Shown in pieces: positions 1-64,000 of a DNA stretch of 64,000 nucleotides. Position 1 is the stretch's first letter. The number at the start of each line of letters is the position of its first letter. Below the pieces are notes generated by a model. The model saw only the letters and a program-made list of their open reading frames with translations, was not told the DNA's origin and did no database searches. This DNA comes from Prochlorococcus sp. AG-363-K07 (GTDB lineage Bacteria; Cyanobacteriota; Cyanobacteriia; PCC-6307; Cyanobiaceae): the NCBI GenBank assembly GCA_003280225.1, contig QCFO01000001.1:62001-126000 (forward strand), in the 5' to 3' direction. The translations under genes were made by a program, and so were the position numbers.

Positions 1-1
1 T

Positions 2-817
2 GACATGGGAATTAATGATGGCTTAGAAACCATTCTGATTATTGTAAATGCTGCTTGTAAGTCAAAAGATATTGAGTGGATACGTGAAAAGATAAACCCA
101 AGTAAATATCATCTATGTGACAAAAAAAAGGATGGTATTTTATTAGCATTACAAGGTCCGAGCTCAAAAGAAATACTTGAACGGTACTTAAATGAATCTC
201 TCAGCAATATTCCTAAATTTGGCCATCGGATAATAAATTTAAACTCAAAAACTGATAAAGAAGGCTCGTCTGTTTTTATCTCACGTACCGGCTATACCGG
301 AGAAGATGGGTTTGAAATTCTTTTATCCAGCCAAGAAGGGAACAAATTATGGAGCCAATTAATTCATGAAGGTGTTACGCCCTGTGGACTAGGTGCTAGA
401 GATACACTCCGTCTTGAAGCAGGAATGCATCTATATGGCAATGACTTAGACAGCACTACAAGCCCGTTTGAAGCCGGTCTTGGCTGGTTAGTCCATCTGG
501 AAATGCCATGTGATTTTTATGGCAGAGAGATCCTTGAAAAACAGGCCAAAGAAGGTGTCCATCGTCGACTAATTGGTTTAGAGCTACAAGATCGGGCAAT
601 TCCTCGAAAGGGTTACCAAGTGTTTCATAAAAGCCAAGTAATTGGTCACGTAACAAGTGGAAGCTGGTCGCCAAGCCTAGAGAAAGGAATTGCCCTGGCT
701 TATGTAAAAAGTCAGTTTGCCAGGGTTGGGGAAAGACTCTGGATAGACATTCGTGGGAAAAAAACCCCGGCCAAAATCGTAAAAAAACCGTTTTATAAAA
801 ACAGCAATAACAACTAG
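2..817 (+). CDS. gcvT: Aminomethyltransferase (glycine cleavage T protein), 5' truncated
   Basis: T protein of the glycine cleavage system. It transfers the methylene group from the H-protein-bound aminomethyl intermediate to tetrahydrofolate and releases ammonia. The reading frame is open to the window edge and the first ATG at 5 is internal, so the N-terminal part, including much of the folate-binding domain, lies outside. Visible family features are the stretch [15 protein letters not shown], the [18 protein letters not shown] segment, and a C-terminal barrel domain with the [21 protein letters not shown] segment. The gene ends four bases before the earliest possible aspS start. Identification is firm; only the start is missing. 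Confidence 0.95.
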
Positions 818-887
818 AACATTGGAAAAAGATGTCCAATCGTCCCACCCTATGGGAAACTCCCTTTGTTTGAATCATTCCTGGCCC

Positions 888-2705
888 ATGCGCAGTAACG
901 GTTGTGGAAATCTGCGCGCTGAAAACATCGGCTCGAATGTCACCCTTTGTGGCTGGGTAGATCGTTGTAGGGATCATGGTGGCGTGATTTTTATCGATCT
1001 TCGCGACAGCACTGGCACTGTGCAGGTAACAGTCGATCCAGATCAAGGAGAACAGTTGTTTTCGTTAGCTGAATCCCTTAGGAATGAAACTGTGCTGCAA
1101 TTAACAGGGAAAGTCAGATCTAGGCCAATTGAAGCAATTAATGAGAAATTAAACACAGGCAAAATTGAAGTGGTTACAGATGGAATCAAAGTATTAAATG
1201 AAATCAAAGAAAACTTACCCTTCTCAGTTTCAGTCCACGATGAAGAACAAATTAAAGAGGAACTCCGATTACGTCATCGCTATCTAGACCTTCGTAGAGA
1301 GCGAATGAATCAAAATTTACGCCTTCGTCACCTCACCACTAAAACAGCTAGAAATTTTCTAGAAAATGAAGGATTTATTGAAATAGAAACACCAATTCTT
1401 ACCAAATCAACACCAGAGGGAGCTCGCGACTATTTAGTGCCTTCAAGAGTTTGCGGTGGTGAATGGTTTGCTTTACCTCAATCTCCACAACTCTTCAAAC
1501 AGTTATTAATGGTAGGAGGAATAGAAAAATACTTCCAAATTGCACGATGCTTTCGCGATGAAGATCTTCGATCAGATCGGCAACCTGAATTCACGCAATT
1601 GGATATTGAGACGAGTTTTATGCAACAAGAAGAAATCTTAAGCTTAAATGAAAGATTAATTGCAAAGATCTGGAAGATAACAAAAGGAATAGAACTGACA
1701 CTTCCTTTTCCTAGGATGAAATGGGATGAAGCCATGGATCGTTATGGGACCGATCGACCTGATACCCGTTACGGCATGGAATTAGTAAATATCAGTGAAA
1801 TCGTGAAAAATATAGGGTTCAAAGTTTTCTCAAACGCAGTCAATTCAGGCGGGGCTGTAAAGTGCATTACTGTAAAAAATGGAAACAACTCTATTAGTAA
1901 TGTTCGTATCAAACCTGGTGGAGATATTTTTAGTGAAGCTCAAAAAGCAGGGGCAGGAGGTCTCGCATTTATACGAGTCAGAGACCAAGGAGAAATTGAC
2001 ACTATTGGTGCAATTAAAGACAACCTAGATAAGGAGCAAAAATCTAATCTACTGAAACAAACGGGGGCCAATGCGGGTGATCTCATTCTTTTCGGCGCAG
2101 GTAAAACTGAAATAGTCAACAAAGCTCTAGATCGTATTAGGCAATTCCTTGCTCTTGAACTCAAGCTAATCCCAAGTACAAAAGACAATAATAGTTGGAA
2201 ATTCCTATGGGTTGTTGATTTCCCTATGTTTGAATTTAATGAGAATGAAAAGCGACTAGAAGCATTACACCATCCATTCTGCGCACCAAATGAAAAAGAT
2301 ATAGGTTCTCAAAATGAATGGCAAGAAAAACTCCCCAAATCTCGAGCCCAAGCCTATGACCTTGTTTTAAATGGTCTAGAACTTGGAGGTGGCTCTATAA
2401 GAATCCATAATCCATCCCTGCAAAGAAAAGTATTGGAATCAATTGGTCTGAGTTCTGAACAAACAAAAGAACAATTTGGCTTTTTACTAGACGCTTTAGG
2501 CATGGGTGCTCCCCCTCACGGTGGAATTGCCTTTGGTCTAGACAGAATTGTGATGTTACTGACTGGTGAAGAGTCAATACGAGACACAATTGCTTTTCCA
2601 AAAACACAACAAGCTCGCTGTCTTATGACACAAGCGCCTGCAAGTGCCACAGATAACCAGCTAGATGAGCTGCATGTAGCTAGTACTTGGCAAGTAGCGG
2701 AATAA
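888..2705 (+). CDS. aspS: Aspartyl-tRNA synthetase
   Basis: Class II synthetase that charges tRNA-Asp in the cytoplasm. The OB-fold anticodon-binding domain comes first ([20 protein letters not shown]). Then follow motif 1 around [14 protein letters not shown], motif 2 [18 protein letters not shown], a bacterial GAD insertion in the middle, and motif 3 [13 protein letters not shown] near the C-terminus. At about 605 residues it has the usual bacterial length. The frame opens at a TTG at 822 and has an ATG at 852. I chose ATG 888 because the resulting N-terminus ([15 protein letters not shown]) aligns with the normal family start, and the upstream 22 residues have no counterpart I know. It follows gcvT closely on the same strand. 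Confidence 0.96.
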
Positions 2706-2839
2706 CAGCCTCTCCCATCAACACCAATCAGAAAAGACCATGTGAAAATGCTCCCAAAGAAAGTCTAAACAGACACAAAGAAACCTAGATGATTTCCTTT
2801 TTCTATTGGAATTGCGCGGTAACTTAAAGAGTCACCTAG

Positions 2840-4518
<1,679 letters not shown>

Positions 4519-4519
<1 letters not shown>

Positions 4520-5154
4520 TGGTTGCCACACTACCAGTGGTAGAACACTTCCACTCGCTACAAGGAGAAGGTGCACATGTGGGTAGAAGTGCATTTTTCA
4601 TCAGACTAGCTCTCTGCAAAGTCGGCTGTACTTGGTGCGATACCAAAAACTCATGGTCAGAAAAAAACTATCCGCAGAAAGATGTTTTTGACCTAGCTAA
4701 AGCCACCTTAGAAGCAAGAAACAAGGGAGCAAACTTTGTTGTCATTACAGGGGGAGAACCATTACATCACGACTTAAATCCACTATGTGATGCAATCAGG
4801 GATGTCACTGCTTGGGAAACACACCAAGCAATCCCTATTCATATAGAAACAAGCGGTGTTGACACAATCAGTGGCAACCCAAGCTGGATCACACTGTCGC
4901 CAAAGCGCCATGCACGGCCTAAAATTGAAGTTCTAAAAAGATGTCACGAACTAAAAGTAATCATCCATGAAGTAGAAGATCTCCTGTTTGCAGAAGAACT
5001 AGCCAAAACGACTCAAAATTTTCAAGAACCATTATTATTTCTTCAACCGGGATGGAACAATAAAAAAGGGAACAAACTTGCTTTTGAATATGTCAAAAGT
5101 AATCCAAACTGGCGACTAAGTGTGCAAACACATAAATGGTTAGGAGTCCTTTAA
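4519..5154 (+). CDS. queE: 7-carboxy-7-deazaguanine synthase (radical SAM)
   Basis: Radical SAM enzyme that converts 6-carboxy-tetrahydropterin to 7-carboxy-7-deazaguanine in the queuosine pathway. The cluster motif [10 protein letters not shown] (C-x3-C-x2-C) lies near residues 33-42, and [10 protein letters not shown] is the glycine-rich SAM-contact segment. At 211 residues it has the short form usual for QueE. Its ATG overlaps the pyrG stop and queC begins 16 bases after it. The queC neighbour, which uses the QueE product, supports the assignment. queG lies about 55 kb away in the same window. Confidence 0.93.
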
Positions 5155-5170
5155 ATCGAGGAAAATTCTA

Positions 5171-5851
5171 ATGCAAGAAAATACAACTATTGCTTTATTA
5201 TCAGGTGGTCTGGATTCAAGTACTGCTGCTGCGATAGCGAAAGAGGCAGGCGACAATGTGATTGGTCTATCCTTCGACTATGGCCAACGTCATCGCAAAG
5301 AGCTAATTGCAGCCAAACATCTTGCTAATCACTTAGAGTTAAGCGAGCATAAGATCATCAAAGTAAATCTTGGGGCCTGGGGTGGTTCCTCGCTCACTGA
5401 TCCGGAATATTCCATACCAAGCTCAGGGATCAAAAAAGACGTAATACCGAATACTTATGTACCTGGAAGAAATACTGTCTTCATTGCCTTAGGACTTAGC
5501 CTAGCTGAAGCACGGGGAGGGAACAAACTTGTTCTAGGCGTTAATGCCATGGACTACTCAGGTTATCCAGATTGCAGACCAGACTACCTAGAGGCATATC
5601 AAAGACTTGCTAACTTAGCGAACAAAACAGGACGTGAAGGACGTGGAATCAAACTTTGGGCTCCACTCATTGATTGGGAAAAAACAACAATCATCAAAGA
5701 AGCATTAAGGTTAGGCATCCCAATTCAAAAGACATGGAGCTGTTATAACGGTGGAGAAAACGCATGTGGACTATGTGATAGCTGTCGAATTCGCGATGAT
5801 GCACTCAGAAAATTAGATCGACTCGATTTATGTAGCTATACCCAACAATGA
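5171..5851 (+). CDS. queC: 7-cyano-7-deazaguanine (preQ0) synthase
   Basis: ATP-dependent enzyme that turns 7-carboxy-7-deazaguanine into preQ0 for queuosine in tRNA. The N-terminal PP-loop [16 protein letters not shown] binds ATP, followed by [11 protein letters not shown] zinc site near the C-terminus is formed by the cysteines in [16 protein letters not shown]. At 226 residues the length is typical. It sits directly after queE, and its end overlaps the next gene by four bases (ATGA), so it is very probably in one transcript with queE, pabB and pabC. Confidence 0.95.
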
Positions 5852-7176
5852 CAACTACATTTTGTAAGTTTTATGATTGGAAAGCACCTGAAATCGTAAT
5901 TGAAAAACTCGTTGAAACCTGGGGAGACGCAGGCCTTATTTGGTTGGATGGTGATGGAAGTCCCTTAGGGCGCTTGATTACATTGGCCGTCGATCCTATA
6001 GATCAAATCTGCTGTCGAGGTCTACCTCAAGAGAAATATTCAATAAGCCCTTTTCAGGCTTTGAAAAAGTTAAGTCCAGGGCATTGGACTGGCTGGTTAA
6101 GTTATGAAGCAGGTGCCTGGATAGAACCTAATAATCCATGGAAACATGACTCAATGGCAACGCTTTGGATCGCTTCTCACGATCCAGTCTTCAAATTCGA
6201 TCTAGAAAAAAAAGAATTTTGGGTAGAAGGGGAAAATAAAATTCGATTTATGAAGTTTACAAATTGGTTAGATCAATTATCGTCTCGAACTTTCAAAAAA
6301 AATTTTAATGTAATCAAAACGTCAAAAGGAATTCCAATTAAGTCATGGAGACATATCACTAGCCAAGCTGATTATATAAAAAACGTTAATCAAATTCGAA
6401 ATTGGATTATGCAAGGTGATATTTTTCAAGCCAATCTTACAACCTGTTGTACAACATCACTCCCACAAGGTATCGTTCCACTGACTCTCTACCAAAAGCT
6501 TCGCCAAAAATGTCCAGCACCTTTTTCTGGTCTTGTTATTGGAGATAATCAAGCTAAAGGTGAATCAATCATATGTGCATCACCTGAACGTTTTATGAAA
6601 GTTTTACCAAGCGGAGAAATAGAGACAAGACCAATCAAAGGAACAAGACCACGTAAGTCTAATCCTGATCAAGATGCTGAAATGGCTGCTGAGCTGGTAT
6701 GCAGTTCTAAAGATAGGGCAGAAAATATAATGATTGTGGATTTACTAAGGAATGATTTAGGTCGTGTATGTGTACCTGGCTCAATCAATGTCTCAAAATT
6801 AGTGGACTTGGAAAGCTATAAACAAGTGCATCATCTCACATCTGTAATCAAAGGATGCTTACTCCAAAAAAATACTTGGGTAGATCTCCTGGAAGCATCA
6901 TGGCCAGGAGGGTCAGTTACAGGAGCACCTAAGTTAAGAGCATGTCAACGACTCCATGAACTTGAACCAACAGCAAGAGGTCCTTATTGTGGGTCACTAA
7001 TTAACCTTGATTGGAGTGGAACATTCAATAGTAATATTCTTATTAGATCTTTATTTCTCAAAGGAGACCAAATAAGAGCAAATGCAGGATGTGGAATTGT
7101 TGCCGACTCTGATTCTGATCTAGAGGCTAAGGAAATGCAGTGGAAATTAATACCACTTCTTGAAGCCTTGCAATAA
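5848..7176 (+). CDS. pabB: Aminodeoxychorismate synthase component I
   Basis: Chorismate-using enzyme of the anthranilate/aminodeoxychorismate synthase family. With a glutaminase partner it makes 4-amino-4-deoxychorismate for p-aminobenzoate and folate. The C-terminal chorismate-binding domain is clear: [54 protein letters not shown] and [11 protein letters not shown]. The PIKGT motif has lysine (residue 264). That is the nucleophile of aminodeoxychorismate synthases, whereas anthranilate synthases have alanine there. This and the adjacent pabC decide the name. The N-terminal third is divergent. No glutaminase subunit (PabA) gene lies in this window. Confidence 0.9.
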
Positions 7177-8009
7177 TGACAAAAAGAGAAGGGGCAATCG
7201 GATGGATCAACGAAAGTTGGCATGCTCTTGAAGAAGTTACGATACCTATCACAGATCGAGGGGTAAATCTCGGGGATGGAATATTCGAAACAATCTTGAT
7301 CTACAAAGGAGCAGCACGATTATTAACTAACCATTTAAATCGCTGGAAAAAAAGTGCGTCATTAATGAAGCTTGCTCAACCTCCATCAGATCAATGGATT
7401 GAGTCACTAATCAACGAAGGAATTAAACATATTGATCTAAAGCATGGCAACGGCATAGCTCGGTTGAATTGGACAAGAGGTAGCTCATCTACAAGAGGCA
7501 TTGATATTTTTCGGGAGAATCAAGATCGATCAAATCACCGTTTTTGGCTAGAGATTAGTCATGGCAATCCATGCTTTAACGCTATCTCGACAACTATTAG
7601 TTGTAATGAAAGAAGGAATGCTAATAGTGAACTTAGTGCGTGTAAAATAATTGGTTATGGACAATCAATTAAAGCCAGATATGAAGCCATGCAAAATGGC
7701 TATGACGATGCATTACTACTAAGCACTAATGGGAAAATTTGTTCTGGAACTACAGCAAACTTAATCATTAAAAGAAAAGATGAATGGTTAACTCCCTCTC
7801 TAAGCAGTGGTTGCTTGCCCGGCATAATGAGGCAACAAGGACTTGATCTTGGAATCTTCAAAGAAGCAGACCTGACTCATGCACCACAAAAAGAAGATGA
7901 ATGGCTACTGCTCAATAGTCTTGGATGTAGAGCAATTCAGAAAATAAATAATCAATCTCTCAAAATATTCCCAAATCCAAAGCAGCTCTGGTTATCATTA
8001 ATAGTCTAA
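7176..8009 (+). CDS. pabC: Aminodeoxychorismate lyase (class IV aminotransferase family)
   Basis: Class IV PLP enzyme. In this context it probably splits 4-amino-4-deoxychorismate into p-aminobenzoate and pyruvate. Family hallmarks are ITDRGVNLGDGIFETILIYKG near the N-terminus, a lysine-containing segment CKIIGYGQSIKARYEA, and GKICSGTTANLI in the C-terminal half. The ATG overlaps the pabB stop by one base (TAATG). D-amino-acid or branched-chain aminotransferase activity cannot be excluded from sequence alone, but coupling to pabB makes the lyase role the best reading. It ends convergently with cobA. Confidence 0.85.
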   Translation: MTKREGAIGWINESWHALEEVTIPITDRGVNLGDGIFETILIYKGAARLLTNHLNRWKKSASLMKLAQPPSDQWIESLINEGIKHIDLKHGNGIARLNWTRGSSSTRGIDIFRENQDRSNHRFWLEISHGNPCFNAISTTISCNERRNANSELSACKIIGYGQSIKARYEAMQNGYDDALLLSTNGKICSGTTANLIIKRKDEWLTPSLSSGCLPGIMRQQGLDLGIFKEADLTHAPQKEDEWLLLNSLGCRAIQKINNQSLKIFPNPKQLWLSLIV

Positions 8010-8019
8010 CCAGTAATTT

Positions 8020-8044
8020 AAATTAAATTCTGTTTATTTAATTT
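8020..8044. terminator. Possible AT-only hairpin between convergent pabC and cobA
   Basis: A perfect 9-bp inverted repeat, AAATTAAAT and ATTTAATTT, encloses a 7-base loop in the 41-bp gap between the two stop codons. With only A-T pairs it is weak and may be chance in such AT-rich DNA. Its position, where two transcripts converge, is the only support for a terminator role. Confidence 0.3.
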
Positions 8045-8050
8045 GAGGAA

Positions 8051-8836
8051 TTAAAACAAAATAGGCATTGTGACATTGGCTGGTTTAGGTGAACAAGAGT
8101 CAACCTGATAATTCACGTAATTACCAATCATGATTATTGAAGGTGAGGCAAAATTAGCCTTTTGAACTTCCTCTACCAGATCGCATAAGGAAGCCTTCAA
8201 ATAACGCTGGCCAATGACAGTTCCCTGTTGTACTACAGCAGAGGATGTAGAGGGACTTAAACCACCAGCAATTAACTCACTAACTATGTAGTCAAGATTA
8301 TGTAGGCCCATATAGATGACCAACCCATCACATGCAATAGCAAGTGCTCTCCAATTAACTAAAGGACGACGTTTATCAATACCCTCATGACCAGTCACAA
8401 AAGTAATCGAGGAGCCTGCCATCCTATGAGTCACAGGTATCCCTACGTAAGCAGGTACAGCAATACCTGCCGTAATGCCAGGAACAACTTCTACTTTCAC
8501 ACCTCGGTGTTCCAAATAAGCAGCTTCCTCTGCCCCTCTACCAAACAAAAAAGGATCTCCGCCTTTAAGGCGAACAACCCTTGAATACTGCGCAGCAAGA
8601 TCAACTAAAACAGAATTCGTTTTGGACTGAGGAACAGAATGATGACCACGTCTCTTTCCAACAAATTGACAACGACAAGACTCAGACACTAATTCAAGTA
8701 ATTCCTGAGGCACCAATGAGTCATAAACCAGTGCATCACACTCTTGCAATAAGCGCTGAGCTTTAACTGTCAGCAAATCAGGATCTCCAGGTCCAGCTCC
8801 AACAAGATAGACAGTTCCATATTTAGCCTTCTTCAT
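8051..8836 (-). CDS. cobA: Uroporphyrinogen-III C-methyltransferase
   Basis: SAM-dependent methyltransferase that makes precorrin-2, the branch compound for siroheme and cobalamin. Siroheme is the cofactor of the nitrite reductase encoded just upstream on the other strand. Motifs in order are VYLVGAGPGDPDLLTVKA at the N-terminus, VGKRRGHHSVPQ, VVRLKGGDPFLFGRGAEE, PGITAGIAVPAYVGIPVTHR and VTGHEG. I place the start at ATG 8836 (261 residues). The frame continues to 8923, but those 29 residues precede the normal family N-terminus. The gene is divergent from the nitrite genes, and the space between carries an NtcA-type site. Confidence 0.93.
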   Translation of the reverse strand: MKKAKYGTVYLVGAGPGDPDLLTVKAQRLLQECDALVYDSLVPQELLELVSESCRCQFVGKRRGHHSVPQSKTNSVLVDLAAQYSRVVRLKGGDPFLFGRGAEEAAYLEHRGVKVEVVPGITAGIAVPAYVGIPVTHRMAGSSITFVTGHEGIDKRRPLVNWRALAIACDGLVIYMGLHNLDYIVSELIAGGLSPSTSSAVVQQGTVIGQRYLKASLCDLVEEVQKANFASPSIIMIGNYVNYQVDSCSPKPANVTMPILF

Positions 8837-9146
8837 GCCACACGCCTCAACATTGCAATGAAAGGAATCAGTAGATTGGAAACTGTACTTAAAAACAGGA
8901 AAGCTTGTTCTGCAATAATCCAAAAAAGACCTTGATCTCTAGTAATTCAAAAGAAAAAAATTTATATAAATATAAGGAATTGCTGCAAGACAACATTCTC
9001 ATGAACTGTATATATTGGCCAGCCAAGCAATTATTCAAGACTGTAGTTTCAGATACAGATCCGATGCAAATTTTGTATCATTAGCAACAACTGGTGACTC
9101 AATTGAATGATTTAGTTGGATTTAATCACTACGAGATAAGTAATTC
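8837..9146. promoter_or_regulatory. Divergent regulatory region between cobA and the 63-codon ORF
   Basis: About 310 bp without a confident gene. It contains the cobA upstream region on the minus strand (still open in the cobA frame to 8923) and a perfect NtcA-type palindrome at 9043-9056. A TATCAT sequence at 9076-9081 could serve as a -10 element for rightward transcription into the small ORF at 9147. I see no RNA gene. Confidence 0.5.
9043..9056 (+). promoter_or_regulatory. NtcA-binding site (GTA-N8-TAC), site 1
   Basis: The sequence GTAGTTTCAGATAC is a perfect match to GTA-N8-TAC, the core of sites for NtcA, the global nitrogen regulator of cyanobacteria. A TATCAT box begins 19 bases after its end. 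That is slightly closer than the roughly 22-base spacing of classical NtcA-activated promoters. It lies 90 bases before the start of the 63-codon ORF. The motif is seen directly; NtcA control is inferred from the known consensus and the nearby nitrite genes. Confidence 0.7.
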
Positions 9147-9338
9147 ATGAAGCATCAAAATAGAACACGGCGCAATCACGCGTATCAATATCAAAGAGAT
9201 TTCGTAAACCATCAACCGACTAGAAAGCAAAGGTTCCACAACGAATTTGAAAGAGACTTGTTTGCTATGAGACAAGTACTCAATATTATGCAGAAAGGCA
9301 CAATTAGATGGTTTGGCGAAGTAGGGCGTCAATACTAA
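9147..9338 (+). CDS. Small protein (63 aa) upstream of nirA, possibly NtcA-controlled
   Basis: An open frame of 63 residues, rich in Arg, Asn, Gln and Phe, with no membrane segment. The C-terminal half (ERDLFAMRQVLNIMQKGTI) looks like an amphipathic helix with regularly spaced Leu, Met and Ile. I do not recognise the family from sequence. It sits in front of nirA in the same direction, with its own NtcA-type site 90 bases upstream. This position resembles small NtcA-controlled proteins such as NirP1 of Synechocystis, which binds nitrite reductase, but I cannot align the two from memory. No clear Shine-Dalgarno sequence is visible. A similar-length frame on the opposite strand (9129-9332) is hydrophobic and less plausible. 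Confidence 0.55.
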   Translation: MKHQNRTRRNHAYQYQRDFVNHQPTRKQRFHNEFERDLFAMRQVLNIMQKGTIRWFGEVGRQY

Positions 9339-9376
9339 TCAGCTTGATTAAAACCCATACAATCGACCAGAAGATT

Positions 9377-9390
9377 GTATAGAAAGCTAC
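9377..9390 (+). promoter_or_regulatory. nirA promoter: NtcA-binding site (GTA-N8-TAC), site 2
   Basis: The sequence GTATAGAAAGCTAC matches GTA-N8-TAC exactly. It is the distal of two such motifs in the 204-bp gap before nirA; their centres are 35 bp apart. Its left half overlaps the right arm of a short inverted repeat (9357-9380). Confidence 0.65.
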
Positions 9391-9411
9391 TGAATACGAA
9401 TTTTAAAAATT

Positions 9412-9425
9412 GTACAAATTGATAC
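9412..9425 (+). promoter_or_regulatory. nirA promoter: NtcA-binding site (GTA-N8-TAC), site 3, proximal to nirA
   Basis: The sequence GTACAAATTGATAC matches GTA-N8-TAC exactly. An AT-rich TATTGC element at 9444-9449 could be the -10 box, again slightly closer than the classical spacing. A half-conserved copy (GTA-N8-TAT) follows at 9433-9446. The nirA start is 117 bases downstream. Activation of nirA by NtcA in nitrogen limitation is well established in cyanobacteria. Confidence 0.75.
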
Positions 9426-9542
9426 CGACGAAGTAGCACTCGATATTGCTAAATGGAGTCATTCTCATAAGAAGCCCTCCTAAATCTTTCACAAATTCCG
9501 ATCATCATTTTTCATTTGACAATCATTAAATTCTACTAAGCT

Positions 9543-11177
9543 ATGCCTACTTTAAGCACATCTAAGAACTACCTAGAAGGGAAAAAGATAAATAAAATTG
9601 AGAAAAATAAAGCTGAAAAAGATGGCCTAGCTGTCGGCCCGGAGATCGAAAAATTTGCTGCAATAGGCTGGGAGAAAGTAGACAAAACAGATTTAGAATT
9701 GCGACTTAAGTGGTATGGAATCTTCTGGCGACCAAAAACCCCAGGACAATTTATGTTACGTTTGAGAGTTCCAAATGGGGTTCTGAAATCTGATCAACTA
9801 GATATTATTGCATCAATTGTTGCAAGATATGGAGACAATGGAAGTTGCGATATAACTACCCGACAGAATATCCAACTCCGCGGAATCTTATTAAGTGATT
9901 TACCTGACATTCTTAAGAGATTAAATGAAGCAGGGATTAACACAATTCAATCAGGTTTTGATAATCCAAGAAATGTTACTGGAAACCCCCTGGCAGGTAT
10001 AGATCCTGAAGAGATTATAGATACAAGAGAATATACATATAAGCTACAAAAATTTCTGACGAATGACGGATATGGAAATCCAGAATTTTCTAACCTTCCT
10101 AGGAAATGGAATACAGCAGTTGCAGGCTCAAAAGATAATTTCCTGTTGCACAATGATATTATTTTTCACCCTGTAGAGCTTAATGGCAATATGGGTTTTG
10201 GTATTTGGTTAGGTGGTATCCTATCATCCCAAATGAATGCTTATGCTATTCCATTAGATGCTTGGATAGAAGCTGATCAGATCTGCAATCTAACGGGTTG
10301 TGTAATATCAATTTGGCGCGATAATGGCGAAAGGAATAAAAGGCCAAAAGGTAGATTTAGATTCTTCCTAGATGAAATAGGAATAGAGAATTTTAGATCT
10401 ATGGTGGAAGAAAAGTTTGGACCATTAAAACGGGATCCAGGTTCAAAATTTACGGACAAACCGAGATCTATTTATGGTATACATAATCAGAAACAACTTG
10501 ATAAGTATTATGCTGGATTACATGTACCTGTTGGACGCCTAACCTCTGAAGATCTTCAGGATTTAGCTGCAATTAGCAGAGATTATGGAAATGAAGAAAT
10601 TCGTCTAACTGAGGATCAGAATATAATAATCACTGGGATTGATAAAACTCAACTAGATGATTTTCAATTGAGACCGATACTGAAAAAATTCAAAATCAAA
10701 CCAAATACAATAGAAGCAGGCACAGTATCTTGCACAGGAAATACATATTGCAGTTTTGCACTCACAAATACAAAAGATCAAGCATTAAGATTATCCAAAG
10801 AGCTTGATAACGAGATTAAGCTTCCAAAAGAAATAAAAATACATTGGACTGGTTGTCCCAATAGCTGTGGTCAAGCCTATATGGGAGCCATAGGTTTAAC
10901 AGGTACTAAAGGAAAAAATTCAGATGGAAAAATGACGGAAGCGTACGATATAACTTTAGGAGGCTCCCAAGATTCTACGCAAAAAATTGGTAAATTACAA
11001 TATAAATCAATACCAACAGAAAACATTAAAGATATTCTAAAAACTATACTACTCGAAGAGTACTCAGCAATTCCCAAAATAAAAAGTAAGGAATCAAAGT
11101 CTGATTTAATATCAAGTTTAAAATCAACAGTCAAAAGATGGTTGAAAAAAGATACTTCAAGCAGCAATTCAACATAA
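9543..11177 (+). CDS. nirA: Ferredoxin-nitrite reductase
   Basis: Siroheme and 4Fe-4S enzyme that reduces nitrite to ammonium with six electrons from reduced ferredoxin. The order is typical: N-terminal NKIEKNKAEKDGLAV, a first ferrodoxin-like half with RLRVPNGVL and CDITTRQNIQLRGI, then a second half with the cluster cysteines in SCTGNTYCSFA and HWTGCPNSCGQAY (C-x5-C and C-x3-C). The KAEKDGL N-terminus and the overall order match nitrite rather than sulfite reductases. At 544 residues it is slightly long because of a Lys/Ser-rich tail. Two NtcA-type sites lie upstream, and the neighbours provide siroheme precursor (cobA) and nitrite uptake, so the function is well supported. Confidence 0.95.
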   Translation: MPTLSTSKNYLEGKKINKIEKNKAEKDGLAVGPEIEKFAAIGWEKVDKTDLELRLKWYGIFWRPKTPGQFMLRLRVPNGVLKSDQLDIIASIVARYGDNGSCDITTRQNIQLRGILLSDLPDILKRLNEAGINTIQSGFDNPRNVTGNPLAGIDPEEIIDTREYTYKLQKFLTNDGYGNPEFSNLPRKWNTAVAGSKDNFLLHNDIIFHPVELNGNMGFGIWLGGILSSQMNAYAIPLDAWIEADQICNLTGCVISIWRDNGERNKRPKGRFRFFLDEIGIENFRSMVEEKFGPLKRDPGSKFTDKPRSIYGIHNQKQLDKYYAGLHVPVGRLTSEDLQDLAAISRDYGNEEIRLTEDQNIIITGIDKTQLDDFQLRPILKKFKIKPNTIEAGTVSCTGNTYCSFALTNTKDQALRLSKELDNEIKLPKEIKIHWTGCPNSCGQAYMGAIGLTGTKGKNSDGKMTEAYDITLGGSQDSTQKIGKLQYKSIPTENIKDILKTILLEEYSAIPKIKSKESKSDLISSLKSTVKRWLKKDTSSSNST

Positions 11178-11207
11178 GCTGCTAATAAACATCATTTTAA
11201 ACTACTC

Positions 11208-11351
11208 ATGGCTAACAAAAGACAACCAAATGATCTCTTTTCCAGATTTGTAAATTGGCTGAGTAATCTTGGTAATGAAAAAACACCAATCAATCGTTCT
11301 TCAGGCAGCAAAGATTTTTTCTCAAAAATCATGAATCGCATTAGCGATTAA
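11208..11351 (+). CDS. Small protein (47 aa) between nirA and the nitrite transporter
   Basis: A short frame from ATG 11208 to TAA 11349-11351, beginning MANKRQPNDLFSRFVNWL. It is polar, basic near the start, and has two short amphipathic stretches (LFSRFVNWLSNL and DFFSKIMNRISD) linked by a Gly/Ser/Asn-rich segment. It lies 30 bases after nirA and 38 bases before the transporter gene, all in one direction, so it would be in the same transcript. I do not know the family. The spacing leaves little room for anything else, which mildly favours a real gene. Confidence 0.45.
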   Translation: MANKRQPNDLFSRFVNWLSNLGNEKTPINRSSGSKDFFSKIMNRISD

Positions 11352-11389
11352 GAACCTACCAGTTTTCTATTCTTACCTTACAAATTCCA

Positions 11390-12301
11390 ATGGCTTCTAG
11401 TACTTCTCAAATGGACTATGTCCTACCAAATGAGCTTGTAGACGGCATGATTGCTGCGGGCGGCAAAAAATCAACAGTCAGTGTCAAAAACCTTCTAGTA
11501 CGCGGATTTTATTCCGGAGCAATTCTCGGATTAGCGACTTGCCTTGCAATTACCGTAGGTATTCAGTCTGGGATGCCATTCTTAGGTTCTGTAATTTTCC
11601 CATTTGGATTTGCAAGCATTGTTCTCTTTGGGATGGAACTAGTGACTGGCAACTTTGCACTACTACCAATGGCAACATGGGCTGGGAAAAGTTCTTGGCG
11701 CGCAACATTCCGAAATTGGAGTTGGGTCTGGATAGGCAACTTTCTAGGTACAGCCCTCGTAGCTGTTCTATTAGCATTAAGTCTCACAAGTGCTGGAACC
11801 GTTGAACCTCTTTCAGCCGCGGATGGAGGAAAGGGTTGGGCAGTAGTAGCGGCAAAGATTATTGCGATAAATAAAATGAACGTAATTACCAAGTATGAGG
11901 TATTAGGCACTACTGGGTTCTTATTAGCTGTTCTTAGAGGAATAATTGCGAACTGGTTGGTTTGTTTAGGTGTAACTATGGCACTAGTCAGCAAAAGTGT
12001 TCCTGGCAAAATACTTGCATGCTGGCTACCAATCACTGCATTCCAAACAATGGGCATGGAACATATTGTCGTCAATATGTTCCTACATACAACAGGGCCT
12101 TTGCTAGGTTCTGGAGTGGCTTTTAGTAAAGTTATTTTTTGGAATTTTCTACCAGTAACTTTAGGAAATATATTAGGAGGAATGGTATTTATTGGAATGC
12201 TTTTCTATAGCACTCATAGAACAAAAATGAGCAATGTTCTACCTACTATCCATGATGAAAAACTAGAAAGAGAACTTGCAGCAGAGCTTGGAGCTAGGTA
12301 A
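11390..12301 (+). CDS. focA: Formate/nitrite transporter family channel (probable nitrite transporter)
   Basis: Integral membrane protein of the FNT family, 303 residues with six predicted hydrophobic segments. Recognisable features are the N-terminal DYVLPNELVDGMIAAGGKK, FGFASIVLFGMELVTGNFALLP, NWLVCLGVTMA, the segment GMEHIVVNMFL and NFLPVTLGNILGGMVF near the end. FNT proteins carry formate, nitrite or related monovalent anions. Placement directly behind nirA points to nitrite uptake. It is followed by a strong hairpin that would end the nirA transcript. Confidence 0.92.
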   Translation: MASSTSQMDYVLPNELVDGMIAAGGKKSTVSVKNLLVRGFYSGAILGLATCLAITVGIQSGMPFLGSVIFPFGFASIVLFGMELVTGNFALLPMATWAGKSSWRATFRNWSWVWIGNFLGTALVAVLLALSLTSAGTVEPLSAADGGKGWAVVAAKIIAINKMNVITKYEVLGTTGFLLAVLRGIIANWLVCLGVTMALVSKSVPGKILACWLPITAFQTMGMEHIVVNMFLHTTGPLLGSGVAFSKVIFWNFLPVTLGNILGGMVFIGMLFYSTHRTKMSNVLPTIHDEKLERELAAELGAR

Positions 12302-12317
12302 AATTTATAGAACTTAA

Positions 12318-12361
12318 TACTTAAGAAAGCTCATGCAAATGTGAATGAGCTTTCTTAAGTA
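12318..12361. terminator. Bidirectional hairpin terminator
   Basis: A perfect 17-bp inverted repeat (arms 12318-12334 and 12345-12361, starting TACTTAAGAAAG) encloses a 10-base loop. It lies 16 bases after the transporter stop and 11 bases before the stop of the convergent 98-codon gene. The position fits a terminator for both transcripts. Confidence 0.8.
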
Positions 12362-12372
12362 AATTAAATGCT

Positions 12373-12669
12373 CTAAGAAATTCTTTCAAACGCCAAATCA
12401 GCATCTAACATTGCTTGATAATCATCATGAAATGAACAACTATACATTAAATTAATTACTCTATCTAAATCAATACCTCGATCAAGAACATCTTGCCATA
12501 ACCTATTCGTCAATTCTGGATCATCAAGTTCAAATTGAGCATGCACTAATTCTCTAACAAGCAAAAAAATAGTTTGTCGATCATTCCTCATCCTTGCTTC
12601 GGCAAAATCCAATGAAAGATCACTAGCAAACTTGTCTATTTGTGATCTAGCAGTAATCTTCTTAACCAT
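12373..12669 (-). CDS. Conserved hypothetical protein, 98 aa
   Basis: A small soluble protein beginning MVKKITARSQIDKFASDL, acidic in its C-terminal half, mostly helical by composition and with no membrane segment. I do not recognise a domain. It is convergent with the nitrite transporter and divergent from the HEAT-like gene, so it has its own promoter in the 117-bp gap. Its place in the nitrite locus may be meaningful or accidental. Codon use resembles the neighbours, and the frame is clean from ATG to TAA. Confidence 0.7.
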   Translation of the reverse strand: MVKKITARSQIDKFASDLSLDFAEARMRNDRQTIFLLVRELVHAQFELDDPELTNRLWQDVLDRGIDLDRVINLMYSCSFHDDYQAMLDADLAFERIS

Positions 12670-12786
12670 TGAAAATTTGCCTATCTTTTATAACTAAACC
12701 AATAAGAGAGCTAATCCCTTAAAATTAATAAAAAATCTAGAATTGATCTCTTAACTAATCCAACCTTGCAATTATGAAATTTGAAT

Positions 12787-13548
12787 ATGGAAAACAGTGA
12801 ATCAACAATTTGGGAGAGACTTAAAAACACTCGCAGCCTTGACAATAGGCCATCTGCAACTTGGCTTGGTGAAGTCTATTCACTGCAATTGTCTCATGAC
12901 TTACGACATGTGATTGGTGAACAGCTAGGACTTTGTGCCGAAGAAGGATGGGTGATCATAAGTATGCTACTTGCCAAATATGGTCCAGAACCAGAGCTCA
13001 TCCACGCAGCAGGCATTTGCCATCAACCTGATGCAAAAAAATTTCTCCTCAGTCTTCTCCAAGAAAGTAAAGATTACAACCTCATAATTTTAAAAGCACT
13101 TACCTGCTGGGGAGCATCTTTATCAATAAGATTGTTGAAGAATATTCTTAGTCAACCAGACGCAGAAAAGCGATTAGCTGGACTCGAATTACTAAAGTTC
13201 AAATTAAAGGATCTCTCCGATCAAGATCTTATTTCAATAACTAAAGATCTTTTAAATGATTTCCGTGATCCTATAGTCATTAAAACTATAGAAATTCTAC
13301 AGCGTCGCGATGGGGTTGATATTTGCGACAATATTGCCAAAACAGCTCTCAATGGATCTGATGCCTCTTCTTATAAAGCTCTGATTGCACTAGGTGCTAT
13401 TCAATCAACCCATAGCATCAGAAGCTTGGAAAAGCTAATTACACAGTGCACAGATGAACGTCGGCGTAGTCTTGCTATAAAGCAACTCCAACATCAATAC
13501 AAATTCTTGAAACCGGGTACATCCAATTCAAGCATCAACAATGTCTAA
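12787..13548 (+). CDS. HEAT-like repeat protein
   Basis: A soluble all-helical protein of 253 residues. Repeated pairs of helices with conserved Leu/Ala positions (for example EKRLAGLELLKFKL, DPIVIKTIEILQRRDG and SYKALIALGAIQ) suggest HEAT or PBS-lyase-type repeats, which usually mediate protein contacts. I used ATG 12787 rather than the TTG at 12781. It lies in the nitrite locus, upstream of a TrpD-like gene in the same direction. A specific function is not visible. Bilin-lyase relatives share the fold, but no lyase signature could be assigned. Confidence 0.75.
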   Translation: MENSESTIWERLKNTRSLDNRPSATWLGEVYSLQLSHDLRHVIGEQLGLCAEEGWVIISMLLAKYGPEPELIHAAGICHQPDAKKFLLSLLQESKDYNLIILKALTCWGASLSIRLLKNILSQPDAEKRLAGLELLKFKLKDLSDQDLISITKDLLNDFRDPIVIKTIEILQRRDGVDICDNIAKTALNGSDASSYKALIALGAIQSTHSIRSLEKLITQCTDERRRSLAIKQLQHQYKFLKPGTSNSSINNV

Positions 13549-13622
13549 AGTTAAATACATCAATTAAGAATAGTTTTTCACAGTTTTACAAAACACTTCT
13601 TCTAAAAATTGCCAGTAATCTC

Positions 13623-14678
13623 ATGACCACAGGAAAAGAAAAATTCAAACAATATCTTAAAAAGATCGGCAGTGGTGAAAATACAAGCAGTGGTCTTAAC
13701 CGAAAAGAGTCTGAAGAAGCTTTCAATCTCATTCTTCATTCAGATGCAACGCCTGCTCAAATTGGAGCATTCATGATCGCCCATCGAATTCGGCGACCAG
13801 AACCACAAGAATTAGCAGGCATGGTCGATGCTTACGTAAATTTAGGACCCACTTTGACATCTAAAACGCTACAACTACGACCCATTTGCTTTGGCATCCC
13901 ATTTGATGGAAGAACTCGAACCGCTCCTATTTACCCACTCACAGCACTCATTCTAGTAAGTGCGGGACAACCAGTTGTCTTACAAGGATCAGATCGAATG
14001 CCCATAAAGTATGGAATAACCACTGCAGAACTATTTGAAGCATTGGACCTAAAACTCACAGGCCTTTCAAATAGCCAAGTACAAAATTGTCTTGATGAAA
14101 ACGGACTAGCTTTCATTTATCAACCTGACCACTTTGCATTAGCGCAACGTCTGAAGAACTATCGAGACGAAATAGGTAAGCGCCCCCCCATTGCAAGCAT
14201 GGAACTAATTTGGACAGCTCATCAAGGAGAACATCTATTTGTCAGCGGATTTGTGCATCCGCCTACTGAAGAAAGAGCATGGGAAGCTCTCAAGATGCTC
14301 GGAGAATCAGATGTCATTTCAATAAAAGGTCTTGAAGGAGGCACAGACTTACCAATAAGTCGACCCTGTATCACTGGGCAACTAAAAAATAATCAATCAA
14401 AACGCTTAATCCTTCATCCTAAAGATCATGGTTGTTCTGGAAAAGACATGGAATGGATTAACCTTCACTTATGGAGAAAACATGCCTTAGATGGATTAAC
14501 TAATAAAGGACCATTACAACAAGCTTTACGTTGGAATGCTGGGGTTTATCTATGGTTTGCAGGAATCAGCCAAAGCCTAGAAGCAGGACTTGATAAAGCT
14601 GAGGAAATTATGAGCGAAGGATCTGCAAAATGCACCCTAGAGCAGCTTATTCATTGGAGATCCAAAATCACTGCCTGA
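13623..14678 (+). CDS. TrpD-like protein (anthranilate phosphoribosyltransferase family, divergent)
   Basis: Resembles the anthranilate phosphoribosyltransferase / thymidine phosphorylase fold. The N-terminal helical domain has RKESEEAFNLILHSDATPAQIGAFMIAHRIR and ELAGMVDAYV, and an alpha/beta domain follows. The phosphate-binding GTGGD loop of true TrpD enzymes is not present; the equivalent region reads FGIPFDGRTRTAPIYPL. A later segment, SDRMPIKYGITTAELFEAL, keeps the family pattern. It is therefore probably a TrpD2/YbiB-type paralogue, not the tryptophan enzyme. It stands 74 bases after the HEAT-like gene, probably co-transcribed. Its substrate is unknown. Confidence 0.75.
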   Translation: MTTGKEKFKQYLKKIGSGENTSSGLNRKESEEAFNLILHSDATPAQIGAFMIAHRIRRPEPQELAGMVDAYVNLGPTLTSKTLQLRPICFGIPFDGRTRTAPIYPLTALILVSAGQPVVLQGSDRMPIKYGITTAELFEALDLKLTGLSNSQVQNCLDENGLAFIYQPDHFALAQRLKNYRDEIGKRPPIASMELIWTAHQGEHLFVSGFVHPPTEERAWEALKMLGESDVISIKGLEGGTDLPISRPCITGQLKNNQSKRLILHPKDHGCSGKDMEWINLHLWRKHALDGLTNKGPLQQALRWNAGVYLWFAGISQSLEAGLDKAEEIMSEGSAKCTLEQLIHWRSKITA

Positions 14679-14687
14679 AATAAATAA

Positions 14688-15164
14688 CTATTTAAAAGAT
14701 TTTTGCATTAAATACCGCTCGAAACTAACATCAGCAAAATTGATAGTTTCAGATTTAATAAAAGTCCAACCTCGTTTTAACAACAAAGGATAACTACATA
14801 AGCTTGCCTCTGTAGATAAAAAAGCTTCTCCCTCATTAAATGCTTCCATCTCGATATGGTCCAACAAAGCTGTGGCATGTCCAAGTCCTGCGGATCGCCC
14901 TCGACAATAAAGTAGAGCTAATCGACTCAAAGGATGTCGCAAGGCAAAGGCTTCAATCACTGCATTATCACAACTAACCCAACCTCTACCTTCCGCAAAT
15001 ACACGGTCCAAGATGCCAGGCAAACAAGCTATTGCAGACCACGCAGCAATTTGAGCATGACTATAAAAAAGTGGGCCCTGGGATTCAATTGCATCTTTAT
15101 AAACCTCTCTCACCACCTCATAATCAGAAGGGCTTAAAGGCTTTAAATAATGGCTTGCACACAT
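14688..15164 (-). CDS. GNAT family N-acetyltransferase
   Basis: A 158-residue protein with the layout of Gcn5-related acetyltransferases: an N-terminal LKPLSPSDYEVVREVYKDAI helix pair, a central strand, then YCRGRSAGLGHATALLDHIE as the acetyl-CoA loop (R-x-x-G-x-G/A type), and a C-terminal SYPLLLKRGW segment. The substrate cannot be told. It is convergent with the TrpD-like gene, with only 9 bases between stops, and divergent from the MFS gene. Confidence 0.75.
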   Translation of the reverse strand: MCASHYLKPLSPSDYEVVREVYKDAIESQGPLFYSHAQIAAWSAIACLPGILDRVFAEGRGWVSCDNAVIEAFALRHPLSRLALLYCRGRSAGLGHATALLDHIEMEAFNEGEAFLSTEASLCSYPLLLKRGWTFIKSETINFADVSFERYLMQKSFK

Positions 15165-15186
15165 CTAATGATACCTAGCAAAGCAG

Positions 15187-16479
15187 ATGAACATACTTTG
15201 TGAGATGGTGAAGGTCAGAAATAAGAAAGAATCTGTGGAAAAGCTCAAGATCCCAACTCTGCTTAGTGCTTTTATAACACTTTTAAATGATCGGCTTGGA
15301 GAAACCATAGTCTTTCCTTTACTGCCTTTCTTGCTTGAGCGCTTTACAAAAAGTGGTAGCACTCTTGGATTACTAGCTGGCACTTATGCAATATCTCAAT
15401 TTGCAGTGGCTCCTTTAATTGGTGCTCTAAGTGACCGATTTGGGCGTAAACCAATCATCATAACTTGTGTAGCAGGCTCGGTGATAGGCCTAAGTCTTTT
15501 TGCTATCACTGTCAGTCTTGACTGGAATAATATATTACCAATTTGGGCAACTAGTTTACCTCTATTCTTGTTATTTGCCGCGAGAATTATTGATGGAGCA
15601 AGTGGGGGAACTGCAGCTACTGCTACAGCAGTATTAGCAGATATTTCAACACCTGAAAATAGAGCGAAAACCTTTGGCTTGATAGGTGTTGCCTTTGGAT
15701 TAGGCTTTGTATTAGGACCAGGATTAGGAACAGCTCTTGCAAAATTTAGTGTTACTCTTCCTGTTTGGGCAGCCACACTATTTGCAATCGCAAACTTAGG
15801 TTTAGTGATCTGGATACTCCCTGAAACATTAATGCCTGCAAATCGAGATAATTTGATTAAGAAAAGGGAATTAAACCCATTCAGACAACTCAAAATTATC
15901 TTTACCAATCACTTGTCACGTCGACTTTGTCTCGCATTCTTTTTATTCTTTATGGCCTTCAATGGATTTACAGCTGTTTTAGTTTTATATTTAAAAGAGG
16001 CTTTCTTATGGACTCCACAGCAATCTAGCCAAGCTTTTGTAATAGTAGGAGTTATTGCAATGGTAGTTCAGGGGGGATTAATTGGACCATTAGTCAATCG
16101 CTTTGGAGAATTCAAACTAACAGTATCAGGTATAGGCTTTGTGATCGCTGGTTGCATACTTCTGACGCTTGCAAACCAAGAGAACTCAATTCGTATGGTA
16201 TTCAGCTCGGTAGGCATCTTGGCTGTCGGAACAGGACTGGTAACTCCTTGCCTTCGGGCATTGATTTCAAGAAAGCTGGATTCGACTGGTCAAGGTGCAG
16301 TACTAGGAAGCCTCCAAGGCCTCCAAAGCTTGGGCACATTCCTAGGCGCCAGTGCGGCCGGCATATGTTATGACCTTCTAGGCCAAAAAAGTCCATTTTA
16401 TGGAACTACATTAGTACTAATTTTTGTAGTTGCTTTGGTTCAAGGGAGACGATCAAAGCAGCTAGAAAATAAGTATTAG
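15187..16479 (+). CDS. Major facilitator superfamily transporter (TetA-like)
   Basis: About 430 residues with roughly twelve hydrophobic segments. The MFS motif A is clear in GALSDRFGRKPIII between helices 2 and 3, and a motif-C-like glycine/proline run GLGFVLGPGLGTALA follows in helix 5, a pattern typical of drug/proton antiporters such as TetA. The substrate is unknown. An in-frame ATG at 15205 could be the true start and gives a normal N-terminus; neither has a strong ribosome-binding site. It is divergent from the GNAT gene with a very short gap. Confidence 0.85.
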   Translation: MNILCEMVKVRNKKESVEKLKIPTLLSAFITLLNDRLGETIVFPLLPFLLERFTKSGSTLGLLAGTYAISQFAVAPLIGALSDRFGRKPIIITCVAGSVIGLSLFAITVSLDWNNILPIWATSLPLFLLFAARIIDGASGGTAATATAVLADISTPENRAKTFGLIGVAFGLGFVLGPGLGTALAKFSVTLPVWAATLFAIANLGLVIWILPETLMPANRDNLIKKRELNPFRQLKIIFTNHLSRRLCLAFFLFFMAFNGFTAVLVLYLKEAFLWTPQQSSQAFVIVGVIAMVVQGGLIGPLVNRFGEFKLTVSGIGFVIAGCILLTLANQENSIRMVFSSVGILAVGTGLVTPCLRALISRKLDSTGQGAVLGSLQGLQSLGTFLGASAAGICYDLLGQKSPFYGTTLVLIFVVALVQGRRSKQLENKY

Positions 16480-16567
16480 AGTAATTACATTCCATCCTCA
16501 CCAATTGCTCCAAACTGCACTTGCTCAATTGCCAACATAATTCCTAAATAAAAAAAGATTTTTTTCA

Positions 16568-18685
16568 ATGACTAAAAAAGAAGAAGCTCAGCCCCACTAC
16601 ATCAACCGTGAACTGAGCTGGCTAAAGTTTAACCAAAGAGTTCTAGAAGTAGCCCTTGATCCTAATACGCCAATCCTAGATCAGGCAAAATTTAGTGCGA
16701 TATTCAGCAACAATCTGGATGAATTTTTTATGGTTCGTGTAGCCTCACTAAAAAGTCAAGTTGAAGCAGGTATAACAAAAAAAAGTGAGGATGGTAAATC
16801 ACCTCAAGAACAATTAAATAATATCCGATCCTCATTACTTCCTCTACTGAGCAAACAAGAAAATCACTATCTGAATACTTTTAAGAAGAGTCTGTTAAAA
16901 GAAAATATTCATTTATTGAATTATAAAGATCTAAATCTACGCCAAAAAAATTGGATCGATAACTATTTCCAGACAGCATTATTTCCTGTTCTAACTCCAT
17001 TAGCTGTTGACCCTACACACCCTTTCCCTTTTGTCAGTAATCTCAGCTTGAATGTAGCAGCGATCATCGTAGATCCTGATACCCAACAAAAACAATTTGC
17101 AAGAGTCAAAATTCCTCAAAAAACAACAAGAAGATTCATAGATATACCTATCGAATTAAGTGATCTAGAGCCCAAGCCAATACATACACAAATTACAATT
17201 GAGCAGGTAGTCGTAAATAACTTGCATTTGTTATTTCCTGGAATGGAAGTAGAAAATCAATGTCTATTCAGAGTTACCCGTGATGCCGACCTAGAACTGA
17301 GAGATATAGAGGCAGACGATCTCATGAGTGCCATTGAGCAAGGACTGCATAAACGCCGACTGGGAGGCGAGGTTGTCAGGTTAGAAGTCTCAGAAAACAT
17401 GCCTGAGAATATTTTAGATCTATTAATCGAGGGAATGAATGTAGCAGAGGCTGACCTATATCGTGCAAAAGATCCTTTAGCACTAGATGAACTATTTGAG
17501 TTTCAAAGAATAAATCTACCAGACTTAAAACATGAATTTCATCAAGGCAAAACTCACAAGGAGCTACTTCACAGTCAAAAAGATCTCGTAAGCGAAGGGT
17601 CAATAAGAAAAGATGATTTTAAAAGTATTTTTTCTATTATTAAACGTCAAGACTTACTTCTTCATCATCCATTTGATCTATTCTCAACCTCTATAGAAGA
17701 GTTCATCAATCAAGCTGCAGAGGACGAGCAGGTTATGGGAATTAAGATGACACTGTATAGAATTTCTAAGGACTCTTCAATCATTTCATCTCTCATCAGA
17801 GCCGCAGAAAATGGAAAGCAAGTCATGGCACTTGTCGAACTTAAAGCGCGCTTTGATGAAGATAATAATATTCAATGGGCTAAACATCTCGAACAATCAG
17901 GTGTTCATGTTGTTTATGGAGTTTCAGGGTTAAAAACCCATACTAAAATTGCCTTAGTAATAAGGAAGGAAAAAGCAAGACTTAGAAGTTACTTTCATAT
18001 TGGTACAGGAAACTATAATTCAAAAACATCTAAGTTATATACTGACCTAGGCTTACTCTCATCTCAACCAGAACTAGGTCAAGATCTAGTTGAATTATTT
18101 AATTACTTAACAGGCTTTTCAAAACAACAATCCTACAGGAAACTTCTTGTTGCACCAATAACTCTTAGAGATGGAATGAAGTCTTTAATTAAGCGAGAAA
18201 TCAAAAACAAAAAAAATAATGGGACTGGACACATAAAAGCAAAAATGAATTCACTTGTAGATCCAGAAATCATTGAGCTGTTATATAAAGCCTCGAATGA
18301 AGGAGTCAAAATTGAGCTGATAGTTCGTGGAATGTGCTGTTTATATCCAGGAGAGAAAGGTCTCAGTGAAAATATAAAAGTGACTAGCATTATTGGTAAT
18401 TTCTTAGAGCATTCTAGAATCTTTTGGTTTGCCAATAATGGCAATCCAGATGTTTATTTGGGAAGTGCAGATTGGATGAGACGTAATCTAGATCGACGTG
18501 TAGAAGCAGTCACGCCTATTGAGTCCCCAAACCTAAAACAACAAATCCATATGCTACTAGAGCTTTATCTACAAGATAATTGTGAATCATGGGAAATGCA
18601 AAATGATGGTAACTATCTGCGTCGAGAACATAAAGAAACGAAAAAATGTGCGCAAGCTCAGCTGATTAGAAAGTGGAATCAATAA
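16568..18685 (+). CDS. ppk: Polyphosphate kinase 1
   Basis: Polymerises the terminal phosphate of ATP into polyphosphate. The N-terminal domain shows INRELSWLKFNQRVLE and NNLDEFFMVRVASLK; the catalytic C-terminal part has the autophosphorylated histidine in YFHIGTGNYNSKTSKLYTD and the second histidine in LEHSRIFWF. The segment VYLGSADWMRRNLDRRVE is also characteristic. At 705 residues it is of normal length. It is preceded by an 88-bp gap with nothing recognisable, and a roughly 200-bp gap follows before the sigma factor gene. Confidence 0.97.
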   Translation: MTKKEEAQPHYINRELSWLKFNQRVLEVALDPNTPILDQAKFSAIFSNNLDEFFMVRVASLKSQVEAGITKKSEDGKSPQEQLNNIRSSLLPLLSKQENHYLNTFKKSLLKENIHLLNYKDLNLRQKNWIDNYFQTALFPVLTPLAVDPTHPFPFVSNLSLNVAAIIVDPDTQQKQFARVKIPQKTTRRFIDIPIELSDLEPKPIHTQITIEQVVVNNLHLLFPGMEVENQCLFRVTRDADLELRDIEADDLMSAIEQGLHKRRLGGEVVRLEVSENMPENILDLLIEGMNVAEADLYRAKDPLALDELFEFQRINLPDLKHEFHQGKTHKELLHSQKDLVSEGSIRKDDFKSIFSIIKRQDLLLHHPFDLFSTSIEEFINQAAEDEQVMGIKMTLYRISKDSSIISSLIRAAENGKQVMALVELKARFDEDNNIQWAKHLEQSGVHVVYGVSGLKTHTKIALVIRKEKARLRSYFHIGTGNYNSKTSKLYTDLGLLSSQPELGQDLVELFNYLTGFSKQQSYRKLLVAPITLRDGMKSLIKREIKNKKNNGTGHIKAKMNSLVDPEIIELLYKASNEGVKIELIVRGMCCLYPGEKGLSENIKVTSIIGNFLEHSRIFWFANNGNPDVYLGSADWMRRNLDRRVEAVTPIESPNLKQQIHMLLELYLQDNCESWEMQNDGNYLRREHKETKKCAQAQLIRKWNQ

Positions 18686-18885
18686 AAAAGTATAAACACT
18701 TAGAATTAAAAAAAAATTTGATGCAAAATTCATCTAACAGAATGAGAAAGGATGATATTGCGCGTTTTACCTAGTGCGAAAAAAGATTTTCCCATAGGGT
18801 TACTGAAAGATTTCCAATTCTGGATGTCTACATTGCTTTATAGGTGCTAAATTCCGGCCAAATCTAAATTTAGGAGGCCAGGGTG

Positions 18886-19911
18886 ATGGGGATCCCTCTG
18901 GAATCTGCAGGGAGCACTTCCAATGCGAAGTCGCAATCTTTTGCAAAGTCTTCAACAAAAAAAACACGAAATCAAAAAGCAAACAAGGCTGCCAATGGTT
19001 CTCGAATTGCTCACAAAACTGGTGGCCGCTTAGGAACTGACTCCATAGGGTTTTACCTAAGCAGTATTGGAAGGGTTCCACTACTAACTCCGGCAGAAGA
19101 AATTGAACTGGCCCATCATGTACAGACAATGAAAAAGATATTAGAGATACCAAAGGAAAAGCAAACCGCACGACAGCGTCATCAAGTGCGTATGGGAAAA
19201 CGTGCGAGAGATCGCATGATGGCAGCAAATCTTCGCCTAGTGGTGAGCGTTGCTAAAAAATATCAAAATCAAGGGCTTGACTTGCTTGATCTAGTCCAAG
19301 AAGGGGCTATCGGCTTGGAGCGAGCCGTTGATAAGTTTGATCCAGCAATGGGTTATAAATTTTCAACTTATGCCTACTGGTGGATTCGTCAAGGAATGAC
19401 TAGAGCAATTGATAATAGTGCTCGTACTATTCGACTACCAATTCATATCAGTGAAAAGCTCTCCAAGATGCGACGTATTTCACGAGAATTATCCCATCGT
19501 TTTGGACGTCAACCTAATCGCTTAGAACTGGCTCATGCAATGGGTATTGAGCCACAAGATCTAGAAGATCTTGTGGCTCAAAGTGCTCCTTGCGCATCAC
19601 TTGACGCACATGCAAGAGGAGAAGAGGATCGGAGTACTTTGGGAGAATTAATTCCTGACCCTAATAGTGATGAACCAATGGAAGGAATGGATAGAAGTAT
19701 TCAAAAAGAACACCTAGGTGGATGGTTATCACAATTAAACGAACGAGAACAAAAGATTCTACGTTTACGTTTTGGCTTAGATGGTGAAGAACCTCTTACC
19801 CTTGCTGAAATTGGACGTCAAATCAACGTTTCAAGAGAGCGAGTCAGACAACTAGAAGCGAAAGCAATTTTGAAATTAAGAGTGATGACAACCCACCAAC
19901 AAGCTGCCTAA
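18886..19911 (+). CDS. RNA polymerase sigma factor, sigma-70 group 2
   Basis: A non-essential-type sigma factor of the RpoD family. After a Lys/Ser-rich, poorly conserved N-terminus come region 1.2 (SIGFYLSSIGRVPLLTPAEE), region 2 (NLRLVVSVAKKYQNQGLDLL and FSTYAYWWIRQGMTRAI), region 3, and region 4 with the helix-turn-helix LTLAEIGRQINVSRERVRQL. It lacks the long acidic region 1.1 of the primary sigma factor, so it is group 2 (SigB-E type in cyanobacteria). A GTG at 18883 is in frame, but ATG 18886 lies 8 bases after a strong AGGAGG (18872-18877) and is preferred. Confidence 0.93.
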   Translation: MGIPLESAGSTSNAKSQSFAKSSTKKTRNQKANKAANGSRIAHKTGGRLGTDSIGFYLSSIGRVPLLTPAEEIELAHHVQTMKKILEIPKEKQTARQRHQVRMGKRARDRMMAANLRLVVSVAKKYQNQGLDLLDLVQEGAIGLERAVDKFDPAMGYKFSTYAYWWIRQGMTRAIDNSARTIRLPIHISEKLSKMRRISRELSHRFGRQPNRLELAHAMGIEPQDLEDLVAQSAPCASLDAHARGEEDRSTLGELIPDPNSDEPMEGMDRSIQKEHLGGWLSQLNEREQKILRLRFGLDGEEPLTLAEIGRQINVSRERVRQLEAKAILKLRVMTTHQQAA

Positions 19912-19923
19912 GTCATCAATCAC

Positions 19924-20574
19924 TTGAATAATATTTACTCAGTTTTTATAATTTGTATTTGGATCTTTATCATTCTCTTGAGTGCTATAAGTTCCAAAAA
20001 ATTTTTTCCTTCCAACCCAGAATTAAGTCGTAAGATTGTACACATTGGGACTGGACCAGTAGTTCCAATGGCCTGGAGTCTAAATATACCTAAGGAAATT
20101 GCAGTGCCAATTTCAGGAATTATCACATTAGCATTATTAGTTAATAATCAAATACGCTTTATTGAAACATTTGAAGGCGTCAACCGTAAAAGTTATGGAA
20201 CTATCGCATATGGATTAAGTATAACAATTTTATTATTTTTACTATGGCCAAAGCATGCTGATGCAGTCAGTGCTGGAATTCTGATCATGGCCTTTGGTGA
20301 TGGCTTGGCTGGATTAATTGGTCCAAAATTAAAATCCCCAGCCTGGAAAATATTTGGTCAAAGAAAATCATTGGCAGGTACAGTAACAATGGGATTAATA
20401 TCAATCATTGTACTCACAGCTATAATGATGATAAATGGAAATAATATTCAACCAGTATTATTGATTACAATTCCAATTCTAGCGGTAGGCCTTGAACAAA
20501 TTGGTCCATGGGGAATAGATAACCTAACTGTACCAATAGGCGTAGCCTATTGGTACAGTTGGCTCAGTAATTAG
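19924..20574 (+). CDS. Phytol kinase-like / dolichol kinase family membrane protein
   Basis: An integral membrane protein of 216 residues with about six hydrophobic segments. Family features are SRKIVHIGTGPVVPMAW, NRKSYGTIAYGLS, IMAFGDGLAGLIGPKL and IFGQRKSLAGTVTM, typical of the CDP-alcohol/phytol kinase group (plant VTE5 relatives). Cyanobacterial members phosphorylate phytol released from chlorophyll for reuse, for example in tocopherol synthesis; this is inferred from the family. The start is a TTG 12 bases after the sigma factor stop, as no ATG lies near the proper N-terminus. The last codons contain a perfect hairpin. Confidence 0.82.
   Translation: MNNIYSVFIICIWIFIILLSAISSKKFFPSNPELSRKIVHIGTGPVVPMAWSLNIPKEIAVPISGIITLALLVNNQIRFIETFEGVNRKSYGTIAYGLSITILLFLLWPKHADAVSAGILIMAFGDGLAGLIGPKLKSPAWKIFGQRKSLAGTVTMGLISIIVLTAIMMINGNNIQPVLLITIPILAVGLEQIGPWGIDNLTVPIGVAYWYSWLSN
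20526..20560. terminator. Perfect hairpin inside the 3' end of the phytol-kinase-like gene
   Basis: Arms of 16 bp (20526-20541 and 20545-20560, left arm AACTGTACCAATAGGC) with a 3-base loop GTA lie within the coding sequence, ending 14 bases before the stop. The convergent DAHP synthase gene stops 19 bases beyond. No T-run follows, so termination is a guess; it may end transcripts in both directions or protect the 3' end. Confidence 0.5.
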
Positions 20575-20593
20575 CTTAATAATATAAATCTAA

Positions 20594-21646
20594 CTACTGT
20601 ATGGAGGCTATAGCTTCTGAAAGCTCTTGAAGAAGATGAGAAGTGGTATGTATATCAATACAAGCATCAGTAATACTTTGTCCATAAGTAAGGCTTGTCA
20701 GCTTTGGCAACAACTTTTGATTACCTTCAACAAGATGGCTTTCAAGCATTACACCCATCAAATGTGTAGAACCTCCCCTTACCTGATTAGCAACCTCTTT
20801 GAGCACATCAGCTTGGCGACGATAATCCTTATTAGAATTCCCATGACTACAATCAACCATTAATCGATCAGTCAATCCAAATTGAGATAACTCATTGGCT
20901 ACTGCCTCAACAGCTTCAATATGATAATTAGTACCACCTTTCCCTCCTCTTAAAACAAGATGACCATCAGGGTTACCTGTTGTACTCACAATAGATGCCT
21001 GACCATCTCTACTAATACCTAAAAAATGATGAGGTTTGGATGCAGCTTGCATAGCATTTATGGCAATTGTTGCTGTCCCATCAGTCCCATTTTTATAGCC
21101 AATAGGCATTGATAATCCTGATGCCATTTCTCGATGAGTTTGACTTTCAGTAGTTCTTGCGCCAATTGCAGTCCAACTAATCAAATCAGCAATGTATTGG
21201 GGCACAACTGGGTCTAATAATTCAGTCGCGGTGGGCATACCTTTTCGAGCTAAATCCAATAAAAGAGACCGAGCCATTTTCAAACCAGTATTAATGTCAT
21301 ACGAGCCATCTAAATGAGGATCATTAATAAGGCCCTTCCACCCAACAGTTGTCCGCGGCTTTTCAAAATAAACACGCATGACTACTTCTAAATGCTCTGC
21401 ATACTGGTCTCTAAGGGGTTGTAACTGATTTGCATAGTCTTTCGCAGCTTCAATATCATGAACAGAACATGGGCCCACTATTACCAACAAGCGTGAATCT
21501 TCTCCACGAAGAATTGCTTGAATACTTTTTCTTGCTCGAGCTACGGTCGATGCCGCCTCCAAATCAATTGGAAAATCTTGATGTAAAACGCTCGGTGGGA
21601 CCAATGGCCTAGTCTCCACCACATGAAGATCAGATGTGGTGGTCAT
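20594..21646 (-). CDS. aroG: 3-deoxy-7-phosphoheptulonate (DAHP) synthase, class I
   Basis: First enzyme of the shikimate pathway; it condenses phosphoenolpyruvate and erythrose 4-phosphate. Typical AroF/G/H features are IVGPCSVHDIEAAKDYA, VMRVYFEKPRTTVGWKGLIN, DLISWTAIGARTTESQTHRE, GFKNG-type GYKNGTDGT, VDCSHGNSNKDY and GVMLESHLVEGNQ. At 350 residues it has the normal length for the class I alpha type. Which feedback type it represents cannot be told. aroE, a later step of the same pathway, lies about 11 kb away. Confidence 0.95.
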   Translation of the reverse strand: MTTTSDLHVVETRPLVPPSVLHQDFPIDLEAASTVARARKSIQAILRGEDSRLLVIVGPCSVHDIEAAKDYANQLQPLRDQYAEHLEVVMRVYFEKPRTTVGWKGLINDPHLDGSYDINTGLKMARSLLLDLARKGMPTATELLDPVVPQYIADLISWTAIGARTTESQTHREMASGLSMPIGYKNGTDGTATIAINAMQAASKPHHFLGISRDGQASIVSTTGNPDGHLVLRGGKGGTNYHIEAVEAVANELSQFGLTDRLMVDCSHGNSNKDYRRQADVLKEVANQVRGGSTHLMGVMLESHLVEGNQKLLPKLTSLTYGQSITDACIDIHTTSHLLQELSEAIASIQ

Positions 21647-21778
21647 TTCATACCCTGTTCAGCACTCTGCAGACTAAGAAAAATACAAGATAAGTGCATC
21701 AACCACAGATATTTCATTTTTGAAAGAACCTCAACATGGGAAAGTGGGAAGAACAATTGAGATTCTCACCTAATTCTC

Positions 21779-21784
21779 AGGAGG
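21779..21784 (+). promoter_or_regulatory. Strong Shine-Dalgarno sequence of acnB
   Basis: AGGAGG lies 7 bases before the acnB ATG. It is one of the clearest ribosome-binding sites in the window, where many genes lack one, and it fixes the start of this gene. Confidence 0.8.
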
Positions 21785-21791
21785 AGCAAGA

Positions 21792-24392
21792 ATGCTGAAA
21801 GAATATCGTGACCTTGCTTTAGAGCGCGAAGCACTAGGAATTCCTCCTCTGCCTTTAACCCCAAAGCAAACACAGGCACTAACTGAGTTACTGGAAAATC
21901 CTGCTACGCAAGAAAATGAAGAGCTTCTTACCCTATTGAGAGATCGGGTGCCTCCAGGTGTTGATGAAGCTGCTTATATCAAAGCAACCTGGCTAAGTGG
22001 CATTGCAACTGGCAGCAGCTCCAGCCAATTCATCACACCACTTGAAGCAACTCGGCTGCTAGGCACCATGGTAGGCGGATATAACGTAGCAGCATTAATT
22101 GAGCTACTGGAAAACAAAGAGAATGCCATTGCTCAATGCGCATGCAATGGACTCAGCCATACACTCCTTGTCTATGATGCAATTAATGATATTTTTGAAC
22201 TTGCAAAATCAAACAAATATGCCAAACAAGTAATAAAAAGCTGGGCAAATGGAGATTGGTTTACCTTAAAAGAGCCTATTCAAGAAGAGATAACAGTAAC
22301 TGTCTTCAAGGTAGATGGTGAAACCAATACTGATGATCTATCACCTGCAACACATGCAACAACACGACCAGATATTCCTCTTCATGCACTAGCAATGCTA
22401 GAGACAAGAATGCCAGATGGTTTAAAGAAACTTACACTTCTAAAAGAAAAAGGTCATCCAATTGCATATGTAGGTGATGTTGTTGGCACTGGAAGTTCAA
22501 GAAAATCAGCAATAAATTCAGTTCTCTGGCATATAGGAAATGATATACCCTATGTACCAAATAAACGCTCCGGTGGAATCATTATAGGAAGTAAACTTGC
22601 CCCCATTTTTTTCAATACTGCTCAAGACTCTGGCTCGTTACCTATTGAATGTGATGTAAGTCACTTAGCAACTGGCAATATTATTACTATCAGACCAAAT
22701 GATGGCACAATTGAAATAGCTAAAGGCGAAAAAGATGAAGGCAAAATTGTTGCTAACTTTACTCTTAAGCCATCCACTATAAGTGACGAAATTCGTGCAG
22801 GGGGAAGAATTCCATTAATGATTGGCCGAGCACTAACAGACAAGATACGAAATAAAATTGGGCTAGAACCTTCAACTTTATTTATTCGACCAGGGAAACC
22901 ATCTAATACCGGAGAAGGCTTTACTCAGGCACAAAAGATAGTTGGTCAAGCTTGTGGCCTAGAGGGTGTTCGACCAGGCACAAGTTGCGAACCAATTATC
23001 ACAACTGTAGGTAGTCAAGATACAACTGGCCCTATGACAAGAGACGAGATGAAAGAACTTGCTTGTCTTGGTTTTTCAGCAGATCTTGTAATGCAAAGTT
23101 TTTGCCATACAGCGGCTTATCCAAAACCAATAGATCTACAAACCCAAAAAGAACTGCCTGATTTTATTGCCTCACGTGGAGGGGTAACACTTCATCCAGG
23201 CGATGGAATTATCCATAGTTGGCTAAACCGAATGCTCTTACCTGACACAGTAGGGACAGGAGGTGATAGTCATACCCGCTTTCCTTTAGGAATTTCATTC
23301 CCTGGTGGTTCTGGAGTGGTGGCATTTGCTGCCGCTATTGGTGCTATGCCATTAGATATGCCTGAATCTGTACTAATTAAATTTAATGGATCACTACAAT
23401 CAGGGATAACACTTAGAGATGTAGTCAATGCCATACCATGGATGGCTATTCAAAAGGGACTATTAACTGTCGAAAAAGCTAACAAAAAAAATATATTCAA
23501 CGGAAAAATTATGGAAATAGAAGGTTTACCAGATCTCAAGCTGGAGCAAGCATTTGAACTGACTGATGCAAGTGCCGAAAGATCTTGCGCAGGTTGTACC
23601 ATTCAACTCTCAAAAACGACAGTTTCTGAATACTTAAGAAGCAATATATCTCTACTAAAAAATATGATTTCCAGAGGTTATCAAGATCCTCGAACACTGG
23701 CAAGAAGAATTAAAGGAATGGAAAATTGGCTAAATAATCCAGAATTAATAATTGCTGATAAAAATGCAAATTACAATGAAATCATAGAAATAGATCTCAA
23801 CAAACTAGAAGAACCAATCATTGCATGTCCTAATGACCCTGATAATGTCAAACTCCTAAGTGAAATATCTGGAGATCCTATACAAGAAGTATTTATCGGA
23901 TCATGTATGACAAATATTGGTCACTATCGTGCTGCTGCAAAAATTCTAGAAAATGCGGGCAAAGCTAAAGCAAGACTTTGGATTTGTCCACCAACTCGTA
24001 TGGATGAAGAGATACTGAAGCAAGAAGGTTATTATCAAATCTTTGAGGAAGCAGGCTCTAGATTAGAGATGCCAGGTTGTTCCTTATGCATGGGTAATCA
24101 AGCAAGAGTTGCTGATAATACTAATGTATTTTCCACAAGTACTAGGAATTTCAATAATCGACTTGGAAATGGTGCACAAGTTTACCTAGGTAGTGCAGAA
24201 CTAGCAGCAACTTGTGCTCTTTTAGGTCATATTCCATCTAAAGACGAATATAATGCGATAGCAGCTCAAAAAATCTCACCGCTATCAACTAAATTATACA
24301 AATATCTAAACTTCAATGAAATTCCAGGATTTGAAGAACAAGGGCGAGTGATAACTAAAGAAGAAGAAACTGAATTTCTACAAACTTCCTAA
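21792..24392 (+). CDS. acnB: Aconitate hydratase B (and 2-methylisocitrate dehydratase)
   Basis: Interconverts citrate and isocitrate with a 4Fe-4S cluster, giving the 2-oxoglutarate branch that supplies carbon for ammonium assimilation. The AcnB order is visible: an N-terminal HEAT-like domain, a swivel domain (VTVFKVDGETNTDDLSPA and GTGSSRKSAINSVLWHIG), then the catalytic domains with TVGSQDTTGPMTRDEMKELA, GGDSHTRFPLGISFPGGSG, the cluster cysteine in RSCAGCTIQ and two more in MPGCSLCMGN. At 866 residues the length is normal. The ClC gene starts 5 bases after it. Confidence 0.97.
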   Translation: MLKEYRDLALEREALGIPPLPLTPKQTQALTELLENPATQENEELLTLLRDRVPPGVDEAAYIKATWLSGIATGSSSSQFITPLEATRLLGTMVGGYNVAALIELLENKENAIAQCACNGLSHTLLVYDAINDIFELAKSNKYAKQVIKSWANGDWFTLKEPIQEEITVTVFKVDGETNTDDLSPATHATTRPDIPLHALAMLETRMPDGLKKLTLLKEKGHPIAYVGDVVGTGSSRKSAINSVLWHIGNDIPYVPNKRSGGIIIGSKLAPIFFNTAQDSGSLPIECDVSHLATGNIITIRPNDGTIEIAKGEKDEGKIVANFTLKPSTISDEIRAGGRIPLMIGRALTDKIRNKIGLEPSTLFIRPGKPSNTGEGFTQAQKIVGQACGLEGVRPGTSCEPIITTVGSQDTTGPMTRDEMKELACLGFSADLVMQSFCHTAAYPKPIDLQTQKELPDFIASRGGVTLHPGDGIIHSWLNRMLLPDTVGTGGDSHTRFPLGISFPGGSGVVAFAAAIGAMPLDMPESVLIKFNGSLQSGITLRDVVNAIPWMAIQKGLLTVEKANKKNIFNGKIMEIEGLPDLKLEQAFELTDASAERSCAGCTIQLSKTTVSEYLRSNISLLKNMISRGYQDPRTLARRIKGMENWLNNPELIIADKNANYNEIIEIDLNKLEEPIIACPNDPDNVKLLSEISGDPIQEVFIGSCMTNIGHYRAAAKILENAGKAKARLWICPPTRMDEEILKQEGYYQIFEEAGSRLEMPGCSLCMGNQARVADNTNVFSTSTRNFNNRLGNGAQVYLGSAELAATCALLGHIPSKDEYNAIAAQKISPLSTKLYKYLNFNEIPGFEEQGRVITKEEETEFLQTS

Positions 24393-24397
24393 TCCAA

Positions 24398-25861
24398 ATG
24401 CAAAAATATAAAAGCATAAAATCAAAAATCCAAAACAATCAATCAAATCAAACAATTAAAAAACTACTGAAAACAAATTGGTTGAAAGTTGTTTTAGCTT
24501 TAATGCTTACTGGTTTAGGAGCGGCATTAACAGGAACCCTTTTTAAAGCGGGTGTACATGCAGTTGATGAATGGCGATTAGCTCTATTACAAAAATTCCC
24601 AGCATGGTTTGTTTTACCTGCATTGGGCGGAATAGGGGGCAGCCTCTCTGGATATTTAATTTCACGCCTCGCTCCAGCTGCAGGTGGCTCAGGAGTTACT
24701 CACATAATGGCTTTTCTGCACCATCACAAAGTGCCGATGGGCTTGCGAGTTGGTTTAATCAAACTAATAACAGGAATAATTGCCATTGGAAGTGGCTTCC
24801 CTCTAGGGCCAGAAGGGCCTTCAGTCCAAATGGGTGGCTCAGTTGCCTGGCAAATGGCACGGTGGCTCAAAGCTCCGATTGCCTTTAGAAGAGTCATAGT
24901 GGCAGCAGGGGGCGGAGCAGGAATTGCAGCAATTTTTAGTGCTCCAATAGGAGGCTTTATATATGCCATAGAAGAGTTACTAAATTCAGCAAAACCAATT
25001 GTCCTTTTGTTAGTTGTTGTCACTACATTCTGGGCAGACACATGGGCTGATTTTCTCCAAGAATTAGGCCTAGATCCATCTGCAGGAGGCTTTGATAGTA
25101 ATTTAGGATTTCAGTTGCAACGTGAATACACACCATTAATACGATTCCTTCCCATTGACTTGGGTTACTTAATAGCACTAGGCATAATTATCGGTTGCTT
25201 AGCCGAACTTTATAGCAGATATGTTTTATCAATGCAGCAAAAAGGGAATCTATGGTTTGCAGGAAAACCAGTTCTCCGAATGACATTTTGTGGAATCCTA
25301 TTAGGAGGAATTTATGCAAGTCTTCCAGCAACATATCACAATATGAATGGACTACAAAAACTAATTGTTGAAGGAAATTTAAATATTATCATGGCAATAG
25401 GAATATTCATTGTGTTATTCATTACCACTGGATTAGCTGCCTCATCAGGCGCACCTGGTGGTTTATTTTACCCAATGTTGACACTAGGTGGGTCAATTGG
25501 ATTAGCTTGCGGAAATTGGGTCGAAGCTCTAACTGGGCATGTACCTAGCACATACATCTTTGCAGGAATGGGTGCATTTGTTTCAGCATGCTCTCATACT
25601 CCAATCACAGCTATGTTTCTTGCATTTGCTCTGACAAAGGATCTTTTAATTCTTAAGCCAATTCTTGTTGCATGCATCACAAGCTTTCTTGTGGCCCGCT
25701 TATTTAGTGAAAAATCAATATATGAACGGCAAATGAAATCAGAGTTAACTAAGGAGGATCAAATGAGACAAAGAATTCAAAGTCAGGGGGGACTCTTCAA
25801 ATCATTGATTTTTCCACCAACCAAATCTCAAACCCCTGATTCCACTGCACCCAATAAGTAA
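24398..25861 (+). CDS. ClC family chloride channel/transporter
   Basis: Membrane protein of 487 residues with the ClC signature motifs: GSGFPLGPEGPSVQ (the selectivity and gating-glutamate region), GGGAGIAAIFSAPIGG, and SSGAPGGLFYPMLTLGG. The glutamate in GPEGP favours proton/anion exchange, but channel activity is possible. It has a charged N-terminus and a hydrophilic C-terminal tail without CBS domains. It is probably co-transcribed with acnB. The frame is followed directly, in the same reading frame, by the radical SAM gene. Confidence 0.92.
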   Translation: MQKYKSIKSKIQNNQSNQTIKKLLKTNWLKVVLALMLTGLGAALTGTLFKAGVHAVDEWRLALLQKFPAWFVLPALGGIGGSLSGYLISRLAPAAGGSGVTHIMAFLHHHKVPMGLRVGLIKLITGIIAIGSGFPLGPEGPSVQMGGSVAWQMARWLKAPIAFRRVIVAAGGGAGIAAIFSAPIGGFIYAIEELLNSAKPIVLLLVVVTTFWADTWADFLQELGLDPSAGGFDSNLGFQLQREYTPLIRFLPIDLGYLIALGIIIGCLAELYSRYVLSMQQKGNLWFAGKPVLRMTFCGILLGGIYASLPATYHNMNGLQKLIVEGNLNIIMAIGIFIVLFITTGLAASSGAPGGLFYPMLTLGGSIGLACGNWVEALTGHVPSTYIFAGMGAFVSACSHTPITAMFLAFALTKDLLILKPILVACITSFLVARLFSEKSIYERQMKSELTKEDQMRQRIQSQGGLFKSLIFPPTKSQTPDSTAPNK

Positions 25862-25924
25862 CTGAACCAAGAAACTCTCCTTTTTCAACCAGAAGTTCCG
25901 GCATCCGGAGCCATTAAGATCCTT

Positions 25925-27517
25925 TTGGCCTTTCCTAACACATATACCGTTGGAATTACGAGTCTGGGGTATCAAATCATTTGGTCAATACTTGCCAAAA
26001 GAAAAGATGTAGATGTCAGACGCCTTTTTACAGATCAAGCAGAAAGAGCTCATAAAACTAGTGACCTTTTTGGCATATCTCTAAGTTGGGAACTAGATGG
26101 TCCAGTCCTACTGGATTTATTAGAACAGCAAAGCATACCTATCTGGACTTATCAAAGGAGTGATAATCACCCTCTCGTTTTTGGAGGAGGTCCAGTCTTA
26201 ACAGCTAATCCAGAACCATTCGCACCTTTCCTAGATGTAGTCCTGTTAGGAGATGGTGAATCCTTACTACCAGAATTTATAGACAAGTACCAAGAGATTC
26301 GGTCATTACCAAGGAAACATCAACTGGAAGAACTTTCATTAATTCCAGGAATCTATATACCTAGTTTATACATTCCTAATTACTCAAAAGATGGAGAACT
26401 AATGTCAATTCAACCCATTAACTCAAAAATTCCATCAACAGTTTGCAAACAAACCTGGCAAAGTAAAACCCTCAATCATTCAACAGTAATTACTCCCCAA
26501 GCAGCATGGCCTAATATTCATATGGTAGAAGTAGTTCGAAGTTGTCCGGAACTCTGTAGATTTTGCCTGGCTAGTTATTTAACTCTTCCATTCCGGAGTT
26601 CTATTCTTGAGGATGGTCTTATACCAGCTATTGAAAAAGGAATGAGTGCGACAAATCGTATAGGTCTCCTTGGAGCATCAGTCACTCAACATCCACAGTT
26701 TGCAGATCTATTAGATTGGATAAATCACGATAGATTTGAGAATATTCATCTAAGTGTTAGTTCTGTGCGAGCATCGACAGTAACTCCAAAGATGACAAAA
26801 ATTTTCTCTAAGCGTGGCTGCAAATCATTAACCATAGCTATTGAAAGTGGTAGCGAAAGAATCAGGAATTTGGTCAACAAAAAATTATCCGAAGAAGAAA
26901 TTATTGCAGCAGTAAATTACGCAAAAGAAGGTGGATTAAATGGAATTAAACTGTACGGAATTGTAGGTCTACCGCATGAAGAAAATGAAGATATAGAAAA
27001 AACAGCAGAGTTACTAATAAGGCTCAAAAAATCAACACAAAGTCTACGTATTTGCTTTGGTGTGAGTACATTTGTCCCTAAAGCACATACACCATTTCAA
27101 TGGTATGGATTAAATGCAAATGCAAAAAAACGCCTTAAATTGCTGGCTAAAGCCCTGAGGCCAAAAGGGATTGAACTTCGTCCCGAAAGCTATGGATGGA
27201 GTTTAATACAAACACTTATTTCCCGAGGTGACCGCCGACTCGCAGCAGTAATAGTAAGAGTCAGAGGTTCAGAAAATAGTCTAGGAAATTGGAAGAAAAT
27301 TTATAGAGAAGTACAAGAATGTCAGACTCTAGAGAAAAATAATCCCCAAGCTAATATGCCCAAATTGCCAATCTGGGAAGACATGATTCACAAAAACTGG
27401 ACACACTCACAAATCCTTCCTTGGTCACATCTGCAAGGACCAGTGAAGCCAACAATACTTATTCAACATCAAGAGCAATCTTTAAAGAATGCAAATTTTC
27501 AAACTGTCCAGAATTAA
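25925..27517 (+). CDS. B12-binding-type radical SAM protein, function unknown
   Basis: Contains an N-terminal Rossmann-like B12-binding-type region (LAFPNTYTVGITSLGYQI, FGGGPVLTANPEP and VVLLGDGE) and a radical SAM domain with the cluster motif SCPELCRFCLASY (C-x3-C-x2-C) near residue 210. Related proteins are annotated as radical SAM proteins of unknown role in cyanobacteria. The substrate cannot be inferred. The first usual start codon is TTG 25925, but it cuts the first beta strand (the frame upstream reads GAIKIL). The frame is open back to the ClC stop at 25859-25861, with only CTG and ATT as possible upstream starts. The 3' end overlaps the convergent gene by 59 bases. Confidence 0.85.
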   Translation: MAFPNTYTVGITSLGYQIIWSILAKRKDVDVRRLFTDQAERAHKTSDLFGISLSWELDGPVLLDLLEQQSIPIWTYQRSDNHPLVFGGGPVLTANPEPFAPFLDVVLLGDGESLLPEFIDKYQEIRSLPRKHQLEELSLIPGIYIPSLYIPNYSKDGELMSIQPINSKIPSTVCKQTWQSKTLNHSTVITPQAAWPNIHMVEVVRSCPELCRFCLASYLTLPFRSSILEDGLIPAIEKGMSATNRIGLLGASVTQHPQFADLLDWINHDRFENIHLSVSSVRASTVTPKMTKIFSKRGCKSLTIAIESGSERIRNLVNKKLSEEEIIAAVNYAKEGGLNGIKLYGIVGLPHEENEDIEKTAELLIRLKKSTQSLRICFGVSTFVPKAHTPFQWYGLNANAKKRLKLLAKALRPKGIELRPESYGWSLIQTLISRGDRRLAAVIVRVRGSENSLGNWKKIYREVQECQTLEKNNPQANMPKLPIWEDMIHKNWTHSQILPWSHLQGPVKPTILIQHQEQSLKNANFQTVQN

Positions 27518-28793
27518 GAGAAATAATTAAACAGCGCAAGCCTGCTAAAAGAATCCATCCCGCAATATTTAACCGACTATCAAAAAATGGCATGTCTGCA
27601 CCATGCAAGCAAATTAAAACAAAACAAGCAGTCCACCATGCTCGATCACAAACAAGCAGCCCAATTTGCTTCGCAGTAATGGCGCGACGAGTCAATACAC
27701 CTCTACGTAAAGAAGTAATCAAAAGAAGAATTACAGCACCAACAATCAATGCAGCCACTGGGAGACCATGGCTCACAGCAATTTCTAAAGGCAAATTATG
27801 GGCATGTCCATGCCAAATACCTTTCCTCAAAGGATACAAAATTGAAAAAGCAGCAGCACCCCAACCCAAAATTGGTCTTGCTAAAGATAAATTGATTGCT
27901 TCTATCCATTGGCTCAATCTTGTCGCAGAAAAAGGTCTATCTACATATTTCATGTCATTTAATCTGCCCCAAATAGTTTCTGGCACAATCTGTCTAGCCC
28001 AACTTTGAAGCTCGATATTAATCCAAGGGATAATAGAAAAAACTACGGGAGCCAAAGCCAAAATACAAAGCGGAAACAACCAAACCCATTGATAGGGACC
28101 TAATACAAAAGGAACTGCCAAAATCAAGCCACCCCAAGCATTCCTAGAGTCAGTAAGAATTAGAGAAAAAGAGATGAGAATAGAAAATAAAAAAACCAAA
28201 CTCCGCTGATAACGATTAAGACATGGCTGCAACAAGGCAGCCAAGGCAAAAGGCCAAATCATCGCTAACCATGCACCAGCAAGATTGGCATAACTAAATA
28301 ATCCTGATAATCGTCCACTGGGTTGCCCCCCCTGATCAACAAACCAAACAATCAAGCCATTGAATAATTGCCAAGGGCCGTGCCAATCCAAAAACATCTG
28401 ACCTAAACCTGTCACTAAAACGGGCAAAGTCCCTACAAGTAAGCAAAATGCAGAACGTCTCCTAGATTTAGCAGTCATTAAATATGGCTGAAAGGCCCAG
28501 AAACACCAGAAAAAAGGGAGCCAATTTGCAAGTCCAACCCATGCTAACCAACCTGAATAAGCATTAAAAGAACCTATGATCATCAAAACTGCGGAGAGAA
28601 TAAAAGGATAATTCCAACAATCACGCCAATAAGACCTTCTACGAGTACTACCAATGATTAAGGACGGTAGAAGAAATAAGCAAGACAAAAATGTACTAGA
28701 AGCTAAGCAAAACAAGCCAAGTTGAAATAACAGCCATCCCAGAGGCCTGCAATTATCTGGCCTGAATTGATCAATCCAAGAAAATAATTTCAC
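27459..28793 (-). CDS. O-antigen ligase / IctB-like multi-spanning membrane protein
   Basis: About 444 residues with ten or more hydrophobic segments and a large loop in the C-terminal half containing GRLNDMKYVDRPFSATRLSQWIEA-type residues and RPILGWGAAAFSILYP. This is the layout of the O-antigen ligase/polymerase (WaaL) family. The cyanobacterial member IctB was once proposed in bicarbonate uptake, which is uncertain. The GTG at 28793 is preferred over the TTG at 28820. Its 3' end runs 59 bases into the end of the convergent radical SAM gene. Confidence 0.82.
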   Translation of the reverse strand: MKLFSWIDQFRPDNCRPLGWLLFQLGLFCLASSTFLSCLFLLPSLIIGSTRRRSYWRDCWNYPFILSAVLMIIGSFNAYSGWLAWVGLANWLPFFWCFWAFQPYLMTAKSRRRSAFCLLVGTLPVLVTGLGQMFLDWHGPWQLFNGLIVWFVDQGGQPSGRLSGLFSYANLAGAWLAMIWPFALAALLQPCLNRYQRSLVFLFSILISFSLILTDSRNAWGGLILAVPFVLGPYQWVWLFPLCILALAPVVFSIIPWINIELQSWARQIVPETIWGRLNDMKYVDRPFSATRLSQWIEAINLSLARPILGWGAAAFSILYPLRKGIWHGHAHNLPLEIAVSHGLPVAALIVGAVILLLITSLRRGVLTRRAITAKQIGLLVCDRAWWTACFVLICLHGADMPFFDSRLNIAGWILLAGLRCLIISLNSGQFENLHSLKIALDVE

Positions 28794-29031
28794 GTTAGTG
28801 CAGCAGTCAGTCTTCAACAAACCATTATGTTGCGATACACGGACAAGCTAAGACCTCTAAACATTGTTACTTTCAGGCGATCTCGTACTTTACGAATTAA
28901 ATCACTAACCAAAGCAGAACGATCAGGACAGATAAGTTCCAAAATCAATGTGGTTAAGCTCAAGGAGTTGAGAAAATTCTTTTCTCAACTGAAACATTTT
29001 TAACACTAACAACAACAAATTCAAAGTCTTC

Positions 29032-30156
29032 GTGACCATAATCCAACCAAACTCCACATTATCCCGTTCTTCCAAGAAAAAAATCGCTGTTATTGGAGGA
29101 GGCATCATTGGTAGCATCACTACTTGGTATTTAACTAATAATGGACAGGATGTTGTACTAATTGATCCTGCATTAAAGGAACCTATAAATCGATTTGGAA
29201 TGCTCAATGGCAGTAGTGCATCATTGGGAGTATTGATGGGACATGTTTACAGAAGATCTACAGGTCGTAGCTGGCAATTAAGAAGACGAAGTATGGAACT
29301 CTGGCCTGATTGGGTATCTAAATTAAAAACAACAAAATTTCCACTTAAAATTGAATATCCATTAGTACAACTTGCCAGTTCAGAAAAAGAAGCAACTATT
29401 TTAAAAAATTTAAGTCAAGATCCAACAAGGGTCGGATTAGAACTACTAAATGAAAACTCATTTAATAATCTATCTCGTTCATTCCCAGGCAAACACTTTG
29501 GAGGTTTAATATCACATTTAGATGGAAGAATAGATCCATTACAACTGCAAAGTTGCTTAATAGATTCTTTCAATAAATTGCAAGTAAAACTAGTATATGA
29601 AAAGGTAAAATCAGTAATAAGAAGATCAAAATTGAATCAAAAACGATGGCAAATCCAATTCTTCAATGGAAAAACTATTAGCAGTGATTACGTAGTCCTA
29701 TGCGCATCCATGGGTGTAAAGAACCTACTAAAACCACTTGGTTACACAAGGGATATAGAACCTATTCTTGGCCAAGCCCTAGAAATGCATTTAGCAGACA
29801 ATAAAGTCAACTGGACTGGATGGCCAGCAGTTCTTATAAATCAAGGAATCAATATAATTCCACAAGAAGCTAATACATTTCTTTTAGGTGCCACTTTAGA
29901 GCCAGGTATTCATCCAAATATACGAGCAATAAACGAAATGAAAGAAATGAAAGGAACTGCTCCAAAATGGCTGAAAAATGCTTCAACAAAACATCTATGG
30001 TATGCGTTAAGAGGACGTCCAATTGATAGGGCTGCGCCAATCCTAGAAAAGCTAGAGGATGGACTTATTATTGCGACTGGGCACTACAGAAATGGAGTAC
30101 TATTAGCTCCAGCCACTGCTGAATGGATCTATAAGGCAATCACGAATCAAGAATAA
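29032..30156 (+). CDS. FAD-dependent oxidoreductase (DAO family)
   Basis: A 374-residue enzyme of the D-amino-acid-oxidase-like fold. The FAD-binding Rossmann motif IAVIGGGIIGSITTWYLTNNG lies near residue 18, and a C-terminal LIIATGHYRNGVLLAPATAEW segment closes the FAD domain as in glycine oxidase (ThiO) and related proteins. The substrate is probably an amine or amino acid; ThiO-like glycine oxidase is possible, but no thiamine gene is nearby. It starts with GTG after a 200-bp gap and ends 30 bases before the dnaK stop on the other strand. Confidence 0.85.
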   Translation: MTIIQPNSTLSRSSKKKIAVIGGGIIGSITTWYLTNNGQDVVLIDPALKEPINRFGMLNGSSASLGVLMGHVYRRSTGRSWQLRRRSMELWPDWVSKLKTTKFPLKIEYPLVQLASSEKEATILKNLSQDPTRVGLELLNENSFNNLSRSFPGKHFGGLISHLDGRIDPLQLQSCLIDSFNKLQVKLVYEKVKSVIRRSKLNQKRWQIQFFNGKTISSDYVVLCASMGVKNLLKPLGYTRDIEPILGQALEMHLADNKVNWTGWPAVLINQGINIIPQEANTFLLGATLEPGIHPNIRAINEMKEMKGTAPKWLKNASTKHLWYALRGRPIDRAAPILEKLEDGLIIATGHYRNGVLLAPATAEWIYKAITNQE

Positions 30157-30186
30157 TTTAGCTCTTGAGTATTCATTTAAATGATT

Positions 30187-32094
<1,908 letters not shown>

Positions 32095-32217
32095 TCACAA
32101 ACTCCTAGATGCGACTTTCTTAATAGGAACATCCTCGGTAGTTAGACCACTTAGAGGCGAGGGGTGGTTCCCGAACAGATAGAACGGCAATCTATATAAG
32201 AACCGATTTTAAGGTGA

Positions 32218-33117
32218 ATGATTAACGGTCAAACTAGTTTGGTCGGGTTACTAGGGAACCCAGTCAATCATTCTCTTTCTCCTGTTATTCAAAACGTAGC
32301 CCTGAAAGCCATGGGTCTGAATTGGTGCTACTTAGCTATGCCATGTGAATCACAAGATCTAAAAATGGTTACAAAAACTCTACGTAAACTTAATTGCAAA
32401 GGTTTAAACATCACAATCCCACACAAAGAAAGAATTATAGAATTTTGTGATTCAATTACCCCTTTAGCAAAAAGAGTAGGAGCGATTAACACTTTAATTC
32501 CTAATGAAAAACAAGGCTGGAATGGAGCTAATACTGATATTGAAGGTTTTTTAACACCATTACAGTCTCAGAACTGGGAAGGTCAAAAGGCTATTGTTTT
32601 AGGTTGTGGAGGAAGCGCAAGAGCGGTTATTACCGGACTAGAAACTTTACACTTCAATGAAATAATTATTATAGGCAGAAAAGAGTCAAGTCTAAAAAGA
32701 GTTATAAGCGATCAAAGCAATCATCCGATTAATGATTCTATTTATTCCAACAAATTAATTGGCCTCATTGATAATGATAGATCAATTATTGAACATATAA
32801 AAACAGCTAATTTAATTGTGAATACAACGCCAGTAGGCATGGCTTCAAATAATCAATCAACACTAAAAAACTCTGAAATTCCTCTTGGGAAAGACATATG
32901 GAAGCATCTAGTAGCGAATACAACTCTTTATGATTTGATCTATACGCCAAGACCAACACCTTGGCTAATTTTAGGGGCAAAGATGAAATGCAAACAAATT
33001 GATGGTTTAGAAATGCTCGTTCAACAAGGTGCGGCTTCTCTTAAACTATGGAGCAATTATAAACAAATACCAATCGATTTAATGAGAAAGGCAGCAAAAA
33101 AACATTTAACATATTAA
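32218..33117 (+). CDS. aroE: Shikimate dehydrogenase
   Basis: Reduces 3-dehydroshikimate to shikimate with NADPH. The N-terminal substrate domain has LLGNPVNHSLSPVIQNVA and LNITIPHKERI with the catalytic lysine. NTDIEGFLTPL, the GCGGSARAV nucleotide-binding loop, VNTTPVGMA and the C-terminal DGLEMLVQQGAASLKLW follow. At 299 residues the length is normal. It starts at ATG 32218 and is divergent from dnaK. The Tic20-like gene follows 26 bases later. Confidence 0.95.
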   Translation: MINGQTSLVGLLGNPVNHSLSPVIQNVALKAMGLNWCYLAMPCESQDLKMVTKTLRKLNCKGLNITIPHKERIIEFCDSITPLAKRVGAINTLIPNEKQGWNGANTDIEGFLTPLQSQNWEGQKAIVLGCGGSARAVITGLETLHFNEIIIIGRKESSLKRVISDQSNHPINDSIYSNKLIGLIDNDRSIIEHIKTANLIVNTTPVGMASNNQSTLKNSEIPLGKDIWKHLVANTTLYDLIYTPRPTPWLILGAKMKCKQIDGLEMLVQQGAASLKLWSNYKQIPIDLMRKAAKKHLTY

Positions 33118-33143
33118 AGTAAAAGCTCTTTAAAAAAGAAAAT

Positions 33144-33605
33144 GTGATTCCTATCTGGCAAAGACTACTGGGCATTTTGATTTACATGCTCCCATGGAGT
33201 GATGCACTTCCTTTTGGAAGATATCTTTTTATAGACTTCCCGATGATTCAATGGATAACTTTGCCAGCTTTACCAATAATCTTGATTCAAAGAGGAATTC
33301 CCTTTGGAGGCCTTATTTTATTTTTCATTCTTTTTCTCAGTGTTGTTAGAAATTCAAGAGTCCCTTATTTTCTTCGATTTAATACTCTTCAAGCAATTCT
33401 AATAGATATAGCTATTATTTTAATTAATTATGGTTTTCAAATTATTCTTGAACCATTCGCTGGATCACTAATCATAAGTACTCTTTCAAGTACAATTTTG
33501 ATATCGGTTTTAGCCATAGTGATTTTTGTAACTATTAAATGCTTACAAGGCCAAGAAGGCGAGCTCCCAGGTATTAGTGAAGCTGTGAAAATCCAACTCC
33601 AATAG
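33144..33605 (+). CDS. Tic20-like membrane protein (Ycf60 family)
   Basis: A 153-residue protein with four hydrophobic segments and the N-terminal IPIWQRLLGILIYMLPWSDAL motif, followed by the IQRGIPFGGLILFFILFL and RFNTLQAILIDIAIIL segments. This is the profile of cyanobacterial homologues of the chloroplast import component Tic20. Their bacterial role is not settled. The start is GTG 33144. It ends in a short polar tail. It lies between aroE and rpsF on the same strand. Confidence 0.85.
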   Translation: MIPIWQRLLGILIYMLPWSDALPFGRYLFIDFPMIQWITLPALPIILIQRGIPFGGLILFFILFLSVVRNSRVPYFLRFNTLQAILIDIAIILINYGFQIILEPFAGSLIISTLSSTILISVLAIVIFVTIKCLQGQEGELPGISEAVKIQLQ

Positions 33606-33684
33606 CCGAGTAGACCCACAAAGATATATGGTGGTATCTCCGTCGCTCATTACTTTGAGCCTACAGTCCTAGTCGGAAGAACTA

Positions 33685-34110
33685 ATGACGAACCAGCCCT
33701 ACTACGAAACCATGTACATCCTGCGTCCGGACATTCCGGAAGAGGAGGTCGAAAGTCATATAACAAAATACAGCGAACTCGTCACTAAGTCCGGTGCAGA
33801 AGTTCTAGACAGTCAAATGCGTGGTAAACGAAGACTTGCTTATCCGATTTCAAAACATAAAGAAGGAATATATGTTCAATTAAGCCACAATGGTGATGGC
33901 CAACATGTTGAGGTTTTAGAAAAAGCCATGCGGCTTGGTGAAGATGTGATTCGCTATTTAACAGTCAAACAGGATGGTCCTCTACCAACCCCTAGAGCGG
34001 TCGCATCAGTAGAACAAGAAAAACCCAAAGAAGAGAAGCAAGAGAAGGAGACTAAGGAAAAAGAAATCAAAGAGGAAAAAGAAATCAAAGAGGAAAAAGA
34101 AGAAAATTAA
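33685..34110 (+). CDS. rpsF: 30S ribosomal protein S6 with Lys/Glu-rich tail
   Basis: Small-subunit ribosomal protein that binds 16S rRNA together with S18. The S6 fold spans about residues 5-100 ([38 protein letters not shown] and [16 protein letters not shown]). The last 30 residues are an extra, highly charged Lys/Glu tail built partly from an 18-base tandem repeat. The gene overlaps the convergent argG end by four bases. A 79-bp gap precedes it and has nothing recognisable. Confidence 0.96.
34060..34095 (+). repeat. Two tandem 18-bp copies in the rpsF tail
   Basis: Two identical direct copies of AAAGAAATCAAAGAGGAA, at 34060-34077 and 34078-34095, encode KEIKEE twice. The repeat number is probably variable between strains by slippage. 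The reading frame is kept because the unit is a multiple of three. Confidence 0.9.
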
Positions 34111-34122
34111 TTTTTCTTCTTT
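34096..34122. terminator. Hairpin across the overlapping stops of rpsF and argG
   Basis: An 11-bp perfect inverted repeat (AAAGAAGAAAA at 34096-34106 and TTTTCTTCTTT at 34112-34122) with a 5-base loop. The loop holds both stop codons. The A-run before and the T-run in the right arm resemble a bidirectional intrinsic terminator, although the stem has few G-C pairs. Confidence 0.5.
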
Positions 34123-35321
34123 CTGGTTGTAGCCGCCCAAATTCGACTAGGAAGACCCCAAATATAAATAAATCCTTTTGCAGCCTGATGGTCAAATTCA
34201 TCATCACTGCCATAAGTAGCCATATCAGGTATATAAAGACTATTAGCGTCCGAGCATCGACCTATAACAATTGCATTTCCTTTATGCAATCTAAGCTTTA
34301 CAGATCCATTAACTTGACTTTGAGTCCGTTCAAAAAAACCATCCAATGCGTGTTTTAAAGAACTAAACCAAAGTCCCTGGTAAACCAAATTTGCCCATTC
34401 TCTTTCTAACTGACTCTTCAGTCGAAGAACGTCAGCTGATAATGTCAAACTTTCAATTTCTTGATGAGCTTTAATCAGCAAAAGAAGTCCTGGTGTCTCA
34501 TAAATTTCACGACTTTTTATCCCTACTACCCTATCTTCAATAATATCAATACGACCAAACCCATGAATACCAGCAATAGAATTAGCCTTTCGTATTAATG
34601 CAACTGGATCTAAAGATTCACCATTAATAGAAATAGGGTTACCATCCTTGAAACTTATTTCAATTTCTTGAGGATTTTCAGGAGCCTCATCAATAGAAGA
34701 GGTCATTTCAAAAACCTCTTCAGGAGGAGGGGTCATTGGATCTTCAAGAGAACCTGCTTCAACGCTTCTTCCAAGCAGATTCAAATCAATCGAATAAGGT
34801 GATTTTTTAGACACTGGTGCAGGAATACCAAACCTCTCTCCATATGTGATTGTTTCTTCTCTGCTCATTCCCCACTCACGAGCAGGAGTCAAAACCCTGA
34901 GATCCGGAGCTAAAGATCCAATCGCAACATCAAAACGAACCTGATCATTGCCCTTACCTGTGCAGCCATGAGCAACAGCATCAGCACCAATCTCCCTAGC
35001 AACCTGAACCAATCGACTAGCAATAAGCGGCCTCGCTAAAGCAGTTGACAAAGGATATCTACCCTCATAAAGAGCATTGGCTCGAATAGCAGGAAATGCA
35101 AAATCCTCAATAAAAGGCTGAATCAAATCATCAACCAATGAATCACTTGCTCCAGCATCAATCGCCTTTCGACGGATTGGCTCCAACTCATCTCCCTGAC
35201 CAAGATCAGCCGCAAAGGTAATGACCTCCTCTACCCCATATTCCTTCTTCAAATAAGGAATACATACACTGGTGTCAACACCACCAGAATAAGCAAGGAC
35301 GACTTTTTTAACGCTTAGCAT
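34107..35321 (-). CDS. argG: Argininosuccinate synthase
   Basis: Joins citrulline and aspartate with ATP hydrolysis in arginine synthesis. The N-terminal PP-loop [19 protein letters not shown] is followed by [23 protein letters not shown]-type [30 protein letters not shown] and [20 protein letters not shown]. At about 404 residues it is of normal length. ATG 35321 is preferred over the in-frame TTG at 35336, which directly abuts a GGAG. It converges with rpsF with a 4-base overlap. Confidence 0.95.
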
Positions 35322-35982
35322 TAATCGATTAATCAACTCCAGAAAATAAAGTTTAGATGTTTATTATTCCAAAAGGAGTTGCGGTCAAGATCAGGATTAA
35401 GCGATCCATCTCAACCAGCCATTCCAAGAAAAACTTCATTTACTAATGGTTAGGTGAGCAAAGGCAACTGAGTTTGACATCTAGTGAAATTAAATTTGAA
35501 ATGGAAACTGTCTTGCTTGTGGTGCAAAAGAACTAAAAATTCCAAGCACAGCATTTCCAATCTGAAGCAAGCTGGAAATAAACGCAATGGGTGTAAAGGC
35601 TGATTGCACAAACTCTCTAAAACAGCCATTCTGATTACATCGATCATGGAGGTGTCTAAATGGACGATACGCCGCCTGAGCATTCAAAGAAGCAAGCTGA
35701 TTAAAGCTCCTGCTCCAACAGTCTTAACTTAATTGTGGGCTATTCGTCTGGTGAGACAAACCAGTATGTCAAGCCAGTCGACACTCCTCTGCATCGAACT
35801 AGGTGCCCTTTAGGAGACAAGCCAAACACCTAACAAGATGGCCCCAGGTGCTAAGCAGCATAAACTTCGCCAATACAGCTATCCGTCAAAGAGCCGATCT
35901 CTCTTCTGAGAGATCGGCTCTTTAAGCAAATAAGACATCTATACAATTCATCTATAGAGCCACTAAATTATTGAGAAATGGC
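35322..35982. other. Gene-poor stretch with possible structured RNA
   Basis: About 660 bp with no convincing protein gene. Base composition looks richer in G and C than the neighbouring intergenic DNA. I see nested hairpin potential at 35738-35775 (outer GGCT/AGCC, inner CTGGT/ACCAG) and TAGGTG/CACCTA at 35800-35832, followed by a strong hairpin at 35888-35923. This could be a rightward small RNA of about 150-200 bases. It lacks features I know of tmRNA, RNase P RNA or SRP RNA. 6S RNA, which is mostly shape-conserved, cannot be excluded. Two small overlapping minus-strand frames (35450-35687) are not convincing. Confidence 0.3.
35888..35923. terminator. Strong bidirectional hairpin terminator
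   Basis: A perfect 15-bp inverted repeat with arms at 35888-35902 and 35909-35923 (left arm AAAGAGCCGATCTCT) and a 6-base loop. Flanking A and T triplets are built into the arms. It lies 60 bases after the stop of the minus-strand 73-codon gene, and would also end any rightward RNA from the gene-poor stretch. Confidence 0.75.
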
Positions 35983-36204
35983 TCAATCAGGTCTCGATTG
36001 ACCAAATCCCAAGAAAAACAACCAAATCCCAAGCAATAAAGAAGGACCAAAAAGGAGTAAAAAAACTAATAAAGGCCTAATGACAAACTCTTGAGGATGA
36101 TAAATACCCCAAATTCTCAAACCCAGGCTTACCATCAGAGCAAATGCCCAGGTAATCGCCATAATCAGCCACTTAGAAGTCAAAGGGAAGGAAAAATTGT
36201 TCAT
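35983..36204 (-). CDS. Small membrane protein, 73 aa, unknown
   Basis: Two hydrophobic segments (about residues 10-32 and 42-65) are separated by RIWGIYHPQEFVIRP, with a short polar tail GFGQSRPD. I do not recognise a domain; small proteins of this kind are common in picocyanobacteria. It is divergent from the DUF3134 gene, with 38 bases between starts, and is followed by a strong terminator hairpin. The frame is clean with an ATG start. Confidence 0.65.
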   Translation of the reverse strand: MNNFSFPLTSKWLIMAITWAFALMVSLGLRIWGIYHPQEFVIRPLLVFLLLFGPSLLLGIWLFFLGFGQSRPD

Positions 36205-36242
36205 AATGCATTATGTTGAGTTATTGGAATTAGTCTTCACTG

Positions 36243-36521
36243 ATGAGCGCCCTCGACAAAGTGGACCTTAGCTCGCTTGACGGCATCAACCCTGCCCTCA
36301 GCCGTTATGGCAGAACAGAAGCAGCACCGATCTTGCCATTAAGGGAAGAACCAGATCTCCTAACTTGGCTTGAAGCTAGTGGAAGATTAATTGCCGATGA
36401 AGAATCATCTGATCAAGAAATCAGCACTGTTGAAGAAGAAGAACTGTCTGCATTAATGGGTGAAAAAGAAGACTACAAATCAGATGATGAAGAACAAAGT
36501 GAAGAGAACTGGGAAGATTAA
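36243..36521 (+). CDS. DUF3134-like small acidic protein
   Basis: A 92-residue protein. The N-terminal half (NPALSRYGRTEAAPILPL and LLTWLEASGRLIAD) resembles the cyanobacterial DUF3134 family as I remember it; the C-terminal half is a disordered Glu/Asp/Ser-rich tail. No enzymatic motif is seen and the function is unknown. It lies alone between a divergent small membrane protein and mraY, with a 99-bp gap after it. Confidence 0.75.
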   Translation: MSALDKVDLSSLDGINPALSRYGRTEAAPILPLREEPDLLTWLEASGRLIADEESSDQEISTVEEEELSALMGEKEDYKSDDEEQSEENWED

Positions 36522-36620
36522 TAATCATTTCGAATGAACATATCTCATTAATAATCTAGTTATTAAAGACTTATAGCTTATAAACTCTCACAAAAGAAAG
36601 TATTGTGATTCTTAAAGCTT

Positions 36621-37712
36621 ATGAAAGAAAATAGAATAAATCCAGAAAAAAACATTGAAGCAATTGTACTAATAAGCATAATTTTTGCGGTCAGTTGTAT
36701 TGCTGATTCTTACCTAAATAACAGCTCCCTAAGTAAACCATTAATAATATCTACAGTAATATCATCCCTTATAACCTACTGGGGTATTCCAAAACTAAAA
36801 GCACTAAAACTCAGACAAATCGTTCGAGCTGAAGGTCCAAAGGATCACTACAGTAAAGCAGGGACTCCTAGTATGGGTGGATTATTGATTCTTCCTATTG
36901 GTATTATTGTTGGGAATTTAGCCATAAATAAAGTTATTTATCATCCAAAACTTATTGCTCTTAGTTCGCTAACCCTAATCTTCATGATAATAGGAATGCT
37001 AGATGATTGGAAGAGTTTTGAACAAGGCACAAATAAAGGATTAACTGCAAATCAAAAAATTATTCTTCAAAGTATTGCTGGGGCGTTGTTTCTTGTTCTT
37101 GCAAGCTATCAAAACTGGATAAACAGCAAGATTTATCTTGTCAATGAAATATCTTTTGACGTAGGCTTACTAATTTGGCCAATAGCTTTATTTGTGATTT
37201 TGGCTGAAAGTAATGCTACTAATTTAACCGATGGGTTAGATGGATTGGCCAGCGGATGTGGCGCTTTAATTTTTACTGGAATTGCGCTACAAATACATTT
37301 AAGAAATGAACCGAGTAATTTCCACATCGCTGGGTTCTGTATGGCAATGGCAGGAAGTTGGCTTGGCTTCTTGATACATAATCGTCATCCCGCAAAATTA
37401 TTCATGGGGGACACAGGATCTCTAGCAATGGGTGCAGCATTATCTGGTGTTGCATTACTTTCAAATAGTTTATGGTGTCTATTTATTATGGGAGGCGTTT
37501 TATTTACTGAATCAATATCTGTAATACTTCAAGTCTGGATCTTCAAGCTTAGTAAAAAAATTAAAGGAAAAGGAAAAAGAATATTTAAAATGGCACCTAT
37601 ACATCATCATTTTGAACTCATAGGAAGGAGTGAAAGGACAATAGTAAGAGGCTTTTGGGTAACGACATTAGGATTGGTCCTAATAGGCCTACTACTTCGA
37701 CCTACAACATAA
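36621..37712 (+). CDS. mraY: Phospho-N-acetylmuramoyl-pentapeptide transferase
   Basis: Membrane enzyme that transfers phospho-MurNAc-pentapeptide from UDP to undecaprenyl phosphate, giving lipid I of peptidoglycan synthesis. About ten hydrophobic segments are present. Signatures are GTPSMGGLLILP, GMLDDWKSF, the Asp-rich NLTDGLDGLASG, HNRHPAKLFMGDTGSLAMGA and MAPIHHHFELIG. At 363 residues the length is typical. No other cell-wall gene of the mra cluster is adjacent. Confidence 0.96.
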   Translation: MKENRINPEKNIEAIVLISIIFAVSCIADSYLNNSSLSKPLIISTVISSLITYWGIPKLKALKLRQIVRAEGPKDHYSKAGTPSMGGLLILPIGIIVGNLAINKVIYHPKLIALSSLTLIFMIIGMLDDWKSFEQGTNKGLTANQKIILQSIAGALFLVLASYQNWINSKIYLVNEISFDVGLLIWPIALFVILAESNATNLTDGLDGLASGCGALIFTGIALQIHLRNEPSNFHIAGFCMAMAGSWLGFLIHNRHPAKLFMGDTGSLAMGAALSGVALLSNSLWCLFIMGGVLFTESISVILQVWIFKLSKKIKGKGKRIFKMAPIHHHFELIGRSERTIVRGFWVTTLGLVLIGLLLRPTT

Positions 37713-37717
37713 ACTAA

Positions 37718-37990
37718 ATGAGCTACTTCACCTGGAAAGAAGATGGACTGACAGGGGACTGTCAAACACTGGAAGCCATGGCGTCTAGATATGAAGAATC
37801 AGCCAAACTGCTAAGAAAAATGTCGAAAGCAGGATTTTATTTAAATAATCACAAAAAAAAGAGAACAATTAACCACAAAGACAAAAATACCTTTATCTCA
37901 TGGGGCTTCACTAATGAAGAATCGCCTTTCTTACAATTAACACTAATAAAGCATAAAGAAATGACTGGTTCAACCAGCGATAAAGAGTAA
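37718..37990 (+). CDS. Small conserved-looking protein, 90 aa
   Basis: A soluble basic protein beginning MSYFTWKEDGLTGDCQTLEA, with a Lys/His-rich middle. I do not recognise a domain. It starts 5 bases after mraY and ends 51 bases before purT in the same direction, so it is probably in one transcript with mraY. The sequence pattern (ASRYEESAKLLRKMSKAGF helix, then a polar loop and a FTNEESPFLQL strand) suggests a folded small protein rather than a chance frame. Confidence 0.7.
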   Translation: MSYFTWKEDGLTGDCQTLEAMASRYEESAKLLRKMSKAGFYLNNHKKKRTINHKDKNTFISWGFTNEESPFLQLTLIKHKEMTGSTSDKE

Positions 37991-38041
37991 TTATAGAATA
38001 TTAGAGATTTATATGCATTAGTTAAATTGGAGATTCGAGCT

Positions 38042-39211
38042 ATGAAGACCTTTCCTCAAAGACTCATGATTCTTGGTAGTGGAGAATTAGGAAAAGAAGT
38101 AGCCATTGAAGCAAAGCGCCTAGGCTGTGAAGTAATTGCGTGTGATCGCTATCAAGGAGCGCCAGCAATGCAAGTAGCTGATAAATATGAAGTTCTAGAC
38201 ATGACAAATTCTTTAGAATTAAAACAAATAATTAGCAAATACAATCCGGATCTCGTGATCCCAGAAATTGAAGCATTGGCAGTTGAATCCTTAATAGAAT
38301 TAGAAAAAGAAGGAGTGAAAATCATTCCAACAGCGGAGGCTACTGCAACTACAATGAATAGAGATAAAATAAGAAATTTAGCAGCAAATTCGCTTGGCCT
38401 AAATACAGCTAAATTTCGATACGCTAACAATCAAGATGATTTACTTAAAGCAGCCAAAGATCTTGGATATCCGCTCATAATAAAACCAATAATGAGCTCT
38501 TCAGGAAAAGGACAAAGTCTGATCAAAAATGAAACAGAGATTTCAAATGCATGGGCAAAAGCTATACAGGAGTCCAGAGGAAAATCAAACAAGGTTATAG
38601 TTGAAGAGTTTATTCAATTCGAACTTGAAATTACTTTATTAACTATTAGAGAAAAAGATGGGACAACTAAATTCTGTGAACCAATTGGCCATATTCAAAG
38701 AGATGGAGATTATCAATGCAGCTGGCAACCTGCTCAATTAAAAAAAGAAGAATTAAAAGAAGCTCAAAGAATGGCAAAAATGGTTACAACAAATCTTGGT
38801 GGAGTAGGAATATTTGGCGTTGAGTTCTTTATATCTGACAATAAAGTGATTTTCTCAGAGCTTTCTCCTAGACCACATGACACTGGATTGGTTACATTAA
38901 TAAGTCAAAATATAAGTGAATTTGAACTTCACTTAAGAGCAATATTGGAACTACCAATTCCAGAAATCAAATGCGAAGAAGCTGCTGCAAGTAGAGTAAT
39001 ACTCTCTAAAAAACAACTTCAGAAACCGCTATATAGAGGTCTAGAAAATGCTTTATCAACAAAAGATACAAAGATTTTAATTTTTGGTAAGCCAAACTCC
39101 AAAATCAATAGACGTATGGGAGTAGCTCTAGCATTGGACACTACAATCGAAAAAGCCAAAAAAAAAGCTGATGATGCTGCAAAAGCGATTGAGATTTTTG
39201 AAAATAACTGA
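38042..39211 (+). CDS. purT: Formate-dependent phosphoribosylglycinamide formyltransferase
   Basis: ATP-grasp enzyme that formylates GAR with free formate, a folate-independent alternative to PurN in purine synthesis. The N-terminal PreATP-grasp part has LMILGSGELGKEVAIEAKRLG. It is followed by DLVIPEIEALAVESL, the ATP-grasp GYPLIIKPIMSSSGKGQS, EFIQFELEITLLTIRE, GVEFFISD and SELSPRPHDTGLVTL. I used ATG 38042 rather than the TTG at 38027. The stop abuts that of the convergent sucrose-phosphate synthase within a TGATCA. Confidence 0.95.
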   Translation: MKTFPQRLMILGSGELGKEVAIEAKRLGCEVIACDRYQGAPAMQVADKYEVLDMTNSLELKQIISKYNPDLVIPEIEALAVESLIELEKEGVKIIPTAEATATTMNRDKIRNLAANSLGLNTAKFRYANNQDDLLKAAKDLGYPLIIKPIMSSSGKGQSLIKNETEISNAWAKAIQESRGKSNKVIVEEFIQFELEITLLTIREKDGTTKFCEPIGHIQRDGDYQCSWQPAQLKKEELKEAQRMAKMVTTNLGGVGIFGVEFFISDNKVIFSELSPRPHDTGLVTLISQNISEFELHLRAILELPIPEIKCEEAAASRVILSKKQLQKPLYRGLENALSTKDTKILIFGKPNSKINRRMGVALALDTTIEKAKKKADDAAKAIEIFENN

Positions 39212-41332
39212 TCAAGAAAAACGATAATGCTTTAATCCATCAACTAAACCATTCTTGGGCCTTGACGCAAAAAAGACTCGTTTTTGAGCTCTCAAACTTT
39301 CTAAACAAGGGTCATGCTCAACAGGAACAACTGTTGCAGTTAAACCTCTTATCAATTCTGCATCACCTTGCTGACTCGCGACTACAAAAATATCATTTAA
39401 AGATAAGCCCCAACGAAGAACTAAATGTCGAATAGCCTCAGCACGGGAAGCTCGTAACGGAATAATATCTAGATACCAATGACATCTCAGATAAGGGAGG
39501 GCAGCTTGACCTTGTTGTCTTAACCTCTTCCGCACTAAAGGTAATATTGCTTCTCCAGGTTGCTGTAAAAGATAACTAACTTTATAGTTACTTTGTTGAT
39601 CTGAATTTTGTAAAGCCAAATAATCTTTAAGAGAAGATAGTGCTGACTCTACTCCTGATCTATTCCAATCTAATGAGATATTCTTCTCCCAAAGACAATC
39701 AGACAAATTTTCCTTTTCATAATAGATCTCAGTACCAGCACGGCAAATCCAAACAGTAGGTATTGGTAAGTTTAACTCTCTAAATTTATATTTTGCTGCC
39801 TTAAAAGATCGACCAGTCAAAACTCCTAAGTTATTAACTTTTTCCGGTCCAACTGTATCCAGATTGTTTCGCAATATACCTAAAGATTCCTGAGTTAATT
39901 GGTCTAAATGACTATCTAAATCCAAAAGTAATAACTTCTTACCAAATGGACTATTCATTTCTTCTACTTTTGCAAGTGATTTCGTCAAAATATTATCTTT
40001 AAGTCTTTTTTGCATGAATGAAAGATAATTACAAACATGTGCATCCCAACTAAAATGCCTACTTACTGCCTCCACTCCATTATCACTCCAAGATCGCCAA
40101 TGCTGCGAATTAGCACTCGCCTCTTCAACAGAATCCTGAAAGGAATCCAAATCAGTGACATCAGCCAATAAACCATTTTCACAACGTGACAAGATATCTC
40201 TAGGACCACCATCATCTGTAGCAATCATTGGCAAGCCACATGCTGCTGCTTCTAACAAAGTCAAACCAAAAGGTTCAGTAAGAGCTGGATTAACAAAAAA
40301 ACCACGTCGACGTGCTGCCCATCTATAAATTGCAGGAATCTGTTCTCGTATATGGTGTTTTGGATATGCAACTTTTCCATATAAATTATAACGATCAACT
40401 AAATCAAAAATTTGCTGAAAAACTTCTCTTTGTTGTTTATCTAACTGACGTTGATCATCACGACATCCGAGTACCAAAATTAGATTATGTCTTTCTCTTA
40501 AGACAGGTGAGCGACCAAAAATTTCCACTAAAGCAGGAATATTTTTCCTCCTCACCGCTCTAGATATTGTCAATAAAGGTGGTAAGTCTCTTTGCCTTAA
40601 AAAAGGCTCAAGTATTTCATTAACAACTTCATCCTCAGAAGATGAGCCAACAGGCTTAAACCTACAGGAATCAACACCTGGAGGCACTACCTCTGCCTTG
40701 TCAAAACAATAATTTCCATATCGAGAATATTGTTCTTCTGCTTCCTGCTTAGTACTTGTAATAACTAGATTGGCATGTGCTAACGTCAACTCTTCTGCAT
40801 CAATTCTACGACTAATTGAATAATTTTGTTCAATCTGATCATGATCCACACCTGCACTCAATAACCTACGCTGTTTTTCTCTTCCTAATGAATGACCAGT
40901 AAAAACTAAAGGTATACCTAAGCGAGAACTTAGAAGAGATCCAACATAACCTGCATCAGCATAATGGGCATGTATCCAATCTGGAAATTTGTCCTGATGT
41001 TGTAATTCATTCACCAACTGATCCGCTAAATCATCTAAATATGGCCATAGAAGCTCTTTACGTAAATATCGCTTTGGACCAAATGGAAAACGCAAAATAT
41101 ACGCTCCTGGAGCTATTTCCTCCTTTGATTGAGAATAGTCAAATGAAACTCTTCGGTCCTGAACCAAACGCGTAACCAAATCAACTTGATCAACCTCTGG
41201 TCGAGCTGCTAAGCCTTTAACTAATTCCAAGACGTAGAGAGTCTGCCCACCAGTATCCGCATCACGACCTAACTCGAGATTTTCACCTCGAATCAAGCCA
41301 TGTAAGTTCAAATGAAGAAGCTTTAAACCCAT
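39212..41332 (-). CDS. spsA: Sucrose-phosphate synthase with degenerate phosphatase-like C-terminal domain
   Basis: GT4 glycosyltransferase that makes sucrose 6-phosphate from a nucleotide-glucose and fructose 6-phosphate; sucrose is a compatible solute in these organisms. The N-terminal part (HGLIRGENLELGRDADTGGQ, DWIHAHYADAGYVGSLLSS, FTGHSLGREK) and the EPFGLTLLEAAACGLPMIA region identify it. A HAD-like domain starts near residue 465. Its first motif reads LLLDLDSHLD, lacking the usual Thr/Val after the second Asp, and the last motif is SQQGDAEL, so it is probably inactive as a phosphatase. A strong AAGGAGG lies just 3 bases before the ATG. Confidence 0.93.
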   Translation of the reverse strand: MGLKLLHLNLHGLIRGENLELGRDADTGGQTLYVLELVKGLAARPEVDQVDLVTRLVQDRRVSFDYSQSKEEIAPGAYILRFPFGPKRYLRKELLWPYLDDLADQLVNELQHQDKFPDWIHAHYADAGYVGSLLSSRLGIPLVFTGHSLGREKQRRLLSAGVDHDQIEQNYSISRRIDAEELTLAHANLVITSTKQEAEEQYSRYGNYCFDKAEVVPPGVDSCRFKPVGSSSEDEVVNEILEPFLRQRDLPPLLTISRAVRRKNIPALVEIFGRSPVLRERHNLILVLGCRDDQRQLDKQQREVFQQIFDLVDRYNLYGKVAYPKHHIREQIPAIYRWAARRRGFFVNPALTEPFGLTLLEAAACGLPMIATDDGGPRDILSRCENGLLADVTDLDSFQDSVEEASANSQHWRSWSDNGVEAVSRHFSWDAHVCNYLSFMQKRLKDNILTKSLAKVEEMNSPFGKKLLLLDLDSHLDQLTQESLGILRNNLDTVGPEKVNNLGVLTGRSFKAAKYKFRELNLPIPTVWICRAGTEIYYEKENLSDCLWEKNISLDWNRSGVESALSSLKDYLALQNSDQQSNYKVSYLLQQPGEAILPLVRKRLRQQGQAALPYLRCHWYLDIIPLRASRAEAIRHLVLRWGLSLNDIFVVASQQGDAELIRGLTATVVPVEHDPCLESLRAQKRVFFASRPKNGLVDGLKHYRFS

Positions 41333-41574
41333 ATGCCTCCTTAATTAGGAGTTGAACAGGTCTAAGAGATTTTGAAGCAAAAAAAGCTAAAGAAAGGCTA
41401 ATAAAAGAAAAACAATTCCTTAAGAATCTTAAAAATAGCTGCTATTACTTACTTCTCAGCTATTAGACAGAAGAAGAAACAACCAAAAATCATAGAGATA
41501 TGCAAAGAATCAATGAAAAACCAGCGAAATTAAACATGTAAGCCCGCAATTTCTAAGCGAAACCCAATTACAAG

Positions 41575-44553
41575 TTAATGCCCTGATACGGACGTGGCCA
41601 ATGAATGGTCTTCCAAAACCTTTTTTAAATATCGAGCAGTATGGCTATTGGAATTGATTGCGACTTCTTCAGGAGTGCCAGTCACAATGATTTCCCCTCC
41701 TCTATCTCCACCTTCAGGACCCAAATCAATCACCCAGTCTGAACATCTAATAACATCTAAATTATGTTCAATAACGATGATTGAATTACCTTTATCAACT
41801 AAGCGTTGAAGAACATCCATCAACTTATGGACATCAAAAAAACTAAGACCAGTAGTAGGTTCGTCAATAAGGTATAAAGTTTTTCCCGTCGCTCTGCGAG
41901 ACAACTCTGATGCAAGCTTAACCCTTTGTGCTTCTCCTCCAGACAATGTAGGGGCTGGTTGGCCTAACTTCACATAACCAAGACCAACGTCAACTAGAGT
42001 TCTTAATCGATCGGCAGCTTGTGGAATAGCTGAAAAAACATCCGCAGCTTGCTCAACAGTCATCTGTAAAACATCTGCAATTGAATAACCTTTATACCTA
42101 ACTTGGAGAGTTTCTCTATTAAATCGTGCACCCTTGCAAACATCACATTGCACATAAACATCAGGTAAAAAATTCATTTCGATTACATTGACTCCTTGAC
42201 CTTTACAAGCCTCACAACGTCCACCCTTAACGTTAAAACTGAATTGCCCTACTTGATACCCTCGCGCTTTCGCTTCAATTGACGCTGCAAAAACCTGTCT
42301 AATTGGATCAAAAGCTCCGGTATAAGTTGCTGGATTAGATCGTGGCGTTCGTCCGATTGGAGATTGATCAATAACAATGACTTTGTCAATAGCATTGATC
42401 CCAGTCAACTTTTCCAAACCTTTTGGAAAAGGTACTTTCAAACCAAGACTATGATTAAGAGCAGGGTGTAATAGTTCGTTAATTAATGTACTTTTGCCAC
42501 TACCACTAACTCCTGTAACAGAAATAAGTTTCCCTAATGGAAAATCAACAGAAATATTTTTAAGATTATTTCTATCACATCCAATTAAGCTTAATTTCCT
42601 GTTTCCACCAGTCCTTCGTTCCTTAGGTGTAGGAATAAAACTACGACCACTTAAATATGATCCTGTTAAAGATTCCTCAATTGAAAGCAAATCCTCAAAA
42701 GTCCCTTCGGCGACAATTTGACCACCATGCACACCTGCTCCTGGACCAATATCTATTAAATAATCTGCTGCACGAATAGTTTCCTCATCATGTTCTACAA
42801 CTATCAAAGTATTTCCTAAATCGCGCAACCTTCTCAAAGTTGCCAATAATCGATCATTATCTCTCTGATGCAAACCTATACTAGGCTCATCTAAAACATA
42901 AAGAACACCTGTTAAGCCCGCTCCAATTTGAGTAGCTAGGCGTATCCTCTGAGCTTCTCCACCTGACAGAGTCATAGCCGGCCTATCTAAAGTCAAATAA
43001 TCCAATCCAACATCTAAAAGAAACTTTAATCTCAATCTTATTTCTCTTAATACCAAATCTCCAATCTGTATTTGTCTAGGTGAAAGCAATGGTTTGATAG
43101 ATTTAGCGCTGCCTACTCCCATTAATTTTTCAATACAAATAAGGGTTTCGTCTATACTGATAGAAGTTAAATCAGTAATGCTATAAGGTCCTATCTTGAC
43201 AGCTAATGACTCGGGTCTTAATCGTTTTCCACAACAAGTTGAACAAGGTACTAATTCTAAATATTTCTCCAACTTTTGACGAATAGACTCTCCATTGGCA
43301 TCTTTCAACTGTCTCTCTAAAATAGGTAAAATACCTTCAAATGGTCTTTCAAAACCAGCTTTTTGTTGATATCTACTATCTGCCTTGATAGGAATTGGTT
43401 GATCACTTCCATGAAGCAAAATATTCTGCTGTTCTATCGATAAATCCTTCCAAGGAGTCTTAATTTCAAATCCAAATGCCTGACCAACAGAATATAATAA
43501 AGAAAAATAGTAAGAATTTTCTTTTTCACTCCAAGGAGCAATTGCAGCATATACAGGTAATTCTGGATCCGGTATTACTCGATCTAATGTAAATTTACGA
43601 AGGTGTCCTATTCCATGACAATCAGAACATGCACCATATGGACTATTAAAAGAAAACAATCTAGGCGAAAGTTCCTCAATAACTGACCCGTGTTCAGGAC
43701 AAGCAAAATTTTCTGAATATAATCTTTCTCTTTCTATTCCCTCAGGTAATTCTTCATTAACTTTAGGAACAACTTCAACAGATGCTAAACCTTCTCCTCG
43801 TTTAAGTGCGGTACTTAAAGAATCAGTTAAACGTTCCTGAATCCCTTCTCGAGCAACTAGGCGATCAACAACAACTTCAATAGTATGAGAATGATTTTTA
43901 TCTAATTCAATATTATCTGATAATTCACGAACCTCTTTATTAATACGAACTCTAACAAATCCCTCAGCCCCTAAAGCTCTCAATAATTTCGAATGTGTAC
44001 CTTTTTTTCCGCGGACTAATGGAGCCAATAATTGATATCGTGTACCTTCGGGAAGTGTCAGAATTTGATCAACCATTTCATCAATAGTTTGAGGCTTAAT
44101 GGAGCGACTACATTTAGGACAATGTGGTTCTCCTGCTCTACCAAATAACAAACGCAAATAATCCTGTATTTCGGTAACGGTCCCAACAGTTGAACGGGGA
44201 TTATGACTTGTAGATTTCTGATCAATTGAAATTGCAGGGGACAAACCTTCAATAGCATCAACATCTGGTTTATCAACTTGTCCTAAAAACTGCCTTGCAT
44301 AGGCTGACAAGCTTTCTACATAACGACGTTGGCCTTCTGCAAAAATTGTGTCAAATGCAAGAGAACTTTTTCCACTCCCACTCACCCCTGTAAATACAAC
44401 GAGTTGGTTTCGAGGTATCACAAGATCAATATTTTTAAGATTATGCTGGCGAGCACCGCGAACAATTATCACGTCTTCTAATGACTTGCCCTTCAATGTC
44501 GTTGGCGCGACAAAGCCGTTATCGGTGTTTTGCTTAACTTCAGGACGCCTCAT
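41575..44553 (-). CDS. uvrA: Excinuclease ABC subunit A
   Basis: DNA damage sensor of nucleotide excision repair, dimeric, working with UvrB. Two ABC ATPase halves are visible, each with a Walker A GVSGSGKSS/T and a signature LSGGEAQR. Zinc-binding cysteines occur in CEACKGQGV with CDVCKGARF and in the N-terminal half. At 992 residues it is slightly long because of N-terminal and C-terminal tails. It follows recN in the same direction after 47 bases. A 242-bp gap with nothing recognisable separates it from the sucrose-phosphate synthase. Confidence 0.97.
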   Translation of the reverse strand: MRRPEVKQNTDNGFVAPTTLKGKSLEDVIIVRGARQHNLKNIDLVIPRNQLVVFTGVSGSGKSSLAFDTIFAEGQRRYVESLSAYARQFLGQVDKPDVDAIEGLSPAISIDQKSTSHNPRSTVGTVTEIQDYLRLLFGRAGEPHCPKCSRSIKPQTIDEMVDQILTLPEGTRYQLLAPLVRGKKGTHSKLLRALGAEGFVRVRINKEVRELSDNIELDKNHSHTIEVVVDRLVAREGIQERLTDSLSTALKRGEGLASVEVVPKVNEELPEGIERERLYSENFACPEHGSVIEELSPRLFSFNSPYGACSDCHGIGHLRKFTLDRVIPDPELPVYAAIAPWSEKENSYYFSLLYSVGQAFGFEIKTPWKDLSIEQQNILLHGSDQPIPIKADSRYQQKAGFERPFEGILPILERQLKDANGESIRQKLEKYLELVPCSTCCGKRLRPESLAVKIGPYSITDLTSISIDETLICIEKLMGVGSAKSIKPLLSPRQIQIGDLVLREIRLRLKFLLDVGLDYLTLDRPAMTLSGGEAQRIRLATQIGAGLTGVLYVLDEPSIGLHQRDNDRLLATLRRLRDLGNTLIVVEHDEETIRAADYLIDIGPGAGVHGGQIVAEGTFEDLLSIEESLTGSYLSGRSFIPTPKERRTGGNRKLSLIGCDRNNLKNISVDFPLGKLISVTGVSGSGKSTLINELLHPALNHSLGLKVPFPKGLEKLTGINAIDKVIVIDQSPIGRTPRSNPATYTGAFDPIRQVFAASIEAKARGYQVGQFSFNVKGGRCEACKGQGVNVIEMNFLPDVYVQCDVCKGARFNRETLQVRYKGYSIADVLQMTVEQAADVFSAIPQAADRLRTLVDVGLGYVKLGQPAPTLSGGEAQRVKLASELSRRATGKTLYLIDEPTTGLSFFDVHKLMDVLQRLVDKGNSIIVIEHNLDVIRCSDWVIDLGPEGGDRGGEIIVTGTPEEVAINSNSHTARYLKKVLEDHSLATSVSGH

Positions 44554-44600
44554 TCCATATCGATAATTAGCTAATGATTCTAAATTAAGTAAGGATGTTT

Positions 44601-46289
44601 TTAGGCAGCCCGTTGTTCCAACAAACTAGCTGCATATGCGTTAGCTTCGTCAAAATCCCCGCCAGCCAAGGAAGCAAGTTCATGCTGACGCTCTTGAAAC
44701 TTTGAAAGCTTTGAAATTTGAGAATAGGTTTTCCCGTTACTGACAGACTTAAAAACGCGAAAATGATGATCTGCCCTAGCAGCAACTAAAGGTTGATGAG
44801 TAACACAAAAAACTTGTCTATTTAAAGATAAATCCTTTAAAACACAAGCTATAGCATCACTAATCCTTCCACTAACACCAGAGTCTATTTCATCAAATAC
44901 TAAAGTGGTGGACCCTTGAAAATTTGACAGCACGGTTTTTAAAGCCAATAAAAATCTAGACATTTCACCACCCGAAGCGACTTCAACTAAAGGAGCCAAT
45001 GGTTCTCCAGCGTTAGCTGAAAACAAAAAACAAACTTTATCTGCCCCAAATCTGTTAGGTTCAATGCAATCAAATTGAATCCTAAAGCGAACGTGAGGCA
45101 AACCTAATAAATTCATATATTCAATCAAATCTATTTCTAATTTATGAGCAATATTTTTCCGTAAAGCAGTTAAGAATTCATTTTGCTTATCTCGTTCCCT
45201 CAAGGATATTTGTTCATTTTTCTGAAGTCTAAGAATTAATTCATCTATTTCATTAGAAGATTGAGATAGTGCTAATTTATTTTTATATTCTAATAATTGA
45301 GATAAAGTCTTACCATGTTTTCGCTGTAAATTCTTTAATAAAGACAATCTTTCTTGAATTTGATCTAAGCGAGATGGGTCTGAATCTAAAGCAAAGCTAT
45401 ATTTTTGCAATTGAACAACGAATTCTTGCAAGCAAGTTTGTAGATTAGATATTTCACAATATCTATTACTTAACGATTGATCAATTTGAGTCATACACTT
45501 GAGCTCATTAATACAATCACCTAATTGATCATCTACTGAAGGAAGCTGATCGGTTCCATCCTGTAATAGTATAAATAAGTTATTTAATCCTTGCTCCAGC
45601 CTGACAACATTTACTAAACGATCTTGTTCGATCTCAAGGGTAATATCTTCGTCAGAGGAGTTTATATCAGCTAAATTTAATTCATTTAATATACCATCTA
45701 ATTCCTTAGATTTTTGACTAATTTGATCTCTTTGCAATTTAGCTTGCTCTAAATCTTCAACATCCTTTTTCCAAGACAACCAGCTATGTTTCACCTTTTC
45801 TAGAGTATCTGCCAAATTTGAACACCCAAGCTGATCTAACCAATTCAATTGAGCAGCAGGAGAGTCAAACTGTAAATTCTGGCCTTGAACTGTTATATCA
45901 ATTAGCAAAGGTCGCAAATCTAATAATTGATTGCGATTTATTAAGACTCCATTCAGCCTGCAACGATTAACGAGGCGATCCCCATGAAAACGCAACTCTC
46001 GGGCGATTAGCAGTTCATTATCTTCCAAATCAAAACCCTCCGACTTCAACCAAGAATCAATCTTGGAATTACTCAAAAAAGATGCTTCTATACAAGCCTT
46101 TTGAGCACCAGACCTAACTAGTCGCACTAAAGATGTTGCCTGATTCCCGCGAAACAAGGCATCAAGCGCATCAAGGAGGATTGATTTGCCAGCCCCTGTC
46201 TCACCTGTAAGGACTGTGAGGCCTTTCTCAAAAACCAAATCAACACTCTCTAACAAAGCAATGTTTTGGAGTCTTAAGGCAACTAACAC
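44601..46289 (-). CDS. recN: DNA repair protein RecN
   Basis: SMC-like ATPase acting in double-strand break repair. The N-terminal Walker A is VLTGETGAGKSILLDALDAL. A long central coiled coil follows (rich in Gln, Leu and Glu, about residues 160-380), then the signature EVASGGEMSRFLLALK and Walker B LVFDEIDSGVSGR. At about 562 residues the length is typical. I chose GTG 46289 (giving MLVALRLQNIALLE) over upstream TTG codons because it matches the family N-terminus. It is divergent from the ABC1 kinase gene. Confidence 0.94.
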   Translation of the reverse strand: MLVALRLQNIALLESVDLVFEKGLTVLTGETGAGKSILLDALDALFRGNQATSLVRLVRSGAQKACIEASFLSNSKIDSWLKSEGFDLEDNELLIARELRFHGDRLVNRCRLNGVLINRNQLLDLRPLLIDITVQGQNLQFDSPAAQLNWLDQLGCSNLADTLEKVKHSWLSWKKDVEDLEQAKLQRDQISQKSKELDGILNELNLADINSSDEDITLEIEQDRLVNVVRLEQGLNNLFILLQDGTDQLPSVDDQLGDCINELKCMTQIDQSLSNRYCEISNLQTCLQEFVVQLQKYSFALDSDPSRLDQIQERLSLLKNLQRKHGKTLSQLLEYKNKLALSQSSNEIDELILRLQKNEQISLRERDKQNEFLTALRKNIAHKLEIDLIEYMNLLGLPHVRFRIQFDCIEPNRFGADKVCFLFSANAGEPLAPLVEVASGGEMSRFLLALKTVLSNFQGSTTLVFDEIDSGVSGRISDAIACVLKDLSLNRQVFCVTHQPLVAARADHHFRVFKSVSNGKTYSQISKLSKFQERQHELASLAGGDFDEANAYAASLLEQRAA

Positions 46290-46361
46290 AAGAACCAAGA
46301 ACAACCAACTTGACGCTAGCGGGACCTACGGTGGTTTAGAAGGGGTGCTAAATCGAACGCC

Positions 46362-48239
46362 ATGATCCGTATGGCAGAAGAACTAAGTGACTTTATTGAG
46401 GCTGCTGGCCTGCTCAAATACGAGCCTGAAGCAATTTCAGAAATTTATAAGGGTCATCCAATTCGACTATTTAAACGTATTTGGCAAACACTCCTACCAA
46501 TTGGATTATTTTTTCTGAAAGTAGGACTAGACAAAATCACGGGAAATTTAAAAGATGCAAATCAGTCAAAAGCAAGAGCGAAAGAATTTACCGATTTACT
46601 AATTGAACTGGGTCCTGCATTTATTAAAGCGGGTCAAGCACTTTCAACCCGACCAGACATAGTTCCACAAACAGCACTAGAAGAACTAGCACAGTTACAA
46701 GATCAATTAGAAGGATTTGATAGTGACCTAGCCCTAGCTTGTATTCAAGAAGACCTGAAAGTAAACGTCAATGAAATATTCGAATACTTGAGCAAAGAAC
46801 CTATTTCAGCAGCTTCACTTGGCCAAGTACACAAAGGGAAATTAAAAACAGGAGAAAAAGTAGCTGTCAAGATACAGAGGCCAGGCTTAAGAGAACAAAT
46901 CACACTAGATTTATACATAGTTCGGAATATTGCAAAATGGATGAAAAATAATATTAGTTTTATAAGAAGTGACCTAGTAGCACTTATTGATGAATTAGGA
47001 ACAAGGGTTTTCGAAGAGATGGACTATATAAACGAAGCTGATAATGCGGATAAATTCAGATCATTACACGAACATAATACAAAGATAGCGGTTCCAAAAG
47101 TATTTAGACACGCAACCAGCAGAAGGGTATTGACAATGGAATGGATTGATGGTGTAAAACTTACAAACCTAAAAAAAGTCGCAGAATTAGGAATTAATCC
47201 GGATGAAATGGTCGAGATAGGAGTCAATTGTAGCCTTCAACAATTATTAGAGCATGGATTCTTTCACGCAGATCCACACCCAGGAAATTTACTTGCTCTA
47301 AAGGATGGAAGATTATGTTATTTAGACTTTGGAATGATGAGCGAAGTCAGTAGGCAATCCAGAACAGGATTAATACAAGCTGTAGTTCATTTGGTAAATA
47401 GAAACTTTGATAAGCTTTCTGAGGACTTTGTAAAATTAGGATTTTTAGCGGAAAGTGTGAATCTCGAACCGATTGTACCGGCCTTCGATAAAGTATTTAC
47501 AAATGGACTAGAAGGAGGAGTTAATAAAATGGACTTTAAAAGTGTAACAGACGATATATCAGGCATCATGTATCAATTTCCTTTTAGAATACCACCATAT
47601 TACGCATTAATTATTCGCTCGTTGATTACACTTGAAGGAATAGCATTAAGTGTTGATCCTGATTTCAAAATACTGGGAGCAGCGTATCCTTATTTTGCAA
47701 GAAGATTAATGGAAGACAATGATCCACAACTAAGACAAAGCCTTAAAGAAATGCTCTTGGATGGAGAGATATTTCGATGGAGTCGCCTAGAAGACCTACT
47801 TCAAAGTGCTACGAATCAACAAGAATTAAATATTGATTTATTAATAGATCAAGTATTAGACTTTTTATTCTCAGAAAATGGTGGCATGCTAAGAAATGAA
47901 CTAGTAGAAGCTATTATAAGTCGTATGGACAAAATGGGTTGGAACACAGTTCAAAAAATAAATAAAAAACTTCCTCAAAAAATCAGATCTAAAAGAATAC
48001 AAATGAAAAAAGTTGAAATAGAAGCAAATAATTTATACATAGAAGAAATAGAGCCAATAAAACAATTATTAAAAATAGTACAAAACATACCAGGTTTTAA
48101 GGTAGAGATAATCTTAAAAAGATTGCCAAGATTAGTTATTGAAAATGAAAGTAGAAAAATGGGAATGAAAGTTGCTAAAGGATTAACAGAAAAGATAATA
48201 ATTCGCTTGGTAAAACTAGCAGCCAAAGTACCTCAATAA
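46362..48239 (+). CDS. ABC1/UbiB-family atypical kinase
   Basis: Protein-kinase-like protein of the ABC1/AarF/UbiB family (625 residues). Family motifs are the invariant KxGQ in AFIKAGQALSTRPDIVP, the Ala-rich loop AASLGQVHKGKLKTGEKVAVKIQRPG, EMDYINEADNADKF, HADPHPGNLLAL and YLDFGMMSEVS. Members act on quinone synthesis or lipid/isoprenoid handling, including plastid plastoglobules; the exact role here is unknown. An in-frame ATG at 46371 is also possible. The next gene starts one base after its stop. Confidence 0.92.
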   Translation: MIRMAEELSDFIEAAGLLKYEPEAISEIYKGHPIRLFKRIWQTLLPIGLFFLKVGLDKITGNLKDANQSKARAKEFTDLLIELGPAFIKAGQALSTRPDIVPQTALEELAQLQDQLEGFDSDLALACIQEDLKVNVNEIFEYLSKEPISAASLGQVHKGKLKTGEKVAVKIQRPGLREQITLDLYIVRNIAKWMKNNISFIRSDLVALIDELGTRVFEEMDYINEADNADKFRSLHEHNTKIAVPKVFRHATSRRVLTMEWIDGVKLTNLKKVAELGINPDEMVEIGVNCSLQQLLEHGFFHADPHPGNLLALKDGRLCYLDFGMMSEVSRQSRTGLIQAVVHLVNRNFDKLSEDFVKLGFLAESVNLEPIVPAFDKVFTNGLEGGVNKMDFKSVTDDISGIMYQFPFRIPPYYALIIRSLITLEGIALSVDPDFKILGAAYPYFARRLMEDNDPQLRQSLKEMLLDGEIFRWSRLEDLLQSATNQQELNIDLLIDQVLDFLFSENGGMLRNELVEAIISRMDKMGWNTVQKINKKLPQKIRSKRIQMKKVEIEANNLYIEEIEPIKQLLKIVQNIPGFKVEIILKRLPRLVIENESRKMGMKVAKGLTEKIIIRLVKLAAKVPQ

Positions 48240-48240
48240 T

Positions 48241-48816
48241 ATGAAAAACTACTATTCCTTAATTTCTAAAACATTCATCTATCTACTGCTGAATTTCTTT
48301 ATATTAAGTAGCAGTGCAAAATCTGCTGAACAAATATCATTTGTAAGTGGCATTTTTAATAGAACAATCACAATAGATTTATTAGATAATTTAGCTAAAA
48401 CAGGAGAAGCACAAGGCTCTTTAAAAAATATCCTGAAATTCAGCAATCAATCACCTAAAGATCTAGCAAATCTATTAAATCAAGAATTTGATCTTCCTTT
48501 AACAATAACAAGTAAATTAATGTACAGCACTATTGGAGAAGTAATAATATTACGTGTTGCAAAAATAATCTATCCTATAAAAATTAGAGACAAATCAATT
48601 ACTGTACCAGCTATACGTTCTGGAGTTATTGGTGGAATTTTAATTGGAAATGGTAAATTAAGCTTAATTCAATTTTTCAAGTCCTATCCTAATAAAACAA
48701 TAGCAATTAATATTCCAGCATTGTCTAAGATAATCAATAAAGTAGATTCAATGTCAGAGTTAATCAAATTCTTCTCCAGCTCTCCGTTAGAAGGAATCAA
48801 AAAGGATACAGGTTAA
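48241..48816 (+). CDS. DUF1400-like exported protein
   Basis: A 191-residue protein with an N-terminal signal peptide (hydrophobic residues about 9-25, then a likely cleavage after SSAKSA). The rest matches the DUF1400 pattern, which in larger cyanobacterial proteins precedes an alpha/beta hydrolase domain: [41 protein letters not shown] and [16 protein letters not shown]. Here no hydrolase domain follows, so it is a stand-alone form. The function is unknown. It is packed between the ABC1 kinase and thrC, both with gaps of one base. Confidence 0.75.
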
Positions 48817-48817
48817 A

Positions 48818-49948
48818 ATGACAGACTGTAAAAACGAAATAATCAATTCTGTCCTCAACAAAACACCTACAAGAGAAGCCATGAAAGCAAACTGTACCTG
48901 GCCAGGATTAATAAAAGCCTACAAAGAATGGCTTCCAGTCAATAAAGAAACCCCTATCGTCACTCTGCAAGAAGGGGCTACTCCTTTAATAGAATTAAAA
49001 GCTATTGAAGCAATAATTGGAAATGGAGTAAAAGTTCATGCAAAATATGATGGTTTAAATCCAACAGGTTCCTTCAAAGATAGAGGAATGACATTAGCAA
49101 TAAGTAAAGCAAAAGAAGAAAAATGTGAAGCCGTTATATGTGCAAGTACAGGCAATACATCTGCCTCAGCTGCAGCATATGCAAGACGTGCCGGTATGAG
49201 GGCATTTGTAGTAATTCCTGATGGTTACGTTGCTCAAGGAAAATTGGCTCAAGCTTTAGTTTATGGTGCAGAAGTATTAGCTATTCGAGGAAATTTTGAT
49301 CGGGCATTAGATATTGTTCAAGAAATAGCAAATAAATATCCTGTAACTTTAGTAAATTCTGTCAATCCATTTCGTTTACATGGACAAAAAACAGCAGCAT
49401 TTGAAATCATAGAATCACTTGGTGAAGCTCCAGATTGGTTATGCATTCCAATGGGCAATGCTGGTAATATTAGTGCTTACTGGATGGGTTTTAATGAATA
49501 TTTCCAAGCTAGAAAGTCTACAAAACTCCCTCAAATGATGGGTTTTCAAGCAAGAGGATCTGCCCCTTTAGTATTTAACAAAACAATTAAAGATCCAAAA
49601 ACGATAGCTACAGCAATTCGAATTGGAAATCCAGTAAATAAGGAAAAAGCCTTCATTGCAAAAGAAAAAAGTAATGGATCATTTTTAGATGTTACAGATG
49701 AAGAAATAGTAAATGCTTATAAATTATTAGGTAAAGAAGAAGGAATTTTTTGTGAACCTGCAAGTGCAGCCTCAGTTGCAGGCCTATTAAAACGCAAAGA
49801 AGAAATACCTTCTAATGCAACAATTGTCTGTGTTTTAACTGGTAATGGATTAAAAGATCCAGATTGTGCAATCAAAAATAATGATGCTGCTTTTTACTCA
49901 GACTTAGATCCAGATATTAATAAAATCGCAAATATAATGGGACTTTAA
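48818..49948 (+). CDS. thrC: Threonine synthase
   Basis: PLP enzyme that converts O-phosphohomoserine to threonine. The PLP-lysine motif [11 protein letters not shown], the glycine/Ser/Asn-rich [14 protein letters not shown] and the phosphate-binding [14 protein letters not shown] are visible, along with a C-terminal [11 protein letters not shown] segment. At 376 residues it is the short cyanobacterial form. It starts one base after the DUF1400 protein and is the last gene before the probable origin. Confidence 0.95.
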
Positions 49949-50340
49949 AGATAAAAAACAAAATGATAAAACCAATCTATTTTCTGACTGAGGATAAAAC
50001 CCTAAAAGCCTATCTCAAAGCTGTGGAAAAAAACAACAGAAAAGACTTTTTTAAATTCACTTTATTTCACAATTTCTCCACCTATGTGGAATACGCTTAA
50101 TTGTCCACATTTGATTTAAGCTTTTCCACACAGATCAATAAACCCAAAAGTAGTTGGAGCAAGGGTTTGGAAGCTTTTCCACTGTTTCCTCAAAGCCTAC
50201 TACTACGGTTTTATAGTTTTGAATAAATAAATTATAGAAAAAAGACAGTAAGTAGCAAAATCAAAATAATCATTGCACTCTTGGAGAGGTTATGAAAATC
50301 TAGGGCTACATTTTTGGCGTTTCGTCGTTAAGTTGAATCG
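49949..50340. other. oriC: Probable replication origin (oriC) region with DnaA boxes
   Basis: A 392-bp gap in front of dnaN with a cluster of DnaA-box-like 9-mers. Perfect TTTTCCACA occurs at 50122-50130 (+) and 50022-50030 (-). One-mismatch boxes occur at 50085-50093 (-, TATTCCACA), 50101-50109 (+, TTGTCCACA) and 50175-50183 (+, TTTTCCACT), and there is a weaker one near 50074. An AT-rich stretch at 50221-50244 may be the unwinding element. Position beside dnaN and a change in strand composition support the origin. dnaA itself is not here. Confidence 0.8.
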
Positions 50341-51507
50341 ATGAAACTAACTTGCTCCCAATTTGAACTCAATTCTGCTTTACAGCTTGTAAGTAGGGCA
50401 GTGGCTTCCAGGCCAACACACCCTGTATTGGCAAATGTCTTATTGACTGCAGATCAGAGTACTGGTCGCTTAAGTCTGACTGGGTTTGATTTAAATCTTG
50501 GTATTCAGACTTCTTTTGCTGCATCTGTTGAAAACAGTGGGGCAATTACGTTGCCAGCAAGGTTACTAGGAGAGATTGTTTCAAAGCTTCCCGAAGACTG
50601 TCCAATATCTTTGATATTTGATGGGACAGCAGAACAAATCGAACTAACAAGTAAAAATGGTTCATATCAGATGCGTGGAATGCCAGCTGATGAGTTTCCT
50701 GAACTACCTTTAGTGCAAAGCGGTACCTCATTCAAAGTAAAGGTTAAATCTCTTGTTCAAGCCTTAAGGGGTACTCTTTTTGCTAGTAGTTCAGATGAAG
50801 CAAAACAATTATTAACAGGTGTGCATTTATCTTTTGATGGTAATGGATTAAAAGCTGCTGCCACTGATGGTCATCGTTTGGCTGTTTTAAGTATGGATGA
50901 TGCACTAGAAGGATTGAATACAGTGGAAGAATTTGATTCAAGTCAGAACGATAATTTTGCTGTTACCCTTCCATCTCGATCATTAAGAGAGGTAGAAAGG
51001 TTAATTTCAAATTTAAAAAAAGAAGATACAATTAATCTTTTTTGTGATCAAGGACAAGTAGTGTTTTTATCTTCTCACCAAGTAGTTACTAGTAGAACAT
51101 TAGAAGGAATCTATCCAAATTATAATCAACTAATTCCTGATGATTTTTCAAAGTCAATACTTCTTGAAAGAAAATCATTTATTTCTGCTTTAGAAAGAAT
51201 TGCTGTATTAGCAGATCAGTTTAATAATGTTGTAAAGATTACAGCTAACTCTGAAAATCAAAAAATTTATATTACAGCTGATGCTCAAGATGTTGGAAGT
51301 GGTTCTGAATCTGTCATTGCTAATTATGATGGTGAGAGTATTCAAATTGCGTTTAATGTTAGATATATACTTGATGGATTAAAAGCAATAACTTCAGAAA
51401 AAATTAAATTATGTTTTAATGCTCCAACAACTCCTGCTGTTTTTCTACCAGATGATATTGAATCAAGGTTTATATATTTAGTAATGCCTGTACAAATTCG
51501 TTCTTAA
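50341..51507 (+). CDS. dnaN: DNA polymerase III beta subunit (sliding clamp)
   Basis: Ring-shaped processivity factor of the replicative polymerase. All three beta domains are recognisable, beginning MKLTCSQFELNSALQLVSRAVASRP, with LTGVHLSFDGNGLKAAATDGHRLA in the second domain and a C-terminal YLVMPVQIRS (typical LPMRL-like end). At 388 residues the length is normal. It directly follows the probable origin. The three genes after it are closely spaced, so an operon with the PRC-barrel gene, purL and purF is likely. Confidence 0.97.
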   Translation: MKLTCSQFELNSALQLVSRAVASRPTHPVLANVLLTADQSTGRLSLTGFDLNLGIQTSFAASVENSGAITLPARLLGEIVSKLPEDCPISLIFDGTAEQIELTSKNGSYQMRGMPADEFPELPLVQSGTSFKVKVKSLVQALRGTLFASSSDEAKQLLTGVHLSFDGNGLKAAATDGHRLAVLSMDDALEGLNTVEEFDSSQNDNFAVTLPSRSLREVERLISNLKKEDTINLFCDQGQVVFLSSHQVVTSRTLEGIYPNYNQLIPDDFSKSILLERKSFISALERIAVLADQFNNVVKITANSENQKIYITADAQDVGSGSESVIANYDGESIQIAFNVRYILDGLKAITSEKIKLCFNAPTTPAVFLPDDIESRFIYLVMPVQIRS

Positions 51508-51509
51508 AA

Positions 51510-52295
51510 TTGAACTTACCAGAAAAATATTTATTTAGTGATTTATTAAAACACCGTGTTAGGTGTGATCAGGGATTAGATCATGGGCCTGGCATTATTG
51601 CTTGGATGCACCCACCCGTACATAGATTATTGGGTTGGGTTAGTAGACCATCAACTTTGCGTGTTTCTAGAGATGTCTGGCGATTGAATCAGATTAAAGG
51701 CATTGGAAGTGATGAGATTTATGTAAAAGGTTTACCTTCATCAACCGAACAAAATATTATAGATCGCTTACCTTCTTTAATGTTTTCATCTCTTTTAGGA
51801 ATTAATGGTCAAAAATTAGGTTTGATTGCTGATTTTATTTTTGAAGTAAAAACAGGTAAGATTATTAATTATTTAGTTTCAAGAACAGACCCTAGAATCC
51901 CGGGTACAAGTCGCTGGCGCTTATTGATCCAAGATATTACATATCAACAACCTGGTATGGTGGAAACTGAGATAACTTCTTTAGATCAATTACCTTTAGT
52001 TCGTTCTAGTATTAAAAACGACTTTTTTAAAAAGTCTAGACATTGGCGAGAGCAAATTCAAGATTTTAGTGATCATGCAACTAATAAACTTGAAGGCTGG
52101 TTAGATGAAAATCCTTGGGAAAATAGGTTTAATAATAGCAATCGATACACTAATAGCGGAAATTCTTATACTACTGATGAATGGCTCGATGAGTTGAAGA
52201 ACACAGTAGATGATTCTCTCGAATTCAAAAATGATTTGAGTTATCCTGATTCAAAGCCTCACAGCTCTAAACCTAAGGATGACCCTTGGATTTAA
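51510..52295 (+). CDS. PRC-barrel domain protein, conserved hypothetical
   Basis: A 261-residue soluble protein. A PRC-barrel-like region is visible in the middle ([20 protein letters not shown], then [11 protein letters not shown] and WRLLIQDI). A basic N-terminal part precedes it, and the C-terminal tail is acidic and Asn/Ser-rich. The exact role is unknown; it is the conserved second gene after dnaN in these genomes. The start is a TTG two bases after the dnaN stop, with no ATG before the conserved part. The next gene begins two bases after it. Confidence 0.78.
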
Positions 52296-52297
52296 TT

Positions 52298-54718
52298 ATG
52301 CCCAACTATCAATTTCAATCATTAATATCTGATTCTGCTTATTCAGTAGATTATGACGTCATTGCAGCTATATCTAAGGAGGGATTGAAGGAATCTGATT
52401 ACGTTGAAATATGTCGTCGTTTAAACCGACCACCTAATAGGACTGAACTTGGTATGTTTGGTGTTATGTGGTCAGAGCATTGTTGCTATAGAAATTCAAG
52501 GCCTTTATTAAAGAAATTTCCAGTAGAGGGTGAAAGAATATTAGTAGGTCCAGGTGAAAATGCTGGAGTTGTGGATTTAGGAGAAAATCAAAGATTAGTA
52601 TTTAAAATTGAAAGTCATAATCATCCTTCAGCTGTTGAACCATTTCAGGGAGCTGCAACTGGTGTAGGCGGTATTTTAAGAGATATCTTTACTATGGGTG
52701 CAAGACCTATTGCTGTTTTAAATGCCTTGAGATTTGGTCCTTTAGAAGATCAAAAGAATATTTCATTAATGGAAGGTGTTGTAGCTGGTATTGCACATTA
52801 TGGCAACTGTGTTGGTGTACCGACTGTTGGTGGAGAGGTTGTTTTCGATCAGAGTTATTCTGGTAATCCATTAGTTAATGCAATGGCTCTTGGCTTAATG
52901 GAAACAGACGATATTGTTTGTTCTGGTGCAAAAGGTATAGATTATCCTGTTATTTATGTAGGGAGTACTACAGGTCGAGATGGAATGGGGGGAGCAAGTT
53001 TTGCGAGTGCAGAACTTACAGATTCTTCTTTGGATGATCGGCCTGCAGTTCAGGTTGGCGATCCATTTTTAGAAAAAGGATTAATAGAAGCTTGTCTTGA
53101 AGCATTTAAAAGTGGTGATGTTATTTCTGCTCAAGATATGGGTGCAGCAGGTCTTACATGTAGCTGCGCTGAAATGGCTGCTAAAGGAGGGCTAGGAATT
53201 GAACTTGACCTTGATTTAGTGCCAGCACGAGAAGAAAATATGACACCTTATGAGTTTTTATTGTCGGAATCGCAAGAAAGAATGTTGTTCGTCGTCAAGC
53301 CAAACTGCGAAGAAGAATTGATGAATAGATTTTTGAAATGGGGTTTAAAAGTGGCTGTAGTTGGTAGGGTTCTTCCTCAAAATATTGTGCGAGTTTTACA
53401 TAATGGAAAAGTTGCAGCTGAGATTCCAGCTAATGCTTTGGCTGAAAATACACCTATTAATAATCACACTCTAATAAAATCACCGCCTAATGAGATAACT
53501 AATCATTGGCAATGGACAGAACATCAATTACCTGATATTAATAGCAATACTATAAAACCTATAACAGGTGATTTTGTTAATCAAAATTTAACTCTTAATG
53601 ATATTCTTTTGAAATTATTAGACAACCCAACAATTTCATCTAAACGATGGATTTATCGACAATATGATCATCAAGTTCAAAACAATACAATTTTAGTTCC
53701 TGGTATAGCTGATGCAGCAGTTATAAGATTAAGGCCACAAAATTCTCAAGATTCAAAATCATTTTTAGAAAGAGGTGTTGCAGTATCAGTGGATTGTATA
53801 AATAGATGGGTAGCATTGGACCCTAAACGTGGTGGAATTGCCGCTGTTGCTGAAGCAGGAAGAAATGTTAGTTGTGTTGGAGCAGAACCTTTAGCTATTA
53901 CTAATAATTTAAATTTTGCTTCTCCAGAAACTGCTACTGGATATTGGCAACTAGCTTTAGCTTGTGAGGGAATTTCTGAAGCTTGTCGAATTTTAAAAAC
54001 ACCTGTGACTGGAGGCAATGTCTCTCTTTATAATGAGACTCGTATATCAAAAGATATAATGCAACCTATTCAACCTACTCCTGTTATTGGAATGGTTGGC
54101 TTATTAGAAAATATACAGAATATATGCAGCATTGGTTGGAATGCAGTAGGAGATTCTATTTGGCTATTAGGAACTCCTTTAGATGACTATTCTGATTTCA
54201 GTATTACTCTTGCTGCTACTAGTTATTTGGAAGTTATTCATGGTTCTATTACAGGTAGACCTCCTCTCATCGATCTAAACTTTGAAAAATATTTGCAATC
54301 TAATTTGAGAAAGGCTATAAAAGCAGGTCTAATTTCTTCAGCACATGATCTATCCGATGGAGGACTTGCAGTAGCATTATCTGAATGTTGTATAGCATCT
54401 GGGCTTGGTGCTCATTGTGAAATACCTTTGACTGAAACAAGATTAGACAGAATTCTCTTTGGTGAGGGTGGTTCTCGAGTTTTGGTTACGATCAACTCTA
54501 AGAAACAGAAAGAGTGGAATCTTTTTCTGACTCAAATTAATTCTTCAAGTACTAATCCTCTTCTAGCAACTAAACTAGGCACTGTTAAACCTGATGAAAA
54601 TCTTTTGATTACTCAACACCAAAGACAATTAATTCAATTATCTGTTTCTCATTTAAATACTGTTTTTGAGAACGCCATACCTAGAAGGGTAGCAAAGGAG
54701 TCATTTTCTCTTTCTTAA
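52298..54718 (+). CDS. purL: Phosphoribosylformylglycinamidine synthase subunit PurL
   Basis: Large subunit of the FGAM synthase complex; needs PurQ and PurS. At about 806 residues it is the short form that requires separate glutaminase and PurS subunits, which are not in this window. Hallmarks are [39 protein letters not shown], the [15 protein letters not shown] segment, [15 protein letters not shown] and [13 protein letters not shown] 52298 is preferred over TTG 52286, which would overlap the previous gene. purF follows after 32 bases. Confidence 0.96.
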
Positions 54719-54750
54719 TTATTCAAAATGTCAATTAAGGGATTTTACAA

Positions 54751-56208
54751 ATGTGCGGCATAGTAGGGGTCATCTCTAAGGAGCAAATAAATCAGCAAAT
54801 TTACGATAGTTTGTTATTGCTACAGCATCGAGGTCAGGATTCGACAGGAATAGCGACGATGGATGGAAGTGTCTTTCATATGCATAAATCTAAAGGTCAA
54901 GTTCGAGAAGCATATAGGACAAGAGATATGAGGAACTTGAAAGGGAATATTGGATTGGGTCATGTTAGATATGCTACTAAAGGTGCGGCAGATCGTGAAG
55001 AAGAAGCTCAACCATTTTATGTCAATGCTCCTTATGGAATTATTTTGGTACATAATGGAAACCTAACAAATACTAGAGAACTTGAAAAAGATTTATTTGT
55101 AAAAGATAGACGTCATACTAATTCAACTAGTGACACAGAGATGTTACTCAATGTTTTCGCAACTGAGCTTCAATCTAAAATCTCTGGAACAAAATTAAAT
55201 CCTCAGCACATTTTTTCTGCTGTTAAATCTGTTCATCAAAGAATTGAGGGTTCATATGCATCTTTAGCTTTAATTGCTGGTCATGGCCTTTTAGCTTTTA
55301 GGGATCCTTATGGAATTAGACCATTAGTTATTGGTAGAAAGCTGAATAATTCAAATGAATATGACTGGATTATTGCAAGTGAATCTCTAGTTATTGAAAA
55401 TAATGACTATCAAATCGTTAGAGATGTAAAGCCAGGTGAAGCTATTTTTATAAGTTCTAATGGAGATTTTTATTCTCAGCAGTGCGCTGATAACCCTGTT
55501 CTCTATCCTTGTTCTTTTGAATATGTTTATTTAGCTAGACCAGACTCTGTTATGAATGGAATCTCAGTTTATGAAGCACGATTACGGATGGGTGATCTAT
55601 TGGCTGAGACTATTAAATCTGAAATTCAATCAGGTGAAGTAGATGTAGTGATGCCAATTCCTGACTCTTCAAGACCGGCTGCTATGCAGGTAGCTAGACA
55701 GTTAGGAATTGAATATAGAGAAGGATTTTTTAAGAATAGATATGTTGGAAGAACATTTATAATGCCAGGTCAACTGAGGAGAAAAAAATCAGTACGTCAA
55801 AAATTAAATGCAATGAGTACTGAGTTTAAGAATAAGAATGTTCTGATTGTTGATGATTCTGTTGTGCGGGGAACCACTTCGCAGGAAATTGTTCAAATGG
55901 CAAAATTTGCAGGAGCTAACAAAGTTATATTTACGTCAGCTGCTCCTCCGGTAAGATTTCCGCACGTTTATGGAATTAATATGCCTAGCAGAAAGGAACT
56001 AATTGCTTATAATAGAACTCTTGAAGAAATAGAAGGCAAATTATTGATTGATAAAATGATTTATCAGAAAGTATCTGATTTGACTCAAGCTATTTTGGAA
56101 AATTCAAATTTAAGCCATTTGGATTTATCATGTTTTAATGGAGAGTATGTTACTGGTAATATCACAGAAGAATATTTAGATTGGGTGGAAAATGAATATT
56201 TATCTTAA
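54751..56208 (+). CDS. purF: Amidophosphoribosyltransferase
   Basis: First committed enzyme of purine synthesis, making phosphoribosylamine from PRPP and glutamine. It begins MCGIVGVIS, so the catalytic cysteine is residue 2 after Met removal and there is no long propeptide. The glutaminase domain shows QHRGQDSTGIAT and LGHVRYATKG, and the PRPP-binding loop is VLIVDDSVVRGTTS near residue 370. At 485 residues the length is typical. It converges with the topoisomerase A gene with an 8-base gap. Confidence 0.96.
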   Translation: MCGIVGVISKEQINQQIYDSLLLLQHRGQDSTGIATMDGSVFHMHKSKGQVREAYRTRDMRNLKGNIGLGHVRYATKGAADREEEAQPFYVNAPYGIILVHNGNLTNTRELEKDLFVKDRRHTNSTSDTEMLLNVFATELQSKISGTKLNPQHIFSAVKSVHQRIEGSYASLALIAGHGLLAFRDPYGIRPLVIGRKLNNSNEYDWIIASESLVIENNDYQIVRDVKPGEAIFISSNGDFYSQQCADNPVLYPCSFEYVYLARPDSVMNGISVYEARLRMGDLLAETIKSEIQSGEVDVVMPIPDSSRPAAMQVARQLGIEYREGFFKNRYVGRTFIMPGQLRRKKSVRQKLNAMSTEFKNKNVLIVDDSVVRGTTSQEIVQMAKFAGANKVIFTSAAPPVRFPHVYGINMPSRKELIAYNRTLEEIEGKLLIDKMIYQKVSDLTQAILENSNLSHLDLSCFNGEYVTGNITEEYLDWVENEYLS

Positions 56209-56216
56209 AAATACTC

Positions 56217-58682
56217 TCATTCATCTTCTATTAATCCGATCGTTTTTATTATCCACTCTCCTTCTTTTAATTCCTGTAGTGCTAATTTTTGTCTTTTTGC
56301 AATCTCATCAGGTTCAATTCTACAAGCTCTTCCCTTGTTTGTTATAAATGTTCCAATTAAACTAGCATCATAGACACCTATTATGTTATCTTGATTATTT
56401 TTTTTATTTGATATTTCTAATACTAATTCACCGAGTTCACCTCTTTGACATAGTCTTATCAAATTAAAATTGATTAATTTTATCAATCCAGATCTAGTGG
56501 ATATTATTAGTTTTTTTGTTTTACTTTCAGGGATTGATATTGCTTCTATGATTTCTTCTTTAGGAAATAATCTCATTGTTGTGTAACCTTGAGCGAGTTT
56601 TCCCATTATTGGCATATTTGTCTCATTAGCACTTAATTTTAATACTCTTCCAAAAGAACTCACCAGACAAACATGACTGTTAGGAAAACAGATTATTGCT
56701 GATTTTAAGCTTACTCCTTCTTTTAATTTTAATATAGTCGCCGCTCTTCCAGATAGTTCAAGGATTTCCTGCATAGCTAATCTCTTGAATCTTCCATCAC
56801 TACTCAAGAGGCCTAAACTAGCGCTATCATCATCTGGTAATTTTAATAATTTGATGATTTTGTTACCCTCTAAACCTCCTGGTAAAAATCTATTTATATG
56901 GCCTGGCTGTTGCCCAGCAAACTCCCACTTAACAAGTGCTATTTTGCCTTCATTAGTAATAGCAAGGATTTTAGGTTTGTGTTCTATTCCTAATATCAGT
57001 TTGGCGATGAGTGTTTCTGAATTTAGTTTACAACCTTCATTTAGATGGAGTCTCCCTTGCATTTGGGGACTAATTATCTTGACTTGATTATCATATTGTA
57101 TAAGTAATTTTGCATCTGTTGCTAATGAGGCAAAAGCTTGTTGACGCTGTAATTCTGCATTTGGCCTTTGACTAGCAATCTTTTCTGCTAGTAATTCATC
57201 ACCGCCTTCTACTAGTTTTGTTCTTCTTGGATTGCCAAATTGTTTTTTGATACTTTTTAATTCACTAATTAATAAATTAAGGAGTTCATTCCTATTTTTC
57301 AGTAGCCTTTCAAATTCATTTTTCTTTTTCATTAATTCTTCTGATTCTTTGTGCAAAGATGTTTGTTCAAGGCTTGTTAATTTTCTAAGAGGCATAGATA
57401 GTACAGCTTCAGCTTGTTTTTCCTTGATTGTTAGATAGCGCATTATTCTGATTTTGGCTTCACTTGCATCTTTAGCCTTTTCTAGAATATCTATGACTTT
57501 TCTAAGCTCTCCTAATGCTTTAGTTAGCCCATTGACAATGTCAAGACGATCAATAGTTTTCTTTAGTAGAAATTGTGTTCTTCTTATTATTGTTAATTCT
57601 CTATACTCTAGAAATTTCTCCAATAGTTCTTTTAAGGAGAGTTGTCTTGGCTGACCATCGACTAGAGCTAACAATATTGCACCAAAATTACTTTGTAATG
57701 AAGTTTTTTTGTGTAATATCCCGATTACTTGTTCGGCATTAGCGTCTCTTCTCAGTTCAACAACAATTCTCATGCCATCACGATCACTCTCATCTCTTAT
57801 GTCGGCTATTCCAGTTAACTTCCCATCATTAACCTGGTCTGCTAGTTTTTCAATCCAGCCAGCTTTGCTCAGTTGATATGGTAATTCTGTGATTATTACT
57901 GCATTTCTACGATGCTTTCCTTTTCCTGGTTGTATTTCTTCTATATGAGTTAGTCCTCTCATTGGAATACTTCCTTTACCTTTCAAATAAGTTTCTCGAA
58001 CTCCTGTACCAAGTAATATTTCTCCTCCAGTTGGAAAATCTGGACCTGGAATTATTTTAATTAGTTCTTCGTTAGATATATCTGGTTTTTTTATTAACGC
58101 TATTACTCCTTCTACAACTTCTTTTAAATTGTGTGGAGGAATACTTGTTGCCATTCCTACTGCAATCCCCGAGCACCCATTCAGAAGTAGAAAAGGTAAT
58201 TGCGCTGGTAAAACGGCTGGTTCTTGTTGAGACCCATCAAAATTTGGTCCGAAATCAACGGTTTCTGATCCAATTTCATCTAAGAGACCTTTATGGGCTA
58301 TTGCTGCTAATCGTGTTTCTGTGTACCGCATAGCGGCTGCGGGATCATCATCGATTGAGCCAAAATTTCCATGTCCATCAAGTATTGGATATCGGCTAGA
58401 AAAAGTTTGTATGAGACGCACAAGTGCGTCATAGACGGCTTGATCTCCATGAGGATGATATTTCCCTAATACATCTCCTACTACTCGAGCGCATTTTCGA
58501 TAAGGGCGATCTGGTGTTAGCCCCAGTTCATACATTGCAAACAAAATGCGCCTTTGAACTGGTTTCAGTCCGTCTCTGACATCAGGTAAAGCCCTCCCCA
58601 CGATTACGCTCATGGCGTATTCGAGATACGAGCGCTGCATTTCTTGATGCAGTGAAATTGGTTGTAGGCGCTCCTCGGCCAT
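56217..58682 (-). CDS. gyrA: DNA gyrase / topoisomerase IV subunit A
   Basis: Type IIA topoisomerase breakage-rejoining subunit (821 residues). The N-terminal region has [20 protein letters not shown] and [18 protein letters not shown]; the catalytic tyrosine lies in [16 protein letters not shown]. The C-terminal beta-pinwheel is present, but the GyrA box QRRGGKG is not seen; only a partial [12 protein letters not shown] appears in a later blade. The box is needed for gyrase-type wrapping, so this may be a ParC-like subunit rather than GyrA. The partner subunit B is not in this window. Confidence 0.9.
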
Positions 58683-58764
58683 CCAAGTTTGGGATTAGAG
58701 GGCGGATAGCGCCCAGCCTACTGATCTATTTGTTTATTTCCAGTTTTTTTATCATCAGATATGT

Positions 58765-59697
58765 TTACTCGACGTTTTCAAACGCTTTTTCAATTTCTGA
58801 ACTCAAGATAGGCTGCGCAAAAAGTTCTTTTGCAGCCTTTTGAAGTTTTTGGCCCCAAAGTTGGTCTGCTTGATATTCAGTTGAAATGTAATTTGGGTTT
58901 AATGCAAGTGCTTTTTTGGCAAGTTTTAAAGCCTCAATATTACCTTTATTTAATTGATTAAGTGCGGACGCTAGAGCAAGCATTGGTTCAGGATTGTCAG
59001 TTAATTTCAATACATCTTCCCAGACATTAATTGCTTTATTTGTTTTACCCATTTCAAAAAGAACTAGGCCTTTGTTATTTAAGGATTCCCAAAAGCTTGG
59101 TTTTAAACTTAATGCTTTTTCAAAAGCTTGTAAGGCAAGCCTGTTTTTGAATTGCATTATTCTAGCATTGCCGAGTTGGAAGTATGCATTTGCATTTTTA
59201 GGATTTATTCTTAAACCTTTTTCGATTAAATTTACTGCTTTTTGAGGTTCTTTTTTTTGCAATAATAAAAAGCCCTGAGCAAACCATAAATTTGCATTAT
59301 TGGGATTGATATTCTTTGCTTTATCTAATGACTCTATAGCTTCATTTGTTAGATTGTTTCTTACTTGTGCCTCTGCTAGTATCGCCCAAAGACGAGAGTC
59401 ATCAGGATTTAATATTACGGCAAGTTTAGCCACCCGAATTGCTTCTTTAGTTTGATTAAAATGAATTAATTGTGCTGCTGTTCTACCAAATTGCTGACTA
59501 GCTTTTTTCAGTTCTTCTTTATTAGGGTTAAATACATGTGGAACAATTGCATGTGATGGTTTTTGAATTGATAATAGATTTAAACTTAATACAGAGGAGA
59601 CTATGAAGATCTTATAGGTGAAACCTTTCATAGCCTGTAAGTTCATTTTATTTTTCTTTAGCGTAGACATGAATTTAGTTTTGTATGGCTTTTGCAT
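58765..59697 (-). CDS. TPR-repeat exported protein
   Basis: About 310 residues. After a basic N-terminus comes a hydrophobic signal-like segment (FIVSSVLSLNLLSI, then PSHA as the likely cleavage site). At least five tetratricopeptide repeats follow, for example PDDSRLWAILAEAQVRNN, PNNANLWFAQGFLLLQ, PKNANAYFQLGNARIM and SLKPSFWESLNNKGLVLFEM. TPRs bind partner proteins; the role is unknown. ATG 59697 follows a GGAGG by 4 bases and overlaps the queG end by 23 bases; internal ATGs at 59646 or 59631 are also possible. Confidence 0.85.
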   Translation of the reverse strand: MQKPYKTKFMSTLKKNKMNLQAMKGFTYKIFIVSSVLSLNLLSIQKPSHAIVPHVFNPNKEELKKASQQFGRTAAQLIHFNQTKEAIRVAKLAVILNPDDSRLWAILAEAQVRNNLTNEAIESLDKAKNINPNNANLWFAQGFLLLQKKEPQKAVNLIEKGLRINPKNANAYFQLGNARIMQFKNRLALQAFEKALSLKPSFWESLNNKGLVLFEMGKTNKAINVWEDVLKLTDNPEPMLALASALNQLNKGNIEALKLAKKALALNPNYISTEYQADQLWGQKLQKAAKELFAQPILSSEIEKAFENVE

Positions 59698-60616
59698 TGC
59701 GCCTCCACATCCATGGCTTAATTCTTTTGAGAGATGATCCTTTTAATTTTGCATGCCATTCACTATCTGTCCAAGTGAGGACTTGTTCTTTAGTTAACTG
59801 AACCAACCATTGTTTCGGTTGCATTTCTGGATCTGAACTACTTTTGAGCTGCCTTTGATTCCAAGGACAGACTTCTTGGCAAATGTCACAGCCTGCTATC
59901 CAATTGCCAAGAGAATTTTCAATCTCTTTTGGCAATTGTTTGGCTCTGTTCTCAATTGTGTGATAAGCGAGACAAAGCTTGGAGTTCACTACAAATGGTT
60001 CGCTAATTGCGTTAGTAGGGCATGCTTCTATACAAGATTGACATTTGCCGCAGAGTGGAACGGTTGGCTTGTCTGCAGTGAGTGGTTCTGTACAAAGTAA
60101 ATGTCCTATAACAATCCAAGACCCATAATCCTTATTGATCAGGTTACTGTTTTTAGATATCCATCCGAGTCCTGCCTCTTCTGCCCAAGCTTTTTCAAGT
60201 AAAGGTTGTGAGTCAACACAAATTTTCCAACGACACTCTGGTCTTTCCTTCGTCAACCAATTTCCTACTCGTTTTAGTCTTTGTTCGATAATTTTGTGAT
60301 AGTCCCTGCCCCATGCATATCGACCAATAGACAACGCCCCCATTTTTTTCTCAGTTTTTACGTAATAATTGATGCCAACGGATAGGACGCTGGTTACATC
60401 TTCGAGCAATGTTTCGATATTTTTTCTTCGTGGAGCATTCATCCATTTCATGTCCCCTTCAAACCCAGCTTTCAGCCATCGTTGTAATGCATCTGTTCGC
60501 ATCTGAATTCTTGTGCTGCCTGGAGTTCTGGCGATTCCTACTAGGTCAAACCCTTGTTTTTTCGCTTCTGTTTTTAGGGCTTGTGTTAATTGGTTTTGAT
60601 TTGTGAGACCAGTCAA
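59675..60616 (-). CDS. queG: Epoxyqueuosine reductase
   Basis: Cobalamin and 4Fe-4S enzyme that performs the final reduction to queuosine in tRNA. The cobalamin-domain segment SVGINYYVKTEK and two ferredoxin-like motifs, CGKCQSCIEACPTNAI and CDICQEVCPWNQR, are clear. At 313 residues it lacks the C-terminal HEAT-like extension of longer QueG proteins. The start is TTG 60616, with no nearby ATG. With queE and queC earlier in the window, three steps of the queuosine route are present. It overlaps the TPR gene by 23 bases, probably one transcript. Confidence 0.93.
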   Translation of the reverse strand: MTGLTNQNQLTQALKTEAKKQGFDLVGIARTPGSTRIQMRTDALQRWLKAGFEGDMKWMNAPRRKNIETLLEDVTSVLSVGINYYVKTEKKMGALSIGRYAWGRDYHKIIEQRLKRVGNWLTKERPECRWKICVDSQPLLEKAWAEEAGLGWISKNSNLINKDYGSWIVIGHLLCTEPLTADKPTVPLCGKCQSCIEACPTNAISEPFVVNSKLCLAYHTIENRAKQLPKEIENSLGNWIAGCDICQEVCPWNQRQLKSSSDPEMQPKQWLVQLTKEQVLTWTDSEWHAKLKGSSLKRIKPWMWRRNAKAIQN

Positions 60617-60845
60617 AATAAATGTTTAAAAAGCTAGAGCTGTCTTTTATCCTGACTTCATTCTTAAAAAATGCTTTCTTTTTCTCTCTTTTCTTTGTCT
60701 TGGGTTATCCCTCTTTTCGGGGGTAGTATCAGTGAGTAGACATTTTTTTGTGTTGGTTGACTTCACTGTTCTGGTTTCTGCACTTGCTTTGATTAGAAAA
60801 TTGTTAGCTTAGTTTAATAAAATAAAAAAAGGCATACAAAGATTC

Positions 60846-61583
60846 TTGGTTCAGTCCACTCCCAGACCTGATCTACCTCTGGCTTCTCGCCTTCAGCAGG
60901 ATCTTAAGAATGACTTGATTGCGGGATTACTTGTGGTAATTCCGTTGGCTACGACAATTTGGCTTTCTACTGTGGTGAGCCGATTTGTTTTGGCTTTCCT
61001 CACTTCTATTCCTAAACAATTAAATCCATTTATTACTCTTAACCCTCTATTGCAGGATCTTATCAATCTCGCATTAGGTCTTACGGTTCCTTTGTTGGGA
61101 ATACTACTAATTGGCTTGATGGCTAGAAATTTTGTAGGCCGTTGGTTGTTGGAGTTTGGTGAAGGTACTCTTTCTCGTATTCCTTTGGCTGGTTCTGTAT
61201 ATAAAATCCTTAAGCAATTGTTAGAGACTTTTCTACGAGATAATTCAACACGCTTTCGCAGGGTGGTATTGGTTGAATATCCTAGGGAGGGTTTGTTTAG
61301 TGTTGGTTTTGTGACAGGATTAGTCGGTCCTTCATTGCAACCTGAATTGGATGAAACATTGCTTAGTGTTTTTATTCCAACAGCTCCAAATCCCACAACA
61401 GGTTGGTATACGCTTGTACCAGAGTCTTCTGTGAAGGATCTGAATATCTCAGTTGAAGATGCTTTTAGAACTATTATTTCGGCTGGGATAGTTAACCCAG
61501 ATGATAGAGAAGCACCTGCCAATAGGAGTTTTTCAAGTTTGTTTGCTCAGTTTCGAGCTACCACTGCTTCTTCTCAGAGTTGA
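60846..61583 (+). CDS. DUF502 family membrane protein
   Basis: A 245-residue membrane protein with two hydrophobic segments (about residues 22-52 and 65-95), separated by the ITLNPLLQDL loop. GRWLLEFGEGTLSRIPLAGSVYK and the C-terminal FIPTAPNPTTGWYTLVPE segment are typical of DUF502. The function is not known. The start is TTG 60846; the 229-bp gap before it contains no convincing gene. nusB follows after 23 bases and ftsY after that. Confidence 0.88.
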   Translation: MVQSTPRPDLPLASRLQQDLKNDLIAGLLVVIPLATTIWLSTVVSRFVLAFLTSIPKQLNPFITLNPLLQDLINLALGLTVPLLGILLIGLMARNFVGRWLLEFGEGTLSRIPLAGSVYKILKQLLETFLRDNSTRFRRVVLVEYPREGLFSVGFVTGLVGPSLQPELDETLLSVFIPTAPNPTTGWYTLVPESSVKDLNISVEDAFRTIISAGIVNPDDREAPANRSFSSLFAQFRATTASSQS

Positions 61584-61606
61584 TTGATTCTTTTTAGTTT
61601 TCTTAG

Positions 61607-62245
61607 ATGATGCAGTCCAGATCAGTTACTCGAGAGCTTGCTCTTTTGATTTTGGGTCAAGTATCTGAAACTACTCTTAAGTCTTTGGATTCCATATCTC
61701 TTGAAGAACTATTGAATATTGCATTACAAAGTCTGATAGACCATTGGCGAGAAGGTTTAGACAATTGCGCTGTCAAAATTGAGACGGCACAGGAACATTT
61801 GCTTGAGTCTGAACTGGAAGATTTAAATAAAATATCCATGGACCGTATAAAAGGTCATCTGCGTGATTGTCTACTGGAATCAGAAAGCATTTTGAATGGT
61901 TTGTCTGCAAGCTTGGAATTGCCTCGTTTATTAGCTCTGAGCGATCAACATCAAATACGTTTAGGTGCTTTAAAACGTGTAGCTTTGGTTCTTGAAAAAA
62001 GAAACAGTATTGATACACGTCTTGATGCTGTTATGGAAGGTTGGAGGTTGAAACGTTTGCCTAGAATAGATAGAGATATATTGAGATTAGCTGTTGTCGA
62101 TTTAATGGATTTAAAAGTTCCTATTGCTGTTGCTTGTAATGAAGCAGTTGGTTTAGCTAATCGATATAGTGATGATCAAGGACGTCGTATGATTAATGGT
62201 ATTCTGCGAAGATTGCAGAACTCTCTGCATGCTTCTACCTTCTAA
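61607..62245 (+). CDS. nusB: Transcription antitermination protein NusB
   Basis: RNA-binding antitermination factor working with NusE (S10) at rRNA operons. The all-helical NusB fold is seen with SRSVTRELALLILGQVS at the N-terminus and DRDILRLAVVDLMDLKVPIAVACNEAV near the C-terminus; an insertion of about 50 residues in the middle makes it longer (212 aa) than typical NusB. A second in-frame ATG follows directly at 61610. The stop overlaps the ftsY start by one base. Confidence 0.92.
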   Translation: MMQSRSVTRELALLILGQVSETTLKSLDSISLEELLNIALQSLIDHWREGLDNCAVKIETAQEHLLESELEDLNKISMDRIKGHLRDCLLESESILNGLSASLELPRLLALSDQHQIRLGALKRVALVLEKRNSIDTRLDAVMEGWRLKRLPRIDRDILRLAVVDLMDLKVPIAVACNEAVGLANRYSDDQGRRMINGILRRLQNSLHASTF

Positions 62246-63561
62246 TGATATACGACGAATTTCAGCGAAAAAAAGTTGATTTAGATTCTTCTAAAGATGT
62301 AAAGGAGAAGTCAGATATTATAGTTCAGCAAGAAGAAAAGATCGCTTCTGAAGATGATTCATTAAGGTGGGCAAGAGAAGCTTTTGCTAAACTTAAAGAA
62401 CAACAAAAACAAGATCAATCTGCTTCTTTAAATGCAGAAAAAAATATTTCTTTAGAACCCAATTTAGACAATCAAATAGATAAATCTGGATTGATTAAAT
62501 CTACGGCATTAACTCCACAAGATTCAATTGTTGAATCAGTTAATATTGAGGATCAAGATCAAGATTTTAAGTGGTCCACAAATTTGTTAAAAGCTCAAGG
62601 TATAAAGAAGGATTCTATTGCTCTGGAGGAACTTGATTGGCTTGGTCGTTTAAGAAGAGGCTTGGAAAAGTCTCGTCAGAATTTTGTTACAGGTTTATTA
62701 GAAAAATTAGGCGACGACCCTCTCACACCAGAAGTTGTTGATGATTTAGAAACCTTGTTACTACGGGCAGATGCTGGTGTAACCGCAACTGATCAAATAC
62801 TTGAAGCGCTGCGATATCGTTTAAATGAAGAAGTTGTGGATGCAAGTGAAGGACTGCGATTTCTCAAAGAAAAACTTTGTGTTGTTTTGGATACTCCTAT
62901 TAAATCTTCAGGGCAGGATCTTTTAGTTCCGGAACGTGGCTCTTTAAATATTTGGCTACTTGTAGGGGTCAATGGAGTTGGGAAAACAACTACTTTGGGT
63001 AAATTGGCTAATCTTGCCGTTCGTAGTGGTTATTCGACTTTGATAGCAGCGGCTGATACTTTTAGAGCCGCTGCTGTGGAACAAGTAAAAGTGTGGGGTG
63101 ATCGAAGTGGTGTTTCAGTGATTTCCAATCCAACTTCGAATGCAGATCCAGCAGCGGTTGTTTTTGATGCTATTGGCGCAGCAAAATCCAAACAGAGTGA
63201 CTTGTTATTGGTAGATACTGCTGGGAGATTGCAGACAAAACATAACTTAATGGAAGAACTTCAAAAGGTTAGAAAGATTATTGATCGTCTTGCTCCTGAA
63301 GCACGAGTCGAATCTCTATTAGTACTTGATTCGAGTCAAGGTCAAAATGGGCTGCGTCAAGCAATGGCTTTTGCCAAATCAGCAAGCTTGACTGGTGTTG
63401 TTATTACAAAATTAGATGGTTCTTCTAGAGGAGGAGTTGCATTGGCTGTAGCTTCAGAAGCAAAATTGCCTATTAGGTTTATTGGGGCTGGTGAAGGTTT
63501 ACGAGATTTAAGGCCCTTTAATAGCTTTGAGTTTGTCGAAGCTCTTTTGGCAACTAGATAA
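62245..63561 (+). CDS. ftsY: Signal recognition particle receptor FtsY
   Basis: GTPase that docks the SRP with ribosomes at the membrane. The first 130 residues are a variable, strongly acidic and Lys/Gln-rich A domain. The NG domain follows, with GVNGVGKTTTLGKLA (P-loop), ADTFRAAAVEQVKVW, VDTAGRLQTK and TKLDGSSRGGVALA. At 438 residues it is of normal length. The ATG overlaps the nusB stop (TAATG), so the two are coupled. It is followed by the rsbU-like gene. Confidence 0.96.
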   Translation: MIYDEFQRKKVDLDSSKDVKEKSDIIVQQEEKIASEDDSLRWAREAFAKLKEQQKQDQSASLNAEKNISLEPNLDNQIDKSGLIKSTALTPQDSIVESVNIEDQDQDFKWSTNLLKAQGIKKDSIALEELDWLGRLRRGLEKSRQNFVTGLLEKLGDDPLTPEVVDDLETLLLRADAGVTATDQILEALRYRLNEEVVDASEGLRFLKEKLCVVLDTPIKSSGQDLLVPERGSLNIWLLVGVNGVGKTTTLGKLANLAVRSGYSTLIAAADTFRAAAVEQVKVWGDRSGVSVISNPTSNADPAAVVFDAIGAAKSKQSDLLLVDTAGRLQTKHNLMEELQKVRKIIDRLAPEARVESLLVLDSSQGQNGLRQAMAFAKSASLTGVVITKLDGSSRGGVALAVASEAKLPIRFIGAGEGLRDLRPFNSFEFVEALLATR

Positions 63562-63623
63562 TTGATTTAAGAGGATTTTTTGTAGATATTTTGCTACGTT
63601 TTTAGGCGTGTAGTGATGATGCG

Positions 63624-64000
63624 GTGAGCACGCAACCACCAAGGCCTCATACATCAGTACCATTTCAAAGTTTTCAGCAATCTCACTCTGCCTCTGAATC
63701 TTGGCGAGATTTGTTGGAGAGTTTATCTACTGAGCAGCGTTCTAATCAGGAGTTATTGGCTTCTTTGGGGTTTGCTTTAAGAAGTTTTACTAATCTTTAT
63801 AGGTTTATTGAGCTGGTTCCCGTTGTTGCTGCTCGATTGGTAGGAGTCGGCGGTGCTTTGTTAGTTCCCTTTAAAGCCGATGGTCGACTTTGGAGAGAAC
63901 AACTTCAAGTTTTGCCTTCTGAGTCGAATCAGGAGCTTATTCGCCAGATGGTTTCTCTTGAAGCAGGTTTAACCCTTGGTTTTGGATCGGATCCAACTCA
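63624..64000 (+). CDS. RsbU-like PP2C phosphatase, 3' truncated
   Basis: An open frame from GTG 63624 runs off the window edge (125 codons visible). It starts with a polar Pro/Ser/Gln-rich region and continues with helical segments such as WRDLLESLSTEQRSNQELLASLGFAL and FIELVPVVAARLVGVGG. That looks like the start of a GAF-type sensory domain. The catalytic PP2C part is beyond the edge, so the phosphatase assignment rests on the conserved genome position after ftsY. Confidence 0.6.
   Translation, partial: MSTQPPRPHTSVPFQSFQQSHSASESWRDLLESLSTEQRSNQELLASLGFALRSFTNLYRFIELVPVVAARLVGVGGALLVPFKADGRLWREQLQVLPSESNQELIRQMVSLEAGLTLGFGSDPT

Follow-up and report, generated by a model that had tools for sequence, protein, structure and literature searches.

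NirP1 of Synechocystis is a protein of 81 aa with a pI of 4.59 and four predicted beta strands in its conserved part; members of its family, mostly 76-86 aa long, have an invariant Cys and three invariant Trp within the last ~50 residues (PMC10907346). It binds nitrite reductase and raises the excretion of nitrite made from nitrate, and it has been reported to be absent from Prochlorococcus (PMC10907346). PirN, a small protein regulator of nitrate assimilation in Synechocystis, has a DUF1830 domain and is also reported to be absent from Prochlorococcus (PMC13205821). On the uptake side, Maeda et al. took an S. elongatus mutant that cannot transport nitrite and expressed in it nitM alone, the gene called focA here (PMC4390861). 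Full-length NitM of CC9311 and of MIT9313 was inactive in S. elongatus and was active without its last 21 residues, and the CC9605 NitM, which naturally lacks the tail, was active (PMC4390861). Maeda et al. (2015) inferred that a mechanism in the native cells activates NitM through the tail (PMC4390861). In E. coli, the FNT channel FocA is gated by PflB, a cytoplasmic protein encoded in the same operon (PMC11841067). Two other genes of the nirA-focA cassette have been named: RS12335 of SynWH7803, which encodes a short protein and for which co-transcription with nirA and nitM and strong induction under nitrogen limitation are reported (PMC9430850), and nirX, which is counted in the Prochlorococcus cassette and, as far as these sources describe it, accompanies nirA in Prochlorococcus generally (PMC6370341, PMC10119275).

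The window, i.e., the whole 64,000-nt stretch analysed here, contains a short reading frame, ORF63, which lies 204 nt upstream of nirA on the same strand. The gene order is cobA (minus strand), ORF63, nirA, sORF2 and focA, with the following features:

8051-8923, minus strand: cobA-type uroporphyrin-III methyltransferase (siroheme branch), the divergent neighbour of ORF63
9043-9056, plus strand: perfect NtcA consensus GTAGTTTCAGATAC (GTA-N8-TAC), 90 nt before the ORF63 ATG and off the position conserved in relatives
9075-9088, plus strand: NtcA-type site GTATCATTAGCAAC with one mismatch, 58 nt before the ORF63 ATG; this site is conserved in relatives
9147-9338, plus strand: ORF63, ATG start, 63 codons and TAA; a disordered, charged N-terminus followed by a conserved C-terminal helix
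9234-9335, plus strand: conserved core of ORF63, residues 30-63
9377-9390, plus strand: perfect NtcA consensus GTATAGAAAGCTAC, between ORF63 and nirA
9412-9425, plus strand: perfect NtcA consensus GTACAAATTGATAC, between ORF63 and nirA
9543-11177, plus strand: nirA, ferredoxin-nitrite reductase (NCBIfam ferredoxin--nitrite reductase, E 1.9e-251)
11079-11174, plus strand: C-terminal extension of NirA, ~25 residues
11208-11351, plus strand: sORF2, a conserved 47-aa protein between nirA and focA, in the position of RS12335 of SynWH7803
11390-12301, plus strand: focA (nitM), FNT nitrite transporter; its last 21 codons form a conserved charged tail
12236-12298, plus strand: the FocA C-terminal tail HDEKLERELAAELGAR, nearly invariant, diverged in genera g9 and g50

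A conserved 98-aa protein without a Pfam match is encoded after focA (12373-12669, minus strand); in other relatives its gene immediately precedes ORF63 and has the same orientation. The long AT-rich hairpin at 12304-12377, between focA and the 98-aa gene, surfaced as a chance miRNA match and is probably a shared terminator.

ORF63 is a genuine gene. The original prediction of a 63-codon frame with its own NtcA-type site, on the same strand before nirA, is borne out by the coordinates, the homologues and the pattern of selection. A genome search found homologues in ~140 of 400 genomes of the same family, so that related nirA loci do carry the gene. In 27 independent near pairs, the conserved core has a pN/pS of 0.118, which indicates strong purifying selection, and its changes at codon positions 1, 2 and 3 number 41, 21 and 145, i.e., the substitutions follow the reading frame; constraint on the N-terminus is weak (pN/pS 0.51). 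Of the 68 sequences tested, all keep this frame free of stops; the other two forward frames are interrupted in nearly every one, and the antisense frames have stops in 26 to 62, so no conserved frame on the opposite strand accounts for the locus. ORF63 is short, and its 5' part overlaps a divergent cbiX in many relatives, as would suit a chance open frame or the shadow of conservation on the other strand. However, the low core pN/pS, the dominance of third-position changes, the uniformly open frame, the antisense stops and the absence of cbiX from this place in the window rule out a chance or antisense frame and make a non-gene reading vanishingly improbable.

Across 92 unique sequences, the C-terminal core has ten almost invariant positions (D37, A40, M41, V44, M47, G51, G57, E58, G60 and R61 in the window numbering), and the C-terminus is an almost fixed GE[IV]GRQY, with GRQY as the usual end of the protein. 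AlphaFold2 with 50 sequences predicted no strand and two helices, one at residues 33-62 and a low-confidence one at 14-20; the confidence of the whole model is modest (mean pLDDT 71). The window protein has a pI of 11.2, no Cys and one Trp. Across the family, the median pI is 11.3 and the commonest length 64 aa, and many members have a very basic N-terminus; that of genus g5 is of mixed charge. Cys occurs in 7 of the 92 unique members, and 90 of them have one or two Trp. No significant match was found in Pfam, NCBIfam, PHROGs, PDB sequences or PDB folds, and a literature search returned no description of the protein, which is apparently undescribed so far. Rfam at the gathering threshold gave no structured RNA at the locus in the window and 16 relatives, and the idea of a glutamine-type riboswitch with a downstream peptide was dropped for this lack of a match. 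A phage origin was also discarded: viral contigs held no copy of ORF63, and phages gave one chance match.

The original prediction had further put ORF63 forward as a candidate NirP1-like regulator of nitrite reductase. What stands of it is a small protein with an NtcA-type site, linked to nirA and, like NirP1, to the nitrite step of nitrogen assimilation. Membership in the NirP1 family is not supported. NirP1 is acidic, with its Cys, three Trp and predicted beta structure, whereas ORF63 is basic, has no Cys and one Trp in the window, is predicted to be helical and is tied to focA; we therefore reject homology on the residues, charge and fold by which NirP1 was described. A search of 96 genomes for the published promoter repeat of NirP1 gave no recognisable nirP1. 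The NtcA promoter feature of NirP1 is shared by ORF63 and is not specific to NirP1.

A site of the form GTA-N8-[A/C/G/T]AC ends 40-75 nt before the ORF63 ATG in 81 of 91 loci. In many relatives (loci L071-L095), cobA and ORF63 have a divergent cbiX between them, which overlaps the 5' region of ORF63. Because this overlap could itself conserve the upstream letters, the 26 cbiX-free loci were taken separately. The site was found in 25 of them, 48-66 nt before the ATG, where shuffled sequences would give 19% (p 2e-17), and these loci include a freshwater genus of different gene order. The spacing is therefore conserved independently of the neighbouring gene. NtcA sites are also common in the interval between ORF63 and nirA (55 of 91 loci), and since nirA has its own perfect sites in the window, the site of ORF63 is a separate one. 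The conserved position and spacing suggest that NtcA may control ORF63 in vivo through this putative site.

A first reading associated ORF63 with nirA, and it was overturned by the nirA counts and then by the focA counts. Among 400 genomes, nirA was found in 275 and focA in 154. ORF63 accompanied nirA in 138 genomes and was missing from the other 137 with nirA. For ORF63 and focA, 136 genomes had both, 5 ORF63 only, 18 focA only and 241 neither; within the nirA-containing genomes, the respective numbers were 136, 2, 16 and 121. Thus, the presence of ORF63 tracks focA more tightly than nirA. Three of the five ORF63-only genomes have it on contigs that end before focA would be visible. The other two are G288, which has neither nirA nor focA and an in-frame TGA inside ORF63 (a pseudogene), and G349, in which nearly all of nirA and focA is deleted and ORF63 is left as an orphan. 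G049, scored as focA only, carries a divergent ORF63 on another contig; ORF63 is also present in G071 and G221.

Individual loci show the same tie. In G112 and G162, nirA is intact, focA is missing, and a broken ORF63 lies directly upstream of nirA. In the freshwater genus g31, the order is nirA-cbiX-cobA-ORF63-sORF2-focA, with ORF63 downstream of nirA and together with focA. The high-light Prochlorococcus G344 (L103) has the full low-light type cassette of cobA, ORF63, nirA, sORF2 and focA, which suggests that the unit was transferred as a whole; at eight other high-light nirA loci, ORF63, sORF2 and focA are all absent. The low-light 'type II' nirA loci of G161, G184, G265 and G289 have neither ORF63 nor focA. 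G309 (L104/L042) has two nirA genes of different types, and ORF63 is found only at the one adjoining focA. There are also genomes with focA and no ORF63, namely the 10 genomes of genus g9 and four others (G023, G076, G083 and G128); in these four, the FocA tail is intact and no ORF63 was detectable. The FocA tail of g9 is diverged in both loci examined. G215 has lost the tail and sORF2, and its ORF63 is intact.

Because the genomes are related, these raw counts overstate the evidence, and a tree-aware test had too few independent events for significance. On the NirA tree, focA requires 6 changes and ORF63 7; on well-supported branches, three of four focA differences are matched by ORF63 and none is opposed (p 0.25). 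The association of ORF63 with focA is consistent across lineages and is not statistically proven once relatedness is counted.

Two further elements of the cassette are also tied to focA. Of the loci examined, most with focA and none without it carry sORF2, which has two DxFSR...N motifs. The NirA C-terminal extension is present in most focA-containing loci and in 0 of 20 without focA among the loci examined. In some genomes the extension shares a DPFSRFMNWF-type motif with sORF2, and the NirA of G049 (L050) ends in DPFSRFMNAISG. sORF2, in the position of RS12335, resembles ORF63 as a short protein of the same cassette that is tied to focA, but it has another sequence and sits between nirA and focA. 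sORF2 and the extension could therefore be competing or cooperating activator candidates. nirX and ORF63 are probably different genes by their distribution, since ORF63 is missing from the high-light nirA loci without focA, where nirX, as far as the two papers that count it in the cassette describe it, would be expected with nirA. PirN is a small regulator as well; ORF63 differs from it in having no Pfam match and in occurring in Prochlorococcus.

No NarB-type nitrate reductase was detectable in 53 of the 75 ORF63-containing genomes tested, some of which are incomplete; among those of good quality, 24 of 44 were without it. The window genome (G000, 93.7% complete) yielded no NarB-like molybdopterin oxidoreductase, which makes it probable that the organism can use nitrite and cannot use nitrate. 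Because the enzyme went undetected in many ORF63-containing genomes, the nitrite there would come from outside the cell.

We tentatively propose that ORF63 is an NtcA-controlled small protein that works with FocA (NitM) in nitrite uptake by picocyanobacteria, a reading we consider quite possible though short of probable. Support for the general role comes from the shared distribution of ORF63 and focA, the broken copies in genomes without focA, the arrangements in g31 and G344, the constant spacing of the promoter site, the outside origin expected for nitrite in genomes with no detectable NarB-type reductase, and the published inhibition of NitM by its tail. ORF63 is a small gene tied to focA with an NtcA-type site, and an activator has been inferred for the NitM tail; it is therefore a candidate for that activator. 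Under nitrogen limitation, ORF63 would be made via NtcA. Its C-terminal helix, preceded by the disordered charged N-terminus, would probably dock on a protein partner, and ORF63 may thereby relieve the inhibition exerted by FocA's own C-terminal tail. FocA would then open, and nitrite would be admitted only when the cell can use it. Such gating has a precedent in the E. coli FocA-PflB pair, in which an FNT channel is likewise gated by a protein of its own operon; however, PflB is a large enzyme acting on the N-terminal helix of FocA, while ORF63 is tiny and would act via the C-terminal tail (PMC11841067). Physical binding of ORF63 to FocA would be expected on this proposal. The specific mode, activation by relief of tail inhibition, is much less certain than the general role and must be called doubtful. 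Equally doubtful is the fuller version, in which ORF63 is a reversible NitM activator that opens the channel via the tail and may form a transporter-enzyme complex together with sORF2 and the NirA tail. Evidence against the proposal comes from g9 and the four other genomes with focA and no ORF63, and from G215, where ORF63 persists beside a tail-less FocA.

The nearest alternative to the tail-relief mode is that ORF63 holds NirA and FocA together as a scaffold or docking factor, with nitrite reduced on entry and the NirA extension and sORF2 in the same assembly. The confinement of the extension to focA-containing loci among those examined, its resemblance to sORF2 and the grouping of sORF2, ORF63 and focA in one cassette all speak for this, but ORF63 also occurs without the extension (g31, G309, G054 and L086) and without sORF2 (G309 and G054), and we regard a scaffold as unlikely. 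It is more unlikely still that ORF63 resembles NirP1 in role and is unrelated to it in origin, binding nitrite reductase directly and tuning its activity. In its favour, ORF63 stands immediately upstream of nirA in most genomes and has an NtcA-type site, and enzyme inhibitors are known among short helical proteins. However, most genomes with nirA and no focA lack ORF63 or carry a broken copy, in g31 it is not beside nirA, and the lack of a detectable nitrate reductase in 53 of 75 genomes makes the NirP1 role fit poorly. A physiological report by Berube et al. points the same way: nitrite is released by MIT0917 (type II NirA, no FocA) and SB (no FocA) and is not released by MIT0915 (type I NirA, FocA) and two Synechococcus (PMC10470740). 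If the loci studied here represent those strains, those that release nitrite would be the ones that lack ORF63, which is opposite to a NirP1-like effect; the comparison is confounded with focA and the NirA type and provides no evidence of causation.

A role in expression of the cassette, as a regulatory peptide, an NtcA partner or a basic-tailed nucleic-acid-binding protein, would suit the very basic N-terminus of many members (family median pI 11.3) and the place of the gene upstream of nirA. We hold it to be the least likely of these functional readings, and a rather improbable one, since the N-terminus is weakly constrained and of mixed charge in g5, nirA has its own NtcA sites, ORF63 lies downstream of nirA in g31, and no Rfam element was found at the locus.

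ORF63 adds a small protein family that is missing from the family libraries searched. Nitrite ranks among the main nitrogen sources of low-light Prochlorococcus, and its release and uptake shape exchange between strains. As a conserved small gene whose retention and loss go with those of focA, ORF63 is a concrete candidate for the activator inferred for NitM. If ORF63 is indeed that activator, it would answer a question stated in the 2015 work (PMC4390861).
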